From Psychroflexus planctonicus (lineage in GTDB: Bacteria > Bacteroidota > Bacteroidia > Flavobacteriales > Flavobacteriaceae): a DNA stretch of 64,000 nucleotides. Below the pieces are notes generated by a model that did no database searches, was not told the DNA's origin, and saw nothing but the letters and a program-made list of their open reading frames with translations. The DNA is taken from assembly GCF_014640195.1 (NCBI RefSeq), contig NZ_BMGM01000006.1:124001-188000 (forward strand), read 5' to 3'. A program made the translations under genes and the position numbers. Positions 1 to 64,000 of the stretch are shown piece after piece (within the stretch, counting starts at the first letter, position 1; each line of letters starts with the position of its first letter).

Positions 1-561
1 ATGTTTAAGTCAGATAGTCCTTACAATACAGCTATTGGAAACATGATGGCAGATGCAGTTTTAGAAGAAGCTAATCCGCTTTTTAAGCAAAGACATAACT
101 TAGCGATTGATGCTGTATTATTAAACTATGGCGGAATACGATCAGGTATAAGTGAAGGAGAAATAACGGTAAGAACAGCTTATGATATTATGCCTTTTGA
201 AAATAAAGTTGTTGTGGTTGAACTACCTTATGAAGCAGCTCAAGAAATGATCAAGTATTTGATGAAGAAAAGAACTGCTCATCCAATTTCAGGAATGCAA
301 ATACAATTAAACCACAATTATAGTTTTAAAGAAGCATTTATAAATAATGAAGCAATACATCCAGAAGACAATAAAAATAAAAGCTTTTACATAGCTACAT
401 CAGATTATTTGTTGCAAGGTGGTGACGAGATGGATTTTTTCACCAACAATACAGAAGTATTTCATTTAGATTATAAACTCAGGAATTTGTTTATCGATTA
501 TTTTAAGAAAAAAGATGAAATTAATCCAACACAAGATAACCGATTTACAGTAGGTAATTAA
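1..561 (+). CDS. 5'-nucleotidase C-terminal domain protein (5' end cut off)
   Basis: This is the substrate-binding C-terminal domain of the UshA/5'-nucleotidase family. Visible family motifs are the NYGGIRSGI stretch near residue 42, the PFENKVVVVEL stretch near residue 65, and TSDYLLQGGDEM near residue 132, which binds the nucleotide base in the family. The reading frame is open from the first base, and flavobacterial homologues are longer (roughly 250 residues with a lipoprotein signal), so I infer that the true start lies left of the window. The metallophosphatase half follows 21 nt downstream in the same direction. The pair therefore probably forms one periplasmic nucleotidase made from two polypeptides that hydrolyses extracellular nucleotides or related phosphoesters. 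Confidence 0.85.
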   Translation: MFKSDSPYNTAIGNMMADAVLEEANPLFKQRHNLAIDAVLLNYGGIRSGISEGEITVRTAYDIMPFENKVVVVELPYEAAQEMIKYLMKKRTAHPISGMQIQLNHNYSFKEAFINNEAIHPEDNKNKSFYIATSDYLLQGGDEMDFFTNNTEVFHLDYKLRNLFIDYFKKKDEINPTQDNRFTVGN

Positions 562-582
562 TTTGAAAAGTAGCTAAGAAAA

Positions 583-1497
583 ATGAAAAGAAGAGATTTT
601 ATAGTAAAAACGGGAGTAGCTTCAAGTGTTTTAGGTCTTGGAAGCACTGCCATTTTGAATACCGCCTTGAACGATTCTACAAATAATTCAAAAAAAATTA
701 CCATTTTACACACCAACGATGTACACAGCCACATCGATCCTTTTGAAAGTACTCATTCAAAATACCCTAATCGTGGTGGTGCAGCTAGACGATATGCATA
801 TATTAATATGGTGAAAAAACAAAATCCGAACACTTTGGTTTTGGACGCAGGAGATTCTTTTCAAGGAACTCCGTTTTTTAATTTCTATGGTGGAGAATTG
901 GAATTCAAATTAATGAGTAAAATGGGTTATCACGCTTCTACAATTGGTAATCACGAATTTGACAATGGTATAGAAAATATTGCTGCCCAATTAGAACATG
1001 CTAAATTTAGCATGCTTAATGCCAATTATGATTTTAAAAACACCATTTTAGATGGAATGATTAAACCTTATGAAACCTATGAAATGGACGGAGTTAAAAT
1101 TGGTGTTTTTGGTCTTGGTATCGAATTAGAAGGTTTGGTTTCTAAAAAATTATTCAAGGAAACAGCATACAATAATCCAGTTGATGTAGCCAAAGACATT
1201 GTGAAAAAATTAAAAACAGAAGAAAATTGCGATTTAGTGATTTGCTTATCGCATTTAGGCTATAACTATAGCGGAAGTAAAATCTGCGACATTAAATTAG
1301 CTCAACAAACCCGAAATATCGATTTGATTATTGGAGGACATACACATACTTTTTTAGACAAACCCACTGAAGTTGAAAACCTAGATTTCAAAAAAGTTTT
1401 AGTCAATCAAGTTGGTTGGGCTGGAATAAATATGGGAAGAATCGATTTTTATATGGATAGAGCAAAAGCAAGCAAGGGAGCCATCATTGAATTGTAA
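583..1497 (+). CDS. Metallophosphatase, N-terminal half of split 5'-nucleotidase
   Basis: A calcineurin-like dinuclear metallophosphoesterase of 304 residues. Metal ligands and catalytic residues are visible in HTNDVHSH (residues 43-50), GDSFQG (90-95), GNHEFDNG (122-129), SHLG (223-226) and GGHTHTF (251-257). The N-terminus has a twin-arginine KRRDFIVK motif followed by a hydrophobic stretch (residues 10-28), so Tat export to the periplasm is likely. It lacks the C-terminal nucleotide-binding domain of UshA, which is supplied by the gene just upstream. The ATG start is the only one that keeps the Tat motif. The natural substrate is inferred from the family only. Confidence 0.88.
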   Translation: MKRRDFIVKTGVASSVLGLGSTAILNTALNDSTNNSKKITILHTNDVHSHIDPFESTHSKYPNRGGAARRYAYINMVKKQNPNTLVLDAGDSFQGTPFFNFYGGELEFKLMSKMGYHASTIGNHEFDNGIENIAAQLEHAKFSMLNANYDFKNTILDGMIKPYETYEMDGVKIGVFGLGIELEGLVSKKLFKETAYNNPVDVAKDIVKKLKTEENCDLVICLSHLGYNYSGSKICDIKLAQQTRNIDLIIGGHTHTFLDKPTEVENLDFKKVLVNQVGWAGINMGRIDFYMDRAKASKGAIIEL

Positions 1498-1670
1498 TGC
1501 TAATTCACTATTGTCCGATAAAAGTTAAAAGACGGCTTTACTGTTAGTAACCAATATGAAGAATTTTTTCTAACTAGTTGATGAATTAGCTTAGACTTGT
1601 TGTAAATCCAATTTTCTATTTAGCAGGCTTGTAACACAAAAACCTTTAAACCTTATTATTTATAAGATTT

Positions 1671-1689
1671 CTTCCAATTGAATTGGAAG
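1671..1689. repeat. Palindrome between convergent genes
   Basis: A 9-bp perfect inverted repeat (CTTCCAATT/AATTGGAAG) with a single-base centre lies in the 231-bp gap between the metallophosphatase and the polyprenyl synthase, which converge here. It could be a weak terminator, but no long T-run follows on either strand. Nothing else is recognisable in this gap. Confidence 0.3.
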
Positions 1690-1728
1690 ATTTAAACCTT
1701 AATTAAGAATGCTGTTTACGAAGCGAAA

Positions 1729-2706
1729 TTATTTTTCACGTTCAATAACATAATCAATTAGTGTTTGTAAGGAAAGTTTGTATTCAGATTCTGGATAAGT
1801 ATCTAAAATAGAAGAAGCCTCAGCTTGGTATTTTTTCATTTGCAGTATAGCATAATCTAAACCTCCAGAAGCTTTCACAAAAGAAATTACTTCTTGCACA
1901 CGTTGTTTATCTTTATTGTGGTTTTTAACTGAATTAATCAACCATTTTTTATCTTTTTGGCTAGCATTATTCAACACATAAATCAAAGGCAAAGTCATTT
2001 TTTGTTCTTTAATGTCAATACCAATAGGCTTCCCTATTTTATCTTCGCCATAGTCAAACAAATCATCTTTGATTTGAAAAGCCATGCCTATGAGTTCACC
2101 AAATTTCCGCATGCTTTCTACGTGTTCAGATTCAGGTTGTACCGCCGCTGCTCCTAAACTACAACAGGCAGCGATTAAGGTAGCTGTTTTCTGACGAATA
2201 ATTTCGTAGTACACATCTTCGGTAATATCAAGTTTTCTAGATTTTTCAATCTGAAGCAATTCGCCTTCACTCATTTCCCGAACGGCTACAGAAATAATTT
2301 TCAATAGATCAAAATCGTTGTTATCAATAGAAAGCAAAAGTCCTTTTGAAAGTAAAAAATCACCAACTAAAACAGCAATTTTATTTTTCCATAAGGCATT
2401 TATTGAAAAGAAACCGCGTCTTCTATTGCTATCATCAACCACATCATCATGAACTAAAGTTGCGGTGTGAATCAGTTCAATTACGGCTGCGCCTCTGTAG
2501 GTTCTATCGTTTACTTCACCTTTAGTTAACATTTTAGCAACTAAAAAAACAAACATCGGTCGCATTTGCTTACCTTTTCTATTTACAATAAAATGTGTAA
2601 TTTTATTGAGCAAGGCAACACGGGACGACATAAATAAGGAGAATTTTTTTTCAAAAATCTCCATTTCGTGCTCTATAGGAGCTTTTATTTTGGCTACAGT
2701 TTTCAA
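1729..2706 (-). CDS. Polyprenyl diphosphate synthase
   Basis: A trans-isoprenyl diphosphate synthase of 325 residues. It elongates an allylic diphosphate with isopentenyl diphosphate and probably makes the side chain of menaquinone. The first aspartate-rich motif is HDDVVDD at residues 86-92, followed by RRRG; the second is KDDLFDYGED at 213-222. The GKQMRP stretch near residue 45 binds IPP in the family. The start is a TTG codon: the family-typical N-terminus (KIKAPIEHEME) begins right after it and no ATG is available upstream. A promoter-like box ends only 7 nt before it. Chain length (hepta- or octaprenyl) cannot be told from the sequence. It is transcribed alone. Confidence 0.9.
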   Translation of the reverse strand: MKTVAKIKAPIEHEMEIFEKKFSLFMSSRVALLNKITHFIVNRKGKQMRPMFVFLVAKMLTKGEVNDRTYRGAAVIELIHTATLVHDDVVDDSNRRRGFFSINALWKNKIAVLVGDFLLSKGLLLSIDNNDFDLLKIISVAVREMSEGELLQIEKSRKLDITEDVYYEIIRQKTATLIAACCSLGAAAVQPESEHVESMRKFGELIGMAFQIKDDLFDYGEDKIGKPIGIDIKEQKMTLPLIYVLNNASQKDKKWLINSVKNHNKDKQRVQEVISFVKASGGLDYAILQMKKYQAEASSILDTYPESEYKLSLQTLIDYVIEREK

Positions 2707-2713
2707 AGGTTTA

Positions 2714-2721
2714 CAAAGATA
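2714..2721 (-). promoter_or_regulatory. Bacteroidota -7 box of the polyprenyl synthase gene
   Basis: The minus strand reads TATCTTTG, an exact match to TAnnTTTG. The predicted transcription start is within a few bases of the TTG start codon, so the transcript would have almost no 5' untranslated region. No clear -33 TTTG box is seen. Confidence 0.5.
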
Positions 2722-2878
2722 GGCAATTGGCAGAATTGGCTTTTAATAAAATGAAAACTTAACTTAGTTGGTTTACTAAATTATTGTTAACAGAATTATA
2801 ATTAAGTTAAAACAGTTGATCGTAGTTGGTAGTTTAAAGAGAATTACTATAATTGTCTAAACTTAAAAATTTATAGAT

Positions 2879-3694
2879 ATGAAAAAAATTACTTTATTAC
2901 TGATGATTTTTGCATTTACTTTTAGTTATGCACAGGAAAGCGTTTATTTCGATGATTTTACAGATGATACTTATCCAGGATGGGTATTTTATGATGTTGA
3001 TGGAGATGGCAACAATTGGGGCGATTTAAATCAAATTGAAGATGGTGATGGTAATGCTACGACACCTCCTTCTTTAATTTCAAGATCTTGGCAAGGTTCT
3101 CCTTTGACACCTGATAATTGGGCGGTAAGTCCAGCCATAGATTTGTCAACCGCTTCTGGTACGATAACAGTTGATTATATTACACAAGTCGCTGCTCAAA
3201 CTTGGGATGAAGAAACTTATAGTGTTTATGTTTCAACTTCTTCAGATCTTGCTGTTTTACAAAACGAAACTCCAGTTTTCTCAACTACGCTTGGTGATGG
3301 AGCAGGAACAAACCCTGAAGAAACACATAGTCACGATATTTCAGGATTTGCTGGAGAAGATGAAGTTTATATAGCTTTTAGACACTATAACACTACTGAT
3401 ATGGATTTTATTGCTATTCATGAAGTAGAAGTGCTTTCAGAGACTTTATCTAACAACCAATTTGTAGCAGAAAACAATTTTGTACAATTTGTAAAAGACA
3501 ACACTTTAAACTTACAAGCATCTACTTTACTTAACAATGTAGAAATTTTTAACCTTGCAGGAAAGCGTGTTATTCAAAACAATTTGAATGCTCAAAATGA
3601 TGTGCAAGTTGATATTTCTTCTTTAAATACAGGAATTTATATCGCGAAGTTAGCTAGTGAAAATGGAGTTCATACATTTAAATTTACTAAGTAA
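2879..3694 (+). CDS. Secreted T9SS cargo protein with choice-of-anchor J-like domain
   Basis: A 271-residue secreted protein. Residues 1-18 form a Sec signal peptide ending in SYAQ. The middle (about 20-185) resembles the cleaved-adhesin/choice-of-anchor J jelly-roll fold: an aromatic DDFTDD start, an NWGDLN stretch, DNWAVSPAIDL, and a closing FIAIHEVEV strand. Residues 195-271 are a type A C-terminal sorting domain of the type IX secretion system, with LNNVEIFNLAGKRV and SLNTGIYIAKL. The protein is therefore exported across the outer membrane and anchored on or released from the surface. Its ligand is unknown. It is monocistronic and ends at a strong bidirectional terminator. Confidence 0.85.
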   Translation: MKKITLLLMIFAFTFSYAQESVYFDDFTDDTYPGWVFYDVDGDGNNWGDLNQIEDGDGNATTPPSLISRSWQGSPLTPDNWAVSPAIDLSTASGTITVDYITQVAAQTWDEETYSVYVSTSSDLAVLQNETPVFSTTLGDGAGTNPEETHSHDISGFAGEDEVYIAFRHYNTTDMDFIAIHEVEVLSETLSNNQFVAENNFVQFVKDNTLNLQASTLLNNVEIFNLAGKRVIQNNLNAQNDVQVDISSLNTGIYIAKLASENGVHTFKFTK

Positions 3695-3714
3695 TTTTCA
3701 AATTTAAAAAGTAC

Positions 3715-3748
3715 AAAAAAGCCGTTTCAATTATGAAACGGCTTTTTT
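3715..3748. terminator. Bidirectional intrinsic terminator
   Basis: A perfect 9-bp stem GCCGTTTCA/TGAAACGGC (3721-3742) with a 4-nt loop is flanked by an A-run on the left and a T-run on the right. It can serve both the T9SS gene on the plus strand and the response-regulator gene on the minus strand. Confidence 0.9.
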
Positions 3749-3768
3749 ATTTAGTTTACTATTTCTTT

Positions 3769-4932
3769 TTATTTCGCAGCAAAAAGTTCAACATCATCTT
3801 TTGATATTGTTTCCCCTCCTAAAATATGAAGACGTTCTATTACGTTTCTTAATTCTCTAACGTTGCCCGTCCAATCATAAGACTTTAATACTTCTATAGC
3901 ATCAGGTTTAAATTCTTTTACCGCATTTCCATTTTCACTAGCCACTGCTTTTGCAAAATGTTCAATTAATAAGGGAATGTCTTTTCTTCTTTGGTTTAAA
4001 CCTGGGACATGAATTAAAATCACTGCTAAGCGGTGATATAAATCTTCTCGAAATTTTTTATCTTCAATTTCTTGTTTCAAATCTTTGTTGGTGGCTGCAA
4101 TTACACGAACATCTACTTTAATGTCTTTATCACTTCCAACACGTTGTATTTTATTTTCTTGTAAAGCTCTTAATACCTTAGCCTGAGCAGAAAGACTCAT
4201 ATCTCCTATTTCATCTAAAAAAATGGTTCCGCCGTTGGCCGCTTCAAATTTTCCAGCTCGATCTTTATTGGCAGATGTAAATGCTCCTTTTACATGACCA
4301 AATAATTCACTTTCAATAAGCTCTGATGGAATAGCTGCACAATTTACTTCAATAAAAGGTTTTTTGACACGTTCACTTTTTTCATGTAGCCAATGCGCTA
4401 CTAACTCTTTGCCTGTGCCATTCCCACCCGTAATCAATACACGTGCATCGGTTGGAGCAACCTTATCTATCATTTGCTTAATTTCCTGAATGGGCTCAGA
4501 TTGGCCTATCATTTCGTATTTCTTTGAAACTTTTCTTTTTAACTTCTTATTTTCTACTTTCAATTGATTGTTATCCAATGCAATTCTAACTGAAGTTAAT
4601 AAGCGATTTAAGTCAGGTGGTTTCGAAATGTAATCGAAGGCACCTTTACGCATTGTTTCTACAGCCGTATCTAGGTCGCCATGTCCAGAAATCATAACCA
4701 CAGGAACTTCTGGTTGAAGCTCTTTTATTTTTTCAAGTACTTCTAATCCATCATGTTTAGGCATTTTGATATCGCAAAGCACTAGATCAAACTCAATTGA
4801 CTTTATCAATTGAATAGCGACTGCTCCATCTTCTGCTTCTTCTATGGAGTAAGTATCATTTTCTTCTGATAAAATTTTCACCAAGACTCTGCGAATAGAA
4901 GGTTCGTCTTCTGCTATTAGAATTTTAGACAT
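3769..4932 (-). CDS. Sigma-54-type response regulator without DNA-binding domain
   Basis: An NtrC-family response regulator. Residues 1-120 are a receiver domain with acidic pocket EDE (8-10), phospho-acceptor Asp54 and Lys104. Residues 140-370 are an AAA+ domain with Walker A GGNGTGKE (169-176) and Walker B GTIFLDE (235-241). Two things are odd. The sigma-54 contact loop reads GAFTSA (216-221) instead of GAFTGA. The protein ends at residue 387, right after the AAA+ C-domain, with no Fis-type helix-turn-helix, whereas NtrC relatives run to about 460. I chose the ATG at 4932 (MSKIL) over a TTG two codons upstream. No partner histidine kinase is adjacent. The target and even sigma-54 dependence are uncertain. 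Confidence 0.88.
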   Translation of the reverse strand: MSKILIAEDEPSIRRVLVKILSEENDTYSIEEAEDGAVAIQLIKSIEFDLVLCDIKMPKHDGLEVLEKIKELQPEVPVVMISGHGDLDTAVETMRKGAFDYISKPPDLNRLLTSVRIALDNNQLKVENKKLKRKVSKKYEMIGQSEPIQEIKQMIDKVAPTDARVLITGGNGTGKELVAHWLHEKSERVKKPFIEVNCAAIPSELIESELFGHVKGAFTSANKDRAGKFEAANGGTIFLDEIGDMSLSAQAKVLRALQENKIQRVGSDKDIKVDVRVIAATNKDLKQEIEDKKFREDLYHRLAVILIHVPGLNQRRKDIPLLIEHFAKAVASENGNAVKEFKPDAIEVLKSYDWTGNVRELRNVIERLHILGGETISKDDVELFAAK

Positions 4933-5030
4933 ATTCAATTTTTATGCAAAATACTGAAGTAGGATGTAAAATTGAAAGATTTGCAACAGAATTAGTATAG
5001 ATTAAGGTAAGGTTAAGGTTAAAAACAAAA

Positions 5031-5056
5031 CCCACCCTTGGCAAGCCGAGGATGGG
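5031..5056 (-). terminator. Hairpin downstream of dnaJ (second terminator-like structure)
   Basis: An 11-bp stem CCCACCCTTGG/CCGAGGATGGG, with one mismatch and a CAAG loop (plus strand). On the minus strand it is followed by TTTTGTTTTT, so it could back up the terminator at 5071-5104. It may equally be a dispersed intergenic hairpin. Confidence 0.4.
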
Positions 5057-5070
5057 AAAAAAATTGCTAT

Positions 5071-5104
5071 GAAAAAGAAAAACATCGCTATAAATAGCGA
5101 TGTT
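5071..5104 (-). terminator. Terminator of the grpE-dnaJ operon
   Basis: A perfect 10-bp stem AACATCGCTA/TAGCGATGTT (5081-5104) with a 4-nt loop. On the minus strand it is followed by TTTTTCTTTTTC, as expected for an intrinsic terminator about 30 nt after the dnaJ stop codon. Confidence 0.85.
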
Positions 5105-5136
5105 CAAATATATATAATTTAATGTTAAGTACGAAA

Positions 5137-6258
5137 TTAAGAAAACATATCTTTTACTTTTTCGAAAAATGACTTATCAGATTTTTGCGGGTCTGGAATA
5201 AAATTAGCATCGTCTTTCATTTTTTCGAAAAAATTCTTTTGCTCTTTAGAAAGCGTTTTTGGAGTCCATACATTAATATGAACTAACAAATCTCCAGAAT
5301 TATACCCGTTTAACTTAGGAAGTCCTTTTCCGCGTAAGCGTAATATTTTTCCACTTTGTACGCCCGGTTCAATTTTAATTCTAACTTTTCCTTCAACGGT
5401 TTCAATTTCTTTACTACCGCCCAAAGCAGCGTCAGCAAAACTGATGTATAAATCATAATGCAGATTTTCACCGTCCCGTTGTAGGTTTGGATTTTCTTCT
5501 ACTTCTATCAAAACAATTAAATCTCCAGCTACACCAGCAGGTGCTTCATTTCCTTTTCCTGGAACTTTCATTTGCATGCCATCTTCAACTCCAGCAGGAA
5601 TTTTAATGCTAACTGTTTCTTCTTCCATTTTTAAACCGTGTGCATCTGTGCCTTTACCACGATTCTCTATTTGTTGACCGCTGCCACCACAAACACCACA
5701 AGCAGTTGCTGTTTGCATTCTGCCTAGAATAGTATTTGTAATTTTGGTTACTTGACCAGTACCATTACAATTAGTACAGGTAGTATAAGTGGTATCGCTA
5801 GCCTGCTTTTTTCTAGACACTTTAACTTTTTTCTCTACTCCTTTTGCAACGTCTTTTAAGTTAAGTTTTACGCGGATACGTAAGTTACCGCCTTTTGCTC
5901 TTCGCCTTTGTTGTCCGCCGCCAAAGCCGCCAAAGCCTCCGCCACCACCAAATGCACTTCCAAAGATGTCTCCAAATTGGCTAAAGATGTCGTCCATATC
6001 CATTCCGCTACCACCAAAGCCACCAGAGCCATCGAAAGCAGCATGACCAAACTGATCGTATTTTGCCTTTTTTTCTGGGTTACTTAAAATTTCGTAAGCT
6101 TCTGCCGCTTGCTTAAACTTAGCTTCAGCTTCTGCATTATCAGGGTTTTTATCGGGGTGATACTTAATAGCAAGCTTTCGGTATGCTTTTTTAATTTCAG
6201 CAGCCGTTGCATTTTTACTAATTCCAAGTATTTCGTAATAATCTTGTTTAGAACTCAT
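5137..6258 (-). CDS. dnaJ: Chaperone DnaJ with reduced zinc-finger region
   Basis: Hsp40 co-chaperone that stimulates the ATPase of DnaK in the cytoplasm. The J domain (residues 6-70) carries the HPD motif at 34-36. A Gly/Phe-rich region spans 74-116. The cysteine-rich region holds only two CxxCxGxG repeats (Cys161/164 and Cys187/190) instead of the four of E. coli DnaJ, so it can bind one zinc ion. The two C-terminal substrate-binding beta-domains follow. It has 373 residues from the ATG at 6258; a TTG three codons upstream is possible but less likely. It lies 18 nt downstream of grpE and is cotranscribed with it. The cysteine reduction matches what I recall of other flavobacterial DnaJ proteins. 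Confidence 0.95.
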
Positions 6259-6276
6259 ATTGATCAATCTATAATA

Positions 6277-6894
6277 TTACTTCCCCGTAACAACTTTAGG
6301 GTATCTAATTATTTTTTCTCCTAGTGTGTAGCCTTTTTCAACTACATCTATAATTTTTCCTTTTAAATCTTCAGAAGGTGCAGGAATCTGTGTTATAGCT
6401 TCATGTAAGTCTCCATCAAAAGTATCTCCTTCTTTAACGTGAAATTCTTCAAGGCCTTTTGCCTTCAAAGTATCTCTTAGTTTATTATGAATTAATTCAA
6501 TTCCTTGAACCACTTCTTTTTCTTTTGATTTTGAAACTTCTTTAAGCGCACGGTCAAAATCATCTAAAACAGGAAGCATAGACTGCATGACTTCTTGTCC
6601 CGCAGTTTTAAATAACTCTACTCTTTCTTTGCTAGTTCGGCGTTTATAGTTTTCAAATTCAGCAAACAACCTGAGGTACTTGTCTTTTTGTAAATCTAAT
6701 TCTAATTTCAATTTTTCTTCTTCAGAAAGTTCATTTTCTTCAGTTGAAGCTTCTTCTTCACGCTGAATATTTTCAGTTTCAGCATCTTCAGTATTAGAAG
6801 ATTGATTTTTGTGAGCAGAACTATTTTGTTCTTCTTTCTTTAATTGCTCTTCTTGTTCTTCTTTATTGGGTATAGTTGTATTTTCTTCAGACAT
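6277..6894 (-). CDS. grpE: Nucleotide exchange factor GrpE
   Basis: The nucleotide exchange factor of DnaK, 205 residues. The first 70 residues are a low-complexity, Glu/Asn/Ser-rich acidic tail. A long helix follows with the family signature FENYKRRTSKE near residue 81, and the C-terminal beta-domain contains GYTLGEKIIRYPKV close to the end. It is the first gene of the grpE-dnaJ heat-shock operon, which ends at the terminator at 5071-5104. No CIRCE element is visible upstream of it. dnaK is not in the window. Confidence 0.95.
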   Translation of the reverse strand: MSEENTTIPNKEEQEEQLKKEEQNSSAHKNQSSNTEDAETENIQREEEASTEENELSEEEKLKLELDLQKDKYLRLFAEFENYKRRTSKERVELFKTAGQEVMQSMLPVLDDFDRALKEVSKSKEKEVVQGIELIHNKLRDTLKAKGLEEFHVKEGDTFDGDLHEAITQIPAPSEDLKGKIIDVVEKGYTLGEKIIRYPKVVTGK

Positions 6895-6991
6895 ATCTCT
6901 AATTTTTACAATATATTACAAAAGCATTGCCACTTGACAAAAAATGCCAATATGTCATTTTATCAAATTTATACTATGAAATTGACAGCAT

Positions 6992-7021
6992 AAAAAAACT
7001 CGGCTTTCACCGAGTTTTTTT
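6992..7021 (-). terminator. Terminator of the rpoBC-DUF3467 transcription unit
   Basis: A 6-bp GC-containing stem ACTCGG/CCGAGT (6998-7015) is extended by A/T tracts on both sides. It lies right after the DUF3467 stop codon, giving a run of Us on the minus strand. It could also work in the opposite direction. Confidence 0.85.
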
Positions 7022-7023
7022 TA

Positions 7024-7338
7024 TTAAGCTTGTCCTGTGGGACCAAAGTTAAGCGGAATGTTTTGCTTTTCTTTCTCTTCAATTTTTCCATTGGCGTTTT
7101 CAAACCGATGAATGTTATCGTTGAGTGCTTTCAGCAAGCGTTTAGCATGATGAGGCGTAAGAATAATCCTAGATTGAACTTTGCTTTTAGGAGAACCTGG
7201 CATTACATTTACAAAGTCTACTACGAACTCTGTAGCTGAATGATTTATAATAGCAAGATTACTATATTTCCCTTGAGCTGTGTCTTCGTCTAGCTGAATA
7301 TTTATTTTTTTCTGCTTATTATCTTTTTGGTCGCTCAT
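7024..7338 (-). CDS. DUF3467 domain protein
   Basis: A small conserved protein of 104 residues that matches the DUF3467 family by its central pattern: YSNLAIINHSATEFVVDF, then VMPGSPKSKVQSRIILTP and HHAKRLLKALNDNI. Its function is unknown. The pattern of beta strands followed by a helix, and its position 7 nt after rpoC as the last gene of the RNA polymerase operon, suggest a housekeeping role connected with transcription or translation, but that is only inference from context. I chose the ATG at 7338; the frame also allows a TTG two codons earlier. Confidence 0.85.
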   Translation of the reverse strand: MSDQKDNKQKKINIQLDEDTAQGKYSNLAIINHSATEFVVDFVNVMPGSPKSKVQSRIILTPHHAKRLLKALNDNIHRFENANGKIEEKEKQNIPLNFGPTGQA

Positions 7339-7345
7339 AAACAAT

Positions 7346-10300
7346 TTAATTAAAATTTACTTTGGTTTCTTCTGTACTCGAAAGCATATTATCCATCTCT
7401 TCTTTTGAACCAACAATAATATTATCAAACTCTCTCAATCCTGTACCCGCTGGAATTTTATGTCCTACGATTACATTTTCTTTCAAGCCTTCTAAATTAT
7501 CAACTTTACCACTTACAGCTGCTTCGTTTAATACTTTAGTAGTTTCCTGGAAGGAAGCTGCAGAAATAAAGGATTTAGTTTGTAATGAAGCTCTAGTAAT
7601 TCCTTGTAAAATTGGTGTTGCTGTTGCGGATTCTGCATCTCTAGCTTGAACCAATTGTTTGTCTTCGCGTTTTAGTGATGAATTTTCATCTCTTAATTCT
7701 CGAAGTGTTACAATTTGTCCTGCTTTTAGATTTAAACTATCTCCTGCATCTTCAACCACTTTTTTACCATAGATGTTGTCGTTTTCTTCAATAAAGTCAC
7801 CTTTATGGATCAATTGATTTTCTAGGAAAATAGTATCACCTGGATCGTTTATTTTTACTTTACGCATCATCTGTCTAACCACAACTTCAAAGTGCTTGTC
7901 GTTAATCTGTACACCTTGTAAACGATATACTTCCTGAACTTCATTCACTAAGTATTGTTGTACAGCGCTTGGACCTTTGATATTTAAAATATCTTCTGGA
8001 GTTACTGAACCGTCAGAAAGTGGCATACCTGCTCTTACATAGTCATTTTCTTGTACAAGAATCTGATTAGATAATTTTACGAGGTATTTTTTAATTTCAC
8101 CAAGTTTAGACTCTACAATAATCTCGCGGTTACCACGCTTAATTTTACCAAAAGAAACAACACCGTCAATTTCACTTACTACAGCAGGGTTAGATGGATT
8201 TCTAGCTTCAAATAACTCAGTAAGTCTAGGAAGACCACCAGTAATATCACCAGCTTTAGAAGATTTACGTGGTATTTTTACTAAGACTTTACCTACGCCA
8301 ATTTTCTCGTCATCATTCACCATTAAGTGAGCTCCAACTGGTAAGTTGTATGAACGTTGTTTTTCTCCTTTTTTATCTAGAATGTGTAATGTTGGAATCT
8401 TACGTTTGTTCTTAGATTCTATAATTACTTTTTCTTCAAATCCTGTTTGCTCGTCACTTTCTACTGTGTAGGTTTGACCTTGAATAATGTTTTCAAATTC
8501 AATTTGACCAGCAAATTCAGAAATAATTACACCGTTATATGGATCCCACTTACAAATTACATCGCCTGGTTTAATTTTGTCTCCATTTTTAACGAAGCAC
8601 TGGGAACCGTAAGGGATTACATTTGTACTGAGTACAATTCCAGATTTTTTATCAATGATTTTAATTTCTGAAGTTCTAGAAATTACAATGTCAGCATCTT
8701 TGCCATCATTGTCTTTTCCTTTCACTGTTTTCAAGTCTTCTACTTCGGCTACACCTTCAAATTTAGCTTCTAACTTGTTTTCTTCTGAAATGTTTCCTGC
8801 AATACCACCTACGTGGAAAGTTCTAAGTGTAAGCTGTGTTCCTGGCTCTCCAATAGATTGAGCTGCAACAACGCCAACGGCTTCACCTCGCTGAACTGTT
8901 TTACCAGTAGCTAAGTTTCTACCATAACATTTTACACAAATTCCTTTTTTAGATTCACAAGTTAATGGTGAACGTACTTCAGCAGAATTTAATACTGATT
9001 TTTCAATTTTTTCAGCTGCAGCTTCAGATATTTCTTGTCCTTCTGCAACAATCAATTCTTGCGAAATTGGGTCTACAATATCATTTAAAGAAGTTCTACC
9101 TACAATTCTTTCCCCTAAAGTTTCAACAACTTCTTCGTTTTTCTTGAGGGCAGAAACTTCAATTCCACGTAAAGTTCCACAATCTTCTTCACGAACAATT
9201 ACATCTTGAGAAACATCTACTAAACGTCTAGTTAAGTAACCTGCATCTGCTGTTTTTAATGCGGTATCGGCAAGACCTTTACGCGCACCATGAGTAGAAA
9301 TAAAGTATTCAAGAATTGATAAACCTTCTTTAAAGTTAGAAAGAATTGGGTTTTCAATAATTTCACCACCTGCGGAAGTAGATTTTTTAGGCTTGGCCAT
9401 CAATCCACGCATACCAGTTAACTGACGAATTTGCTCTTTCGAACCACGCGCACCCGAATCCAACATCATAAATACAGAGTTAAATCCTTGTTTGTCTTCT
9501 GTAATTCGCTTCATAGCCAATTCCGTAAGATTTGCATTGGTTGCAGTCCAGATATCAATTACCTGATTATAACGTTCGTTATTGGTAATTAATCCCATAT
9601 TATAGTTAGCAACAACACCAGAAACTTGTTCGTTAGCATCATCAATTAAGCTTTGCTTTTCTTCTGGAATAATAATATCACCTAAAGAGAAAGATAAACC
9701 ACCTTTGAATGCAAACTCGTATCCTAAGGATTTAATGCTATCTAAGAATTCACTGGTTTCAGGAACACTAGTCGCTTTTAAAACATTAGCAATTACATCA
9801 CGTAAAGCTTTTTTGTTCAAAACTTGGTTGATGTAACCCACTTGCTCTGGAACATATTTATTGAATAAAACACGACCACAAGTTGTATTGATAATTTGAT
9901 TTACCAATTCACCATCTTCATTAAAGTCTTTTGTTCTTACTTTAATAGCTGCGTTTAATTCTAATCTTCTTTCGTTGTAAGCAATTTCTACTTCTTCAGC
10001 AGAATAGAAAGTCAAGCCTTCTCCTTTTACTTTGTGTTCTGCTGTAGTTTTTAATTTTTTGGTCATGTAATACAACCCAAGAACCATATCCTGAGAAGGA
10101 ACGGTAATCGGTGAACCGTTTGCTGGATTCAAAATATTGTGCGAAGCCAACATTAAAAGTTGAGCTTCTAAAATAGCTTCTGGCCCTAATGGTAAATGAA
10201 CTGCCATTTGGTCACCATCAAAATCCGCATTAAAAGCCGTACAAACCAAAGGATGCAACTGAATTGCTTTTCCTTCGATTAATTTAGGCTGGAATGCTTG

Positions 10301-11656
10301 GATTCCTAAACGGTGAAGCGTTGGAGCACGGTTTAAAAGAACGGGATGTCCTTTTAAAACGTTTTCTAAAATATCCCAAACTACCGGCTCTTTTTTGTCA
10401 ATTATTTTCTTGGCCGATTTTACTGTTTTTACAATGCCACGTTCAATTAATTTACGAACGATAAACGGTTTGTATAATTCAGCTGCCATATCTTTTGGTA
10501 AACCACATTCGAACATTTTAAGCTCTGGTCCTACCACAATTACCGAACGAGCAGAATAATCTACACGCTTACCTAGTAAGTTTTGTCTGAATCTACCTTG
10601 TTTTCCTTTCAAAGAATCTGAAAGGGATTTTAAAGGACGATTGGAATCTGTTTTTACTGCAGAAGATTTTCGGGTATTATCGAATAATGAATCTACCGAC
10701 TCTTGAAGCATACGTTTTTCATTACGTAGAATTACTTCTGGAGCTTTGATTTCCATCAATCGCTTTAAACGATTGTTACGGATAATAACTCTTCTATATA
10801 AGTCATTTAAATCTGAAGTAGCAAATCTACCTCCATCAAGTGGCACTAGAGGTCTTAATTCTGGTGGGATAACAGGAACTACCTTCATGATCATCCATTC
10901 AGGATTATTTTCCCGATTGTTTTTTGAATCACGCAAGGCTTCTACAACTTGTAAGCGTTTTAAAGCTTCCGTTTTACGTTGCTTAGAAGTTTCGTTGTTT
11001 GCTTTGTGTCTTAAATCGTAAGAAAGTTCGTCTAAATCAAGACGTTTCAATATTTCAATAAGGCATTCCGCTCCCATTTTAGCGATGAATTTGTTTGGAT
11101 CATCATCGTCTAAATATTGGTTTTCTTGTGGAAGACTATCTAAGATATTTAAGTATTCTTCTTCAGTTAAGAAATCCATTTTTTGCAATGGTTCTCCTTC
11201 TTCATTTTTGGCATCACCTGGTTGGATTACTACATATCTTTCGTAGTAGATAATCATGTCTAATTTCTTAGAAGGAATACCAAGTAAGTACCCAAGTTTG
11301 TTAGGCAAAGAACGGAAATACCAAATGTGCGCAACAGGAACTACTAAACTAATATGCCCTACACGCTCTCTACGTACTTTTTTCTCTGTAACTTCTACAC
11401 CACAACGGTCACAAACAATACCTTTGTAGCGAATTCTTTTATATTTACCACATGCACATTCGTAGTCTTTTACTGGACCAAAAATACGCTCACAAAACAA
11501 ACCATCACGTTCAGGTTTATGCGTTCTGTAGTTAATGGTTTCAGGTTTTAAGACTTCTCCACGAGATTCACTTAGAATTTGCTCTGGTGAAGCTAAACCT
11601 ATAGAAATTTTATTAAATCTCTTTTGGGTATCCTTTTCATTATTTCTTGTCATCAT
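7346..11656 (-). CDS. rpoC: RNA polymerase beta-prime subunit
   Basis: The largest subunit of RNA polymerase, 1436 residues, full length for Bacteroidota. The N-terminal zinc-binding site is visible as CACGKYK and VCDRCG (about residues 66-87). The catalytic Mg-binding loop NADFDGD is at about 475-481. The bridge-helix and trigger-loop region includes [13 protein letters not shown] and [12 protein letters not shown]. The second zinc-binding cluster appears as [13 protein letters not shown]. The C-terminal jaw and lid end shortly after [12 protein letters not shown]. It lies 75 nt downstream of rpoB, separated by a hairpin, and upstream of the DUF3467 gene. Confidence 0.98.
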
Positions 11657-11705
11657 ACAAGTTTTGCTAAAGAATTAATCTAAATTTTGTAATCTAAGAA
11701 GTAAT

Positions 11706-11725
11706 GCCGCAACCGAAATTGCGGC
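11706..11725 (-). other. rpoB-rpoC intergenic hairpin
   Basis: A perfect 7-bp GC-rich stem GCCGCAA/TTGCGGC with a 6-nt loop sits in the 75-nt gap between rpoB and rpoC. No U-run follows on the minus strand, so it is unlikely to terminate. RNA processing or a stability element is more plausible. Confidence 0.6.
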
Positions 11726-11731
11726 TTCACT

Positions 11732-14700
11732 TTACTCTTCTAATTTTATGTCTAGTCCAAGACCTTTCAATTCGTGCATCAATACGTTAAAAGATTCAGG
11801 TATACCAGGTTCTGGCATAGGTTCACCTTTAACAATTGCTTCGTAAGTTTTTGCTCTACCTATTACATCATCTGATTTTACTGTTAAAATCTCACGAAGT
11901 GTACTAGATGCACCATAAGCTTCCAATGCCCAAACTTCCATCTCTCCAAAACGCTGACCACCAAATTGTGCTTTACCACCTAATGGTTGTTGTGTAATTA
12001 ATGAGTAAGGACCAATGGAACGCGCGTGCATTTTATCTTCAATCATGTGTCCTAATTTCAACATGTAAATTACACCTACCGTTGCAGGTTGATCAAAACG
12101 CTCTCCAGTTCCACCGTCGTACAAGTACGTGTGACCGTATCTTGGAACGCCAGCTTCATCTGTTAATGCATTAATTTGATCTATGGTTGCACCATCAAAA
12201 ATTGGAGTTGCGAACTTGCGACCTAATTTTTGACCTGCCCAACCAAGAACAGTTTCATATATCTGACCAATGTTCATACGCGATGGTACACCAAGTGGAT
12301 TCAATACAATATCTACTGGAGTTCCATCTTCAAGGAATGGCATATCTTCTTGACGAACAATCTTAGCCACAATACCTTTGTTACCGTGACGTCCAGCCAT
12401 TTTATCACCAACTTTCAATTTACGTTTTTTAGCAACGTAGATTTTAGCTAGTTTCAAAATACCTGATGGCAATTCATCTCCAACACTAATCGTGAATTTC
12501 TCACGTCTTAAATTCCCTTGAAGGTCATTCAATTTAATTTTATAGTTGTGTAACAAATCTGTAACCAAGCCATTCAAATCGTCGTCTGTTGTCCAAGTAC
12601 CTTGGGTTAAATGTGAAAAATCATCAACAGAGTTCAACATTTTCAAGGTATACTTTTTGCCTTTAGGAAGTACTTCTTCTCCTAAATCATTCAATACACC
12701 CTGTGCCGTTTTACCATTTACTAAGGCGAATAACTTTTCGATAAGTTGACCACGTAAATCTTCATATTTAACAGCATATTTGCTTTCTAAGCGATCGATT
12801 TCTTGCTTGTCTTTTGCACGAGCTCTTTTATCTTTTACCGCTCTAGAAAATAACTTTTTATTAATTACAACCCCATTCAATGAAGGTGAAGCTTTTAAAG
12901 AAGCATCTTTTACATCACCTGCTTTGTCACCAAAGATGGCACGTAATAATTTTTCTTCTGGAGTTGGATCACTTTCACCTTTAGGAGTAATTTTTCCAAT
13001 TAGAATATCGCCAGGTTTAATCTCGGCACCAATTCTAATCATTCCGTTTTCATCTAAATCTTTGGTAGCTTCTTCTGAAACGTTTGGAATATCAGCTGTT
13101 AACTCTTCGTTTCCTAATTTAGTGTCACGCACTTCTAAAGAATATTCATCAATGTGAATAGAAGTCAACATGTCATCTCTTACTACTCTTTCAGACAATA
13201 CAATTGCATCCTCAAAATTGTATCCTTTCCAAGGCATGAAAGCTACTTTCATGTTTCTACCTAAGGCAAGTTCGCCTGCTTCGGTTGCATAACCTTGACA
13301 AAGCACTTGGCCTTCTTGAACACGATCACCAACATTTACAATTGGCTTCAAATTAATTGAAGTTCCTTGGTTAGTTTTTCTGAATTTAATCAGTTCGTAT
13401 GTTTTTGAATCCGATTCAAAACTCACCATACGTTGTTCTTCTGTACGGTCGTATTTGATTACAATTTTATCGGCATCTACATATTCTACAACACCAGCAC
13501 CTTCAGCATTAATTAAAACACGTGAATCTTTTGCCACTCTTCGCTCTAGACCAGTACCTACAATTGGAGAATCAACTCGCAATAATGGAACAGCTTGACG
13601 CATCATGTTCGATCCCATCAAAGCACGGTTTGCATCATCATGTTCTAAGAACGGAATTAAAGATGCAGAGATAGAGGAGATTTGGTTAGGAGCTACATCA
13701 ATGTAATTCACTTCCTTTGGATCTACTACAGGGAAATCGCCTTCCATTCGGGCAATTACACGTTCAGCTTGAATAGTTCCGTCTTCAGCAATATCAATAT
13801 TTGCTTGTGCAATTAATTTACCTTCTTCTTCTTCAGCGGAAAGATAAATTGGTTCTTCTTGTAAATTGATTTTACCGTTTTCAACTTTTCTGTAAGGAGT
13901 CTCGATGAATCCCATGCTGTTCACTTTTCCATAAACAGACATAGAAGAAATCAAACCAATGTTTGGTCCTTCAGGAGTTTCAATCGGACATAATCTTCCG
14001 TAGTGTGTGTAATGCACATCACGTACTTCGAATCCTGCACGTTCTCTTGATAAACCACCTGGTCCTAATGCCGATAACCTACGTTTGTTGGTTAATTCTG
14101 CAATTGGATTGGTTTGATCCATGAATTGTGAAAGCTGGTTGGTTCCGAAAAAGGAGTTGATTACCGATGAAAGTGTTTTCGCATTGATCAAATCGATTGG
14201 CGTAAACACTTCATTATCACGTACATTCATACGTTCACGAATGGTTCTTGCCATACGTGACAAACCAACACCAAATTGCTGAGAAAGTTGTTCACCAACT
14301 GTTCTTACACGTCTGTTTGATAAGTGATCGATATCATCTACTTCTGCTTTCGAGTTCACCAATTCAATTAAATACTTGATAATGGTGATGATATCTACTT
14401 TGGTTAAGACTTTCTTATCCATATCGATATCCAGTCCTAACTTTTTATTCATTCGGTAACGACCTACTTCACCTAAATTGTAACGTTGGTCACTGAAAAA
14501 TAATTTTTCAATAATACCACGTGCTGTTTCTTCATCTGGCGGTTCAGCGTTACGTAATTGTCTGTATATATGTTCTACTGCTTCTTTTTCAGAATTGGTA
14601 GGATCTTTCTGAAGTGTATTATAAATAATAGCGTAATCTCCAGTTAAGTTTTCTTCTTTGTGAAGTAAAATGGTTTTAGAACCTGTCTCAATGATTTCTT

Positions 14701-15544
14701 CGATATGATCTTTTTCAAGTTCAGTATCTCTGTCTAAAACAATTTCATTACGCTCAATTGAAACTACTTCACCTGTATCTTCATCAACGAAATCTTCATA
14801 CCAAGTGTTTAATACACGTGCGGCTAATTTTCTACCCAACACCCGTTTTAAACCAGCTTTAGAAACTTTTACTTCTTCAGCAAGATCAAATATTTCTAAG
14901 ATATCTTTATCGCGTTCAAAACCTATTGCTCTGAACAAAGTTGTAACTGGAAGCTTTTTCTTTCTATCGATATACGCGTACATAACGCTGTTGATATCCG
15001 TTGCAAATTCAATCCAAGAACCTTTAAATGGAATTACTCTAGCCGAGTACAATTTAGTTCCGTTAGCATGAAAAGATTGACCAAAAAACACACCTGGCGA
15101 ACGGTGAAGTTGAGAAACAACAACACGTTCAGCACCATTGATTACAAAAGTTCCACTTGGTGTCATATAAGGAATCGTTCCTAAATACACATCCTGAACA
15201 ATGGTTTCAAAATCTTCGTGTTCTGGGTCGGTACAATATAATTTTAAGCGAGCTTTCAAAGGCACGCTGTATGTTAAACCGCGCTCAATACATTCTTGAA
15301 TAGAATATCTTGGAGGGTCAACAAAGTAGTCTATAAATTCTAATACAAATTGATTTCTTGTATCAGTAATGGGGAAATTTTCTTTGAAGGTTTTATATAA
15401 ACCTTCGTTAGCTCTTTCGTCAGTTTTAGTTTCAAGCTGGAAAAAATCTTTAAAGGATTTGACCTGTATATCCAAGAAATCTGGATAATCTGGCTTGTTG
15501 GTAACTGTTGAAAAGCTAATGCGTTCGTTTTGCGTTGCTAACAT
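11732..15544 (-). CDS. rpoB: RNA polymerase beta subunit
   Basis: The beta subunit of RNA polymerase, 1270 residues. Family landmarks in order: the N-terminal [11 protein letters not shown] start, the rifampicin-pocket region [15 protein letters not shown] followed by [11 protein letters not shown], then [19 protein letters not shown] and [13 protein letters not shown]. The C-terminal block includes [14 protein letters not shown] and [14 protein letters not shown], which contact beta-prime and the active site. In the rifampicin cluster I see the wild-type residues expected in susceptible bacteria (Q, D, H/N-type position, S and L), but no resistance inference is justified. It is preceded by a long hairpin in the rplL-rpoB gap. 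Confidence 0.98.
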
Positions 15545-15648
15545 CTAAGGAAGAATTTAATGCATTAATCGAGCTAAACAGCTCTATACTACAAAATTAA
15601 CTAAAATAATAATGTTCAAAAACATTGTGGCGTATAAATACGCAAAAT

Positions 15649-15687
15649 GGTCTAGACCTCCAGAAGCATATTCTGAGGGCCTAAACC
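15649..15687 (-). promoter_or_regulatory. Long hairpin in the rplL-rpoB gap
   Basis: On the minus strand (RNA sense) 17-nt arms (15649-15665 and 15671-15687) pair with a single mismatch when G-U pairs are allowed, closing a 5-nt loop. A second small palindrome (15630-15643) follows. No U-run comes directly after. E. coli has a partial terminator and an RNase III site at the same place, so a role in setting the ratio of ribosomal protein to RNA polymerase is a reasonable inference. Confidence 0.6.
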
Positions 15688-15710
15688 TTAATAATTGTCT
15701 ATTGAAGAGC

Positions 15711-16085
15711 TTACTTAAGCTCAACTTCAGCTCCTGCTTCTTCTAATTGTGCTTTAAGTGACTCTGCTTCGTCTTTAGTTACACCTTCTTTTACTGGAGC
15801 AGGTGCACCATCTACTAAACCTTTAGCGTCTTTCAATCCAAGACCTGTAAGTTCTTTTACCAATTTAACAACTGCTAATTTAGAACCACCTGGTGCTTTC
15901 AAGATTACGTCAAATTCAGTTTGCTCTTCAGCGGCATCATCACCACCAGCACCACCACCAGCAACAGCTACAGCTGCAGCAGCAGGCTCAATTCCATATT
16001 CATCTTTTAAAATATCAGCTAATTCATTTACTTCTTTTACTGTAAGATTAACCAATTGTTCTGCGAATTCTTTTAAATCTGCCAT
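15711..16085 (-). CDS. rplL: 50S ribosomal protein L7/L12
   Basis: The ribosomal stalk protein that recruits translation GTPases, 124 residues. The N-terminal dimerisation helices ([19 protein letters not shown]) are followed by an Ala/Gly-rich hinge (about residues 36-50). The C-terminal domain carries the conserved [20 protein letters not shown] block, which binds elongation factors, and ends in a typical [10 protein letters not shown] tail. It is acidic as expected. It follows rplJ by 49 nt and is separated from rpoB by a 166-nt gap that holds a strong hairpin. Confidence 0.97.
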
Positions 16086-16134
16086 TTCTATCGTTTTTAA
16101 AAATTTTGTTATTTATAATTAATTAGTGTGTTAC

Positions 16135-16653
16135 TTATTCTTTTTCTGAAAGTGTTTTCAAAATTCCAGAAAGTTTGCTTCCACCTGATTTAAGTGCAGA
16201 AACAACGTTTTTAGCTGGTGACTGTAATAATCCAATAATGTCGCCAATAACTTCTTCTTTAGATTTGATATTAGATAGGGTCTCTAAATACTCGTCTCCT
16301 ACGTAAATTGCTTCTTCTACGTAAGCTCCTTTCAATACAGGCTTTTCATTTTTCTTTCTAAAGTCCTTGATTACTTTGGCTGGACCGTTTCCAGTTTCAG
16401 ATAACATTATAGAAGTGTTTCCTTTTAATGTATCTGCCAACTCTCCAAATTCTTTATCAGATGAAGACATAGCCTTCCCTAATAGAGTATTTTTAACTAC
16501 CATCAACTTGATATTAGCCTTAAAGCAAGCTCTTCTAAGTTTGCTTGTGTCTTCTGCATTTAATCCAGAAATATCGGCTAAATAAATGTTAGATGTTTCA
16601 GCTAACTGGGCAGTTAAATCTTGTATTACTTGTGATTTTTCTTCTCTTGTCAT
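16135..16653 (-). CDS. rplJ: 50S ribosomal protein L10
   Basis: L10 forms the base of the ribosomal stalk and binds L7/L12 dimers, 172 residues. The N-terminal rRNA-binding domain shows MTREEKSQVIQDL and the VVKNTLLGKAM block near residue 53. The C-terminal helix that carries L7/L12 ends in KLSGILKTLSEKE. It lies 9 nt after rplA and 49 nt before rplL. I do not see an obvious L10-binding leader in the short gaps, although autoregulation by L10-L12 is known in other bacteria. Confidence 0.97.
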   Translation of the reverse strand: MTREEKSQVIQDLTAQLAETSNIYLADISGLNAEDTSKLRRACFKANIKLMVVKNTLLGKAMSSSDKEFGELADTLKGNTSIMLSETGNGPAKVIKDFRKKNEKPVLKGAYVEEAIYVGDEYLETLSNIKSKEEVIGDIIGLLQSPAKNVVSALKSGGSKLSGILKTLSEKE

Positions 16654-16662
16654 AATGCTTAT

Positions 16663-17361
16663 TTATTGCTCAGTAAACCTTTTGGTATCAACACCAATTC
16701 CAGGTCCCATAGTTGATGAAATGTTAATGCTTTTGATGTAAGATCCTTTTACAACTGAAGGTTTTAACTTTACAATTGTATTTAAAAGTTCTCTTGCGTT
16801 TCCAGCAATCTGATCTTCTTCGAAAGATGATTTACCGATAGAAGCGTGAATAATACCCGTTTTATCTACTTTAAAATCAATCTTACCACCTTTAACGTCT
16901 GAAACTGCTTTTGCAATATCCATGGTTACTGTACCTGTTTTAGGGTTAGGCATCAAGCCACGTGGACCTAAAATTCTACCTAGTGGCCCTAATTTACCCA
17001 TAACTGCAGGCATAGTTACAATAACGTCAACATCTGTCCAACCGGATTTTATTTTTTCAAGGTATTCATCTAAACCTACATAATCAGCTCCAGCATCTTT
17101 AGCTTCTTGCTCCTTATCTGGAGTAACAAGAGCTAAGACGCGAGTTACTTTTCCTGTACCATGAGGTAGAGTTACAACACCTCTAACCATCTGGTTAGCT
17201 TTACGTGGATCTACATTTAAGCGAACCGCTAAATCTATAGACTCATCAAAATTTGCTGAGCTAGTATCTTTTACTAAAGCAGATGCCTCGGCTACCGGGT
17301 ATAAGTTAGAACTATCTACTTTTCCCCTTGCTTCTTTTTGCTTTTTAGTGATTTTTGCCAT
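16663..17361 (-). CDS. rplA: 50S ribosomal protein L1
   Basis: L1 is the mobile stalk protein next to the E site, 232 residues. The two-domain fold is recognisable from the N-terminal [16 protein letters not shown] block, the central [14 protein letters not shown] signature (about residues 135-148) and the return of domain I at the C-terminus ([19 protein letters not shown]). It is 16 nt from rplK, as in the universal rplK-rplA pair. L1 represses its own mRNA in other bacteria; no clear L1-binding mimic was identified here. Confidence 0.97.
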
Positions 17362-17377
17362 TTTAAGTCTTGTTTAA

Positions 17378-17815
17378 TTAAAAAGGAGCTGCGCCCTTTA
17401 CATTAATACCCATCGAACGTGCTGTACCAGCTACCATTTTCATAGCAGATTCTACAGTAAAAGCATTTAAATCTTGCATTTTATCTTCTGCAATAGCTTT
17501 AACCTGATCCCAAGAGATACTTGCTACTTTCATTCTGTTAGGTTCTCCTGAACCTTTTTTGATTTTTGCTGCTTCCATAATTTGAACTGCTGCTGGTGGA
17601 GTCTTTATAACGAAGTCAAAAGACTTGTCTTTATAAACTGTAATTGCAACAGGTAATACTTTTCCAGCTTTATCTTGAGTTCTGCCGTTAAATTGCTTAC
17701 AGAATTCCATGATATTAACACCTGCCGCACCTAACGCAGGCCCAACTGGTGGTGATGGATTTGCAGCACCGCCTCTTACTTGCAGTTTTACAACTTTACT
17801 AACTTCTTTTGCCAT
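17378..17815 (-). CDS. rplK: 50S ribosomal protein L11
   Basis: L11 binds the GTPase-associated centre of 23S rRNA, 145 residues. The N-terminal domain has the proline-rich [20 protein letters not shown] block (residues 18-37), the target site of thiostrepton-type drugs together with rRNA. The C-terminal RNA-binding domain shows [15 protein letters not shown] and ends in [12 protein letters not shown]. It lies 67 nt downstream of nusG. Confidence 0.97.
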
Positions 17816-17882
17816 TTTATTTAATTTGTTGTGTCAATTTCAAATGGAAGCTGAGAAACCGACTATTATAAATGTGTAACAA

Positions 17883-18434
17883 TTATATTTTTTCTACTTG
17901 CATATAGCTAAGCTCAACAGGTGTTTTACGACCAAATATCTTAACCATGACTTTTAACTTGCGTTTTTCTTCATTTACGTTTTCAATTACGCCCGTAAAA
18001 GTATTAAAAGGTCCATCGACAACTTTTACTGATTCTCCTGGAACAAATGGTATTGCAACATTCTCAGTTTTAGTAGACAATTCATCAACCTTACCTAGTA
18101 AACGATTTACTTCAGACTTACGTAACGGCACAGGATCACCACCTTTGGTTTCTCCTAAAAAGCCAATTACACCATTGATATTTTTAATAATGTGAGGAAT
18201 TTCTCCTTCTAAAGCAGCATTAACCATTACATAGCCCGGAAAATAAACTTTCTCTTTATTGTATTTTTTTCCGTTTCTTATTTGCACTACCTTTTCAGTA
18301 GGCACTAAAATCTCATCAATAAAGTCTGACAAACCTTGATGGTTTATTTCTTTTTCGATGTAATCTTTTACTTTGTTTTCCTGGCCGCTCACAGAACGTA
18401 CAACATACCATTTTTTAATGCTCGATTCAGACAT
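17883..18434 (-). CDS. nusG: Transcription termination/antitermination factor NusG
   Basis: NusG binds RNA polymerase and links it to Rho or ribosomes, 183 residues. The NGN domain starts with [20 protein letters not shown] and includes the YFPGYVMV strand near residue 64. The C-terminal KOW domain shows [19 protein letters not shown] and ends in [11 protein letters not shown]. It starts 2 nt after the secE stop codon, the usual secE-nusG arrangement. Confidence 0.97.
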
Positions 18435-18436
18435 AT

Positions 18437-18634
18437 TTAAGATTTAACCCAGTTAAAATATTGCTTAATAACTCCGCTAAATACTTCGTCTACTCCCCAA
18501 ATGGCAAGTGAAAACAAGATTGAAAATACAGCTACAATTACCATCAACTTCTGCCCTTCAGCATAAGATGGCCAACTTACATTATTTTTCAACTCGTTAA
18601 ATGACTCTGATATGTATTCTGTAATATTTGCCAT
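18437..18634 (-). CDS. secE: Preprotein translocase subunit SecE
   Basis: A short single-helix SecE of 65 residues. The N-terminal amphipathic part ([20 protein letters not shown]) carries the conserved WPS motif; a single membrane helix follows (about residues 29-48). It stabilises SecY in the inner membrane. The start is the ATG at 18634 (MANITEY). An upstream in-frame start would run into tRNA-Trp and is rejected. It lies 15 nt after the tRNA-Trp gene and 2 nt before nusG. Confidence 0.95.
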
Positions 18635-18649
18635 TGTAATAGATTTTTG

Positions 18650-18722
18650 CACGGGTTGAGAGGCTCGAACTCCCGACACCTGGTTTTGGAGACCAGTGCT
18701 CTACCAACTGAGCTAAACCCGT
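18650..18722 (-). tRNA. tRNA-Trp (CCA)
   Basis: A 73-nt cloverleaf on the minus strand: acceptor arms ACGGGTT/AACCCGT, D-arm TAGCTCAGTTGGTAGAG, anticodon loop CTCCAAA with anticodon CCA, and a T-arm with GTTCGAG. The 3' CCA is not encoded. It sits between tuf and secE, the usual bacterial position. Confidence 0.97.
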
Positions 18723-18727
18723 AAATA

Positions 18728-18761
18728 CTAATTGAGGCATCTTTAAAGACACCTCAATTAG
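18728..18761 (-). other. Hairpin between tuf and tRNA-Trp
   Basis: On the minus strand 14-nt arms (18748-18761 and 18728-18741) pair fully with two G-U pairs and close a 6-nt TTTAAA loop. It stands 5 nt before the 5' end of tRNA-Trp. It may guide processing of the tuf-tRNA-secE transcript or partly terminate after tuf. Confidence 0.6.
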
Positions 18762-18780
18762 CTATTTAACTTCTAAATTA

Positions 18781-19968
18781 TTAATCTAAAATTTCAGTAA
18801 CCTGACCTGCACCTACAGTACGTCCACCTTCACGGATAGCGAAACGAAGACCTACATTCATTGCAATAGGCTGTAACAATTCAACGTGAATAGTTAAGTT
18901 ATCACCCGGCATTACCATTTCAACTCCATCAGGCAAGCTAATTGTACCTGTTACGTCTGTTGTTCTAACATAGAACTGTGGACGATAGTTGTTATGGAAT
19001 GGAGTGTGACGCCCACCTTCTTCTTTTTTCAAGATATATACCTCAGCTTTAAATTTAGCGTGTGGAGTTACAGAACCTGGTTTAGTAATTACCATACCAC
19101 GAGAAATCTGAGACTTTTCAACACCTCTTAATAAAATACCTACGTTATCACCAGCTTCTCCACGATCCAAAATCTTACGGAACATTTCAACACCAGTAAT
19201 AGTTGATTTTAATTTCTCAGCTCCCATACCAATGATTTCTACCGGATCTCCAGTATTCGCAACACCAGTTTCAATACGACCAGTTGCTACAGTACCACGA
19301 CCGGTAATAGAGAATACATCTTCGATAGGCATCAAGAAATCTTTCTCAACATCACGTTGTGGTAATTCAATCCAGCTATCTACAGCATTCATTAATTCCA
19401 TAACAGTATCTCCCCATTTAGCATCACCTTCTAGCGCACCTAAGGCAGAACCTGAAATTACAGGACCGTTATCACCATCATATTCGTAGAAAGTTAACAA
19501 ATCTCTAACTTCCATTTCTACTAATTCTAATAATTCTTCATCGTCAACTAAGTCAACTTTATTTAAGAAAACAACAATTCTTGGAATACCAACTTGGCGA
19601 CCCAATAAGATGTGCTCTCTAGTTTGTGGCATAGGACCATCAGTAGCAGCAACTACTAAGATAGCTCCATCCATTTGCGCAGCACCTGTAACCATGTTTT
19701 TTACGTAATCCGCGTGACCTGGACAGTCAACGTGAGCGTAGTGACGTGATTCAGTTGAGTACTCAACATGAGAAGAGTTAATGGTAATACCACGCTCTTT
19801 TTCTTCTGGAGCGTTGTCAATTTGATCAAAAGCACTAGCTTCTGAATACCCTTTATCTGCAAGTACTTTAGTAATTGCAGCTGTTAAAGTTGTTTTACCG
19901 TGGTCAACGTGTCCAATTGTACCTATGTTAAGGTGCGGTTTGGAACGATCAAAATTTTCCTTTGCCAT
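18781..19968 (-). CDS. tuf: Elongation factor Tu
   Basis: EF-Tu delivers aminoacyl-tRNA to the ribosome, 395 residues. The G domain shows [10 protein letters not shown] (residues 19-28), the switch I ERGITI block, DCPGHADY (near 80) and NKVDLVDD (near 135). Domains II and III follow, with [13 protein letters not shown] and the C-terminal [17 protein letters not shown]. It is the only tuf gene in the window, downstream of four tRNA genes and upstream of tRNA-Trp-secE-nusG. Confidence 0.99.
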
Positions 19969-20065
19969 AATTAATTATTTAATCTTAGTTATATATTAGT
20001 GTTTAATTTTAAACAACAATTGAAGTCATCAAGGCAGAAACTTCCCTGTGACTTTTTCTCACTAG

Positions 20066-20137
20066 AGCCAACGACGAGAATTGAACTCGTGACCTCTTCC
20101 TTACCAAGGAAGCGCTCTACCCCTGAGCTACGTCGGC
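20066..20137 (-). tRNA. tRNA-Thr (GGT)
   Basis: 72 nt, minus strand. The acceptor arms GCCGACG/CGTTGGC pair with one G-U pair. The anticodon stem CTTCC/GGAAG encloses the loop TTGGTAA with anticodon GGT. No encoded CCA. It is the last of four tRNA genes before tuf. Confidence 0.96.
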
Positions 20138-20173
20138 AGAACAAAAAGCAAACTTCAATCCTGCTAAACTTAG

Positions 20174-20246
20174 AGCGGGAGACCGGGTTCGAACCGGCGA
20201 CATTCAGCTTGGAAGGCTGACGCTCTACCAACTGAGCTACTCCCGC
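20174..20246 (-). tRNA. tRNA-Gly (TCC)
   Basis: 73 nt, minus strand. Acceptor arms GCGGGAG/CTCCCGC; anticodon loop CTTCCAA with anticodon TCC between TCAGC and GCTGA; T-arm with GGTTCGAACC. It is 36 nt from tRNA-Thr(GGT) in the same transcript. Confidence 0.96.
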
Positions 20247-20282
20247 ATTTTACTACACCCTATTATGATGTTTGCTATGATG

Positions 20283-20365
20283 TGGGGAGAGCAGGATTCG
20301 AACCTGCGAAGGTGAAAACCAACAGATTTACAGTCTGTCCTCGTTGGCCGCTTGAGTATCTCCCC
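20283..20365 (-). tRNA. tRNA-Tyr (GTA)
   Basis: 83 nt with the long variable arm expected of a bacterial tRNA-Tyr. Acceptor arms GGGGAGA/TCTCCCC; anticodon loop CTGTAAA with anticodon GTA; T-arm with GGTTCGAATCC. Minus strand. Confidence 0.96.
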
Positions 20366-20389
20366 TAAAAGAACGTTTTCGAAAAATAG

Positions 20390-20463
20390 AGCCGATGGAG
20401 GGACTCGAACCCACGACCTGCTGATTACAAATCAGCTGCTCTAGCCAGCTGAGCTACATCGGC
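20390..20463 (-). tRNA. tRNA-Thr (TGT)
   Basis: 74 nt, minus strand. Acceptor arms GCCGATG/CATCGGC; anticodon loop TTGTAAT with anticodon TGT between CTGAT and CAGC-side pairing; T-arm with GGTTCGAGTCC. It is the first gene of the tRNA-tuf-secE-rpl-rpo cluster and lies 27 nt after the predicted promoter start point. Confidence 0.96.
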
Positions 20464-20498
20464 ATAAAAACATTTTACATGCCTTATTTTTCGGATTG

Positions 20499-20506
20499 CA
20501 AATATA
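20499..20506 (-). promoter_or_regulatory. -7 box ahead of the tRNA-tuf cluster
   Basis: The minus strand reads TATATTTG, an exact TAnnTTTG match, 36 nt upstream of tRNA-Thr(TGT). The predicted transcription start is near 20495. No strict -33 TTTG is present, only a T-rich stretch. This is the best promoter candidate for the large transcription-translation block. Confidence 0.6.
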
Positions 20507-20594
20507 GATACTTTATTTTGTTATATAAAAACTTTTTGTTCTTTTTTTTTGCATTTTTTTTAGTTCATTTTACTTTCAATGTAGTCAGTAAAAA

Positions 20595-21473
20595 TCATAA
20601 TCTATTTCTAGGATGTGCAGACTTATAGGATGCTTTCAACTTTGCTATACTATTGTGTGTGTATACCTGCGTTGAAGCTAAACTTGCATGACCTAACAAT
20701 TCTTTAACTTCAGCTAAATTAGCTCCATTATTTAATAAGTGTGTAGCAAAGCTATGCCGTAAAATATGTGGACTTTTTTTCAATTTTGTCGATGCTTTTT
20801 CAAAGGCTTGTTTTACCACTTTGTACACAAAAGCATCATCGATAGGTTCTCCTGAATCTTTCACTAATAAACTTGTTGAATTAGTCAACAGCCTTTTTTC
20901 AATTAAGTAAACTTCAATATTTTTTACAATTTTAGGCAAAAGAGGGATTATTCGTTCTTTATTCCGTTTTCCTAAAACTCTAATTTGATGATTAGATAAA
21001 TTTACTGAAGACATCTTTAAACCCACCAACTCTGCCCTTCTCATTCCTGTTGTGTATAGCAACTCGATGAGTAATTTATTTCTTACAGAAGAAAAATCAT
21101 CTTCAAAAGTAGCTAACACCTCTTCTATTTCTTTGGTTGAAAATGGAATCTCTTCCCGCTTCCCAACTTTTAACGAACGATGTTTAGCTAAAGGAGAAAC
21201 TTTTATTTCTTCCAATTTCAATAAATGTTTGTAGAATAATTGAAGCGTAGATATTTTTCGATTGATGCTTTTATTGTTAAGTCCTAACTCTTTTAAGTGA
21301 ATGATCCAATTTCTGATAAATTGATAATTTACTTTTTTAAGGTCTTGTTCATCATAGGTGTCTTCAATAAAGTCTAAAAACTGAAGTAAATCGTTTTGAT
21401 AGGCGGTTATAGTGTGTGGAGAATATTTTTTTTCTCCAGTTATGTAATCTATAAAAATATCGAATGCATTCAT
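20595..21473 (-). CDS. xerC: Xer-type tyrosine recombinase
   Basis: A 292-residue site-specific recombinase of the XerC/XerD type, probably resolving chromosome dimers at dif. The N-terminal SAM-like core-binding domain covers residues 1-90. The catalytic domain has the full set: Arg145 (TTGMRRAEL), Lys169 (LGKRNKE), His236 and Arg239 (HILRHSFATHLL), His262 (LLGHASL) and the nucleophile Tyr271 (VYTH). Its size and the lack of any integrative context speak against a phage integrase. It lies directly beside the tRNA cluster. In other flavobacteria I recall an hpf/raiA gene between them and rpsU upstream; neither is present here. Confidence 0.88.
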   Translation of the reverse strand: MNAFDIFIDYITGEKKYSPHTITAYQNDLLQFLDFIEDTYDEQDLKKVNYQFIRNWIIHLKELGLNNKSINRKISTLQLFYKHLLKLEEIKVSPLAKHRSLKVGKREEIPFSTKEIEEVLATFEDDFSSVRNKLLIELLYTTGMRRAELVGLKMSSVNLSNHQIRVLGKRNKERIIPLLPKIVKNIEVYLIEKRLLTNSTSLLVKDSGEPIDDAFVYKVVKQAFEKASTKLKKSPHILRHSFATHLLNNGANLAEVKELLGHASLASTQVYTHNSIAKLKASYKSAHPRNRL

Positions 21474-21566
21474 TCAGTAGAAATATACCTATTTAGTTTG
21501 TGCTAAATTATGAAATTATGCAGTACAAACTACATTGGTGGTACTGAATACAGAGAAATTTAAAAA

Positions 21567-22466
21567 TTAGTCTTTTTTAATTATTCTTTTCGTGATGCTA
21601 TTTTTTTGGTTATCGTAAACTTTCAACAAATAGATTCCGTTTTCTAATTCTTGAAGCGAAATAATAGGTTGTTTAATCTCAAAATCATCAATTGTAATGA
21701 TTCTTTTTCCTGAAATGGAATACAATTCTAGTTTAGCGATTGGTATAATTTCACTATTGATTTCTAACTGACCAGCAGTTGGATTAGGAAATACAGAAAC
21801 TGTACTAGCATTAAATTCTTCAACTGCAAGCGTGCAATTTTCAGAAAAGAAAAAAGGGTTGTTGGGTGCATTTATCGACCAAGAAGCATAAACGCCTTGA
21901 CCCACATTTGCAGCACTTTCGTCTGTTACTTTTATGCAAAAATCATTTTCCTGAAAAGGTGGGTATACTCCTATATCTATAACCAAGTCACTTACATCTG
22001 TTTGGCCAGACCTTAAGTTTATTTGATTCAGCATCCAATTGCCTGGAACAGTAATTTCGCTAATCATCGGGTTATTACTCAAATTGATGCTTGACACAAA
22101 ATTGGTAACAGCATCATCACCTCCATACAAAATTAAGGTTTCTAAATTTACGTTATTAGATAAATCAAGTTCTTGATTTGCATTAAAACTGTTATCAAGA
22201 TACAATTCTGTATTTGTAATGTCTAAGTAAGTAAGCGACACAAAATCTTCAATACCGATTAAATCGTTAATTTGAAAGTTGCCGCTTATAATTAACGAAG
22301 TAACACTTGCAATATCGGCTGTTAAAACTTCACCGTTTACAATTCCATCAGAATCGATATTTTGCATAATTAATTCTTCTTCAAAGCCTTGGTCTGGAAT
22401 GGCTGTAACTTGAGAATGGAGTTGAGAACAAATTAAAAAAATGATGAATAAGGATAAATTTTTCAT
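21567..22466 (-). CDS. Secreted T9SS cargo protein with leucine-rich-repeat-like region
   Basis: A 299-residue secreted protein. A signal peptide (residues 1-19) ends before QVTAIPD. The start of the mature part, IPDQGFEEELI, is seen in many flavobacterial LRR proteins. Residues 45-165 contain irregular repeats such as LTYLDITNTEL, LDLSNNVNLETLIL and INLSNNPMISEI. A type A T9SS sorting domain follows at about 222-299 (VFPNPTAGQLEI, LELYSISGKRI, LENGIYLLKV). The protein should be displayed at or released from the cell surface. Its ligand is unknown. It is monocistronic, with gaps of about 90 nt downstream and 270 nt upstream. Confidence 0.82.
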   Translation of the reverse strand: MKNLSLFIIFLICSQLHSQVTAIPDQGFEEELIMQNIDSDGIVNGEVLTADIASVTSLIISGNFQINDLIGIEDFVSLTYLDITNTELYLDNSFNANQELDLSNNVNLETLILYGGDDAVTNFVSSINLSNNPMISEITVPGNWMLNQINLRSGQTDVSDLVIDIGVYPPFQENDFCIKVTDESAANVGQGVYASWSINAPNNPFFFSENCTLAVEEFNASTVSVFPNPTAGQLEINSEIIPIAKLELYSISGKRIITIDDFEIKQPIISLQELENGIYLLKVYDNQKNSITKRIIKKD

Positions 22467-22703
22467 TATATTTTTTGTTTATTTAGTTTATAAATGTATA
22501 AAAAAAATGATTTACACTCATCATTCTAAAATTATTGTCAATTTACTGATACATCTCTTAATAAAATAAAAATAGCTTCAAATTTTTATATCAAAAAAAA
22601 TCCCACATGAGTGTTTTTCATTTATTTGATTGTTTGATGATATACCTTCATATCAATGATTATTTAGCTTTATCTTACATATTGTGAATAAAATTTTAAA
22701 AAA

Positions 22704-22749
22704 TTACGCCACTAATACACTAATAGTTATTCGTGCATTAGTGGCGTAA
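22704..22749. repeat. Inverted repeat between T9SS gene and repeat array
   Basis: Two 17-nt arms (22704-22720 and 22733-22749) pair with one mismatch around a 12-nt AT-rich loop. The core of each arm is TTACGCCACTAAT and its complement. I recall similar phrases in intergenic DNA of other Bacteroidota, so it is probably a dispersed intergenic repeat. The rest of 22467-22737 shows no gene. Confidence 0.6.
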
Positions 22750-22809
22750 AATCAAAAACCTTCTTGATGTGTTTAACATAACAATCCAGCAAGAGAATAC
22801 ATCCTTTAG

Positions 22810-23323
22810 GCGATGCAGAAAAGCATTTTCGCCAAAACGATACATTAAGCTTTCGTTGCTGGACGGTATTCTTTCTTGTCGATAATCATTTTGGCGATGC
22901 AGAAAGAGCATTTTCGCCAAAACAATAAATTAAGCTTTCGTTGCTGGACGATATTCCTTTTTGTCAATTATCATTTTGGCGATGCAGAAAGCATTTTCGC
23001 CAAAACGATAAATTAGGCCTTCGTTGCTGGACGGTATTCTTTCTTATCAATAATCATTTTGGCGATGCAGAAAGGGCATTTTCGCCAAAACGATAAATTA
23101 GGCTTTCGTTGCTGGACGGTATTCTTTCTTATCGATAATCATTTTGGCGATGCAGAAGAGCATTTTCGCCAAGACGATAAATTAAGATTTCGTTGCTGGA
23201 CGGTATTCTTTCTTATCGATAATCATTTTGGCGATGCAGAAGATGCATTTTCGCCAAAATGATGAATTAAGCTTTCGTTGCTGGACGATATTCTTTCTTA
23301 TCGATAATCATTTTGGCGATAAT
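22810..23323. repeat. Tandem array of about 85-bp repeats derived from the acyl-CoA dehydrogenase 3' end
   Basis: The motif TTCGTTGCTGGAC recurs at 22852, 22937, 23020, 23105, 23189 and 23274 (spacing 85, 83, 85, 84, 85). The last occurrence is the genuine 3' end of the acyl-CoA dehydrogenase gene. Each upstream unit repeats its last 17 or so codons with the stop codon, joined by a linker carrying a hairpin (9-bp stem ATTTTGGCG/CGCCAAAAT plus ATGCA/TGCAT where intact). Units differ by scattered substitutions and 1-2-nt indels. The leftmost unit is the most diverged. There are no unique spacers, so this is not a CRISPR array. Confidence 0.92.
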
Positions 23324-24436
23324 TTCTTTTAAAATTTCACTAGTGCCGCCTCCTATTGGACCTAGGCGGCTATCGCGCCACATTCTTGCCATCGGGTATT
23401 CTTCAATATAACCGTAGCCACCTAACATTTGTAGACAGTCGTAAATAGTTTCGTCGGCAATTTTAGTGGAAAGTAATTTAGACATGCTCGCTTCTTTCAC
23501 TACATAATCGCCCAAAATCATTCGTTTTACAATGGAATAATTGAATTGCTTTGCCATTTCAACTTCACTGGCTCGTTCTGCCATTTTGTGTCGTAAGGCT
23601 TGGAATTCATTGATTTTCTTTCCGAAAGCGGTACGTTCTTCCATATAACCCAATGCATATTCTACGGCATATTCTGCTCTAGCATGTGCGTTGATTCCCA
23701 TGATTAATCGCTCTAAAGCGAAATGCTGCATAATGTAATTGAAGCCCATGTTTTTCTCGCCCATTAAACGGTCTTTGGGAACTTTTACATTATCAAATGC
23801 AAGTTCTGCCGTATCGGAAGCTCTCCAACCCAATTTGTTGAGTTTGGTTGCAGAAATACCAGGCATATCACGATCTAAAAGAAAAATACTCATTCCTTTT
23901 GCTCCCAATTCGGGATTAGTTTTGGCGGCTACAATCAAGTAATCTGAATATACTCCATTGGTTATAAAAGTCTTAGAGCCATTAATGATGTAATGGTCGT
24001 CTTTTTCTACTGCGGTAGACCGCATTCCTGCCACGTCGCTTCCGCCAAATGGTTCGGTTATGCACAAACAACCGATTTTTTCACCAGTTATGCTTTTGGC
24101 TAAATATTCTTGTTTTATTTCTTCTGAACCTTCTGCATTTAAATGCGTCATCGCCAAATAAGCATGTGCCCAAATAGCTGCTGCAAATCCACCTGAATTG
24201 ATGCGTTGTAATTCTTCTAACAAAATTACAGTGTAGAACAAATCTAAGTTCATACCACCATATTCTTCTGGATAATTGACACCAAAAAAGCCCATTTCAC
24301 CAAATTTCTCCCAGATGAAACGGTCAATGGTTCCGGTTTCTTCCCATTTATCTAAATGTGGAACGACTTCCTTTTTCAAGAAATCCCGTAAACTTTCTCT
24401 AAATAGGTTATGTTCTTCAGTAAAATATAAATTCAT
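23267..24436 (-). CDS. Acyl-CoA dehydrogenase
   Basis: A FAD-dependent acyl-CoA dehydrogenase of 389 residues that introduces the first double bond in fatty-acid or branched-chain acyl-CoA oxidation. Visible blocks are CLCITEPFGGSDVAGM (FAD/substrate loop, near 136), YIINGSKTFITNG, the helix with FGKKINEFQALRHKMAE, and the C-terminal QMLGGYGYIEEYPMARMWRD and GGGTSEILKEI. The residue before GTSE is Gly rather than Glu, as in long-chain and isovaleryl-type enzymes whose catalytic base lies elsewhere. Chain-length preference is unknown. It overlaps the first unit of the repeat array, whose units copy its last codons. The HHH-domain gene lies 49 nt upstream. Confidence 0.93.
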   Translation of the reverse strand: MNLYFTEEHNLFRESLRDFLKKEVVPHLDKWEETGTIDRFIWEKFGEMGFFGVNYPEEYGGMNLDLFYTVILLEELQRINSGGFAAAIWAHAYLAMTHLNAEGSEEIKQEYLAKSITGEKIGCLCITEPFGGSDVAGMRSTAVEKDDHYIINGSKTFITNGVYSDYLIVAAKTNPELGAKGMSIFLLDRDMPGISATKLNKLGWRASDTAELAFDNVKVPKDRLMGEKNMGFNYIMQHFALERLIMGINAHARAEYAVEYALGYMEERTAFGKKINEFQALRHKMAERASEVEMAKQFNYSIVKRMILGDYVVKEASMSKLLSTKIADETIYDCLQMLGGYGYIEEYPMARMWRDSRLGPIGGGTSEILKEIIAKMIIDKKEYRPATKA

Positions 24437-24485
24437 TGTCTTTTTATTTTGAATTGTTGAATGATTTTTCCTTCAAGATTATGGA

Positions 24486-25373
24486 TTAATCATTTATTTC
24501 CAAATATAATTTAATTCTGTCAATTTTATGCGTAGGAAAATCATAGATTTTTGCTAATTCTTCAAAATCGCTAATTCCTTCTCTTACTTTGATGAAATGC
24601 ACTATCTCTCTGGAAAGTTCATAATCGAAATAGGGAATTTCAGTGAGCTCTACAATTGAAGCGGTATTGATGTTAATTTTCTGGTGTGGTTTTTCAAGCT
24701 TTACGGTGAATTCTTTAAGCACATTTTCTCTTACATCATACTTTAATCCCCAAATGTCTTTCAATTGTAAATCGTCTATAAATCCATCTATTTTATTTCG
24801 ATGTCTAACAATTCGTTTGGCTAAGACTTCACCAATTCCTGAAATTTCTTGCAACTCCATTTCAGTTGCTTCATTTAAATTCTTCTTTTGTGCATAGGTT
24901 TTCATTTGCGCTTGATGCGCTTCCATTTCAGCTTTGGCCTTTTCCTTTTGAATTACCCAATCAGGAAATTTGAAATAAGGTTTAATTTCATTTATCAAAC
25001 TATCTGAAACCTGAGTTACTTCTTGAAAATCTTTAGCTGAATTAATCCATTGATTTTCACTTCTAAATTGCTGAAGTCGGTCAAATTCTTCTGTGGAAAG
25101 ACCCAACTGATAAGCTTTAAAGTCTTTTAAATAATTGGGGTTAAATGGAAAAATTCTAGGCTTATTTGCTTCTTCTGAAGCAAGCCTTAATGAATCTATT
25201 TCTTCTTGCAGCTTATGTTTGTCTGCTTCACTAAAAGCAAATTTGGCTTCATCGCTATTCGGAATCATCCAAAAATATTGATAAGCCAATGAAGCAAGGA
25301 GTAAAAATATCAAAAATAAAATCCCATTTCGTTGTGATGGACTCATATCGAAATGGGATTTTGAAAATTTCAT
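24486..25373 (-). CDS. Membrane-anchored helix-hairpin-helix protein (ComEA-like repeats)
   Basis: A 295-residue protein with one N-terminal membrane helix (about residues 16-34) followed by a charged linker. It has at least three helix-hairpin-helix units: LSTEEFDRLQQFR (near 93), LNEATEMELQEISGIGEVLAKRIV region (165-190) and ININTASIVELTEIPYFD (near 233). HHH units bind DNA without sequence specificity, as in the competence protein ComEA, so an envelope-anchored DNA-binding role is possible. ComEA is much shorter, and no other competence gene is nearby, so I do not assign a symbol. It is followed 49 nt later by the acyl-CoA dehydrogenase gene. Confidence 0.8.
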   Translation of the reverse strand: MKFSKSHFDMSPSQRNGILFLIFLLLASLAYQYFWMIPNSDEAKFAFSEADKHKLQEEIDSLRLASEEANKPRIFPFNPNYLKDFKAYQLGLSTEEFDRLQQFRSENQWINSAKDFQEVTQVSDSLINEIKPYFKFPDWVIQKEKAKAEMEAHQAQMKTYAQKKNLNEATEMELQEISGIGEVLAKRIVRHRNKIDGFIDDLQLKDIWGLKYDVRENVLKEFTVKLEKPHQKININTASIVELTEIPYFDYELSREIVHFIKVREGISDFEELAKIYDFPTHKIDRIKLYLEIND

Positions 25374-25384
25374 TTTAACTACAT

Positions 25385-27454
25385 TTATTCTTTTTTATAC
25401 AACGAACCATCTTTCAATTTAATGAAATATGCTTTTAAGTCTCCTTTTACTTCACCTGATAAAATATATAGTCCAATAATGTTAGGGAAAGACATGGCTA
25501 AAATCATCATGTCTGAAAAATCAAGAACAGCGCCTAAGCTTACCGAAGCACCTAAGACTACAAACAATAAAAAGAGTAGTTTATAAATTAATTCTGAACG
25601 ATTGCTTTTTCCGAAAATGTATGTCCATGATCGCATACCGTAGTAAGACCATGAAATCATGGTTGAAAAAGCAAATAAGAATACCGCAACTGAAAGTACA
25701 TAAGGAAACCAAGAGATTACGCTACCGAATGCCGAAGAAGTTAATTCAACCCCAGAAACGCCTGTTAATTCATGTTTTCCTGTGAAAATTAAAACCAAAG
25801 CGGTTAAGGTACAAACCACAACGGTATCAATAAACGGCTCTAACAAAGCCACAAATCCTTCTGATGGCGGGTGATACGTTTTTGCTGCAGAGTGAGCAAT
25901 AGCCGCCGAACCAACACCAGCTTCATTCGAAAATGCTGCGCGTTGAAAACCGACAACCAATACACCAATAAATCCACCTTTTAAAGCACCTGGATCAAAA
26001 GCACCTGAAAATATAGCATTAAAAGCAGGACCTATATTTTCGATATTAATTCCGATTACAATTAAAGCACCAATTACATAAACTGCCGCCATAAATGGAA
26101 CCACTTTACCTGTAACTTTGGCAATACTATTAATTCCACCAATAATAACTACTCCGACTAAAACGGCTAAGAACACCCCAAACCAAGGTCCTTGACCAAC
26201 TAAAAACGGAATTTGATTCGAAAGGATTTCAAAAGATTGATTAGATTGGAACATATTTCCACCGCCAAAGGATGCGCCAATTCCTAAGATGGCAAAAAAG
26301 CCAGCTAGGAAGGCACCTAACTTACCAAGATTCCTTTTTTCTAAGCCATGGCGTAAATAGTTCATGGGTCCACCAAAAATCCTACCTTCTTTGCTGATAA
26401 ATCTATATTTTACACCTAGTGTACATTCTACAAATTTGGAAGACATACCTAGGAAACCAGCTACAATCATCCAAAAAGTAGCACCTGCACCACCCAATGA
26501 AATAGCAACTGCAACACCTGCAATATTCCCTAACCCTACGGTAGCCGAAACTGCAGTTGCTAAGGCTTGGAAATGCGTAATTCTGCCAGGTGCGTCTGGT
26601 TCATCATATCTACCGCTAGCAAGTTGCAATGCATGTTTAAAACCACGAATATTAATAAAACCCATGCGGAAGGTGAAAAACGCAGCACCAAAGATCAGCC
26701 AAATTACAATAAATGGAATTTGGTTTTTAACCGGATCACCGTTGGGGTGTGTTAAAACCACTTTATCGGAATACTTTACCCTTGCAAATAAGTGCGAGTT
26801 GGTTTCAATTTGGTGTTTTTTATTTTCGGGGTTATGAATAAAATCTCCTTCTTTATCCAAGTGCTTCAATACTCCGTTTACAGGCGATTTCACTTCAATA
26901 TCTCCTAAACGGCCTCTGCTTAATCTTGCAATTACATCGCCTTCTTTAACTTCCACTCCATCTTCTACTAGCCATTTTTCAAGTTTAAATTTTTCCTCAG
27001 TATCGGCATTCCATCCGGGTGCAAAAATTTGTTCGAAATCTTTGTACACAACAGGATCGTATAGTCCAACTGCAGCAAACGGATCCCAAAATAAAACGCT
27101 CCCTAATCCGGCAACAATCGGTTTGAACGTACCGTTGAAGTGTTCTGCTATAGATTCTGACTCAATGGTATATTCAGCTGAAAAAGTTCTTCCTTCTGCA
27201 TCGGTTACGGTAACCGTATATGGAACCCCTTCTACCAAATTAGACGCACTTGAAGATGTTAATTTAACATCTTCCTTAGACCATTTAAATGTAAAAGGCT
27301 CTTCACCATCTAACACACGTAGTTGTATTTTCCCGTTATCTATTTCATCTGAAGGGTTGATGAGTTTTGCTTCCACTTTTAAGTCTTGAGCATAAGAAGA
27401 CATTGTTAAAAACAAAAAGCCACATAAAAAGGGCAGTATTTTAAAATTCCACAT
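25385..27454 (-). CDS. Alanine/glycine:cation symporter with signal peptide and lipoyl-like extension
   Basis: Residues from about 225 onward are an AGCS-family sodium:alanine/glycine symporter with some 11 membrane helices and the family blocks TVGLGNIAGVAVA, GGPMNYLRHGL and AAFSNEAGVGSAAIAHSAA. The 200-residue N-terminal extension is unusual. It has a signal peptide (residues 1-23, ending SSYAQ), a small Ig/SprB-like beta domain (about 24-100), then a biotinyl/lipoyl-type domain (LVEDGVEVKEGDVIARL, VKSPVNGVLKHLDKEGD) that lacks the modified lysine. I chose the ATG at 27454 because it gives a clean signal peptide; an upstream in-frame start adds 25 residues. The extension probably sits in the periplasm. 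It ends 11 nt before the HHH gene and follows the potassium channel by 76 nt. Confidence 0.88.
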   Translation of the reverse strand: MWNFKILPFLCGFLFLTMSSYAQDLKVEAKLINPSDEIDNGKIQLRVLDGEEPFTFKWSKEDVKLTSSSASNLVEGVPYTVTVTDAEGRTFSAEYTIESESIAEHFNGTFKPIVAGLGSVLFWDPFAAVGLYDPVVYKDFEQIFAPGWNADTEEKFKLEKWLVEDGVEVKEGDVIARLSRGRLGDIEVKSPVNGVLKHLDKEGDFIHNPENKKHQIETNSHLFARVKYSDKVVLTHPNGDPVKNQIPFIVIWLIFGAAFFTFRMGFINIRGFKHALQLASGRYDEPDAPGRITHFQALATAVSATVGLGNIAGVAVAISLGGAGATFWMIVAGFLGMSSKFVECTLGVKYRFISKEGRIFGGPMNYLRHGLEKRNLGKLGAFLAGFFAILGIGASFGGGNMFQSNQSFEILSNQIPFLVGQGPWFGVFLAVLVGVVIIGGINSIAKVTGKVVPFMAAVYVIGALIVIGINIENIGPAFNAIFSGAFDPGALKGGFIGVLVVGFQRAAFSNEAGVGSAAIAHSAAKTYHPPSEGFVALLEPFIDTVVVCTLTALVLIFTGKHELTGVSGVELTSSAFGSVISWFPYVLSVAVFLFAFSTMISWSYYGMRSWTYIFGKSNRSELIYKLLFLLFVVLGASVSLGAVLDFSDMMILAMSFPNIIGLYILSGEVKGDLKAYFIKLKDGSLYKKE

Positions 27455-27530
27455 AAAATTTAGCTTGTAAAGTAGTTGATGGTGCAATATGCAAAAAATA
27501 GTTAATCTATTAAAGCTATTTTTATTCAAT

Positions 27531-28547
27531 TCAGTCTTTCAATTCGAAATTGGCTCTTAAATTCTGCATTTGTTTAGAATTTCCAATTATAATGACACTG
27601 GAACCTTTTTTCAATATAAAATCGGATTCTGGGTTTACGCTAAATTTGTTACCCTTGTCTTTATACCCAATAATTTTACAGCCTGTTTTATTGAATTTTT
27701 CTAATTCATTGATGCTTTTTTCGTTATCATCTGGACACAAAACATTGAATTTTAATTCACGGACATTGTGTGTATCTCCATCTGAAATGGATAATTTATC
27801 AAAAAAATCAATTAAGTCTGGTGTAACTACTAAGGAAGCCAAATGGTCACCACCCACTTTTTCGGGTAGGATTACGTTGTCTGCACCTGCCAATTTCATT
27901 TTTTTATAATTGGCTTCAGTTGATGCTCTACAAATAATTTTTAATTGATTATTCATTTGTTTGGCACTCAAAACAATAAACAAATTCTGGGTATCTTCAT
28001 CTAATGCGCTGATTAAATGTGAAGCATTTTCGATATTGGCTTCTTTTAAAACTTCATCTTTAGTGGCATCGCCTTTTATAAATAGGATGTCATCATCCTG
28101 CAAAGCTTCCCATTTTTCTTTGTCATGCTCAATAACTACCACCTCCTTTTTGTATTGACGTAGTTTTTTAAGCGCCTGATTTCCATTTCTTCCATAGCCA
28201 CATAAAACAACATGGTTCGTTAGTTTTTTTACTTTATTTTTCACCCTTTTTTGCTTTAAATCGATTAAAGAATATTCATTAAAAATGTATTGCGTAATCA
28301 TGGTAATTACAAACGCAGTATAAATTACACTTACCGCTATTAAGCATATAATAAACACTTTGGACTGGTCTGACAAAGGCACAATTTCTCTGTAACCTAC
28401 CGTGCTAATGGTAATCACGGTCATGTAAATGGCATCGATCCAACTTACGTCTTCAAAAAACTTAATTCCTAAAGTGCCTATTACGGTAATTAATAGCAAA
28501 AGCCCGACGGCTATGTATATTTTAGACTTAAAAAGTTTAAGCATCAT
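27531..28547 (-). CDS. Two-helix potassium channel with RCK (TrkA-N) domain
   Basis: About 338 residues. Two membrane helices (residues 10-28 and 82-106) flank a pore loop whose filter reads TISTVGYRE (residues 46-54). An RCK domain follows: the NAD-binding Rossmann start VVLCGYGRNGNQAL and a TrkA-C-like C-terminal part. Canonical filters are TVGYG; here the last Gly is Arg. This may change selectivity or conductance. The ATG at 28547 overlaps the PspC stop codon (ATGA), which makes it the most likely start; an upstream in-frame start adds 18 residues. It forms a tightly packed operon with the PspC and DUF2851 genes. Confidence 0.85.
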   Translation of the reverse strand: MMLKLFKSKIYIAVGLLLLITVIGTLGIKFFEDVSWIDAIYMTVITISTVGYREIVPLSDQSKVFIICLIAVSVIYTAFVITMITQYIFNEYSLIDLKQKRVKNKVKKLTNHVVLCGYGRNGNQALKKLRQYKKEVVVIEHDKEKWEALQDDDILFIKGDATKDEVLKEANIENASHLISALDEDTQNLFIVLSAKQMNNQLKIICRASTEANYKKMKLAGADNVILPEKVGGDHLASLVVTPDLIDFFDKLSISDGDTHNVRELKFNVLCPDDNEKSINELEKFNKTGCKIIGYKDKGNKFSVNPESDFILKKGSSVIIIGNSKQMQNLRANFELKD

Positions 28548-28765
28548 AAGTCGAATACTGATGTACGTTTGGTGTAAATTAAATCCTTCAATTTTAACCA
28601 AAACGCGATGGTGAGATACAATCCAAAACCAAAGCCAAAAGTAGCAAAGGAAACATAGATGAAAAACAATCTTACCGATTTCACCTTCATTCCCAAACGG
28701 TCGGCCAAGCGAGTGCTTACGTAAAATCCGTGGCGTTCAAAAAAATAGCGTATGTGTTGTATCAT
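28544..28765 (-). CDS. PspC-domain protein
   Basis: A 73-residue PspC-like membrane protein. It has the typical short amphipathic start with STRLADRLGMKVKSVRLFF (residues 17-35), then a single membrane helix (about 36-56, FGFGFGLYLTIAFWL) and a short basic tail. In proteobacteria PspC takes part in the phage-shock envelope stress response, but PspC domains occur in many stand-alone proteins and no other psp gene is here. It overlaps both neighbours by 4 nt (ATGA), so the three genes are translationally coupled. Confidence 0.82.
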   Translation of the reverse strand: MIQHIRYFFERHGFYVSTRLADRLGMKVKSVRLFFIYVSFATFGFGFGLYLTIAFWLKLKDLIYTKRTSVFDL

Positions 28766-30045
28766 CTTCCTAAAAGTTCAATTCCTAAATTGCATTGCAA
28801 GCAATTGTGCCTATCGCAATACTTTTTTTTCAAATGCAACAAAGCCTGAGATTCCAAAGCGTTGGTTGCTGTTTGCTCTCGCAAAGCATTGTATTTTTCA
28901 ATGACTTTATTTTTTTCACTTGGTAAATTACTCAATAGCGCAATGCTGGAATTTTCCAATTCAAAATTATTGGTAAATTTAGCAAAAGAAAATTGAATAG
29001 GAGCCACGGTGTTAATGATCAACAAATGAATAAAATTAGCTGAAAGTTGCTTTTTTCTATGCTTGCTTTCTTTTTCGAAGGTATAATGCGTTTGCCAAAA
29101 GTCATGCAATTGAATGGCAAGTACTTTTGAAATTTCCTTGCTGTTTTTCACATTCATTAAAGCACTAAACAAATGCTGGTTTTGATGATATAAACTTGCC
29201 AATTGAGCTAACCGAATACTTGGAAAATTGGTAGGCCTTGCGCCATAAAATTGAACAGGAAGAACCGCTTTATTTTTCAATTGAAACTTTTGTACTAAAT
29301 AGGCATATTCGTTTTTTAGTTGAAGAAAATATGCGTTTTCTACATCCTTTTTTTCTAACAAATGCGCTTGCCCAAACAACAAAGCTTCCAATTGAAGCTG
29401 CGATTGTGCACACTTTTGAAGCACTTGAAATGGAATGGACTTAGCAAGAGATAAAAAAGCTTCACCGTTAATTTTTAGACCAAAATTTTTAGCCAGCATC
29501 AAAAACAAGACTTCATCCCAATTGTTTTTGGATTGGTGGAGCATTTGCTGTATCAATTTGGATTTTTCTTCCAATCGTTCAACAAAAACACGTTCTAACC
29601 AGGATTTGAGTTTGAGTTCTTCAAAGGAATTGAAATCAGCTTCGCAATTGATCCACTTCAACTGATTTTGCATCAATTGGTGGTAGTTTTTTTCGGCTGA
29701 AGCTTCAACAACATCTTTCAGAATCAAGGTGGGAATTACGCTTTGGTCTGTTCTGTAAATGTCCACGTCGTGTTCCCAAACCACATGCAGAATTACATTT
29801 TGGTAAGCATCATCTTTTTCGTGACCATGAGCATACCAGTCGGAAGATTTTAAATGAATTTCGACATTTCCTGCCCAACGTTGGTTATCGATTTCAATTT
29901 GTGAATTGAAAAAATCGGGTCCCGATTCATGTTGATTATGCGTTCCTAAACGAATGATTTGAAGATGTTCACCAGCAGTAGTTTTCAATTCCTTGGTATT
30001 GAATTTGGCAAACTTCCATACATAATGTAAAAAATCTTCTTTCAT
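28762..30045 (-). CDS. DUF2851 family protein
   Basis: A 427-residue protein of the Bacteroidota family DUF2851. Recognisable blocks are HYVWKFAKFNTKEL at the start, ESGPDFFNSQIEI (near 41), WAGNVEIHLKSSDWYAHGH (57-75) and, at the C-terminus, a cysteine cluster CDRHNCLQCNLG that could bind a metal. The early acidic and His residues resemble a nuclease-like fold, but no activity is known to me. It is soluble, without a signal peptide, and is first in the operon with the PspC and potassium-channel genes. Confidence 0.85.
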   Translation of the reverse strand: MKEDFLHYVWKFAKFNTKELKTTAGEHLQIIRLGTHNQHESGPDFFNSQIEIDNQRWAGNVEIHLKSSDWYAHGHEKDDAYQNVILHVVWEHDVDIYRTDQSVIPTLILKDVVEASAEKNYHQLMQNQLKWINCEADFNSFEELKLKSWLERVFVERLEEKSKLIQQMLHQSKNNWDEVLFLMLAKNFGLKINGEAFLSLAKSIPFQVLQKCAQSQLQLEALLFGQAHLLEKKDVENAYFLQLKNEYAYLVQKFQLKNKAVLPVQFYGARPTNFPSIRLAQLASLYHQNQHLFSALMNVKNSKEISKVLAIQLHDFWQTHYTFEKESKHRKKQLSANFIHLLIINTVAPIQFSFAKFTNNFELENSSIALLSNLPSEKNKVIEKYNALREQTATNALESQALLHLKKKYCDRHNCLQCNLGIELLGR

Positions 30046-30089
30046 CAGTATTGTTTCAAATCGATAGTTCTGGAAGCTTCAACTTAGAC

Positions 30090-30797
30090 TTATTCAGCTG
30101 AATATAATCTTTCCATTCTTGCTTTTACTTCATCATAAAACACATCTAACCATAATTGGTATTGCTTGGCGCTAGGGTGTAATTCGTCTTCGGCAAACAT
30201 GCTTGTGTCGCCTTCGGTGGTTTTGGAAACTGGGGTAATGTTGTAAAATGATACTTGGTACTTTTGGGCGATTTCAGCTGCAATTTGATTGTATTGGGCA
30301 ACTTCTTCGGCTACGTTTTCTAGGTTTTTGTTTTTGGCAAAATCGCTTACGCCATAATCGGGAATACTTACTACAAACATGCTTTCTGCACCGTATTTAG
30401 ATTTAGCTAAACCTATTTTTAGCAGTTCTTCAAATTCTTTTTGGTATTGGCTGATGTCTTTTTTTTGGTATTGGTTATTTACGCCAATTAATAAAGAAAC
30501 TAAATCATATTTTTTGGCTAACTCCTTTTCTTGAGTTTTTATAGAATCGATTAATTCATCTGTTCGCCATCCGGTTACGGCAATGATTTTTGGTTTTTGC
30601 ATAGCAAACCCATCTTGTTGAAGTTGTTTTACCAACACATTTGGCCAATTCTTTTCTGTGTGAACGGCTTCACCTATAGTATAAGAATCGCCTAAAGCTA
30701 AATAATTCATAGATTGAGATTGTAGTTTGTGTGCATTCAAAATTAAGCTAATTGAAAAGAGTAAAAACGTAAATTTGACTAACTGCTGCATGTTCAT
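30090..30797 (-). CDS. SGNH/GDSL hydrolase, exported
   Basis: A 235-residue esterase/lipase-like hydrolase. Residues 8-27 are a signal or anchor helix. Block I is LALGDSYTIG (nucleophile Ser38), block III is LLIGVNNQY (Gly and Asn of the oxyanion hole), and block V is DELHP (catalytic Asp and His, near 205). The substrate is unknown; homologues act on lipids, acetylated sugars or thioesters. It is transcribed alone, 44 nt downstream of the DUF2851 operon on the same strand, so it could be either upstream member of that operon or independent. Confidence 0.85.
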   Translation of the reverse strand: MNMQQLVKFTFLLFSISLILNAHKLQSQSMNYLALGDSYTIGEAVHTEKNWPNVLVKQLQQDGFAMQKPKIIAVTGWRTDELIDSIKTQEKELAKKYDLVSLLIGVNNQYQKKDISQYQKEFEELLKIGLAKSKYGAESMFVVSIPDYGVSDFAKNKNLENVAEEVAQYNQIAAEIAQKYQVSFYNITPVSKTTEGDTSMFAEDELHPSAKQYQLWLDVFYDEVKARMERLYSAE

Positions 30798-30940
30798 TCT
30801 AAAATAAGATTTAAAATTAGGGAATTTCGATTACAAAATGAAAAAAATTATTTAACTGAATAATAAAGATGAGAAGTTAAAGTCGTTGTCAATTTCCTTT
30901 TAATAAGATTTTTGACTTCCTTTTTTTGTTTTCCATAGTT

Positions 30941-31336
30941 TTACTTCAACCACAACATCACCTTGGTTTTAAAGGATTCGTAGGTGATAAAAAAATAAGT
31001 ACTTGCTATACAGGTGTAAATTAGTGCTGTAATTAGAATGACTATGTTGTAGAGATACACGATTGAATCGAAACTTGTTAGCATAAACAAAGCAAATAAA
31101 ACAATAATACCCATCATCCAATACACCATGCGCTTTAGATATTTTTCTAAACTCACTTCAAAAGTTCCAGAAAGTGGATTCCAAGCCATCAGTTGATTTT
31201 CGAATTTTACCTTTTCATCCTTAAGGTTGATAATTACATGAAGGTTCAAATTCAATTTTACTCGGATGGTATTTTTACCATTCAACTCAAAATCATAGTC
31301 GTATTTTTTTAAATTTTGAAGTATTGTTTCTCGCAT
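30941..31336 (-). CDS. Hypothetical protein with two membrane helices
   Basis: A 131-residue protein that I do not recognise. The first 60 residues look like a small soluble beta-rich domain (TIRVKLNLNLHVIINLKDEKVKFENQ region). Two hydrophobic helices follow at about 70-90 and 95-118. I chose the ATG at 31336 (MRETIL); the frame is open further upstream to 31399, but that part is not typical coding sequence. It stands alone between a GDSL hydrolase and a structured intergenic element. Confidence 0.55.
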   Translation of the reverse strand: MRETILQNLKKYDYDFELNGKNTIRVKLNLNLHVIINLKDEKVKFENQLMAWNPLSGTFEVSLEKYLKRMVYWMMGIIVLFALFMLTSFDSIVYLYNIVILITALIYTCIASTYFFITYESFKTKVMLWLK

Positions 31337-31476
31337 GAAGTTCAATTTGAAATCAAAAGTAAGCGATTGATTTGAAATGTTTGTCTTCAAAATATACAAA
31401 TGTGAATTATGCTGAATTTTACCTTTATGAAATACTAATCTTTTTCTCTTGACTCCAAAAAATAAATTGAACCTAA

Positions 31477-31627
31477 AATCCCTGCCCCAGATTGCAGTGA
31501 AAAACCCGGAGTAAGCCTGCTGTTAAAAAACAAGCTTGGGAAAGCGACCGGTAGGAAGCTCTTTTCAAGCGCATTTTTTTTGAGCAGGATGGCGAGGATT
31601 TGTAACGGAAAGCTGGAATTTGGCCCT
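31477..31627 (+). ncRNA. Structured intergenic element, copy A (unknown family)
   Basis: A 151-nt element with three shared parts: inner helix CCAG/CTGG (31487-31490 and 31613-31616), an outer GCC/GGC helix, and a conserved internal loop made of GATTGCAGTG (31490-31499) and GGAAAG (31607-31612). Between them lies a long arm with further pairings, e.g. CCTGCT/AGCAGG. It resembles copies B (39039-39183) and C (42718-42837). The strand is arbitrary; it ends 17 nt from the DUF3050 stop codon, which faces it. Confidence 0.55.
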
Positions 31628-31643
31628 CGTACAATTAATTCAA

Positions 31644-32426
31644 CTAAGCGATGGCTTTATAATAATTGATGTGTTTGGCAATGCCATCCCAAAGTTGCAT
31701 TCGGATTTGTAATGCTTCCTTGGCGCAATCTTGTGCTTCTTTCCATTTTACTGCATCATCACCACAGAGTTCTTCTACTAATTGCAAAGCCATCGGTCCG
31801 TGCTCATCTTCGTCTAACTCGATGTGGCGTTCAAAATAGTAACTGAACAATTCCAAATCTTGTTCGGGAAATTTCTGCTGAATTTCTTGAATAATGGAGG
31901 TGAACATATCAGGAATCAATTCTTCTCTACCAAAGGTAAACGCCGCCGCGATTTTGTGGGCTTTTCCTTCTTGCAGCAAACTGAAACTGAAGTTTAAAAA
32001 TAACTTTACGCTTTCCGGCAAATCGCTTTTGGCAATGACCAAAAATACATCGGTACCATGTTGAATTTGCGCAACAAAATCTTCTACTTTTTGAATTGAA
32101 GCTTCCGCTTTTTGCATAGCATCCAAGTACATTTCGAAATGACTTTGGCGTTTTCCGTAAAAATTCAAATCAGTTTCTTCGGCAAGCACAATCTCGTTGA
32201 TTAAGTAACGGTGTTGCGGATTTCCGACCGGAAACCAAGGCGTTTGCGTACAAGTTAATTGCTGTTGAAGCGCTTTAAGCAAAGACATAAAATCCCATAC
32301 AGCAAAAACATGGTGTTGCATGAAAATCTGTAAATCATGTGGACTTTCAACTAATTTATATAACGGATGTTGAAGTAATTGCTGACGTTCTTCTTGAATA
32401 CTTTCTTGCAAAGTTTGACAATTCAT
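31644..32426 (-). CDS. DUF3050 family protein (heme-oxygenase-like fold)
   Basis: A 260-residue all-helical protein. The start LQESIQEERQQLLQHPLYKLV and the blocks FMQHHVFAVWDFMSLLKALQ and FPVGNPQHRYLINEIVLAEE fit the DUF3050 family. His and Glu residues in the pattern H-x(n)-E and in YYFERHIELDEDEHGP are placed like the ligands of heme-oxygenase-like diiron oxidases, so a metal-dependent oxygenase is possible but not established. It is monocistronic, has a -7 box upstream, and is followed by structured element A. Confidence 0.8.
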   Translation of the reverse strand: MNCQTLQESIQEERQQLLQHPLYKLVESPHDLQIFMQHHVFAVWDFMSLLKALQQQLTCTQTPWFPVGNPQHRYLINEIVLAEETDLNFYGKRQSHFEMYLDAMQKAEASIQKVEDFVAQIQHGTDVFLVIAKSDLPESVKLFLNFSFSLLQEGKAHKIAAAFTFGREELIPDMFTSIIQEIQQKFPEQDLELFSYYFERHIELDEDEHGPMALQLVEELCGDDAVKWKEAQDCAKEALQIRMQLWDGIAKHINYYKAIA

Positions 32427-32440
32427 AGGGATTTTTTTTG

Positions 32441-32448
32441 CAAAAATA
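32441..32448 (-). promoter_or_regulatory. -7 box of the DUF3050 gene
   Basis: The minus strand reads TATTTTTG, matching TAnnTTTG. The predicted start is about 10 nt before the ATG at 32426. Confidence 0.45.
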
Positions 32449-32986
32449 AGAAGTTTATTTAAAGTGAAATTTCAAATCTTCAAGATTTGCGAAACCTTAT
32501 AAACTGTTTATTTGAAACTTTAAATATTTAATATCGTATTTGTAACTTCATGTATTTTATTTCACAATTCCAAATTAAAAGAGTTTTAGTTTGAGTATAG
32601 CTAAAATAAGTATTTTAAGCAGAACATATATTTACAAATTTAACATCCCACTTTTTGAATGAAAAATTAATATTTTTTGCATTGACGTTTTATATAATTT
32701 GCATCTTTCCAGTTACTTCTTAAAGGCTTTACTGGTTTTGTCTTAAATGAAAAAGCTTGATTATTTTATTCCTTTAGAGAAATTCCGAAAGGTAAAGGAT
32801 GATCTTGCATTCTAGTTTACACCCAACCCTTACCCTTCCCTCGATGGAAGGGAAAAAGTTAAAGGAATGGTTATAATTATGATGTTAATCGTGACTTTGA
32901 ATTAAATGAAATTCATAGAATTTGCTGAGACTAGATATAGCATACTTATCACCACTTCTAATATCGTACTTTGTACTTTTTAATAT
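32449..32986. other. Gene-free stretch
   Basis: AT-rich, with no ORF that looks coding. The only clear structure is the hairpin CCCTTCC/GGAAGGG (32833-32852), in a phrase similar to the hairpins in the repeats at 37381-37717. It may be an eroded intergenic repeat. Confidence 0.5.
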
Positions 32987-34171
32987 CTACTTAAAAGCCG
33001 CAATACCAGTAATATCCATTCCTGTAATCAGCAAATGAATATCGTGTGTTCCTTCATAGGTAATTACACTTTCTAAATTCATCATGTGGCGCATGATGCT
33101 GTAATCGCCTACAATTCCCATTCCGCCTAAAATTTGTCTGGCTTCTCTTGCTATTTTAATGGCCATGTCTACATTGTTTCGTTTTGCCATCGAAATTTGA
33201 GCGGTGGTCGCTTTGCCTTCATTTTTTAATTGTCCCAAACGCAAAGCGAGTAATTGTGCTTTGGTGATTTCGGTAATCATTTCTGCTAACTTTTTTTGTT
33301 GTAATTGAAAGCTAGCAATAGGTTTATCAAATTGAATGCGTTCTTTAGCGTATCGCAATGCAGTATCATAACAATCCATTGCAGCACCGATGGCACCCCA
33401 AGCAATTCCGTAGCGAGCCGAATCTAAACAAGATAATGGCGCACCGAGTCCGCTTTTTCCAGTAAGTAAATTTTCTTTTGGCACTTTTACGTTATTGAAT
33501 AACAATTCTCCAGTAGCTGAAGCACGCAAAGACCATTTGTTGTGCGTTTCTGGCGTGCTGAAACCTTCCATACCACGTTCAACAATTAAACCGTGAATTC
33601 TACCTTCTTCATTTTTAGCCCAAACTACAGCAACATCACAAAATGGCGCGTTAGAAATCCACATTTTTGCTCCGTTAAGCAAGTAATGATCTCCTTTGTC
33701 TTTAAAGTTAGTAGTCATTCCGCCAGGATTGGAACCATGGTCAGGTTCGGTTAAACCAAATGATCCCATAAACTCGCCTGAAGCTAATTTGGGTAGAAAT
33801 TTTTGTTTTTGTTCTTCGGTTCCGTAAGCGTAAATAGGAAACATGACCAACGAAGATTGTACCGAAGCCGTAGAACGAACACCCGAATCTCCGCGTTCAA
33901 TTTCTTGCATGATTAAGCCATACGAAATTTGATCTAATCCCGCACCTCCGTATTCTTCTGGAATATATGGACCAAAAGCGCCAATTTCTGATAATCCTTT
34001 GATAATGGATTTGGGAAATTCTGCTTTTTGGGCAGCTTCTTCAATAATCGGACTCACGTCGCGTTTTACCCAATCTCTCGCCGCTTGGCGAATAAGTAGG
34101 TGTTCTTCGGTTAGTAAATCGTCTATATTGTAATAATCCGGTGCTTGAAATAAATCTTGGCTCATGTTCAT
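32987..34171 (-). CDS. Glutaryl-CoA dehydrogenase-like acyl-CoA dehydrogenase
   Basis: A 394-residue FAD-dependent acyl-CoA dehydrogenase. The pattern fits glutaryl-CoA dehydrogenases: GLTEPDHGSNPGGM (near 139), LNGAKMWISNAP, NKWSLRASATGEL, ARYGIAWGAIGAAMDC, then LGGMGIVGDYSIMRHMMNLE and TYEGTHDIHLL with the catalytic Glu. The enzyme would oxidise and decarboxylate glutaryl-CoA to crotonyl-CoA in lysine or tryptophan degradation. The best-supported start is the ATG at 34171; an ATG two codons later is equally possible. It is transcribed alone. Confidence 0.9.
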   Translation of the reverse strand: MNMSQDLFQAPDYYNIDDLLTEEHLLIRQAARDWVKRDVSPIIEEAAQKAEFPKSIIKGLSEIGAFGPYIPEEYGGAGLDQISYGLIMQEIERGDSGVRSTASVQSSLVMFPIYAYGTEEQKQKFLPKLASGEFMGSFGLTEPDHGSNPGGMTTNFKDKGDHYLLNGAKMWISNAPFCDVAVVWAKNEEGRIHGLIVERGMEGFSTPETHNKWSLRASATGELLFNNVKVPKENLLTGKSGLGAPLSCLDSARYGIAWGAIGAAMDCYDTALRYAKERIQFDKPIASFQLQQKKLAEMITEITKAQLLALRLGQLKNEGKATTAQISMAKRNNVDMAIKIAREARQILGGMGIVGDYSIMRHMMNLESVITYEGTHDIHLLITGMDITGIAAFK

Positions 34172-34186
34172 TAAATTATTGAATTA

Positions 34187-34194
34187 CAAATTTA
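34187..34194 (-). promoter_or_regulatory. -7 box of the glutaryl-CoA dehydrogenase-like gene
   Basis: The minus strand reads TAAATTTG, an exact TAnnTTTG match, 15 nt upstream of the start codon. Confidence 0.5.
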
Positions 34195-34281
34195 ACGAAA
34201 GTTTTCGTGCTTCTGAATAAACACTTGTTATTATTTTTTGGGATTTATTGTGGATTATTGAAAACTCTATAAATTTGAAAT

Positions 34282-34890
34282 TTACAGTTCAAACTCAACC
34301 ACGTCCATATTCAAAAAATAGATATCAAAATCTATACTCGAATTTTGAAGTTGCTTTATGATGAAATTAGTTTCATTAGCCCACATTTTGCCTTTGTATT
34401 TGGACCATAAGACAATAGCCGTGTAGGAATTGTTGTTTTTATTATCAAAAGGAAAAATAGCTTCTCCACGATAATTGACAAACTCACCTTCCAAATCAGT
34501 TAATCTTTTGGTATTGCTGACCAATAATTCTTTAGAATTGAAAAAATCTTTGTAGTAATCATAATCCTCTGTTACATTTTTTTCAATGTAACAAGCAACA
34601 TTTTCATCTTCCACAAATTGACCCTCAGCATTAAAAAAATACACATCAGGAAAAGAAACTTTATCCAAATTATTATACGTTCTTATGTTCGCTAAAACTT
34701 CATTTTTCTTTCGTTGCTTTAGGTATAGGTTTTTTTCAAAATCAATCATCAAGTTCTGCTCATTTACAAAATTTACAATGGATTGATGGGTTTCTATTTT
34801 CATTCGTTTTTCACCATTGATCAACTTTGTAATGCTTGTGCAACTTAGGAATGAGCATGCTAGTAATATGGTGGCTATTTTGCGTTTCAT
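34282..34890 (-). CDS. Hypothetical lipoprotein
   Basis: A 202-residue protein with a lipoprotein signal peptide: TILLAC puts a candidate lipidated Cys at residue 12, and FLSC offers another at 17. The mature part is charged, with a VYFFNAEGQFVEDENVAC stretch and a NTKRLTDLEGEFVNYRGEAI stretch, and shows no domain I recognise. It is probably anchored in the outer or inner membrane facing the periplasm. It is divergent from the SdpI gene and is preceded by a 134-nt shared gap. Confidence 0.7.
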   Translation of the reverse strand: MKRKIATILLACSFLSCTSITKLINGEKRMKIETHQSIVNFVNEQNLMIDFEKNLYLKQRKKNEVLANIRTYNNLDKVSFPDVYFFNAEGQFVEDENVACYIEKNVTEDYDYYKDFFNSKELLVSNTKRLTDLEGEFVNYRGEAIFPFDNKNNNSYTAIVLWSKYKGKMWANETNFIIKQLQNSSIDFDIYFLNMDVVEFEL

Positions 34891-35000
34891 AAGTTCTTTT
34901 TCTAAAAATTAAAATTGAAATGGTTTTGCTTTGTTAAGCTAACAAAACAACCTAATGCAGTAATAAATAAAGTACAATTAATTCTTTTTCAAAAATAATG

Positions 35001-35008
35001 TAAATTTG
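35001..35008 (+). promoter_or_regulatory. -7 box of the SdpI gene
   Basis: The plus strand reads TAAATTTG, an exact TAnnTTTG match, 16 nt upstream of the ATG at 35025. It may drive the three-gene run that follows. Confidence 0.5.
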
Positions 35009-35024
35009 AAACCAAACTGAATTC

Positions 35025-35375
35025 ATGTATTTCTTAAATCCTGTTTTTATCATTGGCATTTCTACCGGACCTATTTTATTAATTACGGGTTACATCATGC
35101 TTAAAAAACCACCAAAAGAAATTAATACGTTTTACGGCTACCGAACCAAACGCGCTATGGCAAGCAAAGAGCAATGGCAATTTGCCCAAGCTTTTTCGAG
35201 CAAGCAACTGATTAAATCTGGATTTTGGTATACGCTTTCGGCTTTACCCTTTTTATTTTTTGAAGTGGAACACATTACAGGATTTGTCCTTTCTATGTTA
35301 ATTTTAGCCATTTTTGTAGCCTACCCTATTTACACCACCGAAAAAGCACTAAAAGAAAAATTTAAATCGAAATAA
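35025..35375 (+). CDS. SdpI family membrane protein
   Basis: A 116-residue membrane protein with three predicted helices (about 4-25, 64-80 and 84-103). The family signature is present: KPPKEINTFYGYRTKRAMAS followed by WQFAQ. In Bacillus, SdpI is the immunity protein against the cannibalism toxin SdpC, but SdpI-family proteins are widespread and no toxin gene is near. Its function here is unknown. It is 9 nt upstream of the NTF2-like gene. Confidence 0.8.
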   Translation: MYFLNPVFIIGISTGPILLITGYIMLKKPPKEINTFYGYRTKRAMASKEQWQFAQAFSSKQLIKSGFWYTLSALPFLFFEVEHITGFVLSMLILAIFVAYPIYTTEKALKEKFKSK

Positions 35376-35384
35376 AAAATTATT

Positions 35385-35792
35385 ATGCGAAATTTAATTG
35401 TTATCCTGATGTTGAGTTTTAGTACTATTACTTTAGCACAACGCCCCGAAGAAGTAGCTAAAACAGTCGTTCAACAACAATTGGATGCCTACAATGCCAA
35501 AGATATTGATACTTTTATGAACCTGTTTTCTAATGACGCAGCTATTTTTAATTTTGGTGAAGAAGAAGCCTTAGCAAAAGGCGCTGAAGAGATTAGGGCA
35601 GTTTACTACAAGCTTTTTAAAAATTCGCCCAATCTGCATAGTTTGGTGATCAACCGAAGTGTAATTGGCAACAAAGTAATCGATTACGAATTGATTTCAG
35701 GAAGACAAGGTTATGAAGATGTGCTAAAACTGATTGCCATTTATGAAGTAAAAAATGAACTGATTACCAAAGCCACTTTTATAAGGGAATAA
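35385..35792 (+). CDS. Exported NTF2-like (SnoaL-like) protein
   Basis: A 135-residue protein with a signal peptide (residues 1-18, ending TLAQ). The mature part is an NTF2/SnoaL-like cone fold: a long first helix EVAKTVVQQQLDAYNAKDIDTFMNLF, then the FSNDAAIFNFGEEEALAKGAEEI block and the strands LHSLVINRSVIGNKVIDYELI. No catalytic residues can be assigned, so it may be a steroid-isomerase-like enzyme or only a binding protein. It lies 9 nt after the SdpI gene and 45 nt before the next gene. Confidence 0.82.
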   Translation: MRNLIVILMLSFSTITLAQRPEEVAKTVVQQQLDAYNAKDIDTFMNLFSNDAAIFNFGEEEALAKGAEEIRAVYYKLFKNSPNLHSLVINRSVIGNKVIDYELISGRQGYEDVLKLIAIYEVKNELITKATFIRE

Positions 35793-35837
35793 AACAAAAC
35801 ATTTTTAAAATCATTTCGTTAATATTTAAAATCTATT

Positions 35838-37325
35838 ATGAAAAAAATCTTTCTGTTTTACTTTGTATGCCTAATTTCACTTAACAACTTTGCTCAAGAA
35901 ATTAAAGGAAAAATAATTGATAGTGAGCTGCAAGAACCTGTTCCGTTTGTCAACATTCAACTAAGCGAAAACAAAGGGACTATTTCCAATAACGAAGGCA
36001 TTTTTCGATTAAATATTGATGGTTATGAAGCTTCACATTTAGTTACTTTTTCTTCTATGGGATTTGAAGAATTTCAGCTAAGTATTGAAGAACTTCAACA
36101 AATCAATACCATTGTTCTAAAGCCTTCAGACGAGTTGCTTGATCAAGTAGTTGTAACCAACAAGCAATTTACCGCCTTAGAAATTATTCAAAAATTCAAC
36201 GAAAATAGAGTTAAAAATCATCAACTTGGAGAAAACAGATTTCGACTTTTTCATAGAAAACGAAATACATTTATACCAGAACAAATGGTTTTTCAACTCA
36301 AAAAAGCCAGCAACTTAAAAAAGAAAGAGCGTAAACGCATCAACAAATCCTTAGCTGAATTTGATGAAGAAATCTCAGGAAGCCAAAGTCTTGGATTTTA
36401 CGAAAGCTTACGTGATTTATATACCTTAAGTGATACCATTCTGTTTGATCTTAAAAAGAAAATTTACTTGGCCGATTCGGATGCAAAAAACGATGTTGAT
36501 GAATACCAAGAGCAAGCCATTAGAAAGTTGTTTAAAAATTTTGATTCTGAACATACCTTTAAAATTAAAATCGGAATTTTAAAAGTAGCCGATTCTGTTG
36601 AAGTGAACTCTTCAGATGATAACATAAGTGTTGGTAATACTGATGATGAAGACGAACATCAAATAAAACCTGACTTTTCTGTAACAGAATATCCTAAAAT
36701 TGCCTACAGCGAAGAAAATTCAATTCCAGATGTACTTTCAGAAACCAAGTATTTTGATTATGAGCTGCAAGAACCAACTATTGTAAACGGCAGACCGCAA
36801 TACGTCATACACTTTGAACCTGGCAGAAGAAAAGGAAAGCACAAAGGCAGATTATACATCGATCAAGAAGATTTTGCGCTTACGCAGATTGATTATCAAC
36901 TGGCTGAAGGAAAGAAAACAAACAGTGTAAATTTAAAATTTTTAGGTGTAAAATTCAATGGATATAAAGACAGCAACAGCATCCGTTTCAAGAAAACAGA
37001 AAATGGAAATTACATTCCGTATTACGCTAACGCTACCCGAGCAGCTTATGTATTTTTAAGAAGAACATTAACCTTTATTGAAAATAATCCCAATCGAAGT
37101 GAACGTATAAAATTCAAACTCAGATTTATTATTGAAACCAAAAATGAAGTGACAGACGAATGGGTTTTATTAGAACATGAAAATATAGCAGATAAGCCAA
37201 TAACTTCGAATAACTTCAACACTTCCCTAGAAATTGAAACCATCGAAACTTACAGTCCAGAAATCTGGAAAGATTATCCCGTTTTTGAAGCTACAAAAGA
37301 AATGAAGGAGTATCATTTAAAATAG
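35838..37325 (+). CDS. Carboxypeptidase-regulatory-like domain protein
   Basis: A 495-residue exported protein. A signal peptide (residues 1-19, ending NNFAQ) is followed by a CarboxypepD_reg-like beta-sandwich (residues 20-95: IKGKIIDSELQEPVPFVNIQL, GTISNNEGIF, VTFSSMGFE), the domain found at the N-terminus of SusC-type receptors. The rest (about 100-495) is a Bacteroidota-specific region with a DUF-like beta-rich end (LYIDQEDFALTQIDYQL, FLGVKFNGYKDSNSIRFKK). There is no TonB plug or barrel, so it is probably a periplasmic or outer-membrane lipid-free protein of unknown role. Confidence 0.8.
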   Translation: MKKIFLFYFVCLISLNNFAQEIKGKIIDSELQEPVPFVNIQLSENKGTISNNEGIFRLNIDGYEASHLVTFSSMGFEEFQLSIEELQQINTIVLKPSDELLDQVVVTNKQFTALEIIQKFNENRVKNHQLGENRFRLFHRKRNTFIPEQMVFQLKKASNLKKKERKRINKSLAEFDEEISGSQSLGFYESLRDLYTLSDTILFDLKKKIYLADSDAKNDVDEYQEQAIRKLFKNFDSEHTFKIKIGILKVADSVEVNSSDDNISVGNTDDEDEHQIKPDFSVTEYPKIAYSEENSIPDVLSETKYFDYELQEPTIVNGRPQYVIHFEPGRRKGKHKGRLYIDQEDFALTQIDYQLAEGKKTNSVNLKFLGVKFNGYKDSNSIRFKKTENGNYIPYYANATRAAYVFLRRTLTFIENNPNRSERIKFKLRFIIETKNEVTDEWVLLEHENIADKPITSNNFNTSLEIETIETYSPEIWKDYPVFEATKEMKEYHLK

Positions 37326-37380
37326 TATTTATAATGGGTAGTTAAATTACAAATTGGAGATGATGACTTTTAAAACACAG

Positions 37381-37522
37381 CCTTTGCCTTCGGCATTTCC
37401 CTCACAGGGAAATTATTTCTGGTTAAACGTTTCGGTTAATACAAACTTAAATTTTACTTCTTCCCTGGCTTATACTGAGCGAAGTCGAAGTAAGGGAAGA
37501 CTAGAGATGGGTGTATTTTAAT
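37381..37522. repeat. Direct repeat, copy 1
   Basis: This 142-bp stretch is repeated with many substitutions at 37577-37717 (offset 196 bp). Each copy starts CCTTTGCCTTCGGC, contains a TTTCCCT/AGGGAAA hairpin, and ends with a CTTCCCT...AGGGAAG structure enclosing GAGCGAAGTCGAAG, then ACTAGAGATGGGTG. It is not coding. Confidence 0.85.
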
Positions 37523-37576
37523 TTGTACTGAACACATTTTAAACGAAGCTATAATGCTACATATTACTTTAAACAC

Positions 37577-37717
37577 CCTTTGCCTTCGGCATTTCCCTCG
37601 AAGGGAAAATATTTCTAGTTAAACTTTTCAGTTAATTCAAAATCAAATCTATCTTCTTCCCTGGCTTGTACTGAGCGAAGTCGAAGTAAGGGAAGACTAG
37701 AGATGGGTGTATTTTAA
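37577..37717. repeat. Direct repeat, copy 2
   Basis: The second copy of the 141-142-bp repeat. The start and end are almost identical to copy 1; the middle is less similar. Both lie in the 612-bp gap between the carboxypeptidase-like gene and ald. The rest of the gap is AT-rich without a gene. Confidence 0.85.
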
Positions 37718-37821
37718 AAACCTACTACTTCACCAAAACTAAACTGAATAGTACTAATCAACACTAAGATTACTAAATTATCAATAAACAAAAATATTTT
37801 TACTATTAATCTTAACTGAAG

Positions 37822-37877
37822 GGGTGTTTTTAATTTAAAATGTAAAAATTCATTTTACACCCTATATTTAACAGGGT
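37822..37877 (+). promoter_or_regulatory. Overlapping alternative hairpins upstream of ald
   Basis: Three pairings share bases and exclude one another: GGGTGT (37822) with ACACCC (37857), TGTAAAA (37841) with TTTTACA (37853), and ACCCT (37859) with AGGGT (37873). They could form a switch in an RNA leader ending 60 nt before the ald start codon. A weak TAATTTTA box near 37905 may instead place the start of transcription downstream of them. AT-rich DNA makes chance pairings likely. Confidence 0.3.
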
Positions 37878-37937
37878 CAAAACCCATTAAATTGCATATT
37901 ATTTTAATTTTACCCGATAATCATTTAACTACTAGTC

Positions 37938-39032
37938 ATGAAAATAGGGGTTCCTACCGAAATTAAAAACAACGAAAGCAGAGTTTCCATAACTCCTGCC
38001 GGAGTTTATGAACTAACCAAACAAAAACACGAAGTTTTTGTACAAAGCAATGCTGGTTATGCCAGCGGATTCACCAATCAAGATTACCAAAATGCAGGGG
38101 CTAGCATATTAGAAAGCATCGAAGATGTTTACCAAGTAGCCGAAACCATTGTTAAAGTTAAAGAGCCTATTGAAGAAGAATACAGTTTGATTCAAGAAAA
38201 TCAGTTGCTATTCACCTATTTTCACTTTGCTTCTAGTCTACAACTCACCGAAGCCATGCTGAAAGCCAAAGCTACTTGCATTGCTTATGAAACCGTTCAA
38301 GACGAAGATGGAAGTTTGCCTTTGCTCACACCCATGTCGGAAGTAGCTGGACGAATGGCTACCCAACAAGGCGCAAAATTTTTAGAAAAACCCATCAAAG
38401 GAAAAGGTATTTTACTTGGTGGAGTACCAGGTGTTTCACCTGGAAAAGTCTTGGTTTTAGGTGCTGGTGTAGTGGGTGTTCAAGCGGCAAAAATGGCAGC
38501 AGGATTAGGTGCACACGTTACCATTTTAGACATTAACATGAAACGACTTCGCTATGTAAACGATGTGATGCCAAGCCACGTAGTAACGGAATTTTCCAAC
38601 GAATACAACATCCGAAAACACATCAAAACCGCCGATTTAATTATTGGTGCTGTATTAATTGCTGGAGCAAAAGCACCCAAACTAATTACACGCGATATGC
38701 TTAAAGAGATGACACCTGGAACAGTTATGGTAGACGTAGCCGTAGATCAAGGCGGATGTTTTGAAACCACCAAACCAACAACACACGAAAACCCAATCTA
38801 CATCATAGACGATGTAGTGCATTATTGTGTAACCAACATGCCAGGCGCCGTTCCTTACACTTCCACTTTAGCACTTACCAACGTAACTTTTCCTTATGTC
38901 ATGCAACTGGCTAATTTAGGTTGGGAAAAAGCCTGTCAAGAAAACAAAAGCCTTGCAAAAGGTTTAAGCATGGTACAAGGCGATGTAATTTGTCCTGAAG
39001 TGAAAAAAGCTTTCCCAGAATTGCTAAATTAA
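37938..39032 (+). CDS. ald: Alanine dehydrogenase
   Basis: An NAD-dependent L-alanine dehydrogenase of 364 residues, which interconverts alanine with pyruvate and ammonia. The N-terminal substrate domain starts MKIGVPTEIKNNESRVSITP. The NAD-binding Rossmann domain shows VLVLGAGVVGVQAAKMAAGLG (near 172) and the end of strand beta-2 with DINMKRL. Residues typical of the family, GGCFETTKPTTH and HYCVTNMPGAVPYTST, follow. It is monocistronic. It lies 6 nt from structured element B. Preference for alanine over related transhydrogenase partners is inferred from the family. Confidence 0.94.
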   Translation: MKIGVPTEIKNNESRVSITPAGVYELTKQKHEVFVQSNAGYASGFTNQDYQNAGASILESIEDVYQVAETIVKVKEPIEEEYSLIQENQLLFTYFHFASSLQLTEAMLKAKATCIAYETVQDEDGSLPLLTPMSEVAGRMATQQGAKFLEKPIKGKGILLGGVPGVSPGKVLVLGAGVVGVQAAKMAAGLGAHVTILDINMKRLRYVNDVMPSHVVTEFSNEYNIRKHIKTADLIIGAVLIAGAKAPKLITRDMLKEMTPGTVMVDVAVDQGGCFETTKPTTHENPIYIIDDVVHYCVTNMPGAVPYTSTLALTNVTFPYVMQLANLGWEKACQENKSLAKGLSMVQGDVICPEVKKAFPELLN

Positions 39033-39038
39033 TATGAG

Positions 39039-39183
39039 TAGCAGAAACCCGCTATCCATTATAGTTTGGTAGCGCAATGTGAAATTTGGCATTGCATTTT
39101 CAAGGAGCTCATAAAATCGCTCTCGAAAAATGCGCCAAATTAATACCTTGCACAACCAAAGCTGCCATTCCTATCGGGGCTAG
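39039..39183 (-). ncRNA. Structured intergenic element, copy B (unknown family)
   Basis: A 145-nt element read on the minus strand: outer helix TAGC/GCTA (39179-39182 and 39039-39042), inner helix CCCG/CGGG, a conserved loop GATAGGAATG and GGATAG, and a long arm with TTTGGT/ACCAAA, ATTTGGC/GCCAAAT and a GCATTTTTC/GAAAATGC pairing. It starts 6 nt after the ald stop codon. It shares architecture, but not helix sequences, with copies A and C. Confidence 0.6.
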
Positions 39184-39217
39184 GGTTTGTTGAGTAACTT
39201 CAAATAAAATTTTTCAT

Positions 39218-39225
39218 TATATTTG
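39218..39225 (+). promoter_or_regulatory. -7 box of the hypothetical gene at 39229
   Basis: The plus strand reads TATATTTG, an exact TAnnTTTG match, ending 3 nt before the ATG. The predicted start is at or next to the A of the ATG, so the mRNA may be leaderless. Confidence 0.5.
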
Positions 39226-39228
39226 GGT

Positions 39229-39645
39229 ATGAATAAAATAGATTTAAAAATTAAAAAAGAATTCCGATCAGCTAATCAAAAATATTTTAAATATATTGAT
39301 ATAGCTTGGGTTGTTTTAGGTACTTTCATGCTTTTTGATGACGATAAAATGGGATGGTTTTATTTGGGATTAGGTTTGATTCATTATTTATTTCATTCAT
39401 CAATAAATAACGAAATTCATGCAAGCATTCATAACGGAGTTTTTAAAAAAAACACATGGTTTGCTAGTAAAACAGATCTAAAAAAAGCCAAATACGTTAA
39501 AAAATTTGCTGGAGATGTAACCTTTGTTTTTTCAAATAAAGAAACCAGAATAGAAACACAAACACTAGAAGAAGAGAGCATCGAACTATTAGACCAATTT
39601 ATTAATGAAAACGAAATTCCTTGCGAAGTAATTCCCATAAGGTAA
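39229..39645 (+). CDS. Hypothetical membrane-associated protein
   Basis: A 138-residue protein that I do not recognise. Two short hydrophobic stretches lie at about 21-35 and 42-55 (YIDIAWVVLGTFMLF, GWFYLGLGLIHYLF), and the rest is a soluble region with a VTFVFSNKETRIETQT pattern like a small PH- or bPH-type beta domain. The start is the ATG at 39229, immediately behind the -7 box. It is 8 nt upstream of the next hypothetical gene and probably cotranscribed with it. Confidence 0.65.
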   Translation: MNKIDLKIKKEFRSANQKYFKYIDIAWVVLGTFMLFDDDKMGWFYLGLGLIHYLFHSSINNEIHASIHNGVFKKNTWFASKTDLKKAKYVKKFAGDVTFVFSNKETRIETQTLEEESIELLDQFINENEIPCEVIPIR

Positions 39646-39653
39646 AAACGAGC

Positions 39654-40304
39654 ATGAAAAGAAACCGAACTTGGCAAAATCATTTTTTTAACTTCTTATC
39701 CGTAATTTTAGGAGTTTACCTTGCTTTTTTAATCAATGAAAAAGCACAAGAAAAAAAAGAAAGAGCCGAAGTGAATACCTTTCTACAATCCATTGTTACT
39801 GAACTTAAAACCGATATCAATACCTTTGAAAAATATCAAATACCACAAAATGAAAAATTTCAAAATCAACTTGCCGACCTCATCCCACTTTTTCATAAAG
39901 ACAGTACACAGCAACTCAACAAAGAACTTTTTGTAATTCTTGAAATAGATAATTATGTTCCTACTACTGCGGCCTATTCTTCTTTAAAAAGCTCAGGGAA
40001 ATTCAATATGATTCAAAACATTCACTTATTGGAAAAGTTAAGTTCGTATTACGAAAACTACGCCGCAGAAACCGAAGCTAAAAGCGAATATCAAATTGAA
40101 TTTTTTTCTACTTACCTGCTCACATGGTGCATGCAAAATGTCGATTTAGAAAGCTTTGAAATTACCAATACAGACCATTTACAACTGCTCAAAAATTACA
40201 TTATCATTTACCAATCCTTGTTGCAACAAAAAACCAATAGCTTATATCTACTTATTGAACAAGCCAAAGCACTTCAAGAAGAAATTGAGTTAGAAATTAA
40301 TTAA
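39654..40304 (+). CDS. Hypothetical protein with one membrane helix (DUF6090-like)
   Basis: A 217-residue protein. A short basic start is followed by one membrane helix (about 12-27, FLSVILGVYLAFLINE) and a long, mostly helical domain with the N-terminal part KERAEVNTFLQSIVTELKTDI. The layout, an ILGVYLAF helix followed by a charged helix, resembles the Bacteroidota family DUF6090 as I recall it; the family is of unknown function. I chose the ATG at 39654 (MKRNRTW), 8 nt after the previous gene; the frame is open further upstream but overlaps that gene. Confidence 0.65.
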   Translation: MKRNRTWQNHFFNFLSVILGVYLAFLINEKAQEKKERAEVNTFLQSIVTELKTDINTFEKYQIPQNEKFQNQLADLIPLFHKDSTQQLNKELFVILEIDNYVPTTAAYSSLKSSGKFNMIQNIHLLEKLSSYYENYAAETEAKSEYQIEFFSTYLLTWCMQNVDLESFEITNTDHLQLLKNYIIIYQSLLQQKTNSLYLLIEQAKALQEEIELEIN

Positions 40305-40511
40305 TACCTAACTAAAAACGAAGACTTCCTCAATTAAAGCTTATTCATATATTGGGTTTATTTATTTTTGTCAATGATTGTTTCAGCAGGTTAAAATTAA
40401 GTTCAATAAACAATAATTCTATTATTTTGATTTGCACACCTGTGTTCAGAAACCAATTTAGCATCCATACAATAATCAACAAATTTTACAATTGTGATAA
40501 GTAGGCATAAT

Positions 40512-40544
40512 AAACCTCACAGGTTTTAGAAACCTGTGAGGTTT
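40512..40544. repeat. Perfect 15-bp inverted repeat
   Basis: AAACCTCACAGGTTT and its complement are separated by TAG. No T-run follows. The phrase is one I recall from many Bacteroidota intergenic regions; it is probably a dispersed hairpin element. Confidence 0.75.
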
Positions 40545-40555
40545 GCCATTTGTTT

Positions 40556-40750
40556 TCAATTCTGATGTGCATTTCTAAACTGAAAAATCAATACCAAGAT
40601 AACTAGCAAACTTACCGAAAAACCTTTGAGGGATTTCCATTCAAAAGAATCTTGGAATAGTTGCGACCATTCAATTTGGAACGCATGATACAATAAGCTA
40701 GCGAACAATATCAAAATCAAAGCGATGTGTAGTTTTCTAGGTAATTTGAT
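40556..40750 (-). pseudogene. Possible remnant of a two-helix membrane protein gene
   Basis: A 64-codon open frame with no ATG, closed upstream by an in-frame stop. The product would have a hydrophobic start (ALILILFASLLYH), a FQIEWSQLFQDSFEWKSLKG loop and a second helix (FSVSLLVILVLIF), which is a plausible protein rather than random sequence. I infer a truncated gene that lost its 5' part. A short non-ATG gene is the alternative. Confidence 0.35.
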
Positions 40751-41110
40751 CTAAAATTATATTACAAAGCATTTTAAAAGTCAATATGAAAAAATTAATA
40801 TCCCTTCGTTCTCAGCGCCTTTGCGGTAATATATTTTAAACTTGAATCTGCCAACCGTTAAAGCTCAGGAGATTGAGAAAGCAGAAATTCATTTTATTTG
40901 CTTACAAGTGTAAACACAACTTGATAAACAATATTATTTAAACGCCTATTTAAAAACATCATTTCTTTGGTTTTTAAAATTTCGGCAAGTTTGATAAAAT
41001 TGGTAAAGCACAATACACTAATTTTATTTAAACTCCATCGTTCAACATAATGAGTTAGAAGGCTTCATAAAAGCTCATCCCTTCAACAAAACACAATTTT
41101 TTCAAATTCC

Positions 41111-41142
41111 ATTGTGGTATTTCAAAAAGGCTTTTATATTTG
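41111..41142 (+). promoter_or_regulatory. Promoter of the trp operon
   Basis: A -7 box TATATTTG (41135-41142) with ATTG (41111-41114) 20 nt upstream as a -33 box. The predicted start is at about 41146-41148, at the ATG of the leader peptide. This fits the Bacteroidota consensus TTTG-N(19-21)-TAnnTTTG. Confidence 0.7.
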
Positions 41143-41147
41143 CCTAC

Positions 41148-41204
41148 ATGAAAATAACACATAACAATAATTGGTGGTGGAATAAATTACGTCTGAAGTC
41201 GTGA
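41148..41204 (+). CDS. trpL: trp leader peptide
   Basis: An 18-codon ORF encoding MKITHNNNWWWNKLRLKS. Three consecutive Trp codons (41172-41180) lie in a peptide that otherwise has no reason to be Trp-rich. It lies between the promoter and an intrinsic terminator, and upstream of trpE. It acts as the sensor of charged tRNA-Trp, as in enterobacterial trpL. The gene is too short for ordinary ORF finding. The -7 box ends 5 nt before the ATG, so the message may be almost leaderless. Confidence 0.85.
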   Translation: MKITHNNNWWWNKLRLKS

Positions 41205-41258
41205 TCCACATCCCTTTTATATAAACCCAAAAAGGCTTGTCTCACGACAAGCCTTTTT
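41173..41258 (+). promoter_or_regulatory. Transcription attenuator of the trp operon
   Basis: Three mutually exclusive hairpins fit the classical model. Segment 1:2 pairs GTGGA (41177-41181, the Trp codons) with TCCAC (41205-41209), extended by GG/CC. Segment 2:3, the antiterminator, pairs CCTTTT (41213-41218) with AAAAGG (41230-41235). Segment 3:4, the terminator, is a perfect 13-bp stem (41229-41241 and 41246-41258) with a 4-nt loop, followed by a T-run. Ribosome stalling at the Trp codons would free segment 2 to pair with 3. Confidence 0.85.
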
Positions 41259-41275
41259 TTATTTACAACATTGAA

Positions 41276-42679
41276 ATGACAACATTCTCTTTAAAAACCA
41301 CATACAAAAGTTTACTAGCAGACACCATTACGCCAGTAAGTGTGTATTTAAAACTACGCGATGTTTTCCCCAACTCCTTATTGTTAGAAAGTAGCGACTA
41401 CCATGCTAACGATAATAGTTTTTCCTACATCTGTTGCAATCCCATAGCTTCTATACAAGTTAAAAATGAAAAGCTAACCCAAACATTTCCTGATGGAAAT
41501 GTTCAAGTTCAGAAAATCGATAAGCAAACCAATGTTGTAAAATCCATTCAAGATTTTACGCAAATCTTTGAAACCGAACAACTCCCCTTTAAATTCATTC
41601 ACAACGGGTTATTTGGTTTCACAGCTTACGATGCAGTTCGTTATTTTGAAAGTGTAAACATCACCAAACGCAAAAATGGTCTTCAACTTCCCGACCTATA
41701 TTATGCTGTATATCAAAACATCATTGCCATTAATCATTTCAATAATGAAGCTTATGTTTTCAATCACAGTTATAACGGGGAAACAGCGCTAGAACAAATC
41801 GTTCAGCTTATTGCAAACCAACATGTAAACAGTTTCAATTTTAAACTTAAAAACCAAGCATTTTCCAATTTAACTGATGCGGAATACCTTCAAAATGTAG
41901 AAAAAGCCAAGCAGCATTGCCAACGTGGTGATGTGTTTCAATTGGTGCTTTCCAGACGTTTTTCACAAGCTTTTCAGGGAGACGAATTCAATGTCTATCG
42001 TGCTTTAAGAAGTGTGAATCCAAGTCCGTATTTGTTTTATTTCGATTATGGTGATTTCAAGATTTTTGGTAGTTCGCCAGAAGCGCAGTTGGTAATCAAA
42101 GACCAAATGGCAGAAATTCATCCCATTGCAGGAACGTTTAAACGTACTGGAAACGATGAGCAAGATGCCATTGCCGCCAAAGCTTTGGCTGCCGACCCCA
42201 AAGAAAATGCAGAACACGTTATGTTGGTCGATTTAGCAAGAAACGACCTCAGCCGAAATGCAACCAAAGTAAAAGTAGAAACCTACCGCGAAATTCAATA
42301 TTTTTCGCATGTTATCCATTTGGTGAGCAAGGTGGTAGCGCAAAAAAAACCCGAAGTAGCCAGCATGCAATTGGTAGCCGATACTTTTCCAGCGGGAACG
42401 TTAAGTGGAGCCCCAAAACACATGGCGCTGAAACTCATCGAAAAATACGAAAATGTAAACCGAGATGCCTATGGTGGTGCGATAGGCTTCATGGATTTCA
42501 ACGGAAATTTCAACCAAGCCATCATCATCCGAAGCTTTGTAAGCAAAGACAAACATTTACATTACCAAGCCGGTGCCGGAATTGTTTCCAGCTCCAAACC
42601 CGAAGACGAATTACAAGAAGTATATAACAAGCTCGGAGCTTTAACCAAAGCCCTTCAACTCGCAGAACATGTGTATTAA
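41276..42679 (+). CDS. trpE: Anthranilate synthase component I
   Basis: TrpE makes anthranilate from chorismate and the ammonia supplied by TrpG; 467 residues from the ATG at 41276. An in-frame start 13 codons upstream is rejected because it lies inside the terminator hairpin. The chorismate-binding core shows GDVFQLVLSRRFS, FGSSPEAQLVI, PIAGTFKRTG, VMLVDLARNDLSR, and GTLSGAPKHMALKLIE, with the last two lining the active site. It is followed 188 nt later by trpG, and the gap holds structured element C. Confidence 0.97.
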   Translation: MTTFSLKTTYKSLLADTITPVSVYLKLRDVFPNSLLLESSDYHANDNSFSYICCNPIASIQVKNEKLTQTFPDGNVQVQKIDKQTNVVKSIQDFTQIFETEQLPFKFIHNGLFGFTAYDAVRYFESVNITKRKNGLQLPDLYYAVYQNIIAINHFNNEAYVFNHSYNGETALEQIVQLIANQHVNSFNFKLKNQAFSNLTDAEYLQNVEKAKQHCQRGDVFQLVLSRRFSQAFQGDEFNVYRALRSVNPSPYLFYFDYGDFKIFGSSPEAQLVIKDQMAEIHPIAGTFKRTGNDEQDAIAAKALAADPKENAEHVMLVDLARNDLSRNATKVKVETYREIQYFSHVIHLVSKVVAQKKPEVASMQLVADTFPAGTLSGAPKHMALKLIEKYENVNRDAYGGAIGFMDFNGNFNQAIIIRSFVSKDKHLHYQAGAGIVSSSKPEDELQEVYNKLGALTKALQLAEHVY

Positions 42680-42717
42680 AAATCAAAAAAATTGGGGCTG
42701 CCTGTCGAATAAAGTGG

Positions 42718-42837
42718 GCGTTCCTTACCCAAAAAACCAAACTTTAGACTTTGTCTTTTTGGGTAAGTCAGGCTTTCCGCTATATCTTTTAAACCCAAAA
42801 TCCAGGTTTAAAAGGATGCCGCTGCAATCCTTAACGC
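42718..42837 (-). ncRNA. Structured intergenic element, copy C, inside the trp operon
   Basis: Read on the minus strand: outer helix GCGTT/AACGC (42833-42837 and 42718-42722), inner helix AGG/CCT, conserved loop GATTGCAGCG and GGAAAG, and an arm CTTTTAAACC/GGGTTTAAAAG. Where copies A and B have a 5-nt bulge, this copy carries a 12-bp hairpin CTTACCCAAAAA/TTTTTGGGTAAG (42724-42767). It lies 38 nt after the trpE stop codon. Confidence 0.6.
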
Positions 42838-42867
42838 AAAATCCATTTTCAAAATAAAAATTGACCT

Positions 42868-43434
42868 ATGCAACAAATAGCCGTTATCGATAATTATGAT
42901 TCTTTTGTGTACAACCTAGTTCATTATATAGAAGAATTTGCCGCCAAAGTAGATGTTTTCCGAAATGACCAAGTACAAATTGAGCAACTCGAAAAATACG
43001 ATAAAATCCTACTTTCTCCCGGACCAGGAATTCCCGAAGAAGCGGGATTGCTCAAAGACATTATTCGTCACTACGCTGGGAAAACTCCACTACTTGGTGT
43101 TTGTTTAGGACAACAAGCCATCATGGAAGTCTATGGCGGAAAACTACTTAACCTTAAAAAAGTGTATCATGGCGTAGCCACGCAAATTGAGGTGATAGTA
43201 GACGACGAAATCCTATTCAAAGATTTACCAAAGCAGTTGGAAGTTGGTCGTTACCATTCGTGGGTTATCAATCCTGATATTCCAGATTGTTTAGCAATTA
43301 CATCTTATGATGAAAACCAACAAATCATGTCCATTCGCCATCGTGAATTTGATGTAAGAGCTGTGCAATTTCATCCCGAATCGGTTTTAACGCCAGATGG
43401 CAAGAAGATGATTCAGAATTGGGTGGAAAGCTGA
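42868..43434 (+). CDS. trpG: Anthranilate synthase component II (glutamine amidotransferase)
   Basis: A class I glutamine amidotransferase of 188 residues that feeds ammonia to TrpE. The oxyanion strand SPGPGIPEEAG is near residue 50, the catalytic Cys is in GVCLGQQAIME (near 79), and the catalytic His and Glu are in VQFHPESVLTPDG (near 170). It is 433 nt upstream of trpD counting both gaps. In other bacteria it can also serve PabB, but its position here favours tryptophan synthesis. Confidence 0.95.
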   Translation: MQQIAVIDNYDSFVYNLVHYIEEFAAKVDVFRNDQVQIEQLEKYDKILLSPGPGIPEEAGLLKDIIRHYAGKTPLLGVCLGQQAIMEVYGGKLLNLKKVYHGVATQIEVIVDDEILFKDLPKQLEVGRYHSWVINPDIPDCLAITSYDENQQIMSIRHREFDVRAVQFHPESVLTPDGKKMIQNWVES

Positions 43435-43733
43435 GTTAGAAGTTTGATTTTTGATTGATGATTTAAGATATTAGAAGTTAGATATTAGAAAGTAGAAATT
43501 AAACTTTGTGTACTCTGTGCCCCTGCCTGTCGGCAGACAGGTTTGTGGTAAAGATTAAGATAATGGAATTAAAAATGGATGAAAAATATTTGATTAAAAA
43601 TAAAAAAACATAGCGACCATATTAGCAATAGTAACCATAGTAGCAATAGAAACAACAGCAACAATAGAAGCAACAGAAACCATAGAAACAATTGAAGCAA
43701 CCAAAGCAACAATAAAAAAATTAGCAAACAGCA
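43435..43733. other. trpG-trpD gap with low-complexity and repeat DNA
   Basis: A 299-nt gap. The first part holds a hairpin CCTGCCTG/CAGACAGG (43522-43541) set inside the phrase CTGTGCC...TTTGTGGT, which occurs uninterrupted in other flavobacterial intergenic DNA as I recall. The second part (43606-43725) is low-complexity DNA built of AGCAATAGAAAC-like variations. It has no start codon and no gene. It would be transcribed with the operon. Confidence 0.6.
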
Positions 43734-44723
43734 ATGAAAAACCTATTAACCCGTTTAACGCAGTTTCAGAAAATAACAAAACAAGAAGCAAAAGATGTTC
43801 TGGTTTCCATTTCTAAAGGGAAATTTTCTCAGGTGGAAATCGCTGCTTTTTTAACGGTGTACATGATGCGAAACATCAGCATCGAAGAGCTGGATGGTTT
43901 TCGAGAAGCTTTATTGGAATTGTGTATTTCAGTAGATTTATCAGACTACAATCCAATTGATTTATGCGGTACGGGTGGCGATGGAAAAAACACGTTTAAT
44001 ATTTCTACGGCGGCTTCTTTTGTTACCGCATCTTGCGGAATTCCTGTGGCGAAACATGGAAATTATGGTGTTTCTTCGGTAAGTGGAAGTTCTAATGTTT
44101 TGGAAAGTTTAGGCGTAAAATTCAGCAATGATGAAGCTTTTCTTAAAAAATGCATGGACAAAGCCCAAATTTGCATTTTACACGCACCTTTGTTTCACCC
44201 TGCTATGAAAGAAGTTGCTCCTATTCGAAAAAATCTAGGTTTAAAAACCTTCTTTAACATGCTTGGTCCAATGGTCAATCCGAGCTTTCCTAAGCTTCAA
44301 TTGGTAGGCGTTTTCAATTTAGAATTGCTCAGAACCTATGCGTATTTGTATGAACAAACCGACAAAAAATACAGCATTATACACGAACTAGATGGCTATG
44401 ACGAAGTTTCCTTAACTTCTTCAGCTAAAGTTCATACCCATCAAAGTGAATTGATGATTTCAGCCGAAACATTTGATGTGAAAGCACTTCAACAAAATGA
44501 ATTATTCGGCGGGAATACAGTAAAAGAAGCTGCAGCTATTTTTGTAAAGGTGTTGCAAGGCAAAGGAACTACTGCTCAAAACCATGTAGTTGCAGCCAAT
44601 GCAGCTTTAGCCATTCACACAACTACCAACAAACCTTTAAAAACCTGTTTTGATATGGCATTGCAAAATCTACTAGAAGGAAAAGCCTTTCAGGTTTTAG
44701 AACAATTAAAATCGGTTGCCTAA
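43734..44723 (+). CDS. trpD: Anthranilate phosphoribosyltransferase
   Basis: TrpD transfers the phosphoribosyl group of PRPP to anthranilate, 329 residues. The PRPP-binding CGTGGDGKNTFNIST loop is near residue 78, followed by KHGNYGVSSVSGSSNVLESLG and the PIRKNLGLKTFFNMLGPMVNP block. The helical N-terminal domain has FSQVEIAAFLTVYMM. Its stop codon overlaps the trpC start (TAATG), which indicates translational coupling. Confidence 0.96.
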   Translation: MKNLLTRLTQFQKITKQEAKDVLVSISKGKFSQVEIAAFLTVYMMRNISIEELDGFREALLELCISVDLSDYNPIDLCGTGGDGKNTFNISTAASFVTASCGIPVAKHGNYGVSSVSGSSNVLESLGVKFSNDEAFLKKCMDKAQICILHAPLFHPAMKEVAPIRKNLGLKTFFNMLGPMVNPSFPKLQLVGVFNLELLRTYAYLYEQTDKKYSIIHELDGYDEVSLTSSAKVHTHQSELMISAETFDVKALQQNELFGGNTVKEAAAIFVKVLQGKGTTAQNHVVAANAALAIHTTTNKPLKTCFDMALQNLLEGKAFQVLEQLKSVA

Positions 44724-45514
44724 TGCATATTTTAGATAAAATAATCAGTTTTAAGGCCAAGGAAGTTCAGCAACGGAAATTGCTGAAATCTTTAGACTTG
44801 CTTCAAAAAGAAAAAGCATTTCAACTTCCAAAACACTCGATTACCGAACACATCTTGCAAAAAGAAACAGCCATTATTGCTGAATTTAAACGCAAATCAC
44901 CTAGCAAACAAAACATAAATTTAATGGCAAATCCCAAAGAAGTGGCTTTAGGTTATCAAAATGCTGGTGTAGCTGGAATTTCGGTGCTTACCGATTATCA
45001 TTTTTTTGGTGGGAGTTTTCAAGATTTACAAGCCGTTAAAACAAGCGTAAATATTCCTATATTGCAGAAAGATTTTATCATTGATGCTTATCAAATTTAC
45101 GAAGCCAAAGCGGCAGGAGCCGACTTTATTTTGTTGATTGCTGCAGTTTTAACTCAGCCGCAGATTCAAAATTTAGCAAAAATAGCACAGGATATAGGCC
45201 TTGAAGTTTTAGTTGAAATTCATGCAGAAGATGAGTTAGAAAAGTCAATTTGCAAGCATGTTAATTTAATCGGTGTAAACAACCGAAACTTAAAAACTTT
45301 TGAAGTAAATTTAGAACACAGCATGCAGCTGGCTGCCAAAATCCCTAAAGATTTTATCAAAGTTTCAGAAAGCGGAATAAATGCAACTGAAACGCTAAAT
45401 GAATTAAAGAAAGCTGGTTTTCAAGCTTTTTTAATGGGCGAAAGTTTCATGAAAACTCAACACCCTGGAGAAACCTGTAGCGCGTTTATCAATCAAATAA
45501 ATACCCAAAAATAA
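44723..45514 (+). CDS. trpC: Indole-3-glycerol-phosphate synthase
   Basis: TrpC closes the indole ring, 263 residues, (beta-alpha)8 barrel. The substrate loop shows AEFKRKSPSK (near 55), followed by ISVLTDYHFFGGS, the catalytic LQKDFIIDAYQIYEA block and VGVNNRNLKTF-like INGVNNRNLKTF (near 180), with KVSESGI near the phosphate site. It is separate from trpF here, unlike the fused TrpCF of E. coli. It overlaps trpD by 1 nt and lies 2 nt before trpF. Confidence 0.96.
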   Translation: MHILDKIISFKAKEVQQRKLLKSLDLLQKEKAFQLPKHSITEHILQKETAIIAEFKRKSPSKQNINLMANPKEVALGYQNAGVAGISVLTDYHFFGGSFQDLQAVKTSVNIPILQKDFIIDAYQIYEAKAAGADFILLIAAVLTQPQIQNLAKIAQDIGLEVLVEIHAEDELEKSICKHVNLIGVNNRNLKTFEVNLEHSMQLAAKIPKDFIKVSESGINATETLNELKKAGFQAFLMGESFMKTQHPGETCSAFINQINTQK

Positions 45515-45516
45515 AT

Positions 45517-46173
45517 ATGGAAAAACAAGTACTTCAAATTAAAGTATGTGGATTAAAATATCCAAAAAACCAGGCTTTGATCGCCAAGTTAGAAGTAGAT
45601 TATGCAGGATTCATATTTTATAAAAAATCTGCTCGCTACACACTTCGCATCAGCGAAAAAATTCCACCAAATACTAAAAAAGTAGGTGTCTTTGTGAATG
45701 CTAGTGTTAACGAAGTAGCACAAAAGGTAAAAGAATTTGGTTTAGATGTGGTACAACTACATGGCAAAGAAGACTTGTTGTACGTTAGGGAGCTTCAACT
45801 GAAGCTATACGCCAAAGAACTAAATCACGTAAAAATATGGAAAGCCATCGCAGTAAAAACGGCTTCTGATTTGGAAATCATTCAAACATTCGATACCAAA
45901 GTAGATGCTATTTTACTTGATGCCAAAGGACCACTTCCGGGCGGAAACGGAACTAAATTTGATTGGGATTTGTTAGACGATTTACACATTCAAAGTCCAT
46001 TGATTTTAAGTGGTGGTATTAAAATTGACGATACCGAACAAATCAATAAACTACGCGATAACAATAAAATCTGGGGAGTTGACATTAACAGCGGATTTGA
46101 AATTAATCCGGGATTAAAAGATTTTGGTAGAATAAAACGATTTGTAGAAGAAGTAAAAAATGAAGTAGTATGA
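45517..46173 (+). CDS. trpF: Phosphoribosylanthranilate isomerase
   Basis: TrpF converts phosphoribosylanthranilate to CdRP, 218 residues, barrel fold. The catalytic Cys is in [11 protein letters not shown] (near 8), the catalytic Asp in the [18 protein letters not shown] block (near 135-150), and the phosphate-binding loop in LILSGGI. Its last codons overlap the trpB start by 4 nt (ATGA). Confidence 0.95.
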
Positions 46174-47363
46174 AAGCAAGAAATCCATATTTAGCAGACG
46201 AAGCCGGTTTTTACGGAAAATTTGGTGGTGCATTTATTCCAGAAATGCTGTATCCCAATATTGAAAATCTTAAGCAACAATACCTATCCATAATTGAAGA
46301 AGAATCCTTTCAAAATAAATTGAACGATTTACTGAAAGATTATGTGGGGCGCCCTACTCCACTCTATTTTGCTAAACGCATGAGCGAAAAATACGGGGCG
46401 AAAATTTATTTGAAACGCGAAGATTTATGTCATACTGGCGCGCACAAAGTAAACAATACCATTGGGCAAATTTTATTGGCAAAGCGTCTTGGTAAAAAAC
46501 GAATCATCGCCGAAACCGGTGCGGGTCAACATGGAGTAGCTACTGCAACAGCTTGTGCCTTAATGGGAATTGAATGTATAATTTACATGGGCGCAGTCGA
46601 TATTAAGCGCCAAGCTCCCAATGTGTCCCGAATGAAAATGTTAGGAGCTAAAGTTGTCCCAGCCAACTCGGGAAGTAAAACCCTGAAAGATGCTACCAAC
46701 GAAGCCATTCGCGATTGGATTTCCAATCCAGAAAACACGCATTACATTATTGGGTCGGTAGTAGGACCGCATCCTTATCCGGATTTAGTGGCACGTTTTC
46801 AAGCCATTATTTCAAAAGAAACCAAAGCCCAATTATTGGAAAAAGAAGGGCGTGAAAATCCAGATTACGTCATTGCCTGCGTAGGTGGTGGAAGCAATGC
46901 TGCAGGCTTGTATTACCATTATTTAGACCAAGAAGAAGTGCAAATAATTGCTGTAGAAGCCGCTGGAAAAGGAATTTTAACCACCGAATCGGCTGCCACA
47001 ACTGCTTTAGGAAAAGAAGGAATTATTCACGGAAGTAAAACTTTATTAATGCAAAATCCAGATGGACAAATAACCGAACCCTATTCCATTTCAGCTGGAT
47101 TGGACTATCCTGGAATCGGTCCGATGCATGCGCATTTGTTCGAATCAGGTCGAGCCAAATTTGTTTCCATTACCGATGAAGACGCCATGCAAGCAGGATT
47201 GGAATTGAGTAAAACCGAAGGAATAATTCCCGCTATTGAAACCGCTCATGCTTTTGCGATTTTTAAGGAAATGAAATTCAAAAAAGACGATGTCTTGGTC
47301 TTCAATTTATCAGGACGCGGTGACAAAGATTTACAAACCTATATTGATTATTTTGGGTTTTAG
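46170..47363 (+). CDS. trpB: Tryptophan synthase beta chain
   Basis: The PLP enzyme that joins indole and serine, 397 residues. The PLP lysine is in [13 protein letters not shown] (near 91), with the phosphate-binding loop [14 protein letters not shown] (near 237) and the [15 protein letters not shown] and [11 protein letters not shown] blocks, which belong to the classical TrpB1 type. The C-terminal [13 protein letters not shown] is the subunit end. Upstream it overlaps trpF; downstream 79 nt separate it from trpA. Confidence 0.97.
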
Positions 47364-47442
47364 ATTTTGAATGATTCACAAAAAAATATTAGCTCGCAAA
47401 GTCGCTAAGTCGCAAAGTAAAATCAAGAATAATCAATAAAAT

Positions 47443-48207
47443 ATGAACAACCGCATCAATCAAAAATTAGCAGAAGATTCCAAAGTACTGAGTATTTATT
47501 TTACCGCTGGATTTCCAACATTAGAAGACACTAGAAAAGTCATGCTAACACTTCAAAATGCTGGAGTAGATATGTTAGAAATAGGTTTACCGTTTAGTGA
47601 CCCATTAGCAGATGGACCTACCATTCAGGAAAGTTCTACCGCTGCTTTAAAAAATGGAATGAGTTCTCAAAAACTATTTGAACAGTTAGAAGGCGTTCGC
47701 GATGAAATTCACATTCCACTAATTGTAATGGGATATTTTAATGCCATGCTACAATATGGCGTAGAAGCATTTTGTAAAAAGTGTAATGAGTTAGGAATCG
47801 ATGGCATTATTATGCCCGACCTTCCTTTGGAAATTTATCAAAAAGAATACCAAGAAATATTTGAAAAATACAACTTACACAACATATTTTTAATTACTCC
47901 ACAAACTTCAGATGAACGCATTAGGTTGATGGATGAAGTGAGTAATAGTTTCATTTATATGGTCAGTACTGCTTCCACAACAGGAAGTAATGCTGGTTTT
48001 GGAGATGAACAAATGCAGTATTTTAAACGTATTTCAAAAATGAAATTAAAAAACAAATTGGTTGTTGGTTTCGGAATAAAAGACCAAGAAACTTTTCAGC
48101 AAGCCACCCAATTTACCAAAGGAAGCATCATCGGAAGTGCGTTTATAAAACACCTAACAGAAAATGGAGTGGATAGCATTCCTGATTTTGTGAAAACGAT
48201 TAGATGA
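47443..48207 (+). CDS. trpA: Tryptophan synthase alpha chain
   Basis: The aldolase that releases indole from indole-3-glycerol phosphate, 254 residues. The catalytic Glu and Asp lie in MLEIGLPFSDPLADGPTIQ (near 45-63), with MGYFNAMLQYG and the phosphate-binding VVGFGI and IIGSAFIK loops. It is the last gene of the operon. The gap before it contains a CTCGCAAAGTCGCTAAGTCGC phrase, a repeat-like sequence also seen at 51200. Confidence 0.96.
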   Translation: MNNRINQKLAEDSKVLSIYFTAGFPTLEDTRKVMLTLQNAGVDMLEIGLPFSDPLADGPTIQESSTAALKNGMSSQKLFEQLEGVRDEIHIPLIVMGYFNAMLQYGVEAFCKKCNELGIDGIIMPDLPLEIYQKEYQEIFEKYNLHNIFLITPQTSDERIRLMDEVSNSFIYMVSTASTTGSNAGFGDEQMQYFKRISKMKLKNKLVVGFGIKDQETFQQATQFTKGSIIGSAFIKHLTENGVDSIPDFVKTIR

Positions 48208-48329
48208 TAATAGGCATCATACAAAACCGATAGTATCTCATTTTAGTTAGCAAAATAATTTTTCCGAACAGTATTCATATTTAGCAGAGTGAATTACTTA
48301 ATTACCGATATGCTTTGATGAAAAAGAAA

Positions 48330-48365
48330 ATTCCGCATAAAACTCTTTTGAATTTTTTGCGGAAT
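48330..48365. terminator. Possible terminator downstream of the trp operon
   Basis: An 8-bp perfect stem ATTCCGCA/TGCGGAAT closes a 20-nt loop that can pair further (AAAA/TTTT). It stands 120 nt after the trpA stop, has no T-run, and is therefore a weak candidate. Confidence 0.35.
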
Positions 48366-48418
48366 ATCAATCGAAATTTCAAGCTAAGTGGAATCTTTCA
48401 ACTTAAAAATTAGGCAAA

Positions 48419-48661
48419 CTACCTCTTAAACAAGCTTATAACAAAAAGAAAGATAACAGCACCGATGACACCAATAATGATATCTGATATTAAACCACTA
48501 CCAAAGCTAATGCCTAACTCGCCGAAGATTAAGCTACCTACAACACCACCGATAATTCCAACAATCATGTTGATGATAAATCCAAATCCACCGCCTTTCA
48601 TAAGTTTTCCTGCAATCCATCCGATTAAAGCGCCTACTAAAATTACATAAATAATTGACAT
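48419..48661 (-). CDS. GlsB/YeaQ/YmgE family membrane protein
   Basis: An 80-residue, three-helix membrane protein with the family signature: GALIGWIAGKLMKGGGFG (residues 11-28), then GIIGGVVGSLIFGELG and SDIIIGVIGAVIFLFVI. Relatives in Gram-positive and enteric bacteria are annotated as transglycosylase-associated or general-stress proteins, but their role is not well established. It faces lpdA and has no visible operon partner. Confidence 0.85.
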   Translation of the reverse strand: MSIIYVILVGALIGWIAGKLMKGGGFGFIINMIVGIIGGVVGSLIFGELGISFGSGLISDIIIGVIGAVIFLFVISLFKR

Positions 48662-48807
48662 AATAAATACATTTAAGGTTGATATACCATAAAGATAGTC
48701 AATTTTCTATTGCTATAATATTATATCCCAAAGTCACTATTAAAAAGTGGCTATTAATGGGATTATTCTTAATTTAGCATTTTTGTAAACGAGCTAAAAA
48801 ATAAGTT

Positions 48808-50199
48808 ATGAGCAAATACGATGTGATTGTTTTAGGAAGCGGCCCAGGTGGTTATGTTACTGCCATTAGAGCATCTCAATTAGGGATGAAAACCGCAGTA
48901 ATTGAAAAAGAAAGCCTTGGTGGCGTATGTTTAAATTGGGGTTGTATTCCCACAAAAGCATTGCTAAAAAGTGCAAAAGTTTTCGATTTTTTAAAACACG
49001 CAGACGATTATGGCTTAAAAGTAGAAAAAGCCGATAAAGATTTTACAGCAGTTGTAAAACGCAGTAGAAACGTTGCCGATGGCATGAGCAAAGGCGTTCA
49101 ATTTTTAATGAAAAAAAATAAAATTGACGTTATTGAAGGCCATGGAAAAATTAAAAAAGGGAAAAAAGTAAGCGTAGAAGATAGCAAAGGAAAAACTACC
49201 GATTACGAAGGAGAACACATTATTATTGCAACGGGTGCCCGCTCTAGAGAATTACCTTCTTTACCACAAGATGGCAAAAAAGTAATTGGTTACCGAAAAG
49301 CGATGACCCTAGAAAAGCAACCTGAATCTATGATTGTGGTTGGTTCTGGTGCAATTGGAGTAGAATTTGCTAGTTTTTATAATTCTATGGGAACAGATGT
49401 TACCATAGTTGAATTCCAACCCAATATCGTTCCTATTGAAGATGAAGAAATTTCTAAAGGATTCGAAAAAATCTACAAGAAAAAAGGCATTAAAATCATG
49501 ACCAATTCTTCTGTAGAAAAAGTAGATACTTCAGGCAAAAAAGTAAAGGCGACGGTAAAAACCAAAAAAGGGGAAGAAATTTTAGAAGCCGATATTGTAC
49601 TTTCTGCGGTTGGAATTAAAACCAACATCGAAAATATTGGTCTAGAAGAAGTAGGCATCAAAACCGATAAAGACAAAATCATAGTAAACGATTGGTACCA
49701 AACCAATGTACCAGGTTACTATGCCATTGGCGATGTAACGCATGGACCAGCTTTAGCGCACGTTGCTTCTGCCGAAGGGATTTTGTGTGTTGAAAAAATT
49801 GCAGGTATGAAAGTGGAAGCTTTAGACTACGGAAACATTCCGGGTTGTACGTATTCTAATCCAGAAATTGCCAGTGTAGGAATGACCGAAAAACAAGCTA
49901 AAGAAGCAGGTTACGAACTAAAAGTAGGTAAATTTCCTTTTTCAGCTTCTGGAAAAGCAAGTGCAGAAGGCAACAAAGATGGTTTTGTAAAAGTAATTTT
50001 TGATGCTAAATATGGCGAATGGCTAGGTTGCCACATGCTTGGTTCAGGTGTAACCGACATGATTGCCGAGGCCGTATTAGGCAGAAAATTAGAAACTACA
50101 GGTCATGAAGTTTTAAAAACCATTCACCCACACCCAACCATGAGTGAAGCCGTTATGGAAGCAGTAGCAGATGCGTACGATGAAGTAATTCATTTATAA
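48808..50199 (+). CDS. lpdA: Dihydrolipoyl dehydrogenase
   Basis: The E3 subunit of 2-oxo-acid dehydrogenase complexes or the glycine cleavage system, 463 residues. The FAD-binding GSGPGGYVTAIRASQ (near 10), the redox-active disulfide GGVCLNWGCIPTKAL (Cys41 and Cys46), a second dinucleotide fold VVGSGAIGVEFASF, and the catalytic HPHPTMSEAVMEA with its His-Glu pair near the C-terminus are all present. It is not next to E1/E2 genes, so it may be shared among complexes. Confidence 0.96.
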   Translation: MSKYDVIVLGSGPGGYVTAIRASQLGMKTAVIEKESLGGVCLNWGCIPTKALLKSAKVFDFLKHADDYGLKVEKADKDFTAVVKRSRNVADGMSKGVQFLMKKNKIDVIEGHGKIKKGKKVSVEDSKGKTTDYEGEHIIIATGARSRELPSLPQDGKKVIGYRKAMTLEKQPESMIVVGSGAIGVEFASFYNSMGTDVTIVEFQPNIVPIEDEEISKGFEKIYKKKGIKIMTNSSVEKVDTSGKKVKATVKTKKGEEILEADIVLSAVGIKTNIENIGLEEVGIKTDKDKIIVNDWYQTNVPGYYAIGDVTHGPALAHVASAEGILCVEKIAGMKVEALDYGNIPGCTYSNPEIASVGMTEKQAKEAGYELKVGKFPFSASGKASAEGNKDGFVKVIFDAKYGEWLGCHMLGSGVTDMIAEAVLGRKLETTGHEVLKTIHPHPTMSEAVMEAVADAYDEVIHL

Positions 50200-50223
50200 A
50201 ATATAAGTTAAACCAATTTTAAG

Positions 50224-50251
50224 CCGCTTCATTAGTTTACTTTTGAAGCGG
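50224..50251. terminator. Hairpin after lpdA
   Basis: An 8-bp stem CCGCTTCA/TGAAGCGG with a 12-nt loop, 25 nt after the lpdA stop. Only a short AT-rich tail follows, so terminator strength is uncertain. Confidence 0.45.
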
Positions 50252-50366
50252 TATTGCATTGTATTGATTTTCGTTTTAATTCTTACATTAAGGTTTCTTG
50301 TTGCGGATGTAGAGATTACAACTACAGAACTTAATTGCAAAGCTAAATTTCTAAAATTAGTACTAC

Positions 50367-51176
50367 ATGGAAAATCCCAATTACATATCGAGTTTACAAA
50401 ATCCCAAATTGAAACGAATTTTGCAGTTGCAAGAAAAATCGCGTAACCGTAAAAAAGAAAGCGTCTTTGTAGTGGAAGGTAAACGAGAAATCGATTTGCT
50501 TATTAAAGCCAATTACAGAATTGAAGAACTTTTTTATTGTGAAGCATTTCATGAAGAAGATGATTTAAGTGAATTGCTTACTTTGGTTAAAGCCAACTAT
50601 CCAATTAGCAAAGAAGCTTATCAAAAAATTGCTTACCGCGGAAGTACGGAAGGAATCATAGCCATTGTAAAATCGAAAAATCACAATTTAGATAAATTGG
50701 TGTTTACATCTAACAATCCCTTGATTTTAGTAGCAGAAGCTCCTGAAAAACCAGGGAATATTGGTGCCATTTTACGAACAGCAGATGCAGCGAATATAGA
50801 TGCGGTAATTATTGCCAATCCGAAAACCGATTTGTATAATCCAAACATCATCCGTTCTAGTGTGGGTACGGTTTTTACCAATCAATTAGCCACAGCAAAT
50901 TCAGCCGATGTGATTGCCTATTTAAAAGAAAATCAGTTTGAAATCTATTCGGCTATTTTACAAGATGCCGTTTCATACCTAACTCCGAATTACCAAACCA
51001 AGTGTGCCATTATAGTTGGAACAGAAGCAGATGGCTTGACTGATGAATGGCGCGAAGCTTCAACAGAAAACATCATCATCCCAATGCAAGGTAAAATTGA
51101 TTCCATGAATGTTTCAGTAGCAACAGGAATTTTACTTTTTGAGGCGGTTAGGCAACGAAATAGGAATCAAAACTAA
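50367..51176 (+). CDS. TrmH-family (SpoU) RNA 2'-O-methyltransferase
   Basis: A 269-residue SPOUT methyltransferase acting on tRNA or rRNA. The N-terminal substrate-binding part is like SpoU_sub_bind (YISSLQNPKLKRILQLQ, FVVEGKREIDLL, near 5-45). Motif 1 is PEKPGNIGAILRTADAANID (near 129-148), motif 2 IVGTEADGLT (near 213), and motif 3 IPMQGKIDSMNVSVATGIL (near 240). These form the SAM-binding trefoil knot. The target nucleotide cannot be predicted. Confidence 0.88.
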   Translation: MENPNYISSLQNPKLKRILQLQEKSRNRKKESVFVVEGKREIDLLIKANYRIEELFYCEAFHEEDDLSELLTLVKANYPISKEAYQKIAYRGSTEGIIAIVKSKNHNLDKLVFTSNNPLILVAEAPEKPGNIGAILRTADAANIDAVIIANPKTDLYNPNIIRSSVGTVFTNQLATANSADVIAYLKENQFEIYSAILQDAVSYLTPNYQTKCAIIVGTEADGLTDEWREASTENIIIPMQGKIDSMNVSVATGILLFEAVRQRNRNQN

Positions 51177-51268
51177 ATCATAAAATTTACATTTTTATAT
51201 CTCTCGCAAAGACTCCAAGTCGCAAAAGAAAATTCTATGCTACTCAAATTTTGGTTTAAACGTATTAG

Positions 51269-51640
51269 CTAACTTCCCCACCGTTTCTCAATTTCATCAA
51301 TCAACGTATCTAAATCTTCAATTTGGTTCAATTTCTCTGCATTCATGAAAATATCCAAATCGTAATGGTCTTGAATTAAAATAATAGGATAAGTATATTG
51401 TTGAGCAAACTTCGATTTAAATTGCTTTTCATATTCATCTTTATGCAAGAAATCCATTGCAATACCTGATGCTTTCCTGAATTTTTTCCACTTTTTCTTC
51501 TCAGAAGTTAATCCGTAAGTGAGTGCACATAATTTGCAATCGTGAGTGCTCGGACTTAATAGTTTTTTAGCTGAATCCAGCAAAGTTTCCTTAGTATTGC
51601 TGTTTGCGTTATAAACAAATATAAGTTTTTTTAATGCCAT
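51269..51640 (-). CDS. Conserved small protein of unknown function
   Basis: A 123-residue soluble protein. I recall orthologues annotated only as 'GTPase' in flavobacteria, but I see no P-loop or other nucleotide-binding motif, so that label has no support here. A CKLCALTYG segment (residues 36-44) holds a CxxC pair like a redox or metal site. The strand-helix order (LIFVYNANS..., MDFLHKDEY, YPIILIQDH) is thioredoxin-like. It overlaps gldC by 1 nt and is probably translated with gldC and gldB. Confidence 0.6.
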   Translation of the reverse strand: MALKKLIFVYNANSNTKETLLDSAKKLLSPSTHDCKLCALTYGLTSEKKKWKKFRKASGIAMDFLHKDEYEKQFKSKFAQQYTYPIILIQDHYDLDIFMNAEKLNQIEDLDTLIDEIEKRWGS

Positions 51641-51975
51641 TATTTCTTTTTTAAATCGAGCTTTTCAGCAAAATAATCACAGAAATCTTTCATGGTTTCG
51701 GTCATTTTCTCATCCTGAGTTGCTCGGTAATACGTATCGCTCATGGTGACTAAAGTTTGGTGGAAAAACTTTTTCATTTCATCCATGGGCATGTCTTTTG
51801 TCCACAAATCTATACGTAAAGTTTCTTGGTTTTCAGCATCCCAAAGCGAAAGCAAAACCGCTTTGGCTTCTTCATTTTCAACTCCACCATCTTGAGCTGA
51901 CCAGCTTAATTTTTCTGGGATTTTATTTTCGTCTGTTTCAACAGTAATACTAATTTCTGATGTTTTTTTTGTCAT
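51640..51975 (-). CDS. gldC: Gliding motility protein GldC
   Basis: A 111-residue soluble protein matching GldC: the start SEISITVETDENKIPEKLSW, followed by DGGVENEEAKAVLLSLWD, EMKKFFHQTLVTM and a DFCDYFAEKLDL end. GldC is associated with GldB and is part of the flavobacterial gliding/T9SS machinery; its exact action is unknown, and in F. johnsoniae its loss causes only a partial defect as I recall. It overlaps gldB and its downstream neighbour by 1 nt each. Confidence 0.9.
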   Translation of the reverse strand: MTKKTSEISITVETDENKIPEKLSWSAQDGGVENEEAKAVLLSLWDAENQETLRIDLWTKDMPMDEMKKFFHQTLVTMSDTYYRATQDEKMTETMKDFCDYFAEKLDLKKK

Positions 51976-52943
51976 TATTTTCCAGGTTTATAAGCAGATT
52001 GCTTAAATACATTTTCTTCTTTTAGTTTCAATAATTCTTCAAAATCTACATTGGGGTTTTTCTGCATAAAATCTTGTACAATTCGCAGACCAATGTACTG
52101 TCCTAATCTAGGTGGACTTTCAGAATCCAATTCCAAGTAAAATTTTGAATATGGTCCTAGATTTATAAACCGATCGTTCAGGTTTTGATCTGTGCTATAA
52201 AGCAAGTCTTTTTCTACAAAATATTCCCAAATTTGAGTTTCATTTCGTTGTGCCCAATCCAATTCTTCTGCGGTGTAATGCAGATGGAGATGTGGTTCTA
52301 AAAAAGGTGATAATTCCTGCATGATGTACCGGGTTTTCCCATAATAAATCATGGTAGCAAGGAAATCTCTACCTTGTTTTTTGTGGTTTACTTCACGAGC
52401 ATAGGTTTCTGCAATGTCTGCCAACAAAAATTCTTTGTCTTGCAATTCTGCTACATAAGTATAAATTCCTTCGTAAAAACGATGTTCTTTCCCCAAGTAA
52501 TTATCCAATGAAAGCAGCAAGTAATCATTTGCAAGAATCACCTTGTTTTTGTAATCTACTTCTTCCGCTAAAGTAACTACGGTGGGGATATTAAATTCAG
52601 GAAAATAATATTTTAGGTGTTTGTAGAACAATTCCATCTCTTGTTCTTGCTTTTCAAAATCAGGAAAAACCTTGAATACTTCTTCTTGTATTTCCATTTG
52701 TAAGGTGTCTTTCATTTTAGCAATCCAAATGCTATCGTGAAATTGTGTAGGAAATAAAAATGGATATTCGCTTTTCAATTTGGGTAAGTCCTTTGGCTTA
52801 GCTTCAGCAAAAGCACGATCAAAACGTTTGACTTCCAGATCAACATCAATTTGTTTAATCTCGTCTTTTACTTGATCATCTGCACAGGAGATAAAAAGTA
52901 TAATGAAAAATATATTGAAATACTTCAAAAGTGGTTTAATCAT
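51975..52943 (-). CDS. gldB: Gliding motility lipoprotein GldB
   Basis: A 322-residue lipoprotein: LFISC puts the lipidated Cys at residue 20. The mature part shows the GldB pattern VDLEVKRFDRAFAEAKP, LKSEYPFLFPTQFHDSIW, and YFPEFNIPTVVTL. It is needed for gliding motility in F. johnsoniae and is thought to sit in the envelope. I chose the ATG at 52943, since it gives a proper lipoprotein signal, rather than the longer open frame to 53012. It starts the gldB-gldC-51269 operon; a -7 box lies 28 nt upstream. Confidence 0.9.
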   Translation of the reverse strand: MIKPLLKYFNIFFIILFISCADDQVKDEIKQIDVDLEVKRFDRAFAEAKPKDLPKLKSEYPFLFPTQFHDSIWIAKMKDTLQMEIQEEVFKVFPDFEKQEQEMELFYKHLKYYFPEFNIPTVVTLAEEVDYKNKVILANDYLLLSLDNYLGKEHRFYEGIYTYVAELQDKEFLLADIAETYAREVNHKKQGRDFLATMIYYGKTRYIMQELSPFLEPHLHLHYTAEELDWAQRNETQIWEYFVEKDLLYSTDQNLNDRFINLGPYSKFYLELDSESPPRLGQYIGLRIVQDFMQKNPNVDFEELLKLKEENVFKQSAYKPGK

Positions 52944-52970
52944 ATTGGCAAACTGATTTCTATTAAAAAA

Positions 52971-52978
52971 CAAATTTA
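52971..52978 (-). promoter_or_regulatory. -7 box of gldB
   Basis: The minus strand reads TAAATTTG, an exact TAnnTTTG match, 27 nt upstream of the gldB start. No -33 TTTG is clear. Confidence 0.5.
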
Positions 52979-53116
52979 ATTGAATTTTACTGTTCAGCCC
53001 TATATTCAACATTTTCTTATGAAGCGAAGCAAACTTTGGTTAAAAAAATCATTCTTATCAACTTCTAATTTCTGTAAGCTTAAGAAGTATTGTATTTTTA
53101 GGCAAAATTTTGAATA

Positions 53117-53905
53117 ATGAAAACAGATTTGGTAGTAAAACACATTGTAAGTTGGTTGAAAGATTATGCGCAAAACAGCAAAACTCAAGGTTTTGTAATT
53201 GGTGTTTCTGGTGGGATTGATTCTGCCGTGACTTCTACTTTGTGCGCAAAAACCGGCTTACGAACGCTGTGCTTGGAAATGCCTATTCACCAAGACCCAA
53301 GTCAAGTTACGCGAGCGCAAAAGCATATTCAAGATTTAAAAAAACAGTTTGCAAACGTAAGCAGCCTAAAAGTTGACCTTACCCACATGTTTGAAGAATT
53401 TAAAGCTGCATTGCCAAAAGTACCCGAATCTGAACAAAAAAGTTTGAGTTTAGCCAACACACGCGCTAGATTTAGAATGTCAACTTTGTATTATTTTGCA
53501 GCTTTACACGGTTATTTAGTAGCAGGAACGGGAAACAAAGTAGAAGATTTTGGGGTTGGATTTTACACTAAATATGGCGATGGTGGTGTAGATTTAAGCC
53601 CTATTGCCGATTTAATGAAATCTGAAGTCTACGAAATTGCTGCCTATTTAGGAATTACGGAAGAAATTCAAAAAGCGGCTCCAACTGATGGACTTTTTGG
53701 CGATAGCCGAACCGATGAAGACCAACTCGGTGCTAGTTATGATGAATTGGAATGGGCGATGAAACAAGATGAAAATCCAATTAAAACTGATTTAGACGTT
53801 AGACAACATCAAGTTTTGGAAATCTATAGAAACCTAAATCGAAAAAATCAGCATAAAATGAATGCTATTCCAGTTTGTGAAATTCCTGATGTAATGCGGG
53901 ATTAG
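53117..53905 (+). CDS. nadE: Ammonia-dependent NAD synthetase
   Basis: The last step of NAD synthesis from nicotinate adenine dinucleotide, ATP and ammonia; 262 residues. The PP-loop SGGIDSAVTSTLCA (near 33) and the substrate block GNKVEDFGVGFYTKYGDGG (about 138-156) are intact, followed by DLSPIADLMKSEVYEIA. No N-terminal nitrilase-type glutaminase domain is present, so it uses free ammonia. It is divergent from gldB; the gldB-gldC-nadE neighbourhood is known from other flavobacteria. Confidence 0.93.
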   Translation: MKTDLVVKHIVSWLKDYAQNSKTQGFVIGVSGGIDSAVTSTLCAKTGLRTLCLEMPIHQDPSQVTRAQKHIQDLKKQFANVSSLKVDLTHMFEEFKAALPKVPESEQKSLSLANTRARFRMSTLYYFAALHGYLVAGTGNKVEDFGVGFYTKYGDGGVDLSPIADLMKSEVYEIAAYLGITEEIQKAAPTDGLFGDSRTDEDQLGASYDELEWAMKQDENPIKTDLDVRQHQVLEIYRNLNRKNQHKMNAIPVCEIPDVMRD

Positions 53906-54409
53906 TTGTAGACTATGTTAGATTGAATTCTTGATTACACTTTCTTAAATATTCATTTTACATAAAAAATACTTTCATTTTACATAAAATAAAAATACGT
54001 TATACATACCTTTTGTGCATTTTGAGTTAAGATATATAGCATAATGTCATACTGCTTGTTCAGTCAGACAGGTTTGAGCTTTGGGAAGTTCTGCAAATTT
54101 CATTTAATAAAAAGTGACATTTTTAGTACCGTTCTATCATCGAGCGTAGTCGAGATGTAAGTGGTTCTCGACTTCTCTCGAACTTGAAACAAAATATTAA
54201 TAATCATTACTTTACATAACATTTCTTTGGTAGTGATTTTTGATAAAAAATATAACAGAAACCAATTCATATCGAAAAATTCTTATTCTCAAAACTTACG
54301 ATACTTCAGAATCACTCATTTCAATCGCGAAATTCACTCGAATTGACAGAATTTTGTCAAAATGCACAACGGGTTATACATGAAAAATTAATTCTAAATC
54401 TTGAAACTT
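53906..54409. other. Gene-free stretch with inverted repeat
   Basis: No gene is seen. Two 16-nt arms (54140-54155 and 54166-54181) of the TCGAGCGTAGTCGAGA type pair with two mismatches; I recall this type from many Bacteroidota intergenic regions. A CAGTCAGACAGG fragment lies at 54060-54072. Confidence 0.55.
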
Positions 54410-55564
54410 TTACTTTTTTGAAATAGCTTCAAGCAGATGCAAATAATCACTTCGGTTGGAAACAAAATCCTTGTCTGAAATATCAATGATTTTAATATTG
54501 ATTTGCTGTTGACTTTTAATGAAGTTTAAATAACCACGGTTAATCTTTTCCAAATAATCCGGGGCGATGTTTTGCTCATAACTTCTACCGCGTTTTTTTA
54601 TGTTTTCTAAAAGGCGTTCGGTATTTTGATACAAATACACATATAAATCAGGCTTTGGAAGCTCTTTATACATGATATCAAATACTTTTTTGTACAAACT
54701 ATACTCGTCTTCTTGCAAAGTTACTTTGGCAAAAATCAATGATTTATACACATCATAATCGGCTACCACAAAATCTGAAAACAAATCGTACTGCGAAATA
54801 TCATCTAACAACTGTTGATGCCGATCTGCCAAAAAAGACATTTCTAATGGAAAAGCATACCGATTTTGGTCTTCGTAAAATTTAGGTAAAAATGGATTGT
54901 CTTTAAAACGCTCGGTGATTAATTTGGCATTGTAATCTTCAGAAATCAGACTTGCTAAGCTGGTTTTTCCAGCACCAATATTACCTTCAATTGCAACATA
55001 AGTAGAATGAATTTCAGGTAATGTAGGGAGTTCTAATTCTGTTGATACAAGCTCAATCTTAGAATTGTCTTCAGAATTTTCAACCAAATGAGAGATACTT
55101 TTTGCTGAAAGTGGATGCTTCAATTGGGGCGCAATATCTTTTAAAGGATAAAGTACAAAATTGCGTTCTGCTAATTTAGGATGCGGAATTTGTAATGTAG
55201 AAGAATGATGTTCTTCTTCGCCATAAAAAATAATATCCAAGTCAATAATTCGGTTTTGATAACCAGCTTGCGGGATGCGAATTCTTCCTAATTCAATTTC
55301 AATTTCTAACAATTCATGAAGCAATTGTTCCGCTGAAAACCGAGTGCTTACTTCAATACAGGCATTCAAAAAATCTTCGCCTTCAAATCCCCAAGCTGGT
55401 GTTTTATATACTTTTGAAACAGCTTCAATTTTTCCTATGCGTTCAAAAATAAATAGTATAGCTTGGTTTAAGTTGTTTAATTTATCTCCTTGATTACTGC
55501 CTAAGGCAATGTATGTAATGGTGTTTGAATTCAATATTTTTAAGAATAATTTAGCGAATAACAA
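54410..55564 (-). CDS. folK: Fusion of HPPK (FolK) and deoxynucleoside kinase
   Basis: A two-domain protein of 384 residues. The N-terminal 2-amino-4-hydroxy-6-hydroxymethyldihydropteridine diphosphokinase domain (about 15-160) shows ALGSNQGD, the PAWGFEGEDFLNACIEV block and RIIDLDIIFYGE. The C-terminal deoxynucleoside kinase domain (about 185-384) shows the P-loop EGNIGAGKTSLA, the DRH-type DRHQQLLDD helix, and the RGRSYEQNI lid. It thus joins folate synthesis with deoxynucleoside salvage. A fused HPPK-deoxyadenosine kinase is known from the flavobacterium Polaribacter, as I recall. The start is uncertain: the ATG at 55564 leaves a 14-residue tail before the fold; a TTG at residue 11 is possible. 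Confidence 0.88.
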   Translation of the reverse strand: MLFAKLFLKILNSNTITYIALGSNQGDKLNNLNQAILFIFERIGKIEAVSKVYKTPAWGFEGEDFLNACIEVSTRFSAEQLLHELLEIEIELGRIRIPQAGYQNRIIDLDIIFYGEEEHHSSTLQIPHPKLAERNFVLYPLKDIAPQLKHPLSAKSISHLVENSEDNSKIELVSTELELPTLPEIHSTYVAIEGNIGAGKTSLASLISEDYNAKLITERFKDNPFLPKFYEDQNRYAFPLEMSFLADRHQQLLDDISQYDLFSDFVVADYDVYKSLIFAKVTLQEDEYSLYKKVFDIMYKELPKPDLYVYLYQNTERLLENIKKRGRSYEQNIAPDYLEKINRGYLNFIKSQQQINIKIIDISDKDFVSNRSDYLHLLEAISKK

Positions 55565-55609
55565 TGTGAATTAAACGAGTAATACTTCTTAAAAACCCGC
55601 TCACACTTC

Positions 55610-55617
55610 TATATTTG
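55610..55617 (+). promoter_or_regulatory. -7 box of the YhhQ-like gene
   Basis: The plus strand reads TATATTTG, an exact TAnnTTTG match, 31 nt before the TTG start at 55649. The 84-bp gap to the divergent folK fusion leaves space for one promoter each. Confidence 0.5.
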
Positions 55618-55648
55618 TAAGCAAAGATAAAGCGCAACACTCAAAGAA

Positions 55649-56359
55649 TTGAAAATTTCAGATAAAGATTTAGCCTTACGTATTTATATCATTTTAGCTG
55701 CCTTGTTTATAGCATCTTTGGTAACTGCAAATTTAATTTTTAAAAAATTTGTAAGTATTGATTTTTTTGGTTGGTATACCTTTAAGATTTCCGTTGGCGT
55801 TTTACCCTACCCTATTACTTTTCTCATCACTGATACCATTAGTGAAATTTACGGAAAACAAAAAGCAAAATGGGTGGTTACCGCAGGAATTTTTGCTTCT
55901 ATTTTTACCTTACTGATTGTTTTAGTTGCTAATGCACTGCCAGCTTATGCAGATTCACCACTTGATGATGACCTGTTTAATGAAGCATTTGGCGCCACAG
56001 GTATAGCCGTCGGCGCATCGATGTTGGCTTATTTGTTAGCACAATACATCGACGTTTCTGTGTTTCATTTTTGGAAAAGACTTACCAAAGGAAAGCACTT
56101 ATGGTTGCGAAATAACTTTAGTACTTTTACATCGCAATTGGTAGACACAGCAGCCGTAGTTGGTTTATTGTGCATTTTTGGCGAACTTGCTTGGAAAGAT
56201 TTCTGGACTCTATTACTTAGTGGATTCTTGTTTAAATCTTTAGTTGCCTTGGCAGATACACCAATTTTATACGCAGTAGTTTATGCCTTCAAAAAACGGT
56301 TTAAACTGCAAGCCAACGAAGAAATTTCTTGGTATAGAGATGATTCAGAAAACACATAA
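55649..56359 (+). CDS. Queuosine precursor transporter (YhhQ family)
   Basis: A 236-residue integral membrane protein with about six helices. The family blocks are [37 protein letters not shown] (near 50-70) and [15 protein letters not shown] (near 155-170). Members take up queuosine precursors such as preQ0 or preQ1 for tRNA modification. The start is a TTG at 55649, the only start that keeps the family N-terminus and is supported by the -7 box. It ends 10 nt before pepT. Confidence 0.87.
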
Positions 56360-56369
56360 AAATTTAAAA

Positions 56370-57617
56370 ATGCAAATTGAAATTTCCAGAGATGAAGTCT
56401 TAGAAAGATTCATCAAATATATCAAAATTGATAGTCAAAGTGATGCAACTAGTAACACGACACCGAGTACCGAAAAACAATGGAACATGGTAAAGCTTCT
56501 TGAAGAAGACCTCAACCAAATTGGAATGCAAGATGTTCACCTGGATAAAAATGGGTATTTGATGGCTACTTTGCCTGCGACTACCCAAAAACAAGTTTCC
56601 TGTATTGGTTTTGTAGCACATTACGATACTTCGCCCGATTTTAATGCAACAGGAATCAACCCGCAAATTCATGAAAATTACGATGGAAAAGACATCGTGC
56701 TCAATGCTGAAAAAAACATTGTTTTGTCTCCCGATTATTTTGAAGACTTACAGCAATACAAAGGCCAAACCATTATTACAACCGATGGTACAACTTTGCT
56801 GAGCGCAGACGACAAAGCCGGTGTAACCGAAATTGTTTCTGCGATGAAATACCTCATCGAACATCCTGAAATTGAACATGGGAAAATTAGAATTTGCTTC
56901 ACCCCAGATGAAGAAATTGGTCGTGGAGCACACAAATTTGATGTTGAAAAATTTGGAGCCAAATGGGCCTACACCATGGACGGAAGCGAAATTGGAGAGT
57001 TGGAATACGAAAACTTCAATGCCGCTGCTGCAGATATTTATTTTAAAGGAAAAATTGTGCATCCCGGTTATGCCAAAGGAAAAATGATCAATAGTATGTA
57101 CTTAGCAAGCCAGTTTATTCAGGCTTTGCCAGCGGATGAAGTTCCTGAAAAAACCACAGGCAAAGAAGGCTTTTTTCATTTAAGTGATATCAAAGGCGAA
57201 GTGGAAGAAACACATCTGCATTACATTATTCGCGACCACGATAAAAAATTATTTGAAGCCAGAAAGCAAAAAGTGATAGATGAAGTGAAAAAAATGCAAG
57301 ATGCACATGGAAAAGAAAATATTGTCTTGGAAATGAAAGACCAATACTACAACATGCGCGAAAAAATTGAACCCGTAATGCACATCATTGACATTGCAGA
57401 AAAAGCCATGCTTTCGTTGGACATCAAACCCAATTTTAAAGCCATTCGTGGTGGTACCGATGGTTCGCAGCTTAGCTATATGGGTTTGCCTTGCCCCAAT
57501 ATTTTTGCTGGCGGTCATAACTTTCACGGAAAATATGAGTATGTTCCATTAGAAAGCATGCTAAAAGCGACACAAGTTATTGTGAAGATTGCAGAAATTA
57601 CGACGCAGGAAGTGTAA
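56370..57617 (+). CDS. pepT: Peptidase T (tripeptidase)
   Basis: A zinc-dependent M20 aminotripeptidase of 415 residues, in the cytoplasm. Zinc ligands and catalytic residues appear in HYDTSPDF (near 85), [10 protein letters not shown] (near 146), [10 protein letters not shown] (near 179, with the catalytic Glu) and [12 protein letters not shown] (near 368), ending in [12 protein letters not shown]. The start is the ATG at 56370 (MQIEISRDE); the frame is open upstream but overlaps the transporter gene. It frees amino acids from tripeptides. Confidence 0.93.
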
Positions 57618-57655
57618 TTTAATTGGCCTTTTTTTGAACTTAATATCAAGTAAAT

Positions 57656-58918
57656 ATGGAATACATAGGAATAGGAATGCTAGCTGTAGTTACCTTGATT
57701 TTAGGTTTTGTATTCGGGCAAAAAACCAAGCAAGGAAAACTGAACACCAAATTAGAAATGCTTGAAATTCAGTTGCAAAAAAAAGCTGATGAAAAAGAAA
57801 AAATTGGTCAACAATTGCAGGAAAGTGACTCGCAAAAAAACCAACTGCAACAAGATGTAGTTCGGAAGCAAAGCCAGAACGAGCATTTGCAAGAAAAACT
57901 AAATGAACAAAAAACAGATTTAGTTGAATTGGAAAAGCGATTTAAAACGGAATTTGAAAATTTAGCCCAGAAGATTCTTGATCAGAAAACGGAGAAATTT
58001 ACGGAAGTGAATCAGAAGAATATCCATCAGATTCTGTCACCTTTACAGGAAAAAATAAAGGTTTTTGAAGAACAAATTTCGAAGAACAATGAAACCTTTA
58101 TCAAGGAAAATTCAAAGTTAGAACAACAGTTGAAGCATTTGAGCGAACAAAACATTCGTATTTCGGAAGAAGCACAAAATCTAACTAAAGCGCTAAAAGG
58201 CGATAGCAAAATGCAAGGCAACTGGGGCGAAGTCATTTTGGAAAGAGTGCTAGAAAAATCGGGACTAACCAAAGGAATTGAATACGATGTGCAAGTAGCA
58301 AACAAGAATGAAAGTGGCAGAACACAACTCCCCGACGTGGTGGTTCATTTACCCGACCAACGCAAAATGATCATCGACTCCAAAGTGAGTTTAACTGCTT
58401 ATGAACGCTATGTGACTTCTGAAGACAAAAAAGAAAAAGAACATGCTTTAAAAGCGCATTTAATCTCATTAAAAAATCACATTAAAGGATTAAAAGAGAA
58501 GAAATACGAAGATTTATATGGTGTAAAAAGTCCCGATTTTGTTTTGCTATTCATACCCATTGAACCGGCTTTGTTTTTAGCACAAAGCGAAGATGCCAAT
58601 TTCTTTTACGATGCTTTTCAACAAAACATTTTATTGGTGAGCCCCACTACTCTACTTTCTACTTTGCGCACGGTTGAAATGATTTGGAAAACCGAAAAAC
58701 AACAGCAAAACGCCTTAGAAATTGCCAAACACGCAGGAAATCTACACGACAAATTTGCCAGTTTAATTGAAGAATTAGAAACTTTAGGAAGCCGAATTGA
58801 TTCCAGTAAAAACAAATACCAAGATGCCATGAAAAAATTAACGGGTCAACAAAACTTGGTAAAAGACATCAAAAAATTGAAGAAACTAGGTGTTCCGACT
58901 AAAAAAAACTTGGAATAG
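57656..58918 (+). CDS. rmuC: DNA recombination protein RmuC
   Basis: A 420-residue RmuC family protein. One membrane helix (residues 1-23, ending LILGFVFGQKTK) is followed by a long coiled coil (about 24-190, rich in Gln, Lys and Glu) and the RmuC nuclease-like domain (about 195-400): GNWGEVILERVLEKSGL, RTQLPDVVVHLPDQRKMIIDSKVSL, and LLSTLRTVEMIWK. RmuC limits recombination at inverted repeats in E. coli and is used in defence-related DNA turnover in other cases. It is followed by a 204-nt gap before glnK. Confidence 0.92.
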   Translation: MEYIGIGMLAVVTLILGFVFGQKTKQGKLNTKLEMLEIQLQKKADEKEKIGQQLQESDSQKNQLQQDVVRKQSQNEHLQEKLNEQKTDLVELEKRFKTEFENLAQKILDQKTEKFTEVNQKNIHQILSPLQEKIKVFEEQISKNNETFIKENSKLEQQLKHLSEQNIRISEEAQNLTKALKGDSKMQGNWGEVILERVLEKSGLTKGIEYDVQVANKNESGRTQLPDVVVHLPDQRKMIIDSKVSLTAYERYVTSEDKKEKEHALKAHLISLKNHIKGLKEKKYEDLYGVKSPDFVLLFIPIEPALFLAQSEDANFFYDAFQQNILLVSPTTLLSTLRTVEMIWKTEKQQQNALEIAKHAGNLHDKFASLIEELETLGSRIDSSKNKYQDAMKKLTGQQNLVKDIKKLKKLGVPTKKNLE

Positions 58919-58943
58919 TCGTTGAAGTTTATTCAATTTAAAA

Positions 58944-59056
58944 ATCACCCCTGTTTTTATTCTTCATAATTCAAATAAAACACTTCTCATTATTACATAC
59001 CCTTAAATTATTGGGGTTACTTTTTATTTATTTCACAAAAATTAAGCATCACCCCT
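58944..59056 (+). promoter_or_regulatory. Repeated ATCACCCCT boxes upstream of glnK
   Basis: ATCACCCCT occurs at 58944-58952 and 59048-59056, and a related palindrome-like CCCTTAAATTATTGGGG lies at 59000-59016 between them. No sigma-54 promoter (TGGCAC-N5-TTGCA) is visible. The boxes could be binding sites for a nitrogen regulator, but this is a guess. Confidence 0.3.
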
Positions 59057-59122
59057 AAATAATTTGGACAGCTTCTTTGAATTTCACTACTTTTAAGCCC
59101 GAAATTAAAATCAGCTTAATTC

Positions 59123-59461
59123 ATGAAAAAGATTGAAGCCATTATTCGGAAATCTAAATTCGATCAAGTCAAAAAAGACTTGCAAGAAATTGGAGTAAAT
59201 TTTTTTAGTTATTGGGATGTGACTGGCGTGGGTAACGAAAAACATGGTCATGTGTACCGTGGCGTTTCGTATAGCACAAGTGATATACAACGCCGTCATT
59301 TAGTCATTGTCGTTTCAGACGATTTTGTAGACAAAACGGTGGATATGCTGCTCAATTCCGCAGCTACTGGAGATGTAGGTGATGGGAAAATTTTCATTTC
59401 TAACATCGAACAAGCTTACCGAATCCGCACCAAGGAAACAGGGAAAACTGCAATTAACTAA
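59123..59461 (+). CDS. glnK: P-II nitrogen regulatory protein
   Basis: A 112-residue signal-transduction protein of the GlnB/GlnK family. The start MKKIEAIIRKSKFDQVKKDL is typical. The T-loop reads HVYRGVSYST, and Tyr51, the uridylylation site of GlnB/GlnK, is conserved. The C-terminal part GDVGDGKIFISNIEQAYRIRT has the ATP-binding GDGKIF block. The gene is 12 nt from amt, so it most likely blocks or opens the ammonium channel in response to 2-oxoglutarate and ATP. Confidence 0.94.
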   Translation: MKKIEAIIRKSKFDQVKKDLQEIGVNFFSYWDVTGVGNEKHGHVYRGVSYSTSDIQRRHLVIVVSDDFVDKTVDMLLNSAATGDVGDGKIFISNIEQAYRIRTKETGKTAIN

Positions 59462-59473
59462 AAACATTCAAAA

Positions 59474-60703
59474 ATGAATCAGGAACTATTTACGGCAAAT
59501 AATGTTTGGATGATGGTCTGCACTGCTTTGGTATTTTTTATGCATTTGGGTTTTTCACTTTTAGAAATTGGGCTAACCCGGCAGAAAAACACCATCAATA
59601 TACTTTTCAAAAACATTTTCATCATTTGTGCTGGCTTACTTTTATATTATGTGGTTGGTTTCAGTTTGATGTATCCAGGAACATTTAATGGATTTCTTGG
59701 CTTTTCAGGATTTGGCATCAGCTTACCTGAAAACGGCAATGAATTTACTTATGCTGATGGTGGTTACACCTATTTTACCGATTTTATCTTTCAAGGCATG
59801 TTTGCGGCAACAGCGGCTACCATTGTTTCTGGCGCAGTAGCTGAACGTATAAAATTAGACGCATTTATGTTGTTTAGTGTGTTGTACCTAGGATTAATTT
59901 ACCCCATTGTTGGTTCTTGGAAATGGGGTGGCGGTTTTTTAGATGAACTCGGTTTCTACGATTTTGCTGGTTCTACTTTGGTGCATTCCGTTGGCGGTTG
60001 GGCAGCGCTTGTAGCCATTGTTCTTTTAGGTGCGAGAATAGGTAAATTCAGCGAAGGAAAATCGAAAGTAATTTTAGGGCACAATATTCCCTTGTCTACT
60101 GCGGGCGTATTTATATTGTGGTTGGGTTGGTTCGGTTTTAATGGCGGTTCCGTGCTTTCCGCAAGCCCAGCAGAAACTTCTTTGGTTCTCGTAACCACTA
60201 GTTTGGCTGCCGCTGCTGGAGGAATGAGCGCTTTTATATTTTCTAGATTATTGTATAAAAATTTAGACGTAAGTATGTTTTTAAACGGAATTTTAGGCGG
60301 TTTAGTAGGAATTACGGCAGGAGCAGATTTAATGTCTCCACTAGAAGCTATTGCCATTGGAGTTGTTTCAGGAATTGTAATCGTGCTCGCAGTAAGTTTA
60401 ATCGATCGGTTACGTTTAGATGATCCTGTTGGAGCTGTTGCGGTTCATCTATTCTGCGGTATTTGGGGAACATTAGCAGTAGGAATTTTTGGTAGCATGG
60501 CCGGTTGGTCACAATTTCTGCATCAATTAACTGGAGTTGCTATTATTGGTGTTTTTTGTTGTGTAACTGCTTGGGTGTTTATCTTTTCGATTAAAAAAAC
60601 TATCGGGATACGTGTTTCAAGTCGTGAAGAAGTAGAAGGACTTGATCAGCATGAACATGGCATGAGTGCGTATAACGATTTTAATACCACCAACGAATAT
60701 TAA
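59474..60703 (+). CDS. amt: Ammonium transporter
   Basis: A 409-residue Amt/MEP/Rh ammonium channel with eleven membrane helices. The twin histidines are present: STLVHSVGGWAALV (near 169) and VAVHLFCGIWGTLAVG (near 320). The N-terminal part MHLGFSLLEIGLTRQKN matches the family start without a cleaved signal. It is coupled to glnK (12 nt), the usual flavobacterial and enteric pair. Its stop codon overlaps that of the convergent DUF4294 gene through the palindrome TTAA. Confidence 0.95.
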   Translation: MNQELFTANNVWMMVCTALVFFMHLGFSLLEIGLTRQKNTINILFKNIFIICAGLLLYYVVGFSLMYPGTFNGFLGFSGFGISLPENGNEFTYADGGYTYFTDFIFQGMFAATAATIVSGAVAERIKLDAFMLFSVLYLGLIYPIVGSWKWGGGFLDELGFYDFAGSTLVHSVGGWAALVAIVLLGARIGKFSEGKSKVILGHNIPLSTAGVFILWLGWFGFNGGSVLSASPAETSLVLVTTSLAAAAGGMSAFIFSRLLYKNLDVSMFLNGILGGLVGITAGADLMSPLEAIAIGVVSGIVIVLAVSLIDRLRLDDPVGAVAVHLFCGIWGTLAVGIFGSMAGWSQFLHQLTGVAIIGVFCCVTAWVFIFSIKKTIGIRVSSREEVEGLDQHEHGMSAYNDFNTTNEY

Positions 60704-61437
60704 TTTGCTTGAGGTGATGCTTTAGGTGTTTGTTTGAAAATGTGCACTTTATCTTTCCAAACAGAAGTTAACTCATAATAATCGATATGAATTGCAGGCT
60801 GTTGATCTTTTAATGTGCGTTTACTGAATTCGCGTTGCAGTATATCTTCAATTAAAAAATCTTCTCGCACTTCGTAAGGATTAAATTTTTCCTTCAATGA
60901 AATATTAAAAAGCTTTGCAGTAGTGTTGTACCAAAATGCCCTCCAGCCCGTTCGCAATTCTTTCACCAAATCAAAAGTAGTTTCGCCTGTTTGTCGGTGC
61001 ATCAGTTTTACTAAAATTTGTCCTTCGGTTTTGGTCAATTTTTTAAGTTCATCTGTAAATTCTCCTTCAATGTAATTTTGAATCATTTTAGTATACCGCT
61101 TTCGTTTTCTCTTCGAATCAATTTTTAAAAGTCTTACATTTAAACTATCTAAACGGTTAGCAGCTAAAACTGCATAAGGCCAAACTCGTTTAGTTTTTCG
61201 CTTTAAAATTAAATATTCTCGTAAATCTTCTTTGTTTTGAAAGCTCAATTTCGGAAGTATTAAAACTTCATCTAAATACTCTGCATCTTCAAAAACAGAG
61301 TCGTTTACAAATTCATAAAACTCTAAATTTAAGCTGTCTTTTTGTTCAAGTTTAGCAATGGAATCATTTTCTTGTGAGGAAACGAAATTTATTCCTAACA
61401 AGAAAAAAAGGCTGTAATAAAGGCTATACTTTTTCAT
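60700..61437 (-). CDS. DUF4294 domain protein
   Basis: A 245-residue exported protein: signal peptide at residues 1-17 or so, ending FVSSQ. The DUF4294 region (about 50-220) shows VLILPKLSFQNKEDLREYLIL, KRVWPYAVLAANRLDSLN, a basic KRKRKRYTKMIQNYIEGEF block, and YNTTAKLFNISLKEKFNPYEVREDFLIED. The function is unknown, but the family is confined to Bacteroidota. I chose the ATG at 61437 (MKKYSL), since it starts the signal peptide. It is convergent with amt, sharing 4 nt of stop-codon sequence. Confidence 0.84.
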   Translation of the reverse strand: MKKYSLYYSLFFLLGINFVSSQENDSIAKLEQKDSLNLEFYEFVNDSVFEDAEYLDEVLILPKLSFQNKEDLREYLILKRKTKRVWPYAVLAANRLDSLNVRLLKIDSKRKRKRYTKMIQNYIEGEFTDELKKLTKTEGQILVKLMHRQTGETTFDLVKELRTGWRAFWYNTTAKLFNISLKEKFNPYEVREDFLIEDILQREFSKRTLKDQQPAIHIDYYELTSVWKDKVHIFKQTPKASPQAN

Positions 61438-61464
61438 AAAAACATTCAAATGCTATATGCGTGC

Positions 61465-61472
61465 CAAAATTA
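61465..61472 (-). promoter_or_regulatory. -7 box of the DUF4294 gene
   Basis: The minus strand reads TAATTTTG, matching TAnnTTTG, 27 nt upstream of the start codon. Confidence 0.4.
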
Positions 61473-61542
61473 GGTATTCATAAACATTTTAGTCTCAAAA
61501 GATTATTAAATTCGCAACTATTCAAAATTAAATTAAAACAAC

Positions 61543-62613
61543 ATGCAGAAAGATTCTTTAGCATTTTTAGAAAAATATTTAAACAATGCATCTCCAACAG
61601 GTTATGAATGGGAAGGTCAAAAATTGTGGATGGACTATTTAAAACCTTATGTAGATGAATTTATTACGGACACTTACGGAACAGCGGTAGGTGTAATTAA
61701 TCCAGAAGCCAAATACAAAGTGGTAATTGAAGGCCATGCAGACGAGATTTCTTGGTACGTAAACTACATTACAGACGAGGGTTTAATTTATGTTATTCGA
61801 AATGGTGGTAGCGACCACATGATAGCGCCTTCTAAGCGAGTGAATATTCATACAGATAACGGAATTGTAAAAGGTGTTTTTGGTTGGCCAGCTATTCATA
61901 CCCGAAAAGGCGACAAAGAAGAAACTCCGAAATTAGACAATATTTGTATTGATGTAGGTTGTACTTCTAAAGAAGAAGTTGAAAAACTTGGTGTTCATGT
62001 TGGATGTGTAATTACTTATCCAGACGAATTTTTTATTTTAAATGAAGACAAGTTTGTTTGCCGTGGTTTAGACAACCGTATGGGTGGATTTATGATTGCC
62101 GAAGTAGCACGTAAATTAAAAGAAAACAATATCCAACTTCCTTTTGGTTTATACATTACAAACTCTGTACAAGAAGAAATTGGATTACGTGGTGCAGAAA
62201 TGATTACCCAACGTATACAACCTGATGTTGCTATTGTAACTGATGTTTGTCATGATACAACTACACCAATGATTAAAAAAGAAAAAGAAGGATTGACCAA
62301 AATGGGCGACGGTCCTGTAATTTCTTATGCACCTGCTGTGCAAAACAAACTTCGAGAATTGTTGATTAAAACTGCAAATGATTACAAAATTCCTTTTCAA
62401 CGAATGGCCGCTAGTAGAATGACGGGGACAGATACTGATGCTTTTGCCTACAGCAATGGTGGTGTGGCTTCAGCACTAATTTCGCTTCCCTTACGCTATA
62501 TGCATACCACTGTAGAAATGGTGCATAAAAATGACGTTAAAAATGTAATTGAATTAATTTACAATTCGCTTTTAGCCATGAAGGAAGGAGAAGATTTTAG
62601 TTACTTCAAATAA
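61543..62613 (+). CDS. M42 family aminopeptidase/glutamyl peptidase
   Basis: A 356-residue cytoplasmic M42 metallopeptidase with two metal sites. Key residues appear in VIEGHADEISWYVNYI (near 65), RGLDNRMGGFMIAEV (near 178), SVQEEIGLRGAEM (near 209, with the catalytic Glu-Glu), DVCHD and the C-terminal GVASALISLPLRYMHTTVEMVHK. Relatives are aminopeptidases, deblocking peptidases or endoglucanase-like. It is monocistronic and ends at a terminator at 62639-62668. Confidence 0.92.
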   Translation: MQKDSLAFLEKYLNNASPTGYEWEGQKLWMDYLKPYVDEFITDTYGTAVGVINPEAKYKVVIEGHADEISWYVNYITDEGLIYVIRNGGSDHMIAPSKRVNIHTDNGIVKGVFGWPAIHTRKGDKEETPKLDNICIDVGCTSKEEVEKLGVHVGCVITYPDEFFILNEDKFVCRGLDNRMGGFMIAEVARKLKENNIQLPFGLYITNSVQEEIGLRGAEMITQRIQPDVAIVTDVCHDTTTPMIKKEKEGLTKMGDGPVISYAPAVQNKLRELLIKTANDYKIPFQRMAASRMTGTDTDAFAYSNGGVASALISLPLRYMHTTVEMVHKNDVKNVIELIYNSLLAMKEGEDFSYFK

Positions 62614-62638
62614 TTACTACTTATCATAGAAGAAATAG

Positions 62639-62668
62639 AAACAGCTCTTTAGGAGCTGTTTTTTTTTG
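62639..62668 (+). terminator. Terminator of the M42 peptidase gene
   Basis: A 7-bp stem ACAGCTC/GAGCTGT (62641-62659), extended by two A-T pairs and with a 5-nt loop, is followed by a run of Ts. It lies 25 nt after the stop codon. Confidence 0.85.
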
Positions 62669-62672
62669 AGAC

Positions 62673-62740
62673 AAAAAAAAACGCCTGCTCGGGAGAGCAG
62701 GCGAATTAACTAACCAATCTATTATGAAAAACTTCATCCA
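62673..62740 (-). ncRNA. Candidate small RNA, copy 1
   Basis: On the minus strand: a 5' hairpin ATGAA-GTTT-TTCAT, a conserved unpaired stretch AATAGATTGGTTAGTTAATT, then an intrinsic terminator with a perfect 9-bp stem CGCCTGCTC/GAGCAGGCG (62682-62703) and a run of nine Us. The predicted start near 62740 follows a -7 box. The result is about 68 nt. No protein is encoded on this strand; no homologous gene is near. Confidence 0.75.
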
Positions 62741-62743
62741 CGG

Positions 62744-62751
62744 CAAATATA
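62744..62751 (-). promoter_or_regulatory. -7 box of small RNA copy 1
   Basis: The minus strand reads TATATTTG, an exact TAnnTTTG match. No -33 TTTG is seen at the expected distance. The distance to the conserved part is like that of copy 2. Confidence 0.6.
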
Positions 62752-62822
62752 TTACTTTTCTTTAATGCAGTGTAGAATTTATTCGAATTAACATTTTTTT
62801 ATAGGCTCTTAAAATTAAAGTC

Positions 62823-62892
62823 AAAAAAAAAACCTGCTCACTATAAAAATGAGCAGGCAAATTAACTAACCAATCTATTATGAAAATTTCAT
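62823..62892 (-). ncRNA. Candidate small RNA, copy 2
   Basis: Same plan as copy 1: 5' hairpin ATGAA-ATT-TTCAT, the identical unpaired 20-nt stretch, and a terminator with an 8-bp stem CCTGCTCA/TGAGCAGG (62833-62857) and ten Us. About 70 nt. The loop of the terminator (9 nt) and the flanks differ from copy 1, whereas the unpaired stretch and the inner stem are unchanged, which argues for selection. Confidence 0.78.
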
Positions 62893-62895
62893 ATA

Positions 62896-62929
62896 CAAAT
62901 GTAGGCTATATTCTACAGTAAACAACAAA
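62896..62929 (-). promoter_or_regulatory. Promoter of small RNA copy 2
   Basis: The minus strand has -33 TTTG (62926-62929), 22 nt of spacing, and -7 TACATTTG (62896-62903), both matching the Bacteroidota consensus. The predicted start is near 62892. Confidence 0.7.
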
Positions 62930-63117
62930 AAAAGCAAAAAATAATTATTTCATTTATTAAGTTGATTATCAAATAATTATTTTTTAGATCTATTCAATAT
63001 GTTAGCAAATTGAAACTTTGAAAGTAAAAATTGAAACGATAAACGGACTATTTTAAGGTCGATTCGAAATTTTGTGAAAATCATAGTTCTTGAAAAGAAG
63101 TAAATAAGGTTTGGTAT
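62930..63117. other. AT-rich gap
   Basis: The remainder of the 504-nt gap between the M42 gene and the LuxE-like gene. No gene or further repeat seen; only short AT palindromes. Confidence 0.5.
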
Positions 63118-64000
63118 TTAAAGTACCATTAAATTACACCCACGAACATCGCTATGATCAAATCTGCCTAAAATTTGATATTGATTATTTCCTATTTCTT
63201 TACCCAAATCTTGGGTTGCAATAAAAGCGATAGAGTTAACATTAGCTAAATCAATTACATTGATGCCACCTGTTTGATTTTGCTGAAGAATCTCTAAAGG
63301 ATTGTCTGTATTTCTAATTAAGATTTTCATACTTGAGGGACAATTAAAAATTCCGTTGCCCTTTGAATAAGCTTGAGAGAGCAACTCCGTCATACCGTAT
63401 TCACTATGAATATGCTCAACTCCAAAACCAGATTTCAATTGCTCATGTAATTCTTCCCGGATCATTTCTTTTCTTCTTCCTTTCATTCCACCGGTTTCCA
63501 TGATAATAGTAGACTTTAACTGAAATTGAAATTGTTCTGAAAAATCTAATAAAGCAAAGCTTACACCTATCAATAAAATGTTTCGTTTGCCATCGTACTT
63601 TTCAATGGTGTTTTTAAGCAATTCAAAATCATCTAAAAAAAAGCCACTTTCTGCATATTTACTTTTTTTAATAAAATGGTTTACCATGTAAATTAGCGAA
63701 GACCCGTTTCGCTCTAAATAAGATGGTAAAAGACCTAGAACCAAATAATCTTCCACATCACCATAAAATTGATGAAAAGCCTTAAGGTAACTATTTTCAT
63801 AGATTGATAAATCTGTTACATGATGTTTGCTGGTTTGATCTCCTGTTGTCCCACTACTAGTAAAAATGGCTTCAATTGAACTAGAATCACTCAAAATAGT
63901 GTGTGTTTTAAAGAATTCAATAGGCAAAAACGGGATAGCTTCTAATTCATTAATGTTAGTTGGATTCTTGTTTAACAGCTTACAAAACTGTTGATAAACT
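63118..64000 (-). CDS. LuxE-like acyl-protein synthetase/acyltransferase (5' end outside window)
   Basis: The frame is open to the window edge, so the true start lies beyond 64000. The visible 294 or so residues belong to the LuxE/adenylate-forming group: the nucleotide-binding FTSSGTTGDQTS, followed by YLVLGLLPSYLERNGSSLIYM, METGGMKGRRKEMIREEL and SEYGMTELLSQAYS. In luminous bacteria LuxE links fatty acids to an acyl protein; in Bacteroidota the homologue often stands beside a LuxC-like acyl-CoA reductase, which cannot be seen here. No lux operon is present. Confidence 0.82.
   Translation of the reverse strand, partial: VYQQFCKLLNKNPTNINELEAIPFLPIEFFKTHTILSDSSSIEAIFTSSGTTGDQTSKHHVTDLSIYENSYLKAFHQFYGDVEDYLVLGLLPSYLERNGSSLIYMVNHFIKKSKYAESGFFLDDFELLKNTIEKYDGKRNILLIGVSFALLDFSEQFQFQLKSTIIMETGGMKGRRKEMIREELHEQLKSGFGVEHIHSEYGMTELLSQAYSKGNGIFNCPSSMKILIRNTDNPLEILQQNQTGGINVIDLANVNSIAFIATQDLGKEIGNNQYQILGRFDHSDVRGCNLMVL

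Follow-up and report, generated by a model that had tools for sequence, protein, structure and literature searches.

MicA and RybB of enterobacteria are short, sigma-E-dependent and Hfq-dependent small RNAs (sRNAs) whose targets are known. To our knowledge, few trans-acting sRNAs have been characterised in the Flavobacteriaceae, a major group in the sea and in soil. In Bacteroides, according to the accessible text of PMC11697453, the sRNA FopS pairs at the start codon and thereby represses SusC translation, and RbpB acts as its antagonist. In Flavobacterium psychrophilum, Rfp18 pairs through its third stem-loop with metalloprotease mRNAs, and Rfp11 has an SM6 promoter, of the ECF type with CGT as its -10 box, and is one of the structured sRNAs that other species also conserve; the promoters of this bacterium carry TAnnTTTG at positions -12 to -5 (all as described in the accessible text of PMC9723704).

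The locus considered here occupies positions 62673-62929, on the minus strand, of the window, i.e., the whole 64,000-nt stretch of the Psychroflexus planctonicus genome that was analysed. The first-pass annotation had described two units about 150 bp apart, each made of a TAnnTTTG box, a 5' hairpin, an identical 20-mer, and a terminator, and all of these parts are read directly in the sequence, with a measured spacing of 153-156 bp. Copy 1 has a predicted transcript of ~67 nt (62673-62739, from sequence, promoter position rule, and fold) that is preceded by the housekeeping -7 box TATATTTG (TAnnTTTG, 62744-62751) and comprises the folded 5' hairpin ATGAA/TTCAT (62724-62737; arms 62737-62733 and 62728-62724), the conserved 20-nt core AATAGATTGGTTAGTTAATT (62704-62723), which is the candidate pairing region, and an intrinsic terminator with a 9-bp stem and nine U (62673-62703; arms CGCCTGCTC at 62703-62695 and GAGCAGGCG at 62690-62682, nine Ts at 62681-62673), read from sequence and fold and from covariation in the genus. 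Copy 2, with a predicted transcript of ~70 nt (62823-62892, from sequence and fold), follows the housekeeping -7 box TACATTTG (TAnnTTTG, 62896-62903) and, 22 nt ahead of this box, a possible -33 element TTTG at 62929-62926, where the annotation had placed it; its 5' hairpin ATGAA/TTCAT (62880-62892; arms 62892-62888 and 62884-62880), the same 20-mer (62860-62879), and an intrinsic terminator with ten U (62823-62857; arms CCTGCTCA at 62857-62850 and TGAGCAGG at 62840-62833, ten Ts at 62832-62823) come in the same order. The predicted 5' ends near 62739 and 62891-62892 follow from placing TAnnTTTG at -12 to -5, and these starts put the hairpin at the very 5' end of both RNAs. The two copies share 27 identical nt, from TTTTCAT through the 20-mer, and the terminator stem core CCTGCTC/GAGCAGG, and the contrast of constant parts with differing flanks also holds, in that the flanks diverge between the paralogues and the core and the layout are kept.

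Both units are almost certainly real sRNA genes, as each shows the marks of an intergenic sRNA gene, namely its own promoter, no frame, an intrinsic terminator, and conservation. At the level of sequence, the gene anatomy, the conservation, the synteny, the covarying terminator, the lack of a conserved frame, and the promoter classes are established. The pair would thus encode two paralogous RNAs of ~65-70 nt, with leftward transcription starting at housekeeping promoters and stopping at intrinsic terminators, and both would belong to one orthologous sRNA gene of the Flavobacteriaceae that usually has a LuxE-like gene on one side and a convergent tyrS gene on the other and that would have been multiplied in Psychroflexus. 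The 5' hairpin may protect the 5' end of the RNA, and the stretch AUAGAUUGGUUAGUUA would pair with mRNAs near their start codons, blocking translation. Taken as a whole, this reading of the pair as paralogous trans-acting sRNAs of a conserved flavobacterial gene is probably correct; the balance also favours, to the same degree, action by base-pairing in trans, while it is doubtful that outer-membrane mRNAs are the main targets.

In the window's own genome, a search for the 20-mer with at most three mismatches returns the two window copies, one two-mismatch copy on contig C8, and one three-mismatch site without the layout; the window pair is not a chance match. The C8 site is a second tandem pair with the same layout and different terminators, convergent with tyrS, so that the genome holds four copies in total. 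Across the genus (Psychroflexus and relatives), the layout of 5' part and core is found in 26 of 27 genomes, the only one without it being 52% complete; copies were counted by layout rather than by a raw motif tally because the reversed control of the two-mismatch tally also matches in most genomes. Tandem pairs recur in several genomes of the genus (e.g., L017, L179, L298, L309), and one genome (G014) carries several dispersed copies. The suspicion that the copies are parts of a longer mobile repeat, unconserved elsewhere, is contradicted by the differing flanks of the paralogues, their syntenic position, and the absence of the exact 20-nt word from the viral contigs searched. Carriage by phages was dropped on the last of these grounds.

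Beyond the genus, a scan for TTTCATAWTAGATTGGTTAG in one genome per species yields 89 stretches, and the 80 listed contain 85 copies. These 80 come from Psychroflexus, Mesohalobacter, Mesonia, Gramella/Christiangramia, Salegentibacter, Gillisia, Zunongwangia, Haloflavibacter, other Flavobacteriaceae (the family to which we take the matched genera to belong), and one Bacteroidia metagenome-assembled genome (MAG), with the sole exception of a match inside a frame of a Clostridium MAG (L189) that is probably due to chance. Directly after TTTCATAWTAGATTGGTTAG, the bases of TTA are kept at 98, 100, and 92%, and the next position falls to 60%. The covariance-model search proposed in the first-pass annotation reaches 36 of the 199 genomes of the family at E 0.01 or better, including forms that carry UUGGUUGGUUAGUU, to which the core has drifted in many genera. 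The same core also occurs in other genera downstream of genes that we presume, from their C-terminal sequences, to be ClpB-like and HSP20-like (L092, L096), and further paralogous seats may therefore exist.

The promoters fall into two classes. Elements of other genera are preceded by TGTAA and, after 15-19 nt, by CGAC or CGTC, an ECF-sigma-type box. This box, which was defined after reading part of these sequences, so that its count is not blind, is present in 22 of 30 tyrS-linked elements and in 43 of 83 named elements, compared with 0.015 and 0.05 in shuffled upstream regions and with an expectation of ~0.003 per region from genome stretches; the tyrS-linked set is taken without L314 (own genome) and L322 and includes three elements with two mismatches, the named set comprises those of the 85 copies with enough upstream DNA, and the two sets overlap at least in L318 and L321. 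The spacer measures 17 nt in 18 of the 22 tyrS-linked elements bearing the box. By group, the box precedes 42 of the 49 named elements outside the genus (L189 being counted there) and 1 of the 34 inside, and TAnnTTTG shows the reverse distribution, with 26 of 34 inside the genus and none of 49 outside (1.8 of 83 when shuffled). All four copies of the window's genome have the TAnnTTTG housekeeping box, and no ECF-type CGAC/CGTC box is found before the window copies. Six genus copies, perhaps transitional, keep CGTC, CGAC, or CGTA at most 60 nt upstream. At the Gramella, Salegentibacter, Gillisia, and Zunongwangia loci, CGAC lies further up, with more sequence before the core and often an extra hairpin, and the Gillisia copies mostly fall outside the definition of the ECF-type box. 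Moreover, the own genome contains an ECF sigma gene of the GFO_1088 family (NCBIfam; L285, 19283-19798, minus strand) that has a TGTAAC-N16-CGTC box 20 nt ahead of its start; this is consistent with autoregulation and speaks for the ECF reading.

Since the promoter of the element looks, by its sequence, ECF-sigma-dependent in most genera checked, the element was likely, in its ancestral role, a post-transcriptional regulator within an envelope- or nutrient-stress sigma regulon; for the majority of the genus Psychroflexus, control would have moved to the housekeeping sigma factor and the gene dosage would have been raised. A more far-reaching proposal, offered tentatively, is that the family constitutes the RNA arm of a widespread ECF-sigma envelope response of the Flavobacteriaceae, whose sigma factor may be of the GFO_1088/PG0214 type, and that in most of Psychroflexus the RNA escaped this control, acquiring a housekeeping promoter and undergoing tandem amplification. 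Such an arm would resemble MicA and RybB in the short RNA, the strong terminator, and the ECF sigma control (judged by the promoter type of the relatives), but would work without Hfq or RbpB; MicA and RybB are Hfq-dependent, whereas the own genome lacks Hfq. The sRNA family is widely conserved, is reached by no Rfam entry, and combines an unusual promoter replacement with amplification in the genus. A family that has no Rfam match at the cut-off, whose place is fixed by synteny in many genera, and that outside Psychroflexus mostly bears a recognisable stress-type promoter makes approachable both the action of sRNAs in bacteria without Hfq and the change of sigma factor of an sRNA whose core stays fixed.

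The search for targets gives a modest signal. In the own genome, 13 of 699 start regions reach pairing energies with the core of less than -12 kcal/mol, compared with 5.8 ± 2.8 for 60 shuffled seeds, two of which reach 13, and the coding-region control gives 8 vs 7.2; in a second genome (G111), 14 of 638 start regions do so vs 8.2 ± 3.4, with 7 of 100 shuffled seeds yielding as many and a coding control of 8 vs 9.5. The strongest 20 start regions out-pair 58 of the 60 shuffled seeds in the own genome and 98 of the 100 in G111, and, averaged over the full set of start regions, pairing is no different from that of shuffled seeds in either genome. The 7-mer complements of the core show no enrichment in the 699 start regions, and the idea of finding targets by the complement of the conserved stretch at start codons gained nothing from the search for the long complement together with ATG, which finds 18 sites vs 26 for the reversed control, three of the 18 being the sRNA genes themselves. 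Target energies are uncorrelated between the members of 118 orthologue pairs in two genomes (Spearman 0.12, p 0.19), and no conserved target emerges; the best shared one was rejected, since it falls within the last part of the coding sequence of an upstream gene, apparently for an ABC ATPase, and conserved coding sequence explains the match. The top candidates in the own genome include a secreted protein with weak, sub-cutoff matches to outer-membrane barrels, a PAP2 phosphatase, and LpxC-FabZ. The idea that the RNA targets TonB-receptor mRNAs at their start codons was likewise abandoned, as the start regions of 18 receptors, a few of which are probably miscalled, show ordinary energies and no stronger pairing as a group. 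The plan of trans-acting sRNAs put forward in the first-pass annotation stands as far as it concerns a conserved, intrinsically terminated family in which the core is constant and the flanks vary, and base-pairing is argued from this anatomy because the target signals are weak, unenriched, and unconserved.

Within the window, a gene with a CarboxypepD_reg-like domain (35838-37325, plus strand) starts with AATCTATTATGAAAAA, a 16-nt complement of the 5' half of the sRNA that spans its start codon. The other exact AATCTATTATGAAAA sites inspected in the genus are, among the matches listed, nearly all sRNA copies, and one exact site falls in another start region (L114).

The same target data bear on the strongest rival of base-pairing, in which the constant core would be the landing site of an RNA-binding protein that the RNA titrates, the tandem copies raising the dosage. 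A core that is nearly invariant across genera, complements in targets that are neither enriched nor conserved, and multiple copies with the same core would all suit such a sponge, but the core drifts to UUGGUUGGUUAGUU in many genera, and two known classes of partner are missing: neither Hfq (Pfam) nor RRM_1 (PF00076) is found in the own genome, with a positive control for RRM_1 in Bacteroides ihuae, and there is therefore no known chaperone of these two kinds. Titration of a protein is considered unlikely, and base-pairing in trans is retained as the preferred mode of action.

A flavobacterial branch of the FopS family is a still less probable identity for these RNAs. The FopS model (RF04319) matches copy 1 over its full length and ranks this match first of 13 in the own genome, although at 24.8 bits vs a cut-off of 56; over 13 genomes, the model finds nothing above the cut-off, lists a known sRNA copy in two, and ranks it first in one, and at E 1 or better it does not match the elements of five loci from other genera (L084, L086, L087, L088, L097). 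The gapped FopS-like words UUUUUCAU..UAGAUU..GGUUA give shuffle p values of 0.002-0.06 in three type 1 sequences, and the R1/R1' seed of FopS gives 0.002-0.013 in the Gramella and window forms, 0.04-0.06 in Mesonia, and 0.3-0.4 in type 2, where the resemblance is thus missing. The element is like FopS in being multicopy, in its intrinsic terminator, U-rich 5' part, and similar order of short words, and in the letters UUUUUCAU, which are complementary to a AUGAAAAA start; the complement of the 5' half, which reads as at the start of the gene at 35838, can be counted on the same side. In contrast, the window RNAs have a 5' hairpin, whereas the 5' end of FopS is single-stranded, and the frequent seat between LuxE and tyrS and the ECF-type promoter in most genera checked set the element apart. 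Membership was rejected because the score lies far under the cut-off and the RRM_1 partner protein is absent, the top rank in the own genome not being repeated across the 13 genomes or the five other-genera elements. Sub-threshold FopS-like matches of 43.9 and 36.4 bits also occur at L250 (1501-1569), from another family of the order, and at L251 (1501-1579), from another family of the class; the former seems to lie opposite the start of a divergent frame.

The comparison with Rfp18, raised in the first-pass annotation, extends to its being a conserved flavobacterial sRNA and finds no support beyond that, since the accessible description has it pairing through a third stem-loop, and two hairpins are present here. 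By the same kind of comparison, of descriptions, Rfp11 is the better lead: its ECF-type promoter recalls the CGAC/CGTC boxes of most relatives checked, which the window copies lack. A literature search by the core letters, by sRNA with tyrS and Flavobacteriaceae, and by Rfp11, covering texts other than supplementary tables, returned no description of the element.

The neighbourhood of the element is also conserved. Upstream of the window pair, on the same strand, lies the 3' part of a LuxE-like gene (PF04443; 63118-64000, running past the window end), identified by domain scan and synteny, and downstream, convergent with the pair, an M42 aminopeptidase gene (PF05343; 61543-62613, plus strand; domain scan) that occupies the position where many relatives have tyrS; LuxE, M42 peptidase, and tyrosyl-tRNA synthetase are all identified by domain scans among the neighbour genes of the window's genome. 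The M42 peptidase gene has a terminator-like hairpin on the plus strand at 62641-62670, AACAGCTCTTTAGGAGCTG followed by Ts, that adjoins the end of copy 1, and both transcripts would therefore meet head to head. Among 108 distinct elements (the 85 named copies and 23 further family matches, with L084, L086, and L087 counted once), 61 are flanked by both genes, the LuxE-like one upstream in the same orientation and tyrS downstream and convergent, and 18 more adjoin tyrS and 13 more LuxE; specifically, 16 have tyrS only, 10 LuxE only, 13 neither, and three are undecided, while five lie at a sequence end with the other side beyond the DNA (three with LuxE, two with tyrS). In the own genome, the window pair retained the LuxE side and the C8 pair the tyrS side, as if the ancestral LuxE-tyrS interval had broken in two and each part had kept RNA copies. 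A scan anchored on tyrS in 60 genera, chosen independently of the element, finds the exact 10-mer core UUGGUUAGUU in 18 of them, counting the own genome, at a distance of at most 320 nt and on the strand opposite to tyrS, compared with a mean of 0.08 and a maximum of 6 genera for 200 shuffled motifs and 2 for the reversed motif. Allowing one mismatch, the count rises to 29 of 60 genera, one of them (L322) probably by chance, and is uninformative alone because the reversed motif reaches 25; in the other 31, the core with at most one mismatch is not found beside tyrS.

Most elements lie on the strand of the LuxE-like gene, some 60-260 nt past its end, and this arrangement would also be expected if they belonged to the LuxE-like transcript, as conserved terminators or portions of its 3' UTR, and acted only in cis. 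This account is very improbable, given the promoter box right before the 5' part in most elements, the many Psychroflexus copies that reside elsewhere, tandem pairs included, and the 16 elements that adjoin tyrS without LuxE.

The structures are those expected of independent sRNAs. Both hairpins form in all five copies folded, with z-scores from -2.7 to -7.0. Three of the five leave the core open or almost open; the two window copies, in their minimum-energy folds, pair some of the core with bases at the U-run or past it, and in the predicted folds of 102 elements, upstream DNA included, the core is only partly open (unpaired 0.30-0.64). Among 25 genus sequences, 12 of the 13 base pairs of the terminator helix vary on both sides, and the whole structure has a covariation score of 0.445 vs 0.216 when shuffled and at most 0.157 in slid controls, with 91.8% of cells paired vs 79.0% and 41-55%, respectively. 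The 5' hairpin shows no covariation within the genus because its nearly invariant stem hardly varies there; in other genera, the 5' stems differ from ATGAA/TTCAT. That this 5' part (ATGAAG...) encodes a short leader peptide, as could be suggested by the AGGATGAAG start and by MKFFHNRLVS, a frame of ten codons that 21 of 51 elements share, is largely refuted and practically negligible, as the T-run of the 5' loop varies in length and shifts the frame, so that none is kept and 21 different would-be peptides result among the 51 elements with that 5' part, and many elements outside the genus have GTGAAA at that place.

Lastly, no Rfam family matches the locus of the sRNA pair, or the sRNA loci of nine relatives, at its cut-off, and the matches above the cut-off in the whole window are five tRNAs and one Flavo-1 RNA. 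The latter (RF01705), a flavobacterial RNA motif that does not match the sRNA locus, lies at 42762-42842 on the minus strand with 60.5 bits, and the five tRNA genes are located at 18650-20463 on the minus strand, four of them within 20066-20463.
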